A stretch of 41,413 nucleotides of DNA, taken from assembly GCA_003151795.1 (NCBI GenBank), contig PLYL01000009.1, forward strand, positions 1 through 41,413, written 5' to 3'. The notes under the pieces are model-generated. The model saw only the letters and a list, made by a program, of their open reading frames with translations, did no database searches and was not told the origin of the DNA. This stretch comes from Candidatus Yanofskyibacteriota bacterium. GTDB lineage: Bacteria; Patescibacteriota; Minisyncoccia; 2-02-FULL-40-12; GWA2-44-9. Numbering within the stretch: the stretch's first letter is position 1; each line of letters begins with the position of its first letter. A program made the position numbers and the translations under genes. Below, piece after piece: positions 1-41,413 of the stretch.

Positions 1-38
1 TGCGCCAACAGACTTAGTATACCCTATATACGAGCTGA

Positions 39-67
39 TTGACGAAAACAAGTTTATTTTGTATACT
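39..67 (+). promoter_or_regulatory. sigma70-type promoter (TTGACG-17-TATACT)
   Basis: TTGACG at 39-44, 17-bp spacer, TATACT at 62-67, upstream of the 126 ORF. Confidence 0.7.
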
Positions 68-125
68 ATTTCCGATAAGTTCTAGGTCTTTAACAGCATA
101 TCGTGGCTAAGCCGCGGAGGTAAGA

Positions 126-560
126 ATGGAAGCCAATCCCATTGTTCACAGGACTCTCGGAGACCTTTGGATGCTTCTCATCCAAAACGTGATACCTGCT
201 TCATTCGTCGTCAAGTATCTTCTCGATTCAAACATTGATTCGCGGCATGACGAAATCGTTGACGCTCTCGTAAACGCCGGTTTCAGCAAAGACGGCAACC
301 ACGTCGGGTTCGTCCTCGCTGAGAAGGCGCGCGTCGAGGCGGAGAACGAACTGGTCGGGATGGAAGTTCGCCAGTTGAAGCCGAGCCACGGCAAAGTCCT
401 GATGATGATCAACGGCGAAGAAGTCTGGGTTCGGCCGGTGTTTGTGAATTTCACTTCACCCTTCTGCGATGGTGCCGTCCCATACGGCGGCAAGTTCAAA
501 GGCTTCTACAGAAACACACTCCCGACTACAAAGGTCAAAGTCCGCAAATCCAGGGTCTAA
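126..560 (+). CDS. hypothetical protein, 144 aa
   Basis: ORF with SD GGAGG, own promoter and own terminator. Confidence 0.75.
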   Translation: MEANPIVHRTLGDLWMLLIQNVIPASFVVKYLLDSNIDSRHDEIVDALVNAGFSKDGNHVGFVLAEKARVEAENELVGMEVRQLKPSHGKVLMMINGEEVWVRPVFVNFTSPFCDGAVPYGGKFKGFYRNTLPTTKVKVRKSRV

Positions 561-576
561 CCCGCGAAGAGTTTTG

Positions 577-623
577 CGCGTCGAGCACGACGCCGTGCTC
601 GACGCGGGACTTTTTATTTTTTT
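577..623 (+). terminator. Rho-independent terminator
   Basis: CGCGTCGAGCACG/CGTGCTCGACGCG 13-bp stem followed by T-rich run. Confidence 0.85.
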
Positions 624-629
624 CAGTAG

Positions 630-2087
630 TTACTTAGCGGAAATAAGGGGGCCGTAGGGGGTATCGGAGACGGTATAGCCTTCGGTTTCGATGCGGGACC
701 GCAGAGTGTCGGCTTTGGACCAGTCTTGGTCAGTGCGATGCTGTTCGCGCTGTTCGGCCAATTCGAGAATTTCGGGCGGGATGGGTTGTTCTTTGGGTTC
801 GGGGACGATGCCCAGAACTCGTTCGACGGTCGTAGCGAAAAAAGTTTTGACGGTTTCCGCTTGACCCGCCGAGAGGGCATTTTTGGCGAGCAGGGGATTG
901 AGGGCGCGGATGAGTTCAAAGACCGAAGCAATCGCCGAGGGGGCGTTAAAATCGTCGTCCATGCCGGCGGTAAATTTGTCGGCTCGGGATTTTAATATTT
1001 CATCGAGAGCCGGGTTTTCCTCGCCGGACGCTTTGGTGAGACGAGCGAGAAAGTCGGCGATGCGGTCTATGGCGACGGAGGCTTGATTAACCAGAGTATC
1101 ATCGAAGGCTAGCGGGGAGCGGTAATGAGCGGAGAGGAAATATAGACGGAGGGTTTCGGCGGGGTGGTGCGGAAGTCGAGCCATCACATCGCGAAGCGTG
1201 CTGAAATTATTCAAAGACTTGGACATCTTGTCAGCCTTGTTAATGAGGAAGCCGGTATGCATCCAGTATTTTACGAACGGCACTTTGCCTGACAATGCTT
1301 GTTGCTGGGCAATTTCGGCCTCGTGGTGGGGGAACATTAAATCCTGCCCGCCGCCATGGATGTCGTATTGCTGGCCCAGATATTTTTCGGAAATGGCCGT
1401 GTCTTCAATGTGCCAGCCCGGCCGGCCGAGGCCCCATGGCGATTCGTTGGTGGGTTCGTAGGCATAATTCTGGGCTTTCCAAAGTACAAAGTCGCGGGGA
1501 TTGAGCTTGTTGGCTTCCATCTCGACACGGGTGCTTTCTTTTAATTCGTCCAACTTTTGACCCGAAAGCGTGCCATATTGGTTAGGGAAGTCTTTCTCGT
1601 AGCGGGCCAGTTCAAAATAGACATCGTTATTACCTTCGGCCGAGACGGCATCAGCCCCCGTCGCCTTGATGGCCGGCGCGGTGTAGGCGTAGCCTTTTTC
1701 AATCAGGGTTTTGATTTGGGCGATAATTTCGGCGATATGTTCGGAGGCGGACGCGTAGTTATTGACGGCGTTAACTTTCAAAGCGCCCATATCGTCAATG
1801 AAAGCCGTTTTGTATTCTAAAGCAATTTCTTCCGGTTTTTTGCCTTCGGTATGCGCCCGAGTGATAATCTTGTCGTCGATATCGGTGATATTCTGGACGT
1901 AGTTGAGTTCAAAGCCCTTGAATTCCAGATATCGGCCGACGACATCAAAGAAAACAAATGTCCGCGCGTTGCCGACGTGGATGAAATCATAAACTGTCGG
2001 TCCGCAGACAAACATCCGGACTTGATTTTGATCGATGGGCTGGAATTCTTCCTTGGCTCCGGTCAGAGTGTTATGGATTTTAAGCAT
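630..2087 (-). CDS. cysS: cysteinyl-tRNA synthetase
   Basis: FVCGPTVYDFIHVGNARTFVFFD, GGGQDLMFPHHEAEIAQ, KMSKSLNN motifs. Confidence 0.97.
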   Translation of the reverse strand: MLKIHNTLTGAKEEFQPIDQNQVRMFVCGPTVYDFIHVGNARTFVFFDVVGRYLEFKGFELNYVQNITDIDDKIITRAHTEGKKPEEIALEYKTAFIDDMGALKVNAVNNYASASEHIAEIIAQIKTLIEKGYAYTAPAIKATGADAVSAEGNNDVYFELARYEKDFPNQYGTLSGQKLDELKESTRVEMEANKLNPRDFVLWKAQNYAYEPTNESPWGLGRPGWHIEDTAISEKYLGQQYDIHGGGQDLMFPHHEAEIAQQQALSGKVPFVKYWMHTGFLINKADKMSKSLNNFSTLRDVMARLPHHPAETLRLYFLSAHYRSPLAFDDTLVNQASVAIDRIADFLARLTKASGEENPALDEILKSRADKFTAGMDDDFNAPSAIASVFELIRALNPLLAKNALSAGQAETVKTFFATTVERVLGIVPEPKEQPIPPEILELAEQREQHRTDQDWSKADTLRSRIETEGYTVSDTPYGPLISAK

Positions 2088-2095
2088 ATATTTAT

Positions 2096-3373
2096 TTAGA
2101 TAAAGAATAACGCGATGACGCTGGCCGTCATGACAATCAGTAGTATATAGGCAAGAATGTTGGAAGACAATCGGCTGGTGTACTGGCCCATGATTTTCGG
2201 ATTGTTGGCCATGTGAATGACGAGAGCGATTAGGACCGGTGAGATGACGCCGAATATAACGGCGGTGTAATAAAGAATATTAACGGGGTCAAACCCAAGC
2301 GCCGGAATCGCCAGTCCAAGCACGGTTGCGACGACAATGACAATGTAAAACTGCTTCGCTCGGCCAAAATGGTTTTCAAATCCGTCGTGCCAGCCGAACG
2401 TTTCTGCCAGGGCATAGGCGGCTGAACCGGCCAAGACGGGAATGGCGAGCGTACCAGCGGCAAGGATGCCGATAAGGAAGAGCAAGTTGGCATAAGGTCC
2501 CGCGAGAGGCTTCAAGAGCTGGGCGATTTCACCGACTGTGCCGACGTTGTAGAACCCGTGGGCGTTGAGCGTGGTCGATGCCAAGATAATAACAAAAAAA
2601 GTAATGATGTTTGAAAATATCATGCCATAGTAGACGTCTTTATACATGGCACCGACTTCATTGCGGATGCGATGCTTGGGAAGCTTATTTGGCTTTATGT
2701 CGGGCATCATCGTGCCGGGGGCCAGATTTTGTCTGACGCGCTCTTCCTCAACTTCTTCCGACGCTTGCCAGAAAAATAGATACGGCGAAATGGTCGTGCC
2801 GAAGATCGCGACAACGACACCGATATATGCTTTGTCCCAGCGCCATGGCGGGATTACCGCTCGCACTAATATTTCTCGCCACGGCTGTGTCACGAGGAGC
2901 GCCGCGATGATATAGGCAAACAATACAATCGCAATCCATTTTAAATAGTGGGCGATTTGACGGTAGGAGAGGAATATCAAGAGCAAAATAATGGTGCCTG
3001 AAATAATCGCGCACAAGAGCAGTGCGGGAATCGGGATGAGGAGCTGAACCGATGCCGCCATTGCGGAGATATCGGCCCCGATATTAATGACATTGGCGAG
3101 AAAGAGAATAATCGTGACAAAGCCAAGAATCCACTTTGGGTAATGGCGTTTCATATTGCCCGCCAGGCCGCGGCCCGAAATCATGCCGATGCGCCCGCAC
3201 ATCCGCTGGATGACAATCATGAAAGGTAGCGTGACAATCACGGTCCACAATGTCGCCAAACCAAACCTAGCTCCGGCAATCGAATACGTGGCAATTCCCG
3301 ACGGGTCGTCATCCGCCGCGCCCGTAATTAGCCCCGGCCCCAGAGATTTCCAAAAAGATTTGAGACGGTCCAT
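2096..3373 (-). CDS. NRAMP-family divalent metal transporter
   Basis: GPGLITGAADDDPSGIATYS N-terminal motif and multiple TM segments. Confidence 0.9.
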   Translation of the reverse strand: MDRLKSFWKSLGPGLITGAADDDPSGIATYSIAGARFGLATLWTVIVTLPFMIVIQRMCGRIGMISGRGLAGNMKRHYPKWILGFVTIILFLANVINIGADISAMAASVQLLIPIPALLLCAIISGTIILLLIFLSYRQIAHYLKWIAIVLFAYIIAALLVTQPWREILVRAVIPPWRWDKAYIGVVVAIFGTTISPYLFFWQASEEVEEERVRQNLAPGTMMPDIKPNKLPKHRIRNEVGAMYKDVYYGMIFSNIITFFVIILASTTLNAHGFYNVGTVGEIAQLLKPLAGPYANLLFLIGILAAGTLAIPVLAGSAAYALAETFGWHDGFENHFGRAKQFYIVIVVATVLGLAIPALGFDPVNILYYTAVIFGVISPVLIALVIHMANNPKIMGQYTSRLSSNILAYILLIVMTASVIALFFI

Positions 3374-3437
3374 TTATATTTTAATTATATCATCTCGTTT
3401 GGTTGCATGCCACAAGGCCAATCTTCATTGTGGATAA

Positions 3438-3464
3438 TTAGCACTCTTGACACTAGACTGCTAA
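3438..3464 (+). promoter_or_regulatory. CIRCE operator (HrcA binding site)
   Basis: TTAGCACTC-N9-GACTGCTAA, one mismatch to the consensus TTAGCACTC-N9-GAGTGCTAA; the N9 spacer contains the TTGACA -35. Confidence 0.93.
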
Positions 3465-3475
3465 TTTAATATCAT
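3447..3475 (+). promoter_or_regulatory. hrcA promoter (TTGACA-17-TATCAT)
   Basis: -35 at 3447-3452 lies inside CIRCE, -10 at 3470-3475, ATG at 3482. Confidence 0.8.
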
Positions 3476-3481
3476 GGCAGG

Positions 3482-4234
3482 ATGGAAGTGACCAAGAGAC
3501 AAAATTCATTGCTGGACTTCATTATTAGTGAATATGTGAAGACGGCCAAGCCGATTCCTTCGGCTTTGGTTTATAAGAAATCAAAACTCAAAGTCAGCCC
3601 TGCCACTATCCGTAACGAGATGAATTATTTGGAGGAAAACGGCTATCTGGAACAGCGTCACACTTCCGGCGGGCGAGTGCCGACCGACAAAGCTTATCGG
3701 TATTATGTGAATCAGTTATTGAGCCATCCCAGCCAGCTAGAAGTAAATTCAGAAGATAAAAAAGACATCACCAAAGCCCTTTCAAAAGCGGGGACCGACA
3801 GCCGAGCCATCAATAAAGCTATCGCCCGAGTGCTTTCCGAACAATCTGGCAGTCTCGTCATCACCGGCATCGCCGAAGACGCGGAATTTTTCAAACAAGG
3901 GTTAGTGAGTCTGTTCCGCCATCCGGAATTCCAAGAAGTAGATAGTTTGTTTCAGCTCACGAGTTTCTTTGAAGGCTTTGATCTAATGTTTCAGCTGATT
4001 GAGCGTGAGTTTTTGAGAATTCTCGGCGCGCCGGCGGGGATATCAATCCAAATTCTCATTGGCCATGAGAATCCATTCCGGCAAATCAAAGGCGAGACCA
4101 TCATGTGCACGAAATATCTTCTGCCGGGCGATGTTATCGGCTCACTCACACTGATTGGACCGAAACGGATGGATTATGAAAAGAATATCGCTTTAATAAA
4201 ATACACAACGGACCAGCTTAACAAAATGAATTAG
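3482..4234 (+). CDS. hrcA: heat-inducible transcription repressor HrcA (short, 250 aa)
   Basis: winged-helix N-terminus KVSPATIRNEMNYLEENGYLEQRHTSGGRVPTDKAYRYYV; CIRCE upstream; grpE-dnaK downstream. Confidence 0.95.
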   Translation: MEVTKRQNSLLDFIISEYVKTAKPIPSALVYKKSKLKVSPATIRNEMNYLEENGYLEQRHTSGGRVPTDKAYRYYVNQLLSHPSQLEVNSEDKKDITKALSKAGTDSRAINKAIARVLSEQSGSLVITGIAEDAEFFKQGLVSLFRHPEFQEVDSLFQLTSFFEGFDLMFQLIEREFLRILGAPAGISIQILIGHENPFRQIKGETIMCTKYLLPGDVIGSLTLIGPKRMDYEKNIALIKYTTDQLNKMN

Positions 4235-4299
4235 GAATTATGAATCAGGAATCAGGCCAACCCTAATTCCTAATTCGTGCTTCGTGATTCGAATATATT

Positions 4300-4782
4300 A
4301 TGGACACACAAGATGAGAATAAGCCGATTGATGATACAAATGTCACGGCAATAGAAACCAGTGATAAGACAGAAGAGTACTTAAACAATTGGAAAAGAGA
4401 GCGAGCCGACTTTCTGAATTATAAGAAAGACGAAGCTCGAAGAATCGAAGAGTTCGCCCGATTCGCGAATGAAGATGTCGTTCTGGAATCGATGGAAATT
4501 CTTGATGACCTCGAACTAGCCCACCAAAATTTTGCAAAGCAAAACTTAGGCGGGCAAGCCGGGGAGTTAAATAAGGGCTTAGATCAAGTTATCAAGAAGT
4601 TCAAGAAATTGTTTAAGAAGTACGGCGTCGAAGAGATTGCGGTGAAGGGTGAAAAGTTTAATCCCGAACAGCATGAAGTCGTAGAAATGGAGCCCGGCGG
4701 CGAAAAGATGCTGCCAGTCCGCGCCGGATACACCATGCACGGCAAAGTCGTCCGCCCAGCAAGAGTCAAAATAACAAAGTAA
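4300..4782 (+). CDS. grpE: nucleotide exchange factor GrpE
   Basis: position before dnaK; C-terminal HEVVEMEPGG...HGKVVRPARVKITK. Confidence 0.93.
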   Translation: MDTQDENKPIDDTNVTAIETSDKTEEYLNNWKRERADFLNYKKDEARRIEEFARFANEDVVLESMEILDDLELAHQNFAKQNLGGQAGELNKGLDQVIKKFKKLFKKYGVEEIAVKGEKFNPEQHEVVEMEPGGEKMLPVRAGYTMHGKVVRPARVKITK

Positions 4783-4886
4783 ATAAGTTTTTGTCCGAGA
4801 GCGAAGCGATTGGTAACAAAAAGTTACTCGCCTCAGGCGGGTGAATAGATTGCAACCACTCATTTCATTCGCGGGCAATCAAATTC

Positions 4887-6791
4887 ATGGCAAAAATACT
4901 AGGAATCGATTTAGGGACAACAAATTCAGCGATGGCGGTGGTGGAGACGGGTCAGCCGAGGATTTTGGAAAATAAAGAAGGGATGCGGACGACGCCGTCG
5001 GTGGTGGCGGTCGGGAAGAACGGCGAGCGTTATGTCGGTGTAACTGCCAAGCGCCAGGCCGTGACTAATCCGAACAATACGATTTATTCGGTGAAACGGC
5101 TTATCGGCCGTCGGTTTAGCGACGCGGAAGTTCAGAAAGACCGCAAGCTCTTGCCGTACGAAATTCGCGAAGGCAAGCAAGGCGACGTAGAAGTTAAAAT
5201 TGGCAATGACTGGAAAAAGCCAGCCGAAATCTCCGCGATGATTTTGCAGAAGATGAAAGCTGACGCCGAAGATAAATTAGGCGGAAAAATTACTGAAGCT
5301 ATCATTACGGTTCCAGCGTACTTTGACGACGCCCAGCGGCAAGCGACAAAGGATGCAGGTGAAATTGCTGGGTTGAAAGTTATGCGAATTATAAACGAAC
5401 CGACTGCTGCTGCGTTGGCCTACGGCTTTAATAAATTAAAAAAAGCTGAAAAAATCGTTGTTTATGATTTTGGTGGTGGTACTTTTGACATTTCTGTCCT
5501 TGAAATTGATGTTGATGAAATTGGCGGAGATATTAAAGTCAAAAGCACCGGCGGTGATACCCACCTTGGTGGTGATGACATTGACCAAAAAATTATTCAA
5601 TTTTTCATTGATGAGTTCAAGAAAGAAAGCGGAATGGATGTCTCCAAAGACCAACTGGTCGTCCAACGGTTGAAAGACGCCGCCGAAAAAGCCAAGCACG
5701 AATTGTCGTCCACGCTTCAGACTGAAGTCAACATTCCATTCCTCACGGCTGACTCATCGGGTCCGAAGCATTTCACGATGTCATTCACTCGCGCCAAGCT
5801 TGAGGAGTTGACCCGTGAATTGATTGACCGCTCCATAAAAATCACCAAGCAAGTCATTGAAGACGCCGGTTTGAAAATTTCCGACATTCACGAAGTCGTC
5901 ATGGTCGGCGGCCAGACCCGGATGCCGTTGATTGTCGAGGAAGTGAAGAAACTGTTCGGCAAAGAACCGCACAAAGACATCAATCCCGACGAAGTCGTGG
6001 CCATCGGGGCCGCCGTCCAAGGCGGAATCATGCAGGGCGATATCCGCGACGTGCTTTTGCTCGACGTAACGCCGTTATCGCTGGGTATCGAAACTATGGG
6101 CGGAGTGTTCACCAAGATGATTGAGAAGAATACCACTATTCCTTCGGCCAAGACCCAAGTCTACTCCACCGCCGCCGACAGCCAGCCGTCAGTTGAGATT
6201 CATATCTTGCAAGGCGAGCGGGCGATGGCAGGCGACAATAAAACCCTCGGCCGGTTTATCCTGGATGGCATTCCGCCGGCTCCGCGAGGTGTCCCGCAAA
6301 TCGAAGTAACTTTCGACATCGACGCCAACGGTATCTTGAACGTTAAAGCGAAAGACAAAGCCACTAACAAAGAACAATCGATCCGTATCGAAGGCTCGTC
6401 CGGCCTCTCCGACGAGGAAAAGAAGCGTATGACCGCCGACGCCGAGAAATTCGCTTCCGAAGACGCCAAGAAAAAAGAGCTCGCCGAATCTCGCAATATG
6501 GGTGAGACCTTGGCCTACTCGACCGAAAAGATGGTCAAGGACAACGACGCCCCCGACGCTCCGGCCGGGGCAGGCAAAATCAAAGAAGATGACAAAAAAG
6601 AACTGAATGATAAAATAGAGAAGGTCCGCTCGGCTTTGAAATTGGACAACGCCGACGAAATCAAAAAGGCGACCGAAGACCTATCCAAGTCCGCCCAACG
6701 TGTCGGCGGGGAATTGTACAAACAGCAAACTCCGCTAGCTGGGGAACAGCCAAAAACCGAAGAGACTAAGACTGAAGAAGCACCGAAGTAA
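4887..6791 (+). CDS. dnaK: molecular chaperone DnaK
   Basis: [41 protein letters not shown] motifs. Confidence 0.99.
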
Positions 6792-6809
6792 GGACCTACC
6801 AAAAACTAA

Positions 6810-7283
6810 TTGATTATTCGCGAATATAAATTAGAAGATAGAGAAGCCGTGGGACGATGCGCGCTTGAATTAGCGGAGTCTCAACATCGCAACCAACCTG
6901 AATTTTGGAGCGGTTCAAAAGACGTGTCTGCTGATGCTTGTGTGGATTCATTGTTGAATCAGATTAAAGACGGTAAAGGGAAACTTTTTGTGGCCGAAGC
7001 CGATGGAACAATCGCGGGATATGTGTGTCTTACCGTTAATGATATTGAAGATGAGCCGGGCTTCATCGCGAAACAAAATGGACACGTCGCAGATCTAGTA
7101 GTCTTAAAACAATTTCAAGGAAAAGGGATTGCAGGAGAGTTGATGACTGCGGCAGAACGATACGCGAAAGAGCGGGGCTGTATGTACACCTCTCTTGTGG
7201 TAAGTAGTGGAAATTCAGCTATAGACTTTTATCGCAAGTTGAATTACGAAGTCGCCAGTGAAATAATGAGAAAAATTCTATAA
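6810..7283 (+). CDS. GNAT-family N-acetyltransferase
   Basis: GNAT fold pattern with QFQGKGIAGELMTAAERYAKERG; TTG start. Confidence 0.8.
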   Translation: MIIREYKLEDREAVGRCALELAESQHRNQPEFWSGSKDVSADACVDSLLNQIKDGKGKLFVAEADGTIAGYVCLTVNDIEDEPGFIAKQNGHVADLVVLKQFQGKGIAGELMTAAERYAKERGCMYTSLVVSSGNSAIDFYRKLNYEVASEIMRKIL

Positions 7284-7288
7284 ACCTG

Positions 7289-8083
7289 ATGAATAAACTA
7301 ACCGCGAAGATTGCAGTGTGGCACGTCGTGGTGGCAGGGTTGGCGTGGTGGATGTGGAATGTGGGGCAGAAGGTGGGGTTTAATTCCGTGACGGGGGTGG
7401 ATATCCAGTTTCCATCGCTGGTGGCGTTTCTATTGCTGACGGCGGTGATTGTGATGGGCTATATCATGTTTCGGCAGAGGCGCTGGGCGGGGAGTATCAC
7501 GGCTATTCTCGGGATTTTGTTCATGATGGCGTTCGGTTGGAACTATTTAAACTTGATTGCCGTCGCCATCGTGCTGGGATTTAACTTCTGGTCGGCGACG
7601 CGGGTCCGGCGCGAAATTAACGAACGGCGGATTCTCAATATCACCGACGCGTTCTATCACGGCCTGATGCCGGTGGTGCTGGGATTATTCGTGATGATTT
7701 CATTTGCCGCCTATCAAAGCCCATTGTTGAGCGAAATTAAAACCGCCCAAGAATTGCCGAGCCAGACCCAGGTACTTTTCCAACAGCTGGTCGAAGGCAC
7801 TGTCGGCCAAAAAATCCAAGCCCCGACGGTCCAGCAGCGCAATCGGCTTATCAATGAAATCGCTTCGCAAACCCTCCAGCAAATCAACGGCGTCATGAAA
7901 CCCTATTTCCGCTACGCCCCGCCGATTCTCGCTTTCGGTCTCTTCCTCATTCTCTGGGGCCTGTCCTTCCTCTTTGTCTGGCTCGGGGTTTTGATTGGCC
8001 TGATTCTGTACTGGGTATTAAAAAAGACCCAGATGGTCCGAGTCGAGGAGAAAGACGTAAAGGCTGAAATATTGGTCGTTTAA
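7289..8083 (+). CDS. membrane protein of unknown function, 264 aa
   Basis: ORF with several hydrophobic segments. Confidence 0.7.
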   Translation: MNKLTAKIAVWHVVVAGLAWWMWNVGQKVGFNSVTGVDIQFPSLVAFLLLTAVIVMGYIMFRQRRWAGSITAILGILFMMAFGWNYLNLIAVAIVLGFNFWSATRVRREINERRILNITDAFYHGLMPVVLGLFVMISFAAYQSPLLSEIKTAQELPSQTQVLFQQLVEGTVGQKIQAPTVQQRNRLINEIASQTLQQINGVMKPYFRYAPPILAFGLFLILWGLSFLFVWLGVLIGLILYWVLKKTQMVRVEEKDVKAEILVV

Positions 8084-8123
8084 AAAAGAAGCGCCTCGAC
8101 GTGCCGATATGGCGCGCCGAGGC
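8081..8123 (-). terminator. Rho-independent terminator (minus strand)
   Basis: GCCTCGgCGcGCC/GGCaCGtCGAGGC hairpin followed on the minus strand by CTTCTTTTTT. Confidence 0.8.
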
Positions 8124-8545
8124 TGGGAACCTGTTATCCCTGGAGTAGTTTTTGGTCGACGGGCCAGCTCGAAAGATGACCCGTCGACTCCGACGCCTGA
8201 CGAGCGGAACGCCGAGCGCGTTGGGGTTACTCTGGGTTACCAACGCGAGAGTATCACATTCTGGGAGTGCAGAGCTCTGTGGTAGTGGAGCTGTGCAAAC
8301 TGGATCCAGATCTGCGCCAGGCCGGACTCCCGTCCGGATTTCGATAACCATGCGAGTTTGTCTTGCCCCAACTTAACCTTACAGGGCCAAACGCTGGTGG
8401 CTATCGACGAATCTTGATGAAAAAGAGCAGGTAGTAAGCCGGACAATGACTCTGGCCAATCATTGAACGTCCGGCAATGAACTAGAGGAAAAACAGAGGT
8501 TTGATTAAGGTTCATCTCTCCCCATCCTCACCAGATATTATACCA
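8081..8545 (-). ncRNA. candidate structured non-coding RNA, about 460 nt
   Basis: minus-strand promoter TTGACA-18-TATACT (8577-8582, 8553-8558), several long stems, and a minus-oriented terminator at 8081-8123; no convincing ORF. Confidence 0.65.
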
Positions 8546-8552
8546 CGACTGA

Positions 8553-8582
8553 AGTATAGCATACCTTGAAGAAAGTTGTCAA
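8553..8582 (-). promoter_or_regulatory. promoter of the minus-strand RNA
   Basis: TTGACA-18-TATACT read on the minus strand. Confidence 0.75.
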
Positions 8583-8605
8583 CAGTGATAAAATAGACCT
8601 ATAAA

Positions 8606-9424
8606 ATGGCAAACAGGGATTATTATTCAATTTTAGGAGTATCGCGAACCGCATCGGCCGATGAGGTTAAAAAGGCGTACCGCAAACTGGCCCATGAGCA
8701 TCATCCCGATAAGAAGACGGGCGATGAAGCCAAGTTTAAAGAAGTCAACGAAGCCTATCAGGTGCTTTCGGATCCGCAGAAGCGTTCCAACTACGACACG
8801 CTCGGCTACGCCTATAACGACGGCGGTTTTGGTAATGGCCAGCCGGGCGGGCAGGGGAGCTATAATTTTAATCAGGAAGATATTTGGAGTATGTTTGGCG
8901 GGAATCGCGGGGAGCGTCGAGGAAATAGTGAAGATATTTTTGAAATGTTCTCGGAGATGTTCGGCGGTTATCGCCAGTCCCAGCAGGAACAAGAACGCAA
9001 AGGCGAGGATTTATTTATCGAAGTGATGGTCAGTAAAAAAGACCTCGGCACGACGCGGATGATGGAATACGATATTCAGGATTCTTGCGCGGAGTGTCAT
9101 GGTGAAGGCGTGGCTAAGGGCTACAAAATAGTTACTTGCCAAACCTGCAAAGGCGCGGGCCAAGTCCGCCAGCAAGCCCGAAGCATGTTCGGCAATTTCT
9201 CAACCATTACCGCCTGTCCGACCTGTCGCGGTAAAGGCCGAATGCCCGAAAAAGAATGCCCAAGTTGCAAAGGCACTGGCCGTCTCAAATCCCGAAAAAT
9301 CCTCGAAGTCCGTTTGCCGATTAATCTTCCCCATTCTTACAATATCGTCGTCCCTCTCGCCGGCAACGCCGGCAAAGGCGGCCAACCGCCCGGCGACTTG
9401 GTGGTCAATATCAAAGTGAAGTAA
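8606..9424 (+). CDS. dnaJ: DnaJ, C-terminally short (272 aa)
   Basis: J-domain [31 protein letters not shown]; four CxxCxG(x)G-type zinc motifs; ends at [12 protein letters not shown]. Confidence 0.93.
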
Positions 9425-9459
9425 CATAAAGACAAAGCATATGCCCGTCTTTATGTTAC
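9421..9459 (+). terminator. stem-loop after dnaJ, possible terminator
   Basis: perfect 13-bp GTAACATAAAGAC/GTCTTTATGTTAC; no strong U-run. Confidence 0.5.
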
Positions 9460-9473
9460 AATATGTTTAATGG

Positions 9474-9584
9474 ATCCCGTAGGAAGTCGCCCTATCGGGT
9501 CTAAAATTCAAACGGTAAGTATAATAGCGTAGCATCGGTCTCGCACCAAAGTGTCTGACATGTTTCTACGACTTCTGACGGGAT
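9474..9584 (+). promoter_or_regulatory. candidate riboregulatory leader with alternative hairpins overlapping a start codon
   Basis: ATCCCGTAGGAAGTCG (9474-9489) pairs 14/16 with CGACTTCTGACGGGAT (9569-9584), which covers the ATG at 9583; the same 5' arm also pairs with 9491-9499. Confidence 0.4.
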
Positions 9585-10212
9585 GGATGCCATCTCCAAG
9601 TATCTAAACTTTTTTCATCTGCCGTTTTTTAATTTGGCGTCGAGTTCGGCCGCGGCGGGCAACGTGCTTACTACCACAAAATCAATCGCGATAACCGCCT
9701 CCAAGTCACTAAGTTCGCTTCAGGTGCCGTCGCTGACTCCAGCGGAGCTGTTCGGGATTCTGGTCGTGGTCGGCGTTTTGCTGATGGCCTTAACCCTTGG
9801 GCGGACGCGGACGCTTATCTCGACGCTTTCGATTTACGTCGCTTTTTCGCTTCAAGCGATTTTCCCTTTTTTTAGCTGGCTATTGAAACAACAATCGTTC
9901 ACCAACGATCTGCCGACTCTGCGCGTCTTTGTCTTTCTATTTTTGTACGCGATTGTGTTCGGCCTCATGAACCGTTCCATTCTCAAAACTAGATTTAATT
10001 TAATTGAATCGTCTTTTGTGTCCGTGGTGCTAATGGGCTTGGCCCAGCTTGGGTTGGTTATTTCCATAATTCTTAATCTCGCCCCCAGCTTTTATAATAT
10101 CAGCCAGCGTATCCCGGCAAGCCTTCTTCCGTACATCGGCAACCAACACGCCCTATTCTATTGGGCGCTCGTCCCGATATTTCTCCTCCTCTTCCAAAAA
10201 CACTCTGACTAG
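9583..10212 (+). CDS. membrane protein of unknown function, 209 aa
   Basis: ORF with multiple hydrophobic helices. Confidence 0.65.
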   Translation: MDAISKYLNFFHLPFFNLASSSAAAGNVLTTTKSIAITASKSLSSLQVPSLTPAELFGILVVVGVLLMALTLGRTRTLISTLSIYVAFSLQAIFPFFSWLLKQQSFTNDLPTLRVFVFLFLYAIVFGLMNRSILKTRFNLIESSFVSVVLMGLAQLGLVISIILNLAPSFYNISQRIPASLLPYIGNQHALFYWALVPIFLLLFQKHSD

Positions 10213-10281
10213 GTTTCACTTACTTGATTTCTAGGTTATAATATTAAATCTAAACCTTAGCTCTTTGAAAGGAGGTCACTG

Positions 10282-10767
10282 GTGAGCAGTTTTGTCTCGA
10301 TTCGTGAACGGAAATGGTCTCGGGCTGTTCGCCAGAGGCTTGAAAGACAATTTCGGGACAATAAGAGGTACCGTTACGTGATTTACGAAGCAGAGAAGCA
10401 CGGCCTTCAAGCCGAACCTCTCTATGAACTGCAACGCGATAACGCGATTCGATACAGCTCTGACTATCTATCGCTCGGAGACAAGATTTGTAGGATCTAT
10501 CGGGTGTCTGTTGATCGCTTTAGGTTCAGAGTGGCGGGTCTAGAGTCGGCGGAGTTTGCCATTTTCGAGCATTCGCTTACAGATTTCTCTCGGGAGTATT
10601 TCGTCGTCCGTTCTGTCGCTATCCGAGAGGTGGCGGGTTCAGAAGAACACCTTCTGATGGTTCTTGGCCTCGAGACCAAAAGTCGCCTTGTCCGTGTGCC
10701 CGTGCTGAACTGTTGGGTGTATCGAGGTAGGTGGCAGTCTCTTCAAGTCCAATCTGCTGCGTTGTAA
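10282..10767 (+). CDS. hypothetical protein, 161 aa (resembles C-terminal half of the next ORF)
   Basis: GTG start with strong SD AAAGGAGGT; followed by a terminator. Confidence 0.75.
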   Translation: MSSFVSIRERKWSRAVRQRLERQFRDNKRYRYVIYEAEKHGLQAEPLYELQRDNAIRYSSDYLSLGDKICRIYRVSVDRFRFRVAGLESAEFAIFEHSLTDFSREYFVVRSVAIREVAGSEEHLLMVLGLETKSRLVRVPVLNCWVYRGRWQSLQVQSAAL

Positions 10768-10825
10768 TTCTCACTTAAATAAAAAAACGGCTCTCGCCGT
10801 TCCGGACTTCTCGCCGGTTTCTTCC

Positions 10826-10860
10826 GGCCCCGTTTCCTAGCGGGGCCTTCGCTTTTTATT
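10826..10860 (+). terminator. Rho-independent terminator
   Basis: GGCCCCG-N8-CGGGGCC followed by TTCGCTTTTTATT. Confidence 0.8.
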
Positions 10861-10916
10861 TGCTTTTTATTAAATTTTGCTGTATATTGTGTCCAGCTAT
10901 TTGAAAGGAGGTGAGC

Positions 10917-11723
10917 ATGAGGCTGAAGGTTTGTCAGAAATGTGAGAGCCACGATAGGATTCGTAAACAGAGACGTGGAGATCTCTATCTGTGTTGGAAG
11001 TGCCGAAACCAGAAGCCGGCTTATACGACTATTGCTGAGGCTCGCGAAGCTTTCAATCGGCGGGAGTTTCGTATGGCAATGGGAGCCAGTCTTAGTTTTG
11101 ATGAGTTGTACGAAGATTTCAGTAATGATTGCAAATCTTTTACATGCATCATCCAATCTCATGGATTAAGTCGGGGGCGTATCGGGCGATTGTACAATAA
11201 GTACTTCAGCCAGATTATTCCCCGTCGACCCGACGCTCGTACTAGACAGAAAGTGTGTACGCGAAAGCGGCGAGCCATCAGGGCCAAAGTTGGCTTTGAG
11301 TCAAAGTTCAAATCTCTGATTTCAGAAGCTACACGACATGGAGTCAAGGCTACTCTGCACAAGAACTCGGGCCAGGTGGTTAAGGCTTCGACTAGATTTG
11401 TCAACTTGAACGGGCTTCTTTGTCTCAGGTTGAATAGCAGAATTGTATCACGGATTGGATACCGTGATTACTGGAGATTCAGCTTCAGACATCCGGAACG
11501 GGTAACTTTTGTCATTTTGCAAATTTCAAAGAAAGGGCGGAAGTGTCGATTTCTAGTAGTTCCTAGTAGCCTCATGTCCGGATCCGAAATTATCTATGTT
11601 CCGGCTAGAGGTTACTCTGGTTACAATGGGATCAGACCCAAAGTTGATTGGCTCGCATATGAGGATCGTTGGGATTTGTTGGGTGGTTTGGTTGCAAGTA
11701 CTCCAGCACCTCAAGTGCGATGA
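10917..11723 (+). CDS. hypothetical protein with N-terminal zinc-ribbon-like CxxC pair
   Basis: AAAGGAGG SD 8 nt before the ATG; CQKC...CWKC; possible alternative GTG start at 10911. Confidence 0.75.
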   Translation: MRLKVCQKCESHDRIRKQRRGDLYLCWKCRNQKPAYTTIAEAREAFNRREFRMAMGASLSFDELYEDFSNDCKSFTCIIQSHGLSRGRIGRLYNKYFSQIIPRRPDARTRQKVCTRKRRAIRAKVGFESKFKSLISEATRHGVKATLHKNSGQVVKASTRFVNLNGLLCLRLNSRIVSRIGYRDYWRFSFRHPERVTFVILQISKKGRKCRFLVVPSSLMSGSEIIYVPARGYSGYNGIRPKVDWLAYEDRWDLLGGLVASTPAPQVR

Positions 11724-11757
11724 GCCACGTCTAAAAAGCGTGGCTCGCTCTTTTTTG
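11722..11757 (+). terminator. Rho-independent terminator
   Basis: GAGCCACG/CGTGGCTC stem then CTTTTTTG. Confidence 0.85.
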
Positions 11758-11763
11758 TTTGAG

Positions 11764-12336
11764 CTATTTATTCTTTTCTACGCGTTCCACATAGTCCCCA
11801 GTTTGGGTGTTGACTAAGATGGTATCGCCGGATTCAATGAAAAGGGGGGCGTTGACGGAAGCGCCGGTTTCGATGGTCACTTGTTTCACTCCGCCTTGGG
11901 CGGTATCGCCCCGGATGGCCGGCGGAGCTTCCGTAACTTTATATTCCATTTTGATGGGCAGTTCGATACTGATGATGGCGCCCTCAAAAGCGATGGCATC
12001 AATCACCGTGTTGGCTTTTAAAAACTTGGCCGTATCGCCAATGATGTCGGCTTTTAATTCAAATCGTTTCGGATCGTTTTCATAGGAGAACCAGTACTGG
12101 TCGCGATGAGCGTAGAGATATTTTACTTTTTGGCGCTCGACATCGGCCGGCTCAAAGACGTCAGATTGAGCGAAGTTGCGTTCGAGGTTTTTCCCATTGA
12201 TCAGATTGCGCATGCTGACCTGCACCGTCGGCCGGCGCTGTTGCATCTTTAGATGATGAGTCTCGAGCACTACGAAGGGCTGGCCCTCATAGATAAAATA
12301 AGTTTTCGGCTTTAAGTCGTTGACTGGTATAGCCAT
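11764..12336 (-). CDS. efp: translation elongation factor P
   Basis: KOW-like N-terminus, MRNLINGKNLERNF, C-terminal IESGDTILVNTQTGDYVERV. Confidence 0.96.
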   Translation of the reverse strand: MAIPVNDLKPKTYFIYEGQPFVVLETHHLKMQQRRPTVQVSMRNLINGKNLERNFAQSDVFEPADVERQKVKYLYAHRDQYWFSYENDPKRFELKADIIGDTAKFLKANTVIDAIAFEGAIISIELPIKMEYKVTEAPPAIRGDTAQGGVKQVTIETGASVNAPLFIESGDTILVNTQTGDYVERVEKNK

Positions 12337-12426
12337 AAGAAAATAGTATTAAGCAGTAAGGGCTCCGATAAAAAAAACCCGAAGGTCATCACTAATATAA
12401 TCGAATTTATGATTTTGGGCAAGTAT

Positions 12427-12461
12427 TAAAAAACGGGCGGGGACCGATGTGCCCCGCCCGT
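12427..12461 (-). terminator. Rho-independent terminator (minus strand)
   Basis: ACGGGCGGGG/CCCCGCCCGT stem followed by a T run on the minus strand. Confidence 0.85.
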
Positions 12462-12485
12462 CGTGTGCGTTCTTTCCGCTGGTGG

Positions 12486-13646
12486 CTACTTGCCCCAGCG
12501 GTACGTGATTGTTCCAGTTCCTCCGGCGAGCACGGGAGTGATTGGTTGCCCATCACTCCACGAGCTGTAGTTAACGTTTGCCACCCCCGACAGACCTTTG
12601 ATGGCCTCTACGAAGATACCTGCCTTTAACTCGAACTTGCCGAGGTTGACCCCCGCCGAGATTTGCATCTCGATCATCTCGACCACGATTTTCGACACCG
12701 TGCTGTACGGCGATGTCATCGTGTTGAAGTTGTGCGAGGAGCTGTTCTGGGTCAACGACGGCATCGACGTGTCCTGGTAAGAAGAAGAAGAGAAGGATTC
12801 GTCATTGAACTCGAAATTCCCTGACCCTTTCTCTTCGCCGAAGAGGACCGCCAGATTTAAATTACTTTCGATGGCGACCCGTCCGAGATGGGTATTGACC
12901 GTACCGCCAAGGCGCGGACCGAAGCCCTTAAAGTCGAACTTCGCCGAGGCGTTGGCTGATTCCTCGTCGTGGGAGAACGATGAGTAAGACCCATCCTGGG
13001 ACGTGTAGCTGTTGCTAGATGTTGACGCTTGGGTAATCGTCGTGCTGTTCTCGACGTGAGCGTAGGCCACGCCGGTGAAGAGTTTCACGGTGCCTTTCGG
13101 CAGGGTACTGTACCAGATTAGCCCAACCTCGCCGTTCTGGATATTCCAGGCCGAAGTCGCCCCATATTGCTGGCCACCGTTGGCCGAGATTGTCTGCCCC
13201 ATCGTCGAGAGAGAATCACTATTGACGTTGGTATTGTTCCCTTGTGAAGTGTCAACAAAGGGTTTGATGTTTCCCGCCACGGCCGCATTTGACGAATAGT
13301 TCCAGCCACTACCGCCGAATCCGATGCCGTTCTTTATCGGACCGCTCTCGGCGGCGAAGATTGCCATCGGATGATGGCCTGGATTCACTGCCAAGACATT
13401 CGACGATAAAGAAGAAGACGAGGAACCATTCCCCGCCTGGTCGTAGATCGAGTGGTAGACCTGGTTGTCGATTGATCCTAAGACAAAGTCGCCCCCCCAC
13501 AGCCCCACGTAGGGCAGGACGGTTACCGACACGCTCGGGCCGGTGCCAGTGGCAGGGTCCTGGGTCTGGGCGCCGGCCGGAATGGCCGGGACCAAGAGCA
13601 AAACGACAATCAGAGCGAGGACGAGTGAATGCAGTAAGCGGGTCAT
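12486..13646 (-). CDS. secreted protein, possibly beta-barrel-like, 386 aa
   Basis: signal peptide MTRLLHSLVLALIVVLLLVPAIPAGAQ; Ser/Asn/Gly-rich amphipathic beta pattern; strong SD GGAGG on the minus strand. Confidence 0.7.
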   Translation of the reverse strand: MTRLLHSLVLALIVVLLLVPAIPAGAQTQDPATGTGPSVSVTVLPYVGLWGGDFVLGSIDNQVYHSIYDQAGNGSSSSSLSSNVLAVNPGHHPMAIFAAESGPIKNGIGFGGSGWNYSSNAAVAGNIKPFVDTSQGNNTNVNSDSLSTMGQTISANGGQQYGATSAWNIQNGEVGLIWYSTLPKGTVKLFTGVAYAHVENSTTITQASTSSNSYTSQDGSYSSFSHDEESANASAKFDFKGFGPRLGGTVNTHLGRVAIESNLNLAVLFGEEKGSGNFEFNDESFSSSSYQDTSMPSLTQNSSSHNFNTMTSPYSTVSKIVVEMIEMQISAGVNLGKFELKAGIFVEAIKGLSGVANVNYSSWSDGQPITPVLAGGTGTITYRWGK

Positions 13647-13769
13647 AGTGCCTCCAAGTGAGCCAATTAGGCTCGGTTTCGATTGTAAAGCTGCAATCCA
13701 GGGCAGCCTCTATTGTATAATAATCATTTTTATATGTCAAGAGCATGATTTTCTTAATTTTAGGCTTGG

Positions 13770-13798
13770 TTGACAGATATGGTTAAGTATGATACTAT
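13770..13798 (+). promoter_or_regulatory. promoter (TTGACA-17-TACTAT), predicted leaderless
   Basis: -10 ends 6 nt before the ATG at 13805. Confidence 0.75.
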
Positions 13799-13804
13799 GT
13801 ACAC

Positions 13805-14641
13805 ATGATTAAAACCCTTAAATTAGCTCTTGTAATACCTATGGTTTTGGCCCTAATAGCCATGCCCTTATACCCGACTTTAGCCAGCCAGGGCTCTTAC
13901 ATTGCTCAAGACCCTCAAACGATTGTTTGTAACAGTCTTAACGCGGTTGGTATCGGTTGCGCTTCTCAAACAACTACTCCTTATATCCCCAGTTCTTACC
14001 AGCCCAAGCCGACGCATTTGAATTTCGATATTTTCAGCAACACGCCGGTGGCCAGTACTGGTACTTCCACTTCGGCTGATAATTCCAATCTTACGGCCAC
14101 TATTGCTAATGCCACGGCACCGACCGATTTGTCGGGCCAAAAAATTAATCTAGTTTCCGTTCCGAATTCTCAAGATATTTACGAATTAGTAAACGGTCAA
14201 AAACACATCTTTCCGTCGATCGCCATTTTCTACGATTACGGCTATACACTGGACATGGTTCAGCCGATTAGCCAGACCCAGCTCGATAAATATCCTCGAG
14301 CCGGTTTGATTAAAGTTCAAGGCAGTTCCTCGATTTATTATTTAACCGAAGGCGGTTTGGTCCGTCAGGTTAATAATCCAAGTCAGATTTTTGCCTTCTA
14401 CGGCGACCGCGCCGAGGACGTCATCACCATCAGCCGGAAAGAATTTAATTTTTATCCGACGAACCAATACGTCTATCAGATTTCCCCGCTCAACCTTGAC
14501 GTCTTCCAAATCAGCGGTTCCGGCAAACGCTACTTAACGCCGATGGCCGTCGCTCGCTTGAATATCCGCTCCGAGCAAGTCGCCCCAGTCAGTAAATCCG
14601 AGCTCGATTCGTACAAGACCTTGGCACCGTTGATTGACTAA
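13805..14641 (+). CDS. secreted protein with about 50-aa repeats, 278 aa
   Basis: signal peptide; repeating units such as ELVNGQKHIFPSIAIFYDYGY..., YYLTEGGLVRQVNNPSQIFAFYGD... Confidence 0.75.
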   Translation: MIKTLKLALVIPMVLALIAMPLYPTLASQGSYIAQDPQTIVCNSLNAVGIGCASQTTTPYIPSSYQPKPTHLNFDIFSNTPVASTGTSTSADNSNLTATIANATAPTDLSGQKINLVSVPNSQDIYELVNGQKHIFPSIAIFYDYGYTLDMVQPISQTQLDKYPRAGLIKVQGSSSIYYLTEGGLVRQVNNPSQIFAFYGDRAEDVITISRKEFNFYPTNQYVYQISPLNLDVFQISGSGKRYLTPMAVARLNIRSEQVAPVSKSELDSYKTLAPLID

Positions 14642-14662
14642 GACAGCCATTAGAACTTAGAT

Positions 14663-14698
14663 AAATCAAAACCCGCTCGTTCGAGCGGGTTTTGATTT
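14663..14698. terminator. bidirectional Rho-independent terminator
   Basis: AAATCAAAACCCGCTCG-TT-CGAGCGGGTTTTGATTT, T-runs on both strands, between convergent ORFs. Confidence 0.85.
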
Positions 14699-14903
14699 AG
14701 ATCACGACTTCTTCTGTGGCGCCGAGAAGCCTTTCAAGATCTTGTTGTCGGATCTTAAGGCGAGCTTCCCATAAAGTTCTTTGGCCAGCATCAATGTTCT
14801 CTTCTAATAACATTGTCTTAGCTTCATCTACTAATCTTTCAGCCTGTAGAACCCTAACTTCATTAAGGTCGGCTTCCTGTTTCGGATCGTTTAATTCTCC
14901 CAT
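14697..14903 (-). CDS. small hypothetical protein, 68 aa
   Basis: ORF convergent with the bidirectional terminator; helical charged composition. Confidence 0.55.
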   Translation of the reverse strand: MGELNDPKQEADLNEVRVLQAERLVDEAKTMLLEENIDAGQRTLWEARLKIRQQDLERLLGATEEVVI

Positions 14904-15021
14904 AAAGAGATAATAGTTTTTTATATAAAAAGCGTCAAATCTAGCTGTGACTAAATTGACCTTGACAGATAGACATTTAGTATGCTATCATGGCAGTACC
15001 TTTACAACAGGAGAGTGACAG

Positions 15022-15663
15022 ATGAAACCGAAGCGATTGATTGCGTTCGTTCCAACGATGGCCATCCTGGCCATCACCCTCGTCGCCTGCGGGCCGTCGA
15101 AAGAGGAGATTGCAAAGAACGAGGCCAAACAGGAGGCGACCAAGGCGGCGCTCGTGATCGCCAACGGGACCATCAGCGGCGACTCGGCGGAGGCTCAGAG
15201 GAGCCACATCTACGACGTTCTGCGAGCCGTCGATCTCGTGTTGGCTGACGTCCCGCTCGAAGCATCGACTCTTGACTACCAGGTCCGCGAAGCCCATGGT
15301 CGCGATGCCGCATACACCTTTCGAACGTTCTGGTCGACGAAAGCGGCACCGGAGCAGGCCCAGGAACTGAAGGCGAAATTCATCCTCCAGGCGAAACAAG
15401 CGGGGAAGACCTTCGAGGACTTCCGAACCTCTTCGCAAGAGATGAGCCAGGTGATCGCCCGGAACAGCGTCGAGATCATGCAGGCCAACGGCGGCAAGCC
15501 AACCGTGGCGATGTTGCGGGCAGCCGGCATGACGGTCCCGACGATCGTGAAGACACGAACCATCATCAAGCGTGTGCCGGCCAAGCCGATCCATCGCGTG
15601 GCCCACAGAGCGCCGGTCAAGAAGCACCGCACGAAGCTGGCCGAACGGCGCTCTGGCGGGTAG
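15022..15663 (+). CDS. predicted lipoprotein, 213 aa
   Basis: signal peptide and lipobox LVAC; SD AGGAGAG; promoter TTGACA-18-TATCAT upstream. Confidence 0.75.
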   Translation: MKPKRLIAFVPTMAILAITLVACGPSKEEIAKNEAKQEATKAALVIANGTISGDSAEAQRSHIYDVLRAVDLVLADVPLEASTLDYQVREAHGRDAAYTFRTFWSTKAAPEQAQELKAKFILQAKQAGKTFEDFRTSSQEMSQVIARNSVEIMQANGGKPTVAMLRAAGMTVPTIVKTRTIIKRVPAKPIHRVAHRAPVKKHRTKLAERRSGG

Positions 15664-15682
15664 GCAGACAGACGAAGCCATC

Positions 15683-15737
15683 GAGGCTTCGGTAAAGGGA
15701 GACTCCGGTCTCTCTCACCGAAGCCTCCTTTTATTTT
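15683..15737 (+). terminator. Rho-independent terminator
   Basis: GAGGCTTCGGT/ACCGAAGCCTC then TTTTATTTTT. Confidence 0.85.
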
Positions 15738-15813
15738 TCAGTGAATGAGTGAAATAAAAAACTTGTTTCTGATTTCCGAACGAGTGCTGAAAATATGAGC
15801 GAAGCGATTATTT

Positions 15814-16683
15814 TTACTTAAGTTGAGAAACGTCAAAATCAGGATGGCCGTGGAGGAATTCGGAGAGGGAGGTTTCTTTTTTGCCTTCAAGTTGGATAAT
15901 TGAGAGAGTAAGTTTGCCGTCGATACGTTCAGCTTTTTTAATATTGATTATTTTATCGTTCCACGTAGTCCACGTACCCGGTTCGGGGTTGAGGGCTCGG
16001 ATTTGATTGTAAATTTCTTCGGCTGAATGAGACCAATTGATTCGCGCATCGGCGCGTTCAAATATCTTAGTGAATGTCGCTTGGGTGTGGTCTTGTTCCT
16101 GCGGTTTAATTTCTCCGTTTATTAATTTCGGAATCGCCTCAACCAATAATTTTGCGCCTTCTTCAGCCAGGTCATCATGTATTTCTTGGTATGCCTTGTT
16201 TTGTTCTACATGATACGTGATTTGTGAAATGACTGCGCCATGGTCGACCTCTTTGTCGACTTGCATAAGGGTGACGCCTGTTTCCGTGTCGCCATTTAGA
16301 ATCGCAGTTTGGATGGGAGTTGAGCCTCGATATTTTGGCAAAAGCGACGGGTGAATATTTAAAAAATATTTAGGGACAGTCAGATAGCGTTCAGGAATTA
16401 TATTGCCATATGCTACGACAACGCACAGGTCGGGTGCGAGTGATTTAAATTCTTCAAAAAAAGAATCACCTGCCTGCGCAGGCAGGTCTTTGAGCGTGGT
16501 TGGCTGAAGAACTTTTAAACCTAATTGTTCTGCGGTTATCTTAACGGGCGGGGGAGTAATGATTTTCTTTCGACCGACTGGTTGGTCGGGCATGGTGACG
16601 ACCGTCACATCAAAGCCCGCTTTATGCAAAGCATTCAATGATGGTACCGCAAATTCAGATGTCCCAAAAAATATAATTTTCAT
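15814..16683 (-). CDS. fmt: methionyl-tRNA formyltransferase
   Basis: KIIFFGTSEFAVPSLNAL, NIHPSLLPKYRGSTPIQTAILNGDTETGVTLMQ. Confidence 0.97.
   Translation of the reverse strand: MKIIFFGTSEFAVPSLNALHKAGFDVTVVTMPDQPVGRKKIITPPPVKITAEQLGLKVLQPTTLKDLPAQAGDSFFEEFKSLAPDLCVVVAYGNIIPERYLTVPKYFLNIHPSLLPKYRGSTPIQTAILNGDTETGVTLMQVDKEVDHGAVISQITYHVEQNKAYQEIHDDLAEEGAKLLVEAIPKLINGEIKPQEQDHTQATFTKIFERADARINWSHSAEEIYNQIRALNPEPGTWTTWNDKIINIKKAERIDGKLTLSIIQLEGKKETSLSEFLHGHPDFDVSQLK
16469..16486. repeat. 18-bp perfect palindrome inside fmt
   Basis: CCTGCCTGCGCAGGCAGG, encodes LPAQAG in frame. Confidence 0.85.
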
Positions 16684-16689
16684 AATTTA

Positions 16690-16800
16690 GAATCGATAGG
16701 TCTTGACCTAAGCAGACCATCGCAGGCGGGTAGCCGAGGGCAGAGCGGAAAAGTCAGCAGACTTTTAACGCGGGTCGGCGTGGGCTAGACCTATCGATTC
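16690..16800. repeat. 111-bp element with 14-bp terminal inverted repeats between def and fmt
   Basis: GAATCGATAGGTCT (16690-16703) / AGACCTATCGATTC (16787-16800). Confidence 0.75.
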
Positions 16801-17255
16801 TGCACTCTATCCTTAATTACTAGGCCATTCAAATGATCGGTTTCGTGCTGGAGGACGCGGGCGAGGAAGCCTTTGGCTTTGAATTTGATTTTCTTACCAG
16901 TTTCGTCGAGAGCTTTGAACATGATTTTCTTGGCGCGGGGGATTTCGACATAAAAACCGGGGATCGAGAGACAACCTTCTTCAATGTCATCAGTATCGTC
17001 TGAATATTCGGTAATTTCGGGATTAAAATAAGCTTCCGGTACTTTGTTTGCAAGGGCGATTTTAGCGTCAATGACGAAGATGCTTAAATCTTGGCCGACT
17101 TGATTGGCCGCCAGACCGACGCCCATATTCTCCACCATCGCCTTTTTCATATCCAAAACCAGCTGAGCATACGTGCCAGCCTTTATTTCTTCCGCCGTTA
17201 TTTCTTTGGTTTTCTGAGCCAGCACCTCCGCCGGCACCTTCGTAATCTCAGCCAT
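16791..17255 (-). CDS. def: peptide deformylase
   Basis: GVGLAANQVG, EEGCLSIPG, QHETDHLNG motifs. Confidence 0.96.
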   Translation of the reverse strand: MAEITKVPAEVLAQKTKEITAEEIKAGTYAQLVLDMKKAMVENMGVGLAANQVGQDLSIFVIDAKIALANKVPEAYFNPEITEYSDDTDDIEEGCLSIPGFYVEIPRAKKIMFKALDETGKKIKFKAKGFLARVLQHETDHLNGLVIKDRVQNR

Positions 17256-17348
17256 GATGTTGAAATACTACTGAATTATAAGACCTTTGTCTATTTCTTA
17301 CATTTCTGCTAAATTTTAAAAGCGGTAATAATTATTTGTAATACTAAT

Positions 17349-17382
17349 ATCATATGAACATATGTAGATATATTCATATGAT
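17349..17382. repeat. AT-rich dyad, possible operator
   Basis: ATCATATGAA-N14-TTCATATGAT upstream of the 17405 gene. Confidence 0.5.
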
Positions 17383-17404
17383 ACTGGGGAGCTGAAATAA
17401 TTTT

Positions 17405-17752
17405 ATGACTGATCAAACGACATATGATGAGTTTCGAGAGATAGATATTCGGTTGGGGAAGGTGGTTGAGGTGCAAGATTTCCCCGAGGCGCATAAGCCG
17501 GCGTTTAAATTGAAGATTGATTTTGGGCCGGAGATTGGGATTAAATCATCGAGCGTGCAAGCCGTTGGTCCGCACACCAAAGAAGACCTCCAAGGCCTGT
17601 TGGTCTGCTGTGTCGTCAATTTCCCGCCCAAACAAGTCGGCAAATTCACTTCCGAAGTCCTCACCCTCGGCTTCAGAAACACCGCCGGCATCGGCTGGGT
17701 CTTAATCACACCCGCCAAGGATTCGGTGGAGATTGGCGACCGGTTGACGTAA
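17405..17752 (+). CDS. tRNA-binding domain (CsaA/EMAP-like) protein
   Basis: DIRLGKVVEVQDFPEAHKPAFKLKIDFG...IKSSSVQ pattern. Confidence 0.88.
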   Translation: MTDQTTYDEFREIDIRLGKVVEVQDFPEAHKPAFKLKIDFGPEIGIKSSSVQAVGPHTKEDLQGLLVCCVVNFPPKQVGKFTSEVLTLGFRNTAGIGWVLITPAKDSVEIGDRLT

Positions 17753-17757
17753 ATCTT

Positions 17758-19290
17758 TTAGGGTCGTCTATCTTCTAGATTAAGCTCTCTGTCTACCTCG
17801 ATATTTTCTAGAAAACTTTTGTCGTGAGAGATAACAATAAGCGCTCCTTCAAAATTTAGCAGGGCGCTTTCTATTTGCTCAATACTGTTGAGATCTAAAT
17901 TATTAGTTGGTTCGTCGAGGACTAAAAGTTTCGGGGGAGTATTTCCAGCAAGAATACAGGCGAGAGCGGTCCTCATTCTTTCGCCTCCGCTTAGGACTTC
18001 AACTTTCTTGAAGACATCGTCCGCGGGAAATAAAAACAAAGCTAGCCAATTTCGGGCTGTTTTTTCGTCTAAGCCGGATAAATCTTTGAGATTCTTCAAA
18101 ACCGTCTTGTTTTTATCGAGAACGGTTACATTTTGGTCTAGATAAGCGTAGCGGTTAATTCCCAAAGTTATTTTACCGGATGACGGTTTTAATTCACCGA
18201 GCATCAGTTTGAGGATAGTCGTCTTGCCGGAACCATTTGGTCCGCTAATTGCCATGCGGGTGGGGCCATAGATGGATAAGTTTAATTGGGTAAAAAGCGG
18301 TTGGGTGTAAGCAAAGTCAACATTTTTGAATTCGGTGACAAGTTTGCTTTTTGGAATTTCCGTATGGCCTAAATCAACTTCGATTCTATTTTCAGGCGAG
18401 ATTCTCTCTTTCGCGTTTTTAACTTTGTCTGAGGCTTCATTAATTTTATCTTCGTGGATCTTTTTGAGTTTGCCGGTGCTTTCTTGAGCATGTTTGCGCA
18501 TTTCATTAAGAACACTTTTGGGTAATCCTAAATCTGGAGCGACTTTTTTTCCGTGGCTAGACCGTTTTTGCTGCCGTTCTTTGGTAATTTGCGCTTGATA
18601 CTTTACTTTTTTGGCTTCTCGTTGGGCGTCAGAAAGTTGCCGTTCTAGTGCTTCCTCTTCGAGGGCTTTTTGCTCGATGTACATTTTATAGTTGCCACCG
18701 TAAGTTTTTAAGCCCTTGTCCGAAAGTTCGAGAATTCTATCCATAAGATTAAGAAGGGTTCGGTCGTGACTGACCACTAACAGCCCACCCTTCCAGCGCT
18801 GGACTAAATTATATACAGCCTGACGAGCTTCTTGGTCTAGATTGTTTGTTGGTTCGTCGAGGATCATAAAGTCGACATCTCTGATTAATAAACTCGCCAA
18901 CACTACTCGCGTCCTTTCCCCTCCACTTAAACTATCCATGAGCCGGTCGAGCGCGATATGGTTTAGACCGACTCGGGCTAAAGATTCAAGGGCCGTGTGT
19001 TTTATTTTCGTGTTTAGCGTCTGAATAACAGAAAGATGGAGATCTATTTGATAATCTTGGGGCAGGTAAGCTATTTGAGTGTGCTTCTCTATAACTCCAG
19101 TAAGAGGTTTTGCTTTCTCGGCGATGATCTTAATGAGAGTAGTCTTCCCGACGCCATTCTGGCCAACGAGGCCGGTTCTTTCTCGACCGAAAGTTGTGGT
19201 CAAATTTTTGAACAATAAAACTCCCGGCTTTATCTCGAAGCTTATATCACGCAGACTTATTAGATTGTGTTTAGATTGATTGTTTTGCAT
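17758..19290 (-). CDS. ABC-F family ATPase
   Basis: two ABC domains (GQNGVGKTTL, GPNGSGKTTI; two LSGGERxR signatures; two LDEPTNNLD), no TM segments. Confidence 0.93.
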   Translation of the reverse strand: MQNNQSKHNLISLRDISFEIKPGVLLFKNLTTTFGRERTGLVGQNGVGKTTLIKIIAEKAKPLTGVIEKHTQIAYLPQDYQIDLHLSVIQTLNTKIKHTALESLARVGLNHIALDRLMDSLSGGERTRVVLASLLIRDVDFMILDEPTNNLDQEARQAVYNLVQRWKGGLLVVSHDRTLLNLMDRILELSDKGLKTYGGNYKMYIEQKALEEEALERQLSDAQREAKKVKYQAQITKERQQKRSSHGKKVAPDLGLPKSVLNEMRKHAQESTGKLKKIHEDKINEASDKVKNAKERISPENRIEVDLGHTEIPKSKLVTEFKNVDFAYTQPLFTQLNLSIYGPTRMAISGPNGSGKTTILKLMLGELKPSSGKITLGINRYAYLDQNVTVLDKNKTVLKNLKDLSGLDEKTARNWLALFLFPADDVFKKVEVLSGGERMRTALACILAGNTPPKLLVLDEPTNNLDLNSIEQIESALLNFEGALIVISHDKSFLENIEVDRELNLEDRRP

Positions 19291-19298
19291 AAATTAAA

Positions 19299-19325
19299 TT
19301 AACCCAGCGAATTGCACTGGGTTAA
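19299..19325 (-). promoter_or_regulatory. leader hairpin of the ABC-F gene, possible attenuator
   Basis: TTAACCCAG/CTGGGTTAA 9-bp stem followed on the minus strand by TTTAATTTATG (ABC-F start). Confidence 0.5.
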
Positions 19326-19350
19326 TCGATAACTAAGTTTAGTTAGAGTT

Positions 19351-19425
19351 CTACTGGCCCAATACAAAACTTCCAAAAGTTTTGGTTCCCTTGTTGGTGT
19401 GTGGGATGTTGGAGGTTGTATTCAT
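19351..19425 (-). CDS. putative 24-aa leader peptide MNTTSNIPHTNKGTKTFGSFVLGQ
   Basis: ATG to TAG between the ABC-F promoter and the leader hairpin. Confidence 0.45.
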   Translation of the reverse strand: MNTTSNIPHTNKGTKTFGSFVLGQ

Positions 19426-19440
19426 TGGACTATTAAAGTT

Positions 19441-19469
19441 ATTGTACCACCCCACGCAATACTTGTCAA
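19441..19469 (-). promoter_or_regulatory. ABC-F promoter (TTGACA-17-TACAAT)
   Basis: near-consensus boxes on the minus strand, overlapping an 8-bp dyad TGTACCAC...GTGGTACA. Confidence 0.75.
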
Positions 19470-19503
19470 ATATTGGAGAGTGTGGTACAGTATAAATACG
19501 ATT

Positions 19504-19623
19504 ATGAAATATCATAAACGCCAAATGAATAGCCAGTTTATCGCCCCGACTTATGTCTGGGGTATTGCCGATTTTCTCGGCTATTCAGGTTTGTTTAACC
19601 AAGGCGATGTTGATATAAAATAA
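19504..19623 (+). CDS. small protein, 39 aa
   Basis: MKYHKRQMNSQFIAPTYVWGIADFLGYSGLFNQGDVDIK; divergent promoter upstream, strong terminator downstream. Confidence 0.5.
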   Translation: MKYHKRQMNSQFIAPTYVWGIADFLGYSGLFNQGDVDIK

Positions 19624-19647
19624 CTCTCAATTTTAATCTCTCAAGAG

Positions 19648-19680
19648 CGCCTCGGTTAGATAGACCGAGGCGTTTTCGTT
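19648..19680 (+). terminator. Rho-independent terminator
   Basis: CGCCTCGGT/ACCGAGGCG then TTTTCGTT. Confidence 0.85.
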
Positions 19681-19725
19681 CTATCTAAAACTCGGTGGGA
19701 GTTCGTTAATAATTAAGGAGGCAGT

Positions 19726-20307
19726 ATGTCTGAGGCGACGAAGGTGGTTTTTCTGCAGGGTAAGACCATTAATCTTCGGCCTTTCCAAAGGGCCGACATT
19801 CCGACACTCACGCGCTGGATGAATGATCCTGAAGTCAGAGAATTCATCAGCAAGGTGTTTCCAACTTCGGAAAAAGTTGAAGAGGAGTGGTTTGCCAAAC
19901 TCGGTGCCGACGACAAAAATGTCGTTCTAGGCATTGAAACCAAAGAGGGCCAGTTGATTGGCTCAATGGGTATCCACCAAATCAACTGGCAAGATCGCGT
20001 GTGCACCACTGGTGCCGTCATAGGCGAGAAGGGGTATTGGGGGAAGGGTTATGGCACTGATGCCAAGATGTACTTCCTCGATTACATCTTCAACACGCTG
20101 AACCTCCGCAAGGTCTGTTCTGGAGTCATCGAGTTCAACGAGCGGAGTTTGAAGTATAGCTTGCATTGCGGCTATAAAGTTGAAGGCGAACGCCGCGAAC
20201 ACATTTTCAAGAATGGTAAGTATTGGAAACTCATTGAGCTCGGCCTGTTCAAGGAAGAATGGCAACCAATCTGGGAGCGGTATAAGGAAACCGGCAAAGT
20301 TGGGTGA
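19726..20307 (+). CDS. GNAT-family acetyltransferase (RimJ/RimL-like)
   Basis: INLRPFQRADIPTLTRWMNDPEV...GAVIGEKGYWGKGYGTDA; SD AAGGAGG. Confidence 0.9.
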   Translation: MSEATKVVFLQGKTINLRPFQRADIPTLTRWMNDPEVREFISKVFPTSEKVEEEWFAKLGADDKNVVLGIETKEGQLIGSMGIHQINWQDRVCTTGAVIGEKGYWGKGYGTDAKMYFLDYIFNTLNLRKVCSGVIEFNERSLKYSLHCGYKVEGERREHIFKNGKYWKLIELGLFKEEWQPIWERYKETGKVG

Positions 20308-20310
20308 CAC

Positions 20311-20348
20311 AGCGGGCGGGTGAGATAACATCAACCCCGCTTTTTATT
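20311..20348 (+). terminator. Rho-independent terminator
   Basis: AGCGggcGGGTGA/TCAaCCCcGCT then TTTTTATTT. Confidence 0.7.
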
Positions 20349-20388
20349 TGGTCTGGATGTTTATTAAAAATGGTGCTAAAATTTTTGC

Positions 20389-21075
20389 ATGAAAACCGTC
20401 GGTATTATTGGTGGTGTTGGTCCTAAAACAACTGCAGAGTTTTACTCGGAGCTTATACTCTTGGCTCAAGGAGTAGAAAAAATAGCGAGACCACCTATTC
20501 TGATATATAGTGTGCCTTTACCATATGCTATAGAAAAAGACTCAATACTGAATGCCACTGGTGAGGAAAGGAATATCCCGTATCTTATTGAAGCGGCTAA
20601 GATTTTAGAAAAAGGTGGTGCCGATTTTGTCGTAATGCCTTGCAATACTCTCCATGCTTTCATCACTGATATTCGAGCGGGAATAAAAATTCCAGCATTA
20701 AGTATTATTGAAGAGACGGTGAGATTTCTTAAGAATGAAAACATATCTAGTGTTGGGTTAATTTCCACTGCTTCAACACGGAAAAATCAGCTCTACGAGA
20801 AAGCTTTTAAAGAAGCCAACATAGTTTATGAAATCCCTACTGATTTTCAGCAAGAACAAATAAATAAAATAATCCATGATTTAGTGATGGGAAACAATAC
20901 TGACGATGGCAAAAATATTCTGGAGGGTATCATTGATTCTTTCGCCGAGAAAAATATAGAGGATATTGTTTTAGCTTGCACGGATTTACAGTTGTTAAAA
21001 CCAGAACATGGGACAATCAAAATTTACGACACAATGAAAATACTCGCAAACGCGACAATTCGCCAAATATTTTAA
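20389..21075 (+). CDS. aspartate/glutamate racemase family protein
   Basis: MKTVGIIGGVGPKTTAEFY, FVVMPCNTLHAF, DIVLACTDLQLL. Confidence 0.92.
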   Translation: MKTVGIIGGVGPKTTAEFYSELILLAQGVEKIARPPILIYSVPLPYAIEKDSILNATGEERNIPYLIEAAKILEKGGADFVVMPCNTLHAFITDIRAGIKIPALSIIEETVRFLKNENISSVGLISTASTRKNQLYEKAFKEANIVYEIPTDFQQEQINKIIHDLVMGNNTDDGKNILEGIIDSFAEKNIEDIVLACTDLQLLKPEHGTIKIYDTMKILANATIRQIF

Positions 21076-21089
21076 TAGTTTTGCCTGAT

Positions 21090-21118
21090 TTGACAGTAGT
21101 TTGGAGTAGGTGTATACT
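21090..21118 (+). promoter_or_regulatory. promoter of the T-box transcript (TTGACA-17-TATACT)
   Basis: near-perfect sigma70 boxes with a 17-bp spacer. Confidence 0.85.
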
Positions 21119-21154
21119 GGTCATATTAACAACTGAATACTAATAGAAACGCAT

Positions 21155-21446
21155 TAATACGGAAGAAGAGTACGCAATGAAGAGGGTACGAGCGAGCTTG
21201 GGATAGTGAAAGCCAAGCCCTGAATCATTGCCGAACACACTTCCGGAGCGGTTGGTGAGAAAGCCTCGCAAGGGGATATAAGCCAAACGGTGGGTCACTC
21301 CATCGTGAACAATCAAATCAAGTGCTCGATTTCCGAAAGGCGTCGAGAATAAAAGATGGGACCGCGGGATGTCTAAATTTTCAAGACTCTCGTTCTTTTT
21401 TCGCTTCGGCATAGTGCCGAGGTTAGCAAAGAACGGGAGTTTTTTC
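21155..21446 (+). promoter_or_regulatory. T-box riboswitch, predicted His-specific (specifier CAC)
   Basis: Stem I CGGAAG/CTTCCG and GCAATG/CATTGC enclose the specifier loop AAGAGTAC / CGAA-CAC-A; distal AGCGAGC..GGGATAGTG; T-box motif TGGGACCGCGG at 21357; antiterminator CGAGA/TCTCG versus terminator ACTCTCGTTCTTT/AAAGAACGGGAGT-TTTTT. Confidence 0.93.
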
Positions 21447-21477
21447 GTTTTCAGGACTTCCCGTAAAGGAGACCGAA

Positions 21478-21561
21478 ATGAATGCTTTCGGTGTCAGTTT
21501 AGGCGGTATGGGCCCGCATAACCCACGGGAGGCATGGCCTCCCCCTATATGGTCCTCGTAG
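21478..21561 (+). CDS. small ORF, 27 aa, between T-box and tRNA
   Basis: MNAFGVSLGGMGPHNPREAWPPPIWSS; SD AAAGGAG with 6-nt spacing; TAG overlaps the tRNA at positions 8-10. Confidence 0.45.
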   Translation: MNAFGVSLGGMGPHNPREAWPPPIWSS

Positions 21562-21623
21562 CTCAATAGAAGAGCGGTGCCCTGTGAAGGCATTGGTTGC
21601 GGGTGCAAGTCCCGTCGAGGACC
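21551..21623 (+). tRNA. tRNA-His (anticodon GTG), atypical elbow
   Basis: G-1:C73; acceptor GTCCTCG/CGAGGAC; D-stem GCTC/GAGC; anticodon arm GTGCC-CTGTGAA-GGCAT; T-arm GCGGG-TGCAAGT-CCCGT; CCA not fully encoded. Confidence 0.88.
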
Positions 21624-21765
21624 CAATTATAAACAGTTTTATAATTGGCGGGGCTTGCATGCCGGAACGATGCAACATTCAGGAGAATGTTGCCGTGAGG
21701 CGGGGTCGCGAAATCAGCGAGCGACGGCGAGCTGATATTTGTGACCAAGTCCCGTCGAGGACCCA
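21606..21765 (+). repeat. 20-bp direct repeat of the tRNA 3' end flanking a 120-bp insert (att-like)
   Basis: CAAGTCCCGTCGAGGACCCA at 21606-21625 and 21746-21765. Confidence 0.9.
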
Positions 21766-22715
21766 TGAGTTATAAAAAGAAAAAATTAAAGAAGAGTGCG
21801 CTTGGCCAGCTCAAGTTCCAGCTTGGGCAGATTGGGCGTGCTCTGCTTTACAGAGTGCAGGCTCTTTTACAAAAAATCAGATTACCTCAGCGAGAAGTTG
21901 AGGAGGAGGTGACTGTGTTGAATTTGCCCAAGGTCTTAGAAATTTTGGGCAGATATGACAGACTGCCTAATAATCCCGATACCTCGAGTATCGAACCGGC
22001 GATCTTAGCCCAAATTGAAAAAGAAGGAAAGTTGCGCTTGTGTGTTTTTGTCTGTCCGAAGTTTAACCCAAAGGCTCTTGTTTCGTCAGAGCCAGAGAAG
22101 TACATGCCGGTCGAAGTTGGTACATTCGGTTTATTCGAAGACCGAATTACTAAAATCATCTTGCTTAAAAACGAGTTGATGCAAGCAGGCTTAGCGACTG
22201 AGATCAATTTGGTGCTGGGAGATAACGACGCTGAGGAGTATATCTTTCCATTCATCGAAGGTTTTACTCTTGATCCCCAGTGCTACCGGCAAAGACAGTC
22301 CACGTATCGTGGCGCGTTTGAAGAGCGATGTAAATCTTTATTCGGAGTCAAGGGTTGCGTCGTATGGTCCTTGGCAGAGTTCGGTGTAGTTATGGAAAAT
22401 GACTTGCCAAATATTTCTCAAGAGAGCCTCAAGAAAGAGCTCGGTTTCTTCAGTTGGCTATTTTCAGGAGCGGGTCCGTATCGTGGAGAATTTAGTTTCT
22501 CTGAAACGGTCATTGCTGAAATGGTTATGCGGAAGTATCGACTCTATGGCGCGCAGGGAAAGTTCTTGGAAATGCTCGGTGGGATATTGTTACAGACCGA
22601 GGGTCCAGGTGTTTGGCTGGAAAGAACTCAAATGCTTCGATGTACTGGTGCGCGAGCTATTCCCGCTATCTATCCCTGGATTAGGAAAGGAGAAACAAAT
22701 CAGGTGGCTCAGTAA
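21765..22715 (+). CDS. uncharacterised protein in a His T-box operon
   Basis: long ORF downstream of T-box and tRNA-His, same strand, ends in a terminator; ATG at 21765 preferred over GTG at 21741. Confidence 0.8.
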   Translation: MSYKKKKLKKSALGQLKFQLGQIGRALLYRVQALLQKIRLPQREVEEEVTVLNLPKVLEILGRYDRLPNNPDTSSIEPAILAQIEKEGKLRLCVFVCPKFNPKALVSSEPEKYMPVEVGTFGLFEDRITKIILLKNELMQAGLATEINLVLGDNDAEEYIFPFIEGFTLDPQCYRQRQSTYRGAFEERCKSLFGVKGCVVWSLAEFGVVMENDLPNISQESLKKELGFFSWLFSGAGPYRGEFSFSETVIAEMVMRKYRLYGAQGKFLEMLGGILLQTEGPGVWLERTQMLRCTGARAIPAIYPWIRKGETNQVAQ

Positions 22716-22738
22716 AACCGAGCCGCCCTTTCTTTTTA
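22702..22738 (+). terminator. Rho-independent terminator overlapping the ORF end
   Basis: GGCTCaGtaaaaCcGAGCC then CCTTTCTTTTT. Confidence 0.75.
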
Positions 22739-24694
22739 GTTTGTGGTCCGCGGATCCAAATCAATCAGCCATTGGGTGGGGACGTAGCGCAGCAGATCGC
22801 GAGGAGGGAAGTCGGGGGAGATTTTGATGATGATGGTGTAGGTGAAACGGCCACGTTCTTTTTTGAGGAAGAGGGGGGAGGTGTCGGTGATTTTGATTTT
22901 GTCTTGGGCCTGGATGTGGATGGAGGCCATTTTTAATTTCTCAACGGCCGAGCGGGCGGAGGCGATGACTTTGCGGTGGTCGGCATGGGTGTAGGTGAGT
23001 TTGACGATACGGCTAAAGGGCGGATACCAGAATGCCTTGCGGGCGGAAAGTTCGAAGTCGCAGAGGCGGGTATAGTCATGGCGAGCCAGTTCGGGCAGGA
23101 GTTCAATTTGGTTGAAGGTTTGGGCGACAATTTGGCTCGGCTCACCATGCCTGTCGGCAGGCAGGAAGTCGGCCAATTTTTCTAAGTGATACCAAAGTCT
23201 TTCCGTAGTTTGGAAATCCGAACCAACGGCGAGGGCGTCAAGCTGGGGAATAATGACGGCATCGAATTTAAGGTCATAGGCGTAGCTGAATATTTTTTGG
23301 GTGGCTATGAGAATACTCGGACCAGGTTTTTTAATTTCGGTTATGATTTCGTCCTCTTCGGTTTGGTTTTGGGTGACGTCGGCGTCCATGAGCAGGATTG
23401 GCACGCGGTCGAGTTGCCCGAAAGTAATCATTTTTTGAAGTTCCTCGAATATTTTCTGGCCGCCGGCGGGGCCAGTCGCTTTGACTTGGGAACTGTGGCA
23501 GTTTGGGCAGGCGTACGGATAGGGCTGGGTGCGATTGCAGTGATGGCAGAGCAATGAAAGCGTTACGCCTTGATGGACGCGCATCGGCAAGTCGCAATCG
23601 GGACATTTGAACGAATATCCGCAACGCTGGCAGAGGAGGATGCCACTGTAGCCGCGACGAGCAGAGACGATAAGAACTTTGCCTTTTCCGCTATCGGCGG
23701 ATCCGCCTCTGGTGGAGGAGTTCCTTAATGTCTCGCGCATCACGTCTCGGGCCTCGGGCGTTAGGGCGCCGACGATGTAGCCTTGTTTGAATTCCGCGGC
23801 GAGATCTATGACGGAAATTTTGGCGGGCCAGGACTTCATGGCATCACTGACCTTTATTTCTGATTGAAGGGACTTCTGATAAGCCACGACACCCAGTATG
23901 GGAGACAAAGCCACAAAGTGGGCGCTATGATTAGTGGCAATCATCTCCGCCAATTCAGGTGTCCAATATTTTGGACTCATATCTGATTTGTAGAATTCGT
24001 GGAGCGGATCAATTACAATTACTTTTTTTAAATTTGAGAAAGGTAGAAACAGGGCTTGGCGGGTACCGATAACTATTTGGATGCTTTGAGAGGAAACTTC
24101 TTTCCAGATTCGATAATACTCTTTGATGCCGGTGGCGGACGTGAGCGTTGCCGGCTTGATGTCCGCAAATTCGGATTGAAAATATGAAATATATGAGCCA
24201 TCGGGGACAATAATTAATGTTTGCCCAGTTTTTTCGTTTTTCAAAAGTGATTTAATGTGCCGAGCTGAATCTTGGGCGCGGGTGATAATCCATGACGATG
24301 GGGTGCCGAGAGGCGGCACGGTAAACAAAGTCGCTAATTCGACGGGATAGCGGGGCTTCAAAAAAAACGGCGGTAAGACCGCTTTCATACATAGACCCAG
24401 CGGGGCGACATAGCGGTTGGCCAGCCAGAGAGCGATTTTAAATTGCCATTCGGCGATGACTGGTTCAGCACTTAATACCCGCGAAATTTTTTTGAGCTGG
24501 AAGAGAGATTTTTTGACCAGAATTTTTTGCTGGTCAAGATTGTAAGAATCAATTACGACGGCAGTAACGGGGCGACTGTTGAGCGGAACTTCAACCACGG
24601 CGCCTTTGGGAAGGGCCGAGTCGTGATAGTAACTCAAAATCTGGGGCACCTGCGGCGGGAGGACCGAAAGGGGCAGAACTTCAAGGACATGCAT
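22736..24694 (-). CDS. priA: PriA-like primosomal protein N', ATPase motifs degenerate
   Basis: zinc-binding CQRCGYSFKCPDCDLPMRVHQG...CHHCNR...CPNCHSS and C-terminal RKAFWYPPFSRIVKL typical of PriA. Confidence 0.85.
   Translation of the reverse strand: MHVLEVLPLSVLPPQVPQILSYYHDSALPKGAVVEVPLNSRPVTAVVIDSYNLDQQKILVKKSLFQLKKISRVLSAEPVIAEWQFKIALWLANRYVAPLGLCMKAVLPPFFLKPRYPVELATLFTVPPLGTPSSWIITRAQDSARHIKSLLKNEKTGQTLIIVPDGSYISYFQSEFADIKPATLTSATGIKEYYRIWKEVSSQSIQIVIGTRQALFLPFSNLKKVIVIDPLHEFYKSDMSPKYWTPELAEMIATNHSAHFVALSPILGVVAYQKSLQSEIKVSDAMKSWPAKISVIDLAAEFKQGYIVGALTPEARDVMRETLRNSSTRGGSADSGKGKVLIVSARRGYSGILLCQRCGYSFKCPDCDLPMRVHQGVTLSLLCHHCNRTQPYPYACPNCHSSQVKATGPAGGQKIFEELQKMITFGQLDRVPILLMDADVTQNQTEEDEIITEIKKPGPSILIATQKIFSYAYDLKFDAVIIPQLDALAVGSDFQTTERLWYHLEKLADFLPADRHGEPSQIVAQTFNQIELLPELARHDYTRLCDFELSARKAFWYPPFSRIVKLTYTHADHRKVIASARSAVEKLKMASIHIQAQDKIKITDTSPLFLKKERGRFTYTIIIKISPDFPPRDLLRYVPTQWLIDLDPRTTN
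23148..23163. repeat. short palindrome inside priA
   Basis: TGCCTG-TCGG-CAGGCA, related to the fmt palindrome. Confidence 0.6.
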
Positions 24695-24790
24695 GTTTCA
24701 AGAATATAGAAGCAAGAAGCAAGAAGCAAGGTGTTGTGATTCCTTGATTTTTGCTATAATTCACTGTCGGTTTCCCTTAATTCCTAATTC

Positions 24791-26152
24791 ATGATTTCTA
24801 ATTCCAGTATCAAAGTCCGGATTGCGCCGTCACCGACGGGGTTTTTGCACATTGGAACAGGGCAGTCGGCCCTCTATAATTGGTTATTTGCGAAGAAAAT
24901 GGGGGGTAAATTTTATCTAAGAATCGAAGATACCGATCGTGAACGTTCAACTAAAGAATACGAAGAAAGTATTTTGGGGGCTTTGCGATGGCTGGGCTTA
25001 GATTGGGAAGGTGAAGTGATTCGACAAAGCGAGCGGACGCAACTATATCGAACCGCATTAGAGAAATTATTGAGCGAAGGCAAAGCGTTTTATTGCCATC
25101 ATTCTCAAGAGGAACTGGAAGCCGAGCGTCAACGCCAAGAATTTGAAAAAGTTCCGCCTCGGCACGAGTGTAATCATAAAGATTTGCCACTCGGCAAAGA
25201 GGGTGGAGGGATTATCCGATTGAATGTCGGTAATTCGATCCAGGTCATTTCTTTTGAAGATCAAATCAAAGGCCATATCGAATTTAAAGCCGGACTCTTG
25301 GGCGACTTTAGTATCGCTCGGACGGTGAGCGACCCATTGTATAACTTCGCGGCCGTTGTGGATGACGCCGAGATGGAGATTTCTCATGTCATTCGGGGCG
25401 AAGACCATATTTCAAACACGCCCAAACAAATTCTCGTCTATGAAGCCTTGGGTTTACCAATTCCATTGTTCGCGCATTTGCCACTAATCCTCGCGCCAGA
25501 CCGTACCAAGCTTTCAAAACGCCATGGCGCGATGGCGGTTGTGGATTATAAGAAAGATTATCTGCCACAGGCGATTGTAAATTTCTTGGGTGGACTGGGC
25601 TACACATTCAGTAAAGATTTGCTGTCGCGTGAAGAGATGATTGCCGAGTTTGATTTATCCAAAGTCCATAAATCCGGAGCAATCTTTGATACCAAAAAAT
25701 TAAACTGGATTAATTGCCAGTATATTAAGCGCTTATCACCCGAAGAATTTAGAACCGTAAGCGGAATTCAAGAAATTTCTGATTCGGCGGTGCCTCTCGT
25801 CACCGAACGGCTTGAAAAATTATCCGACGCCCAAGAGTTCGCGTATTTATGGCAGGAACCAGTCTACGAAAAAGAATTATTAAATTGGAAAACCTCCTCA
25901 CCTGAAGAAGTTAAAAATTCACTGACTCAAACACTAGCTGTTATCGAAGAATTAGAAAACATAACTGATGAAGCTCTAAGAAGTGATTTGGATAAACTCA
26001 GTACAGCCACAGGCAACAAGGGACTCGTGTTTTGGCCATTGCGCGTGGCTTTGTCTGGCAAAGACAAATCGCCCGATCCGGTCCAGTTGGCTGTCGTGCT
26101 GGGTAAAAAAGAAACATTAAAACGGGTCCACAAAGCAATTGAAATGTTCTAA
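24791..26152 (+). CDS. gltX: glutamyl-tRNA synthetase
   Basis: RIAPSPTGFLHIGTGQSALYNWLFA, RIEDTDRERS, DRTKLSKRHGA. Confidence 0.97.
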   Translation: MISNSSIKVRIAPSPTGFLHIGTGQSALYNWLFAKKMGGKFYLRIEDTDRERSTKEYEESILGALRWLGLDWEGEVIRQSERTQLYRTALEKLLSEGKAFYCHHSQEELEAERQRQEFEKVPPRHECNHKDLPLGKEGGGIIRLNVGNSIQVISFEDQIKGHIEFKAGLLGDFSIARTVSDPLYNFAAVVDDAEMEISHVIRGEDHISNTPKQILVYEALGLPIPLFAHLPLILAPDRTKLSKRHGAMAVVDYKKDYLPQAIVNFLGGLGYTFSKDLLSREEMIAEFDLSKVHKSGAIFDTKKLNWINCQYIKRLSPEEFRTVSGIQEISDSAVPLVTERLEKLSDAQEFAYLWQEPVYEKELLNWKTSSPEEVKNSLTQTLAVIEELENITDEALRSDLDKLSTATGNKGLVFWPLRVALSGKDKSPDPVQLAVVLGKKETLKRVHKAIEMF

Positions 26153-27399
26153 TGGCACGACCATCAAAAATAATTTTAAGCTGCATGCTCGTGGTTGCCT
26201 TGGTGGCTCAAGGCTTCTTTATTAATCTCGCCCCGGCCGCGGCGGATACGGGCCAGCTTCAATCGCAAATCGACGCGGATAATCAGCAGATTCAACTGCT
26301 CAACCAGAAAATCGCGCAGTATCAGGCCGCGCTCCAGCAGATTGGCGCCGACAAGAACACGCTTCAAACAGCTATCAACGCCCTTGATCTTCAGCGCAAT
26401 AAAATTCAAGCCCAAGTCGCCGTAACCCAGCGCCAAATCGACACGACGCAAATTCAGATTCAGCAATTGGGAAGCCAGATTACGAGCACGCAGTACAATA
26501 TCGGCGAAGATAAGCAAGCGCTCATGGCGTATCTCCAAAATATTCAGCAGACCGACAATCTGCCGTTACTGGTACAGGTGCTATCATCGGGCGATCTTTC
26601 TCAATTCTGGAGCGACGCTGAATCAATTCTCCAGATTCAAACGGCTGTCCGGCAAAAAACCGACTCGCTGAAAATCCAAGAACAAAATCTCGCCGACACG
26701 CAGACGTCGGTACAAGAGAAACAAGACACGCTCACGGCCCAAAAACAGGCGCTTGCGTTGCAGCAGAAAACACTTACCGTGACGGTGCAATCCAAAAATC
26801 AGCTCCTCGCCCAGACCAAGGCCCAAGAGTCTAACTATCAGAAACTTCTGGCCGCGGCCCAGAAAGAGCTCGACAGCTACTCGGCGTTCACCCAGAATGC
26901 CGGCGGCGCGGGTCTGCTTCCGCACCAAACCATTTGCGATGACTGGGGCTGTTATTACAATCAGCGCGATTCGCTCTGGGGCGGCAATCCGCTCAATGGC
27001 ACGAAGTACAGTCTCGCGAGCGACGGGTGTTTGGTCACGGCCATGGCGATGGTCCTAACGCATTATGGCTATCGCGACGTCACGCCGTTGACTATCAATT
27101 CAAATTCCGCGAATTTCGCGTCATATTATCCCGCATTTCTCCTCTATACAATCAGCGCGGGCGAGGCGACGGCTACCCGCACGATTGCGAGTATTGACGC
27201 CGTGCTTGGAACCGGCAATCCGATAATTGTCGGCCTTCACGCCTATGGCGGCACGCACTTTGTGGTGCTTACAAATGGCAGTAAAGGCAATTACGTGATG
27301 CGTGATCCGTACATCGCTAATGGCAACGACATCAGTTTCCTCGCTCATTATTCAATGAAAGAAATTTATAGCATCGCTAAAGTCGTAGTCAACGGCTAG
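26152..27399 (+). CDS. secreted coiled-coil protein with C39-like papain-fold peptidase domain
   Basis: signal peptide; long Gln-rich coiled coil; YYNQRDSLWGG...SDGCLVTAMAMVLTHYGY...GGTHFVVLT. Confidence 0.85.
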   Translation: MARPSKIILSCMLVVALVAQGFFINLAPAAADTGQLQSQIDADNQQIQLLNQKIAQYQAALQQIGADKNTLQTAINALDLQRNKIQAQVAVTQRQIDTTQIQIQQLGSQITSTQYNIGEDKQALMAYLQNIQQTDNLPLLVQVLSSGDLSQFWSDAESILQIQTAVRQKTDSLKIQEQNLADTQTSVQEKQDTLTAQKQALALQQKTLTVTVQSKNQLLAQTKAQESNYQKLLAAAQKELDSYSAFTQNAGGAGLLPHQTICDDWGCYYNQRDSLWGGNPLNGTKYSLASDGCLVTAMAMVLTHYGYRDVTPLTINSNSANFASYYPAFLLYTISAGEATATRTIASIDAVLGTGNPIIVGLHAYGGTHFVVLTNGSKGNYVMRDPYIANGNDISFLAHYSMKEIYSIAKVVVNG

Positions 27400-27428
27400 T
27401 TGCCGTAAAATCTGTTACACTATTTTTA

Positions 27429-28673
27429 ATGAAAAAGATTGTCATTCTCGGCGGGGGATTCGGCGGCATTCGCTGCGCTCTTGATTGCGCTAAAAAACTT
27501 CGGGGAAAGGCTAAAGTGACGCTCATCGATCGCAACGCCTATCACTCTTTCACACCGGCGTTGTATGAAATCGCTTCAGCTTATCAGCCGGACGATGATC
27601 CGTTTGCTCTGGAATTGCGCCGAGCGGTGGCGGTTCCGTATAAGGATATTTTTAAAGGTAAGAATATTGATTTTATCCAAGCCGAAATTTCATCGGTTGA
27701 TATTAGAGTTTCGCACATTGTCCTAGCCGGTGGCGGTAAACTTGATTTCGATTATGCCGTATTTGCCCTCGGCGCCCAAGCCGCGGATTTTGATATTCCG
27801 GGGGTCTATGACTACGCCTATCAATTTAAAACAACCGACGATGCCGTGGCTCTCCATAACAAACTCGAAACTTCATTTCGAGATGCTGTCCAAGGAAGAA
27901 TGCCGCTCCCGATAAAATTTTTAATTATCGGAGCGGGTTTTACTGGCATCGAACTCGCGGCGGAGTTGATGATGTGCGCCCGAAAATTATCTCGGCGTCA
28001 TGGGTTCAATCGCCGGGCGTTTTCGGCCGTTCTTTTTGAAGCCGGTCCAGAAATTTTACCGACAGTGAAAGAAGTGGAACGAAAAAAGATTATGGCCCGG
28101 CTGACTGATTTAGGTGTTGTGGTAATGACAAATTCCGCCGTCGAGAATGTTTTAAGCGATTCGGTTAAATTAAAAACCGGACAGACCGTTGCCGGCACCG
28201 CGGTCGTGTGGACGGCGGGGGTGCAGGCCAATCGATTACTAGAGACAGTTCACGGCTTGCCCGTGACTGATAAGGGCAAGATTATGGTTGACGAAAATCT
28301 TCGAGTTCAAAATTCAGATAAGCTTTTTGCTCTTGGTGACTGCGTTGAATTTGTCGACCCGAAAACCCAAAAATCAATTCCGGGGCTCGCGTATCATGCC
28401 ATTGACCAAGGAAAGATTACCGCTTCAAATATTACCGCCGTCATTCAAAATCGTTCATCGCACGCCTATAAACCGCACGTTAATTCTTGGGCGGTTCCCA
28501 TCGGCGGCAAGTTTGTGCTCGTGCAAATTAGCTCTTCGCTGTGGGTGTCCGGATTCCTCGGGTGGCTCATTCGCCTGTGGATAGATGTAAGGTACTTTCT
28601 TTCAATCCTACCCCTTAAAAAGGCCCTCGCCTTGTTTAAAAAAGATCTAGTTCTTTTTGTAAAAAATGATTAA
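27429..28673 (+). CDS. NAD(P)/FAD-dependent oxidoreductase, type II NADH dehydrogenase-like
   Basis: IVILGGGFGGIRCALDCAKK, ALGDCVEF, AYHAIDQGK. Confidence 0.92.
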   Translation: MKKIVILGGGFGGIRCALDCAKKLRGKAKVTLIDRNAYHSFTPALYEIASAYQPDDDPFALELRRAVAVPYKDIFKGKNIDFIQAEISSVDIRVSHIVLAGGGKLDFDYAVFALGAQAADFDIPGVYDYAYQFKTTDDAVALHNKLETSFRDAVQGRMPLPIKFLIIGAGFTGIELAAELMMCARKLSRRHGFNRRAFSAVLFEAGPEILPTVKEVERKKIMARLTDLGVVVMTNSAVENVLSDSVKLKTGQTVAGTAVVWTAGVQANRLLETVHGLPVTDKGKIMVDENLRVQNSDKLFALGDCVEFVDPKTQKSIPGLAYHAIDQGKITASNITAVIQNRSSHAYKPHVNSWAVPIGGKFVLVQISSSLWVSGFLGWLIRLWIDVRYFLSILPLKKALALFKKDLVLFVKND

Positions 28674-28735
28674 TCTGCTTTTTTAGTAACGTTTCTAAAG
28701 CTTACTTAATAGTCTTTATTATAGTTTATATAAGT

Positions 28736-28783
28736 AACTAATAGGTCTGAAATTTAATTAATTTTGGGCCTATTAGTTTTTTA
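28736..28783 (+). terminator. Rho-independent terminator
   Basis: AACTAATAGG...CCTATTAGTT then TTTT. Confidence 0.7.
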
Positions 28784-28904
28784 GTTCTAAAAATTGGCTC
28801 CAATTTATACCTAAAATTTTGGTTCAGTAATATTGACGTAAAAATCACCCCAAAATGTTATAATTGCTAGGTAAATACTCATTTTTATAGGTACTCTATC
28901 CCAC

Positions 28905-31900
28905 ATGATTGAGAGTAAGAAACTTAAGGGTACTATTTTGAAGTTATGTAGCTGTCTTTTTGTTGTTGGATTTTTGTTTATTGGAGCAACAAGTGCGTCC
29001 GCAGCCGTTCCTCATATTATAAGTTTTCAGGGCCGGCTCACTGATGCATCTGGAGATCTTCTTGGGAGCAACGGCACTAATTATTATTTTAAATTTGCTA
29101 TTTACGGTGCTTCTTCCGGGGGCAGCCCGCTCTGGTCTTCGAGCGGAGTCGGCATCGCCATCAAAGTTACTCAAGGAGTTTTTAATACGCTTCTGGGTGA
29201 TACGACCTCCGGATTCAATAGTCTCGACTTAGATTTTGATTCAACGGCGAATTATTATTTAGAAGTTCAAGTTTCTTCTAACAATTCGGATTTTGAAATA
29301 TTAAGTCCGCGTCAGCGGATCGTTTCTTCCGGGTTTGCAATCAACGCCGACACGGTTCACGGCGGGCGGTTCATAAACGCGACTGGTGTTGGACAATTTG
29401 GAAGTCTTAGTACTGTGTCATATTCCCGATTCGGCACAGCGGTAACCTCGCACGGCCTTTCCACGCCAGCGGATTTACTGACGAGCGGAATCCTGGAATC
29501 TTCGGGGCAAGTATTTTTTGATACAAATGCCTCCGTGGCCGGTAATTTTGAATTAACTGGGGCGACAAGCAAGCTAGGCATCAACGCCGGCGGCACCATA
29601 GACACTACATTTGAAGTCGGTGGTACGGCCTCAATTTCCGGGACGTTGAATTTGGCCGGTCTTCTCACGGCAACTAACATCGGTTCAAATTCATTCGCCG
29701 GGTCATTAAATATCTCTAAAGGCCTGACCGCCAACTCCTATCAAGGGGCAGGACTTGGTCTTTGCGGCGACGCCAGCCACGCTTTGAGTTATTCCGGCGG
29801 CCAGTTCGGCTGTCAAAACGTCACGGGTTCCGGCATGACCGCTCAAGCCGGTATCGTCGCCGGCCAGTTGCAATTCTTCCAAAACTCGACAGTTTCTTCC
29901 GGCTCCGCTCAACTGGCCTGGGACACTACCAACAAACGCTTCGGTATCAATGCCGGCGGTACCACGAACACTACCTTCGAGGTTGGCGGTACGGCTTCCA
30001 TCTCGGGCTTAGCCACCTTCGGTAGCGCCGCCTCCATCTCCACCAACTTCGAGGTCGGCGGTTACGCGAGCGTCGGCGGCAACGCGACCTTCGCCGGCAC
30101 AGGTTCCAACTCTTTTGCCGGCAGCCTTAAAGTCTTAAAGGGTATCAAAGGTCTGGCCATTGTCGGCACTAGCTTCGAACAACAGGGGAGCACCGCTTCC
30201 AACTCTTTTGCCGGCAGCTTAAACCTCGGCCTGGGCGTCCACGCCACGGGGAATCTCACCACCGCCGGTCTCGTCTTTGCCACCGGCGCCGGTTCGTCTT
30301 CCTTCTCGGCTTTGACCGCCACCAATGCCATCCATGCCGGGGGCAATATCACCACCCAAGGTTTGATTCTCCAATCTAACAATACCGGCTCCAACTCTTT
30401 CTCCGGCAGTCTCACTTCCACGAAAGGTATCCACGCCACGAACAGTATCGACACCTTAGCTCAGTTCATGTCTTCCGGCACCGGCAGCAATTCTTTCCAG
30501 GGTTCCTTCAAGGCCGCTCTGGGCCTGACCGCCAACTCCTATCAAGGGGCAGGACTTGGTCTTTGCGGCGACGCCAGCCACGCTTTGAGTTATTCCGGCG
30601 GCCAGTTCGGCTGTCAATTACTCTCCGGTGGCTCGGGTATCAATTGGTCACCTGGAGTAACCACCAATCAAATTGCGTTCTACAACGGTTCTACCACGGC
30701 TTCCGGTTCGGCCTCTCTCATCTGGAACACGACCACTAAACGCTTAGGTATCGGCGCCGGGGCCACGCCAACTAGTCCGTTCTCTTTAGTGGACGCTTTG
30801 CCTGGTTCAACCGCTTCCGGCTCCTTCATGATTCGGTCGTCAAATACGATTGGCAACGTCGCTTCCATCTCGGCGACAAGGTTAACAAGTGGTAATGTCT
30901 TTAATATTAAAATACCGGTATCTGGTTTTACTGGCAATATACTAACGGTTACTAACAGTTCGGTAGTGGCTTCAATCAGCGCCGGCGGAAATATTGAACT
31001 GGCCGGCTATGCCAGTATCGGAGGCAATAACGTAGCTGCGGGAAAGATTCTTAACGTAAATGCCACGGGTCTTACCTCTGGTACTGGCCTCAATATCTTA
31101 GGCGGTACCAACTTAATTGCCGGTGGCACTCTCGCCAACCTCAATATGGGCGCCGCCACCGTCGGCAACGGTCTGACCGTAGCCACCACCGGTGTCTATA
31201 CCGGCACCGGTCTGATTAATGTAACCACTAACGGTCTGACGACTGGTCAAGGTATTAACCTAAATAGTACCGCGGCAATTGTGACGCCCGGTTCACTGCT
31301 CTCTATCACTGCCAACACTCTCTCCACGGGTTCATTAGCTTCGCTCTCCGCCACTGCCTTATCTTCCGGTTCCGCCTTAAAGATTCTCGGTGGCACGAGC
31401 ATGGTGGCCGGCGGAGCTCTGGTTAAACTCGATATGGGTGCCGCCACGAATGGCTTTGCTCTTAACATGCAAGGCACCGGAAACATCACCACGGGGGGTG
31501 CCATGTTGAATATTATGAACAACACTATGCAGGCTGGCTCGATAGCATCTATTTCTGCTAAAGGATTAACTTCAGGCAATATTTTCAATATTATCGCCTC
31601 GACCTCGGCATTTACCGGAAATGTATTTAAAATTCAAGCAAAAAATCTTAGCACGGAAGGATCTATATTTAATATCAGTGTGCCAACATCTAGTTCCCAA
31701 CAAGTCCATATATTACTTGCCACAAATGCTAATGGTACGGTTGTAGCATCTTTGAGTAACTCTGGCACTTTGGCGTTACGCGGGAAAATATTTAATCATG
31801 GCGGCGGTAGCGCAGCATGTCTCTCGTTAAATAGTCCTGCTGGTTGTGTTGACTATGCCGAAACATATCCGACCCAAGACAGTTCTATCGAAGCGGCCGA

Positions 31901-33509
31901 TTTGTTAGCGCCTGATCCAAATAATCCAGAAAATGTGATTAAGGCTGTTCGGGGTACGAGTGTTATCGGAATTGTTTCTACAAACCCGGCCACGCTGATA
32001 ACTGGAAATATATTTTCTTATGGCGCGGAAACCCTTAGTGACGTTCCGGCGGGACAAGTACCGGTGGCTTTGGCCGGACGGGTGCCTTTGAAAGTTTCAA
32101 CTGAAAATGGGCCAATCAATATTGGAGATTATCTCACTGCCTCTTCGATCCCCGGCGTGGCCATGAGAGCGACAAAAGCCGGCCAGGCCGTCGGACCAGC
32201 ATTGGGAAGTTATTCCGGAAGCGGCGTTGGACAAGTAATGACGTTTGTCGGAGCCGGATATTATAACGGTAAAAATCTTGAAGATATTGCCGGTTCTTTT
32301 GATACTTCATCAAATATTGGTTTGGCCAATGCTTTGCTTGAACAGTTCGCTCATCAAGCACCACCAACGGCGGCTGATATGTCCGATATTTTAGCCGACC
32401 GAATAGCGGCAGCGGTTGAAGTTATTTCACCAAAAGTCTTTGCGGATGCATTGTTTACTAATAATATAAACACTAAGACAGGAAATCCAGCAATAACATT
32501 TGATGATTCAGGTAATGCGACGTTTAGTGGAGACGTAACGGCCAATAATATTAATGGCACGGTGGTGGGTCTCGATACAATCAATACCCAAATTTCTACA
32601 CTCTCAAATCAAGTGGCTGGCTTATCGGGCAACGCAAACATTAATAATCTTAATGTTGGGGCTAGTCTTTCGGCGAATATATTTAACGCTTCGGGATGGG
32701 CCCAATTCGATTCCAATGTTTCAATCGGCGGCGGGTTAGCGGTGGCCGGCAGCGCGTCATTCGGGACGCTGTCAGCCGGCACGATTTCGGTAAATCAGAT
32801 TAAGAGTTCACAGTTGGATACTCTCACAAATCAATTTGCCAGCTTGAGCTTCAGCTTTGGTAATTTAGCCAGCGCCTCCATTAATACAAATAGCCGATTA
32901 AGCACATTAGCCAGCGCTCAATTGGCCATGGGAACCATGTTCAATACTCACGGTCTCAATGTAAGCGGGACTACTACGATTAATGGCGGATTGCTCGTGG
33001 ATACGATTGGTTCGACGGGGGATACGCTATCAATTCTTAATGACATGATTTTCTTCGGCCGGCCGTATTTCAATAACGACACGGCCGGGTTCGCTATGAT
33101 TAAGAACGGGGCGCGAAGCGTGGACGTGGTCTTCACCCAGGAATATATTGATCAGCCGGTCGTAACCGCGAACATTTCGGTCGAGGCGAGCGACTCCATT
33201 TCTGAAGATACGATATTTAATGCCAATCTTCAGTATCTGGTCGTCAAGAAAACCACTCAAGGATTCACGATTAAGTTAAACAAGGACGCGCCGGGGGATA
33301 TCCGATTCAGCTGGATTGCTTTGGCGGTAAAAAGCGCGAATGTGTTCCAATCTATTGATATCACGCCAACTCCAACACCGACGCCATCCGATACCCCAAC
33401 GCCGACTCCGGAAATAACTCCGTCCAACACGCCGACGCCCACGCCCGAAGTGACTCCGACGGACACACCCACACCGACGCCATCCGATACGCCCGAGCCG
33501 ACGCCATAA
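28905..33509 (+). CDS. giant secreted/surface repeat protein, 1534 aa, Thr/Pro-rich C-terminus
   Basis: signal peptide; ISFQGRLTDASGDLL N-terminal domain; many S/T/G-rich repeats; C-terminal TPTPTPSDTP tail. Confidence 0.9.
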   Translation: MIESKKLKGTILKLCSCLFVVGFLFIGATSASAAVPHIISFQGRLTDASGDLLGSNGTNYYFKFAIYGASSGGSPLWSSSGVGIAIKVTQGVFNTLLGDTTSGFNSLDLDFDSTANYYLEVQVSSNNSDFEILSPRQRIVSSGFAINADTVHGGRFINATGVGQFGSLSTVSYSRFGTAVTSHGLSTPADLLTSGILESSGQVFFDTNASVAGNFELTGATSKLGINAGGTIDTTFEVGGTASISGTLNLAGLLTATNIGSNSFAGSLNISKGLTANSYQGAGLGLCGDASHALSYSGGQFGCQNVTGSGMTAQAGIVAGQLQFFQNSTVSSGSAQLAWDTTNKRFGINAGGTTNTTFEVGGTASISGLATFGSAASISTNFEVGGYASVGGNATFAGTGSNSFAGSLKVLKGIKGLAIVGTSFEQQGSTASNSFAGSLNLGLGVHATGNLTTAGLVFATGAGSSSFSALTATNAIHAGGNITTQGLILQSNNTGSNSFSGSLTSTKGIHATNSIDTLAQFMSSGTGSNSFQGSFKAALGLTANSYQGAGLGLCGDASHALSYSGGQFGCQLLSGGSGINWSPGVTTNQIAFYNGSTTASGSASLIWNTTTKRLGIGAGATPTSPFSLVDALPGSTASGSFMIRSSNTIGNVASISATRLTSGNVFNIKIPVSGFTGNILTVTNSSVVASISAGGNIELAGYASIGGNNVAAGKILNVNATGLTSGTGLNILGGTNLIAGGTLANLNMGAATVGNGLTVATTGVYTGTGLINVTTNGLTTGQGINLNSTAAIVTPGSLLSITANTLSTGSLASLSATALSSGSALKILGGTSMVAGGALVKLDMGAATNGFALNMQGTGNITTGGAMLNIMNNTMQAGSIASISAKGLTSGNIFNIIASTSAFTGNVFKIQAKNLSTEGSIFNISVPTSSSQQVHILLATNANGTVVASLSNSGTLALRGKIFNHGGGSAACLSLNSPAGCVDYAETYPTQDSSIEAADLLAPDPNNPENVIKAVRGTSVIGIVSTNPATLITGNIFSYGAETLSDVPAGQVPVALAGRVPLKVSTENGPINIGDYLTASSIPGVAMRATKAGQAVGPALGSYSGSGVGQVMTFVGAGYYNGKNLEDIAGSFDTSSNIGLANALLEQFAHQAPPTAADMSDILADRIAAAVEVISPKVFADALFTNNINTKTGNPAITFDDSGNATFSGDVTANNINGTVVGLDTINTQISTLSNQVAGLSGNANINNLNVGASLSANIFNASGWAQFDSNVSIGGGLAVAGSASFGTLSAGTISVNQIKSSQLDTLTNQFASLSFSFGNLASASINTNSRLSTLASAQLAMGTMFNTHGLNVSGTTTINGGLLVDTIGSTGDTLSILNDMIFFGRPYFNNDTAGFAMIKNGARSVDVVFTQEYIDQPVVTANISVEASDSISEDTIFNANLQYLVVKKTTQGFTIKLNKDAPGDIRFSWIALAVKSANVFQSIDITPTPTPTPSDTPTPTPEITPSNTPTPTPEVTPTDTPTPTPSDTPEPTP
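29721..29816 (+). repeat. 96-bp repeat copy 1 within the 1534-aa gene
   Basis: identical to 30522-30617, offset 801 bp (267 codons). Confidence 0.95.
30522..30617 (+). repeat. 96-bp repeat copy 2
   Basis: identical to 29721-29816. Confidence 0.95.
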
Positions 33510-33597
33510 TAATCAACAGGTCTTTCTTGAGTTTATTATTTAGGCATACTATAATCACTTCAAGGTCGAACACTAATCTCTAAATATCGTATCAAAT

Positions 33598-33975
33598 ATG
33601 AATTTTCTGCAAAAAAATATCGTGGCAGTGATGGTCGTTATTGCGTTGGCGGGGGCTGGTTCCGGCTATTATTTTTATCACCAGTACCAAGTTCTTAAAG
33701 CAAATCCCCAAGCGGTGACTGATAAAGAGAACGCGGCCCTCGTGGCCAAGCTCGGCCAGCTGATTCTTCTTCCGGCGAACGAACAACCCACCATTGCGAC
33801 CGTGGCCGATCCTTCAAAGCTCACGGACCAACCTTTCTTTGCCAACGCCAAGACCGGGGATCGCGTTTTCATCTACACGAACGCCAAGAAAGCTATCTTG
33901 TATGATGAAGTCGCCAATAAGATTATTGAAGTCGCACCGATTAATATCGGGGCAAGCGCGACGACGACAAAATAA
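33598..33975 (+). CDS. membrane-anchored hypothetical protein, 125 aa
   Basis: single N-terminal TM helix, extracytoplasmic tail. Confidence 0.75.
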   Translation: MNFLQKNIVAVMVVIALAGAGSGYYFYHQYQVLKANPQAVTDKENAALVAKLGQLILLPANEQPTIATVADPSKLTDQPFFANAKTGDRVFIYTNAKKAILYDEVANKIIEVAPINIGASATTTK

Positions 33976-33997
33976 TAAGCGGTAAGCGTTTCTAGAT

Positions 33998-34080
33998 AAT
34001 ACACAGTCGTCTTCTCGGAGTAGTTTCTAACGGTGCTTTAGCCCGTTAAGAATCTCTGTAGGCGACTGTGTATTTTGTTA
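33998..34080 (+). terminator. long compound hairpin, terminator or small RNA
   Basis: AATACACAGTCG/CGACTGTGTATT 12-bp stem enclosing TAACGG/CCGTTA; followed by TTGTT. Confidence 0.6.
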
Positions 34081-34102
34081 ATGGTATACTTAGAGCCAAT
34101 CC

Positions 34103-35464
34103 ATGAGGGACGTTTTTAAAGTTACCACTGCCGGATACTTAGTTGTTTTTTTAATTGTCGCGAGTATTTTTTCTTTCCAATATGCCAGCGCCGAATTATC
34201 TCAAGGCTCGAGCATGTCTTCCGATAATTTCAAAGTTCTCGACGCTCAACATGGGAGTTTCGGAGCCATCTCTTCTTCTAGTTCCGGAAACTTTATTCTT
34301 TTGGGCAATATTGGCGATGTGGCTATCGGCAGCTCTTCGATCACCGACTTCAAACTTAATTCCGGTTTTCTATATTATCCCAAAGTTATCGCCCCGATTC
34401 TTAATTCGGCCACTGCCGGCGTAAACCAAGTGGCGTTGGCGTGGACGGGGGCTTCGGCTTTTCAAGGACTTTCCGTGAGCGGGTATGACGTTTGTTTAAA
34501 ATCCTCCGGCGGGGCATACGCCTGTTCCAATGTCGGCAATACAACCTCGTCCACGCAAACAAATCTCACGGCCGATGTGGCGTACACGTTTCAAATAGAA
34601 GCCTTGGACGCACTGAACAATATCATCGCCATCTCTAATGAATTAAGCGCGACGCCGACGGCGCCAGCGCCCACTCCAACGCCGACATCCACACCGCCCC
34701 CGCAAAATAATAATGGCGGAGGTGGCGGGGGTGGGGGAGGATTTTTACCGCCGCCAAGCGGCGGCGGGGCGGTTAAGCTCATTGGCATTTCGTACCCCCT
34801 TTCTACCGTCTTTGCCTATCTGAACGAAGCCGTTGTTTCATCGATTAAAACCGGGCCGACCGGCGCGTTTCAAATTACAGTCGCCAATGTTCCCGCCGAT
34901 GCCACTATCGGTATCGGTTCACAAGACTCAAACGGCCGTAAATCGATAACGGTCAGTTACCCGATTAGTTCCGCGGGCTCGATGACGATTTCAAATATTC
35001 TGGTGCCGACAACCATTGAGTTAAGTTCCTATCAGTTAGCAAGGGGCGACATTCTCCGCATCTTCGGCCAAGGCCCGGCCGTGTCGGAAGTCGACGTTCA
35101 CGTGTTCTCTAAGGAAATCATAAATAAGTTAGGAGCTGATAACAACGGCTCGTATACTCTAAGCTTTAATACGCAGGTTTTGCCGGAAGATTCCCATACC
35201 GCGAAATCGCGCGCCATTCTCGCGGACGTAGTCAGTCCGTTCTCTGAAGTGAAAACATTCATCGTCGGCAACAAGCCCGTAAATACGAATGCCCAGAGCA
35301 CCGATCTCAACCATGACGGCCGGATTAATATTATTGATTTTAGTGTCCTGATGTACTGGTGGAATACTAAATCCCAGCAAGGGCTTACCGCGGCCGATAT
35401 CAATGGCGACGGCAAAGTAAATATTATCGACTTTAGTATATTATTATTCCAATGGACTGGTTAA
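34103..35464 (+). CDS. secreted protein with C-terminal dockerin type I module
   Basis: signal peptide; FN3-like segment; DLNHDGRINIIDFSVLMYWW and DINGDGKVNIIDFSILLFQW Ca-binding repeats. Confidence 0.9.
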   Translation: MRDVFKVTTAGYLVVFLIVASIFSFQYASAELSQGSSMSSDNFKVLDAQHGSFGAISSSSSGNFILLGNIGDVAIGSSSITDFKLNSGFLYYPKVIAPILNSATAGVNQVALAWTGASAFQGLSVSGYDVCLKSSGGAYACSNVGNTTSSTQTNLTADVAYTFQIEALDALNNIIAISNELSATPTAPAPTPTPTSTPPPQNNNGGGGGGGGGFLPPPSGGGAVKLIGISYPLSTVFAYLNEAVVSSIKTGPTGAFQITVANVPADATIGIGSQDSNGRKSITVSYPISSAGSMTISNILVPTTIELSSYQLARGDILRIFGQGPAVSEVDVHVFSKEIINKLGADNNGSYTLSFNTQVLPEDSHTAKSRAILADVVSPFSEVKTFIVGNKPVNTNAQSTDLNHDGRINIIDFSVLMYWWNTKSQQGLTAADINGDGKVNIIDFSILLFQWTG

Positions 35465-36297
35465 AATCATCTATTTTAATAATCGGCGCGGCTCTTATTT
35501 TTGCGTTCGCGCCGAAAGCAGAGGCGGCGGTTATTTCCATTGACGCGCCCCAGCAAAACTTGGCCGTCGGAGATACGGTGGCCGTAACCGTTCATCTAGA
35601 CACCCAGGGCGAGACAATTAACGCCGTCGATCTTGGCGTGCTGTATCCGAAACTTTTTTCCGTTCAGAAGATTTCGAAAGTCGGATCGGCAGTCGAGCTG
35701 TGGGTGAACGAGCCCAGTTTCACCAAAGACGCCGTATTTCTAACTGGCGGAACGCCGAGCGGAGTAAAATCTAAAGATGCGGTGGTGGCGACGATATATC
35801 TGACGGCCGATGCCGCCGGCCAAGGCACGCTTGGCTTAAGTCCGGCGTCGCAAGTTCTTCTTGGCGACGGAAAAGGCACTCCCGCGCAAGTGTCTCTCCG
35901 AACTTTGTCATTTACAATCAGCCCTCGGCCCGGCAAGCAGACTTCTCAAACATACGGCGGGGTTGCGTTGAATCGCCAGAACGCGGCAGACACCACCTCG
36001 CCTGAAGGCTTCGATCTCTTGATTGAAAAACAGGCCGAGCTCTTTGATGGTAAATATTTTGCGGCTTTTTCTACTCGCGATTCCGGCTCCGGCGTCGATC
36101 ATTACGAAATAAAACAGGGGAGCGGGGAGTACGTGAATGCGCAAAGCCCGTATGTTCTCGAGGACCAATCTCTGCATTCTGTGATTCGCGTGCGGGCTTA
36201 CGACGCCGCGGGCAATTATCGCATCGAAACTTATCCGAATATTTTCAAACGTTTCTGGTGGTGGATAACTAATCTATTTCGCCGGCCGGGCGCATAG
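35452..36297 (+). CDS. secreted cohesin-like domain protein
   Basis: signal peptide; VISIDAPQQNLAVGDTVAVTVHLDTQGETINAVDLGVLYPKLFSVQKIS cohesin-like pattern; overlaps the previous ORF by 13 nt. Confidence 0.82.
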   Translation: MDWLKSSILIIGAALIFAFAPKAEAAVISIDAPQQNLAVGDTVAVTVHLDTQGETINAVDLGVLYPKLFSVQKISKVGSAVELWVNEPSFTKDAVFLTGGTPSGVKSKDAVVATIYLTADAAGQGTLGLSPASQVLLGDGKGTPAQVSLRTLSFTISPRPGKQTSQTYGGVALNRQNAADTTSPEGFDLLIEKQAELFDGKYFAAFSTRDSGSGVDHYEIKQGSGEYVNAQSPYVLEDQSLHSVIRVRAYDAAGNYRIETYPNIFKRFWWWITNLFRRPGA

Positions 36298-36318
36298 TAT
36301 AATTAGCGCATATCTCTC

Positions 36319-37773
36319 ATGCAACTTAGAAGACAACACGTCGTAAGCTTAGTCTTCATAGGATTTTTTTATTTTCTGATCTTGCCTTTCTCGGCTCAAG
36401 CCGCGACGTTATTCTTTTCTCCTTCGACGGCAATAAAGCAAGTCGGCGATAATTTTACGGTCGCGGTCAAAGTCAATACTGAAGGCCAGGCAATCAACGC
36501 CGTCCAGGGCTCAATCATTTTTGATCCCGCCAAACTTTCGGTGGCGGGTATTTCTAAAACGGGTTCTATCTTTAATTTATGGACGAGCGATCCGACATTT
36601 TCCAATTCCGACGGGACGATTGATTTTGAAGGGGGACTGCCCAGCCCGGGCTATAATGGCTCGGGTGGATTAATTCTCACTGTAACTTTTAAAGCCAAAG
36701 CTCCTACCACTGAAAGCACTGATACCGAAGCTGTTTTATCCTCCGGTTCAATTTTGGCGAATGACGGGCAGGGGACAAATGTACTCTCCAGCCTGGGAAA
36801 AATCAGCGTGGTTATTAATGCTTCCCAGATTTCTTCAACCCCGCCCCCGGATACTTCTACGTCCGGCGCTCCCGTAGTGGATTCTTCAACGCATCCCGAC
36901 AGTACCAAATGGTATTCCAATAATAATCCGGTCTTTGCCTGGGCCCTGCCGGCGGATGCCACCGGGGTGAGCTATCTGATTACCGACAAGCCAACCTCTA
37001 ATCCGGGACCCAAAAGCGATGGTGTCGCCAGTCAGGCGGCGTTTACAGGAATCGGCGACGGGACTCAATATTTCCATATTAAATTTCAGCAAGGCGGTGC
37101 TTGGGGACTCATTGCGCATTATCAGTTTAATATAGACACGGCTCCGCCGGCCGGATTCGACATCCATACGGCCAGCTCCAGCGATACCCAGCCCCAGATT
37201 ACCTTTGAAACGACCGATGCTTTGTCGGGGATTGATCATTACGAAATCAAAGTCGGGGATAGCGGCAATTGGATTACTGTATCTGCAGATCAAGCCGGGA
37301 AGCCTTACGGCCTTTCATCTGATAAGATTGGGAACCAGACAGTTTACGTGAAGGCCATCGATAAGGCCGGCAACGCGACGACGGAATCAATCGCGCTCAC
37401 CATCGCCGGTTCGGCGGCGGGCTCAACCATTGGCATCTGGGTCGCGAAATTGTTTGATGGTATTGTGAACGGATTGAGCAACTACGGCTTGCTTATCGCG
37501 CTCTTGGCCGCTATCGTCGGTATTCTGATTCTGATTTACCAACTCCTTGGCGCCAATCTTGATAAGCTCTGGCATCGCTTAGATGACCGCCGGGTCGTGC
37601 GTAAGACTGAACACAAAGCTGATTCCACCCTCGATAAATTAATGAATGACATGGCTGATGAAATTAAGTTCTTAAATACAATCGGCAAGCATCGCCGGCT
37701 TGGAAGCGAAGAAAAATATCTTAAGTCAAAGATTGAACAATATCTCAAGACCCTAAAGAATAGCGGGCGATAG
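36319..37773 (+). CDS. membrane-anchored cohesin-like protein
   Basis: signal peptide; TLFFSPSTAIKQVGDNFTVAVKVNTEGQAINAVQGSIIFDPAKLSVAGIS; C-terminal TM and basic cytoplasmic tail. Confidence 0.85.
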   Translation: MQLRRQHVVSLVFIGFFYFLILPFSAQAATLFFSPSTAIKQVGDNFTVAVKVNTEGQAINAVQGSIIFDPAKLSVAGISKTGSIFNLWTSDPTFSNSDGTIDFEGGLPSPGYNGSGGLILTVTFKAKAPTTESTDTEAVLSSGSILANDGQGTNVLSSLGKISVVINASQISSTPPPDTSTSGAPVVDSSTHPDSTKWYSNNNPVFAWALPADATGVSYLITDKPTSNPGPKSDGVASQAAFTGIGDGTQYFHIKFQQGGAWGLIAHYQFNIDTAPPAGFDIHTASSSDTQPQITFETTDALSGIDHYEIKVGDSGNWITVSADQAGKPYGLSSDKIGNQTVYVKAIDKAGNATTESIALTIAGSAAGSTIGIWVAKLFDGIVNGLSNYGLLIALLAAIVGILILIYQLLGANLDKLWHRLDDRRVVRKTEHKADSTLDKLMNDMADEIKFLNTIGKHRRLGSEEKYLKSKIEQYLKTLKNSGR

Positions 37774-37828
37774 GCAATGGGGCGGGGGACTCCCCTACGG
37801 GGATTCAAAAAATAAGGACTCTACAATA

Positions 37829-37862
37829 GAAACCGTCCCGATATATCGGGACGGTTTCTTGC
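37829..37862 (+). terminator. Rho-independent terminator
   Basis: GAAACCGTCCCGAT/ATCGGGACGGTTTC then TTGCTT. Confidence 0.75.
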
Positions 37863-37883
37863 TTGGGTTCAAGCGGGAATGAA

Positions 37884-37967
37884 AATATTTTTTAAAATTT
37901 ATTTTAATTATTTAATCCTACGTAATTAATAATTAAAATAAAAAAATTTTGAATTTTAAAAAATATT
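37884..37967. repeat. long AT-rich imperfect inverted repeat
   Basis: AATATTTTTTAAAATT...AATTTTAAAAAATATT with internal ATTTTAATTATT/AATAATTAAAAT pairing. Confidence 0.6.
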
Positions 37968-38367
37968 GATAACCAAGAGGGTCAGTCTGGTATTTTGAGC
38001 CCGGCCCTAGTTATTATTATATAGATATGCTTATAAGTAGGGGTAAGGTGCTATAAATATGCTCTGTAGGATGCCCTAGGACGAAGGAAAGGGTACTAGA
38101 ACTCATGGGTGGGATCATGAAAACATACTCCTTATTGTTTGTTCCGATTATATCGATATCTTTAGTATAGACGTGTCGCATAATCTACAATGTGCGACGT
38201 ACTATTAATACAAAATACCAATCCCCTTTAATAAAATAGAGTTTGGAATTATTTTTATTTAATTAAATTAATTATTCTTCCCCCGCCCCGCCCTCTCTTC
38301 TCTGTCTTATACCCCCTTGTTAATTAACCCCATTTAAATTAAAGTTGTTTTATAACTAAACCTATTT

Positions 38368-39045
38368 ATGCCTAAACTCGTATTTGATATTGAAACTGTC
38401 GGCGTGGATTTTGAGGCTTTGGACGAGACCGCCCAGGAGCTTTTATTGGCCAACGCGAAAGACGATAATGAACGCCAGGTCATCCGTGAAATGCTTGGCG
38501 TTTCTCCTTTGACTGGCCGGGTGGTGGCAATCTCTTTTTTGAATCCCGAAACAAATAAAGGCGGAGTCTATTATCAGAAACAAAACGATAACGAAGTGGA
38601 AGAAGAGGTCGATGGATATTTGGTCGTCCCCTGCGCTGACGAAAAAGAAATTTTAAAAAGATTTTGGGATTTGGCGAATCATTACGAACAATTCATTACT
38701 TTCAACGGCTACGGCTTCGATTGTCCGTTTCTGATGATTCGTTCGGCAATATTAAAAGTGAAACCAAGCGTGAATTTGATGACCTACCGTTATGGCGACA
38801 AGCCTCACTTGGATGTTTACGACAAGCTGACCAACTACGGCGCGGTTCGTTTTAAGCGTTCTCTTCATCTCTGGTGCCAAGCCTTCGGGATCGAAAGTCC
38901 GAAAGACAAAGGCATCACCGGCCATGATGTCGGTATTTATTTCAAGGACAAACGCTGCCGTGAAATCGCCCTCTACTGCGTCGGTGACATCAAATCCACC
39001 GCCAAACTCTACGAATACTGGGAAAAGTACATGTCGGGCAAGTAG
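38368..39045 (+). CDS. DEDD-family 3'-5' exonuclease (PolB exonuclease-like)
   Basis: LVFDIETVG, FITFNGYGFDCPFL, YCVGDIKSTAKLYEYW. Confidence 0.88.
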   Translation: MPKLVFDIETVGVDFEALDETAQELLLANAKDDNERQVIREMLGVSPLTGRVVAISFLNPETNKGGVYYQKQNDNEVEEEVDGYLVVPCADEKEILKRFWDLANHYEQFITFNGYGFDCPFLMIRSAILKVKPSVNLMTYRYGDKPHLDVYDKLTNYGAVRFKRSLHLWCQAFGIESPKDKGITGHDVGIYFKDKRCREIALYCVGDIKSTAKLYEYWEKYMSGK

Positions 39046-39146
39046 CCTTGCTATTCTATAAAACTCGTGGTATTGTTGTATGTATCAGTTGGCACCTTCG
39101 TGCCGCCTGTGGTAGACCCGTAGTTGTTCTTTTGGAGGTATAACAT

Positions 39147-39731
39147 ATGCCGAGTAGCGAACTCGCCAAGGCTATCGGAAGAATCAAGGCCGGTTCCATC
39201 GTGCAGTTCGGTGGGATGGTCAACGATGTCTGTTTTCTGAAAGTCGGCGAACTACCTTCAGAAAATGATGACTGGTCCGATGATGGATACGACCTGTGTA
39301 ATCTATCCGGGGATTTCCATGGTCCACGTGCCATCCAGGTTCGTGGACTTGCTTGGTTCATGAGCGAGGCTCTCAAAGCTGGAGCAGGTCTGTACCTCGG
39401 CTCAGAGGAAATGTACGACGGTGAAGGAAAGCTACTCCAGGGCATCGAACTAGCGATGTTCCGGGACGTGGATGAGCTTCGCTATGTCGTTCGGGCCATT
39501 CTGCCGAAGACTGAACTGAAAACGTTCGCTGATGTACCCGAACGGCGGAGGTTTCTGCTCATCTTGACCGATAATGGTCCAGGTGGAGAGCCGAAAGAAA
39601 AAGAAGTCGAGTGTGTGAAAATTCAGAATCATGCCCACGGAGGCTACCTTGGGGTCAGATTAGACGAAGAAGGTTTTGGGAAAGTAGTTTTTCTAAGGAA
39701 TGATCATCCGGTAAAGCTGATCATCGACTAG
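39147..39731 (+). CDS. hypothetical protein, 194 aa
   Basis: ORF with SD TTGGAGGT and own terminator. Confidence 0.75.
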   Translation: MPSSELAKAIGRIKAGSIVQFGGMVNDVCFLKVGELPSENDDWSDDGYDLCNLSGDFHGPRAIQVRGLAWFMSEALKAGAGLYLGSEEMYDGEGKLLQGIELAMFRDVDELRYVVRAILPKTELKTFADVPERRRFLLILTDNGPGGEPKEKEVECVKIQNHAHGGYLGVRLDEEGFGKVVFLRNDHPVKLIID

Positions 39732-39741
39732 CGACCGCGAG

Positions 39742-39787
39742 AACCGCGAGAGCATACCGCTCTCCCCCGCTCTCGCGGTTTTTCGTT
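39742..39787 (+). terminator. Rho-independent terminator
   Basis: AACCGCGAGAGC/GCTCTCGCGGTT then TTTCGTT. Confidence 0.85.
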
Positions 39788-39815
39788 CTAAAAATAGACC
39801 CGACCGGGTCTATTT

Positions 39816-41413
39816 TTAGTTCTCTTTTCGAGTGGCTTTTATTCTGTCGTTTTCGGTGAGAAAACGTTTTCGCAAGCGGACACTGATGGGAGTGATTTCG
39901 AGATAGTCGTCTTCGGTCATGACCTCGAGGCCGCGTTCAAGAGTTAATGTATAGGCTGGCACAAGCATGACGTTGTCATCGGAGCCGGAGGCGCGCATGT
40001 TGGTGAGCTTTTTGCCTTTGATGGGATTGACGGTCATGTCGTCGCCTTTGGAAGTATCGCCGATGACCATGCCGGCGTAGACTTCGGTATTAGCCGGGAT
40101 GTATAAGCGACCGCGTTCTTGGAGGTTGTCGAGAGCGTACGCGAGCGTCTTGCCGGTTTCACCAGAGACCATCGAGCCGGTCGCTCGTTTTCTAATATCA
40201 CCAGCGAAAGGCTTGTAGCCCGTGAAACGGCTAGAGAGAATCCCCTCGCCCTTGGTATCAATTACAAACTCGTTACGGAAACCCAGCAAACCGCGGGTCG
40301 GAATTTCAAAGGTCATGCGTACTTGGCCATGGTGCTGTTCCATATTCATCATTGTCCCTGCTCGTTTGTTTAATTTTTGGATCACGACACCGGAAGTTTC
40401 TTCGGGCACGTCAATAATTGCCTCTTCAAAAGGTTCCATCTTGACGCCGTCGATTTCTTTAATAATAACTTGCGGCTGGGAAACCTGAAGTTCATAGCCT
40501 TCGCGGCGCATGTTTTCCAAGAGAATTGAGATATGAAGTTCGCCTCGGCCGTAGACTTTAAAGAATTCATTTGACGAAAAATCGACTTTCAAACCAATGT
40601 TGACTTCGAGCTCATGCTCCAAGCGTTCGCGGATTTGCCGGCCGGTAACAAACTTGCCTTCGCGGCCGGCGAACGGAGAATCATTAACCAAAAAATTTAA
40701 AGAAATAGTCGGTTCGTCGACATGGATAGCTTGCAGTGGTTCAGTGTCGGGCGACATGCAAATCGTCTCGCCGATATAAATATCAGGAATGCCAGCGACC
40801 ATCACAATATCCCCTGCTTCGGCTGATTCCGATTCAATTCGAGACATGCCTTTAAAGGTGTAGAGTTTGGTAATTTTACCGGTTCGAGTCTTAACGTCGC
40901 CGGCAGTGCCAAGGAGTGTCGCGGGAGTGCGAATAAAAACGTTGTCTCCGACATGGATAGTACCTTCATACATGCGGCCGATGCCTAAACGGCCCAAGAA
41001 ATTATCATAGGCCAGATTAAAAGGCTGAAAGCGAAGCGGAGCCGATGCATCGGCTTTCGCGGCCGGAACATATTTTAAAATGGTATCTAAAATCGGAGTA
41101 AGGTCTTTAGCCTCGTCTTTCATGTCGAGCTTGGCGACTCCAGACCGGCCGATTGCATAGACAACCGGGAAATCCAGCTGTTCGTCAGTAGCGCCCAAAT
41201 CCATGAATAATTCTAAAAGTTTATGGTGGGTTTCATCCGGGTTAGCAGCAGGCTTATCGATCTTGTTGATGATAACAATGGGTTTAATACCGAGCTCCAG
41301 GGCTTTCTTGAGAACAAACTTAGTCTGAGGCATCGGGCCTTCCTGGGCGTCAACAACAAGCAAGACCGAATCAATAGAACGCAAAACCCGCTCGACCTCG
41401 GAGCCGAAGTCGG
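39816..41413 (-). CDS. typA: translational GTPase TypA/BipA, 5' end beyond window
   Basis: DFGSEVERVLRSIDSVLLVVDAQEGPMPQTKFVL; continues in frame to the window edge; C-terminal domain intact. Confidence 0.95.
   Translation of the reverse strand, partial: DFGSEVERVLRSIDSVLLVVDAQEGPMPQTKFVLKKALELGIKPIVIINKIDKPAANPDETHHKLLELFMDLGATDEQLDFPVVYAIGRSGVAKLDMKDEAKDLTPILDTILKYVPAAKADASAPLRFQPFNLAYDNFLGRLGIGRMYEGTIHVGDNVFIRTPATLLGTAGDVKTRTGKITKLYTFKGMSRIESESAEAGDIVMVAGIPDIYIGETICMSPDTEPLQAIHVDEPTISLNFLVNDSPFAGREGKFVTGRQIRERLEHELEVNIGLKVDFSSNEFFKVYGRGELHISILLENMRREGYELQVSQPQVIIKEIDGVKMEPFEEAIIDVPEETSGVVIQKLNKRAGTMMNMEQHHGQVRMTFEIPTRGLLGFRNEFVIDTKGEGILSSRFTGYKPFAGDIRKRATGSMVSGETGKTLAYALDNLQERGRLYIPANTEVYAGMVIGDTSKGDDMTVNPIKGKKLTNMRASGSDDNVMLVPAYTLTLERGLEVMTEDDYLEITPISVRLRKRFLTENDRIKATRKEN

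Follow-up and report, generated by a model that had tools for sequence, protein, structure and literature searches.

We interpret positions 21,090 to 22,738 of the window (the whole stretch of DNA analysed, 41,413 nt) as a histidine-starvation operon encoding a micropeptide, an enzyme linked to His-tRNA and, in a subset of loci, its own tRNA-His, a reading that the evidence favours by a modest margin. The source genome measures 766 kb and is 99.6% complete; its relatives are Patescibacteria, and sister loci were found in Candidatus Yanofskybacteria and Candidatus Paceibacterota. The operon comprises the following features:

21090..21118, + strand: sigma-70-type promoter TTGACA-17-TATACT (11/12 consensus matches; similar ones in L002-L004)
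21145..21400, + strand: T-box leader (RF00230, 67.4 bits, E 2.3e-14, model 1-219)
21236..21238, + strand: specifier CAC, a His codon pairing with anticodon GUG (read from the sequence; GAACAC invariant in six leaders)
21357..21363, + strand: T-box bulge UGGGACC, with variable base G21360 complementary to C73
21387..21445, + strand: intrinsic terminator, stem 21387-21398/21428-21439 plus T6 (read from the sequence)
21478..21561, + strand: micro-ORF MNAFGVSLGGMGPHNPREAWPPPIWSS with SD AAAGGAG, between T-box/terminator and tRNA
21527..21543, + strand: hairpin GGGAGGC/GCCTCCC after the micro-ORF motif (read from the sequence)
21552..21624, + strand: extra tRNA-His (GTG) (ARAGORN; RF00005, 62.6 bits)
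21625..21765, + strand: structured insert after the tRNA, source genome only, with the tRNA 3' end repeated at 21746-21765 (MFE -64.2, z -6.4)
21765..21914, + strand: N-terminal basic extension MSYKKKKL..., common only to tRNA-bearing loci (alignments)
21915..22715, + strand: core enzyme domain with its own GTG start (SD 21900-21909; AF2 pLDDT 91.7; Foldseek TyrRS/PvcA/CDPS)
22703..22738, + strand: probable operon terminator GGTGGCTC...GAGCCGCC with T-rich tail (sequence inspection)

The leader covers the whole RF00230 model, but its score (E value computed over 801 nt) lies below the Rfam gathering score of 93, so that a default Rfam scan reports only the tRNA. One homologous leader exceeds this cutoff (L052, 94.0 bits), and the others score 81.3, 74.7, 73.5 and 59.3. 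The antiterminator, read from the sequence, pairs 21353-21356/21364-21369 with 21388-21397; the latter segment is shared with the terminator and pairs both ways, making the two structures mutually exclusive. The terminator stem is kept in the six aligned leaders, and their alignment contains 18 pairs with compensatory change. The specifier aligns as CAC in all six and as no other codon, while the variable base of the bulge is G in four and A (UGGA) in L002 and L004, where it does not pair with C73. A scan of the interval between terminator and tRNA detected no consensus promoter. The operon terminator is missing from the terminator scan, which has a loop limit of 8 nt. The original prediction had claimed the promoter, a complete T-box with competing antiterminator and terminator, a CAC specifier, a variable base G matching C73 and a tRNA-His downstream on the same strand, and would have been refuted by a missing RF00230 hit, a specifier on another codon, or transcript data with an independent tRNA promoter and no read-through. 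All of these claims held, the match to C73 in four of six leaders only, the window's among them; RF00230 does hit, though under its gathering score, and the sequence shows no consensus promoter of that kind.

An RF00005 scan found 46 tRNAs genome-wide, exactly two of which scanned as tRNA-His. The window gene has an intact cloverleaf with an encoded G-1 at 21551 and C73 at 21623, and is an additional copy beside the canonical, housekeeping-like tRNA-His at C12:51749-51820, which has a different body. G-1:C73 is present in all seven tRNA-His loci. Among the seven cassette tRNAs, of which six are distinct, every one of the 132 pair cells is canonical and 6 pairs have changed on both sides, a combination that no shuffle matched; compensatory changes affect three of the four stems, and the D- and T-loops co-vary in L065.

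In the Trp, Tyr, Leu(tag) and Pro(ggg) tRNAs, as in the window tRNA-His, the T-loop reads UGCAA (G55) and the D-loop has AG in place of GG; the canonical D/T-loop pair in the tRNA-His of L065 hints at an alternative A18:G55 elbow. A non-proteinogenic tRNA-His, suggested by the D-loop without GG and the UGCAA T-loop, was dropped because four other tRNAs of the genome have the same T-loop and L065 has a normal pair. RAGATH-21 of Rfam, itself possibly a tRNA-like RNA, gave a full-length but weak alignment to 21551-21623 (19.7 bits, E 0.86) that takes in the AAUAGAA and UGCAA loops. Identity with RAGATH-21 or with a group II intron was rejected, the matches being far under cutoff.

Downstream of the tRNA, a 20-nt duplicate (21606-21625 = 21746-21765) flanks the structured insert of about 140 nt, which folds much more strongly than shuffled sequences. 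No copy was found in the other loci and no match in the phage database. Its 5' strand is able to pair with either copy of CAAGUCCCGUC; the insert could possibly compete with tRNA folding, or be the relic of a small mobile element. In L002, L004, L052 and L066 the ATG of the ORF lies directly against the 3' end of the tRNA; maturing the tRNA and translating the N-terminal extension may therefore be mutually exclusive, or the mRNA may be leaderless.

Synteny in relatives is clear. The order T-box, tRNA-His, ORF recurs in six loci of five genomes (the window, L002, L003, L004, L052 and L065), of which L002 and L004 are two copies in one genome and L065 comes from another family. These cassettes sit at different genomic positions with order and orientation kept. 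Of 45 genomes in the order, 4 carry the 41-nt core of the tRNA, and precisely those 4 carry the protein. In a seventh locus, L066, which retains the tRNA, a YerC/HisR (TrpR-type) gene upstream takes the place of the T-box, for which no match was obtained. L067, L068 and L072 have the protein without the tRNA, which is hence not essential to it. In the class, 28 further T-box loci were sampled, and none had a tRNA gene downstream on the same strand in the fetched stretch. Two other pattern matches, L059 and L063, were rejected as cassettes, being unrelated tRNA-His genes. Within the family, T-boxes were found in the six cassettes and in L072. The genome searches covered a limited sample (1512 genome slots in all), and the distribution figures are partial; T-box counts from the sparse search are "at least" values, since under stricter filters it missed the source genome's own T-box.

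Histidine-related genes accompany the core family more widely. HisR, a histidine regulator (PMC9413887), was identified by TIGR02531 in seven loci (L066/L081, L067, L068, L085, L094, L095 and L102) with scores of 51.8-95.6 bits (cutoff 42.2), and hisS (TIGR00442) adjoins or lies near the core gene in four (L086, L087, L082 and L084). Most loci have the core family beside hisS, HisR or a His T-box, a linkage shown at the sequence level. In L067, the HisR gene and the micropeptide are each preceded by a stretch of about 29 nt, and the two stretches are nearly identical, as would be expected of an operator. We infer that T-box and HisR control would both turn the operon on when histidine is short. 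Histidine ammonia-lyase (hutH) occurs in one locus across the family neighbourhoods: in L084 (G517, 1404-4365) it is divergent from hisS, a few genes from the core-family gene.

The micro-ORF contains the motif LGGMGPH at 21499-21519, and micro-ORFs with GG[MAT]GPH, preceded by L or F, occur with a ribosome-binding site in ten loci, the motif lying within the ORF or at its end. Codons for L, G, G, G and H show silent third-position changes (for example TTA GGC GGT ATG GGC CCG CAT vs CTG GGC GGC ATG GGA CCG CAC), indicating that selection acts on the peptide. Codon counts give a chance expectation of about 5e-7 per codon position for this pattern, so its recurrence beside the core family is not due to chance. 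Other loci carry hairpins of differing sequence near the same place, at or after the motif in every locus. In L072 the order is core gene, micro-ORF, hisS. L084 and the tandem-core loci yielded no GGxGPH micro-ORF, and GGAGPH, GGMGPH and GGTGPH had no occurrence in the open-licence literature searched. The role of the peptide, as substrate, partner or leader, is a matter of inference.

For the protein, the 324-aa ORF of the original prediction is real, but homologues place its start at ATG 21765 (316 aa) and not at GTG 21741. In all 12 loci listed, the core (about 260 aa) comes with a separate start codon and SD. The window core shares 48% and 45% identity with L069 and L070 and 13-18% with the subfamily A cores, and a 17-sequence alignment assigns it to a different subfamily from the sister-cassette cores; it therefore looks as if the enzyme module was exchanged while T-box, peptide, tRNA and extension stayed in place. 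Homology between the two subfamilies spans their full length (hhalign probability 83%, E 8.8e-6). Pfam, NCBIfam and PADLOC gave no convincing family match for the protein, and Pfam none in 17 members; as far as these libraries go, it founds an undescribed family. AlphaFold (AF2) with 17 sequences reached pLDDT 91.7 and pTM 0.88, superseding a model from only five sequences (pLDDT 38). The nearest PDB folds by Foldseek are TyrRS (E 5.8e-5), PvcA (1.2e-4) and CDPS (1.2e-3), with TM-scores of 0.35-0.51; for CDPS 5ocd (E 1.2e-3, TM 0.41-0.51) the similarity is distant, and the best viral structural match is a cyclodileucine synthase. From the sequence-based model, the protein appears to have a Rossmann fold like those of class-Ic aaRSs, CDPSs and PvcA; the TM-scores are low and the chemistry is unproven. 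HIGH and KMSKS signatures were not seen in the 17-sequence alignment.

Several identities were rejected for this protein. By sequence it is not a CDPS: PF16715 does not match it, and comparison with a CDPS alignment built from plasmid-record sequences showed no profile similarity (hhalign probability 0.3%). A virus origin was rejected for lack of relatives in IMG/VR, and a defence system for lack of a meaningful PADLOC match. Tandem pairs of family members occur in L094, L095, L085, L087 and L101 without a recognised GGxGPH micro-ORF, as if the second protein had taken the peptide's place; L085, L094 and L095 have HisR upstream.

The operon resembles several known systems in part. The his-operon T-boxes of Lactococcus lactis and Corynebacterium glutamicum (RF00230) have the same Stem I with AG and GNUG elements, a His specifier, the same UGGN bulge and a strand shared by antiterminator and terminator; unlike them, the cassette leaders mostly fall below the Rfam gathering score, and their apparent targets are a tRNA gene, a micropeptide and enzymes of a family whose function is unknown. 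The Firmicutes HisR (YerC/YecD, TrpR family) regulons (PMC9413887) are likewise histidine-responsive, a likeness drawn from gene adjacency, whereas the apparent targets of patescibacterial HisR are the micropeptide and core enzyme rather than his biosynthesis or transport genes. ParcuCDPS, which makes cyclo(His-Pro) (PMC7613923), has a class-Ic-aaRS-like Rossmann fold that the model of the core family resembles distantly, and shares a similar size, the His-tRNA link and a nucleophile-type residue directly after the first strand (Cys47, invariant in the core family); by contrast, the core family has no sequence similarity to CDPSs, Cys in place of Ser, no recognised YxxxE motif and a linked micropeptide. 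The isocyanide synthases PvcA and IsnA (about 300 aa; Foldseek E 1.2e-4 and 9.5e-4) differ in that the core family lacks a Pfam match and has the histidine and tRNA linkage. Staphylococcus aureus has a non-proteinogenic tRNA-Gly, an extra isoacceptor that serves a tRNA-using enzyme of peptidoglycan synthesis. The tRNA-His would similarly be an extra isoacceptor beside the translational one, for an enzyme whose use of tRNA is inferred; unlike the tRNA-Gly, it is encoded inside a T-box-controlled operon. The T-boxes described in the literature searched regulate genes for synthetases, biosynthesis or transport. None with its own cognate tRNA gene on the transcript turned up in these open-licence papers, and an earlier report cannot be excluded.

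In the explanation we prefer, uncharged tRNA-His would cause antitermination at the T-box, and a single read-through transcript would yield the micropeptide (...LGGMGPH...), the extra tRNA-His and the protein of predicted Rossmann-like fold with its lysine-rich N-terminal helix. From its GUG anticodon and G-1:C73, the tRNA is expected to be a HisRS substrate; charged as His-tRNA, or uncharged, it would then be passed to the co-expressed protein, whose basic helix may grip it. Use of His-tRNA by the enzyme, the peptide as substrate or partner, and dependence of tRNA transcription on read-through are all inferred, without transcript or biochemical data. A His-tRNA-using relative is plausible because a Parcubacterial CDPS using His-tRNA and Pro-tRNA exists (PMC7613923, PMC12945691). 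Against this explanation stand the paradox of a His-tRNA-consuming enzyme induced by His starvation, to which a starvation-triggered bioactive product may be one answer; the low TM-scores and missing sequence similarity to CDPSs; and the loci without the tRNA. The UGGA bulges also count against it, softened by the report that a discriminator match is not expected in His T-boxes (PMC7778990). A bolder version, no more than possible as a whole, has the aaRS-fold enzyme take histidine from the dedicated tRNA-His under T-box control and either attach it to the ribosomally made GGxGPH micropeptide or cyclise it together with that peptide; the outcome would be a new tRNA-dependent pathway, whose product epibiotic bacteria make under starvation.

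The original prediction had guessed at a dedicated tRNA with a tRNA-using enzyme, which is strengthened by the TyrRS/CDPS/PvcA-like fold and the linkage to hisS, HisR and T-box; its proposal that uncharged tRNA-His switches on tRNA and ORF is supported by the sequence, read-through and charging being inferred. It had missed the micro-ORF, the 20-nt duplicate with its structured insert and the strong internal start at 21915, and is amended in three respects: the micropeptide belongs to the operon, only a subset of loci has the tRNA, and the ORF starts at 21765.

The alternative that comes closest concerns the peptide only and is compatible with our explanation for the rest. The GGxGPH micro-ORF might be a leader or arrest peptide, a second His-tRNA sensor at which ribosomes stall at the Pro-His codons, without action in trans. 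His is without exception the final conserved codon, every locus has a hairpin at or beyond the motif, and the micro-ORF of L072 precedes hisS; yet there is a single conserved His codon, the upstream GG-x-G is conserved at the protein level, the inspected hairpins lack a U-run and so are unlike attenuators, and histidine is already sensed by T-box or HisR. We lean slightly against it. Less support exists for a pure supply loop. In that reading, a tRNA-His pool that is damaged, sequestered or uncharged would lead the T-box to provide a reserve of tRNA-His, and the protein, instead of being a biosynthetic enzyme, would repair or protect tRNA-His or HisRS. Induction by uncharged tRNA, hisS adjacency, the unlike body of the extra tRNA and the basic helix would fit, but the core family exists without the tRNA (L067, L068 and L072), PADLOC gave no defence family and the conserved peptide has no obvious place, making this reading unlikely.

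Chance adjacency, with tRNA and ORF beside the T-box through genome compaction and not regulated by it, can be all but dismissed. Patescibacterial genomes are dense, but six loci at separate genomic positions preserve the order and orientation, the promoter is conserved, no promoter-like site separates terminator and tRNA, and the 0/28 count in the class shows that such an arrangement is no common accident. We regard as similarly remote a microcin-C-like Trojan-horse peptide directed against HisRS, with hisS as self-protection. Its appeal lies in the tiny peptide with His near its end and the hisS neighbours in some loci; however, the peptide ends in His only in L052, and a non-exhaustive annotation of the neighbouring genes revealed neither an exporter nor an MccB-like enzyme. 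The MccB fold also differs from that of the core family.

If our preferred explanation is true, the operon contains a tRNA feedback loop that ties tRNA supply to one enzyme. That enzyme's family is undescribed in the libraries searched, with a confidently predicted fold related to tRNA-using enzymes, and the conserved micropeptide that accompanies it is small enough to escape gene finders. Should the regulation be as it appears, several ultrasmall bacteria would possess a system for histidine starvation that has not been reported before. Little is understood about Patescibacteria, and a starvation response specific to histidine would give a concrete way into what they obtain from their hosts or inflict on them.
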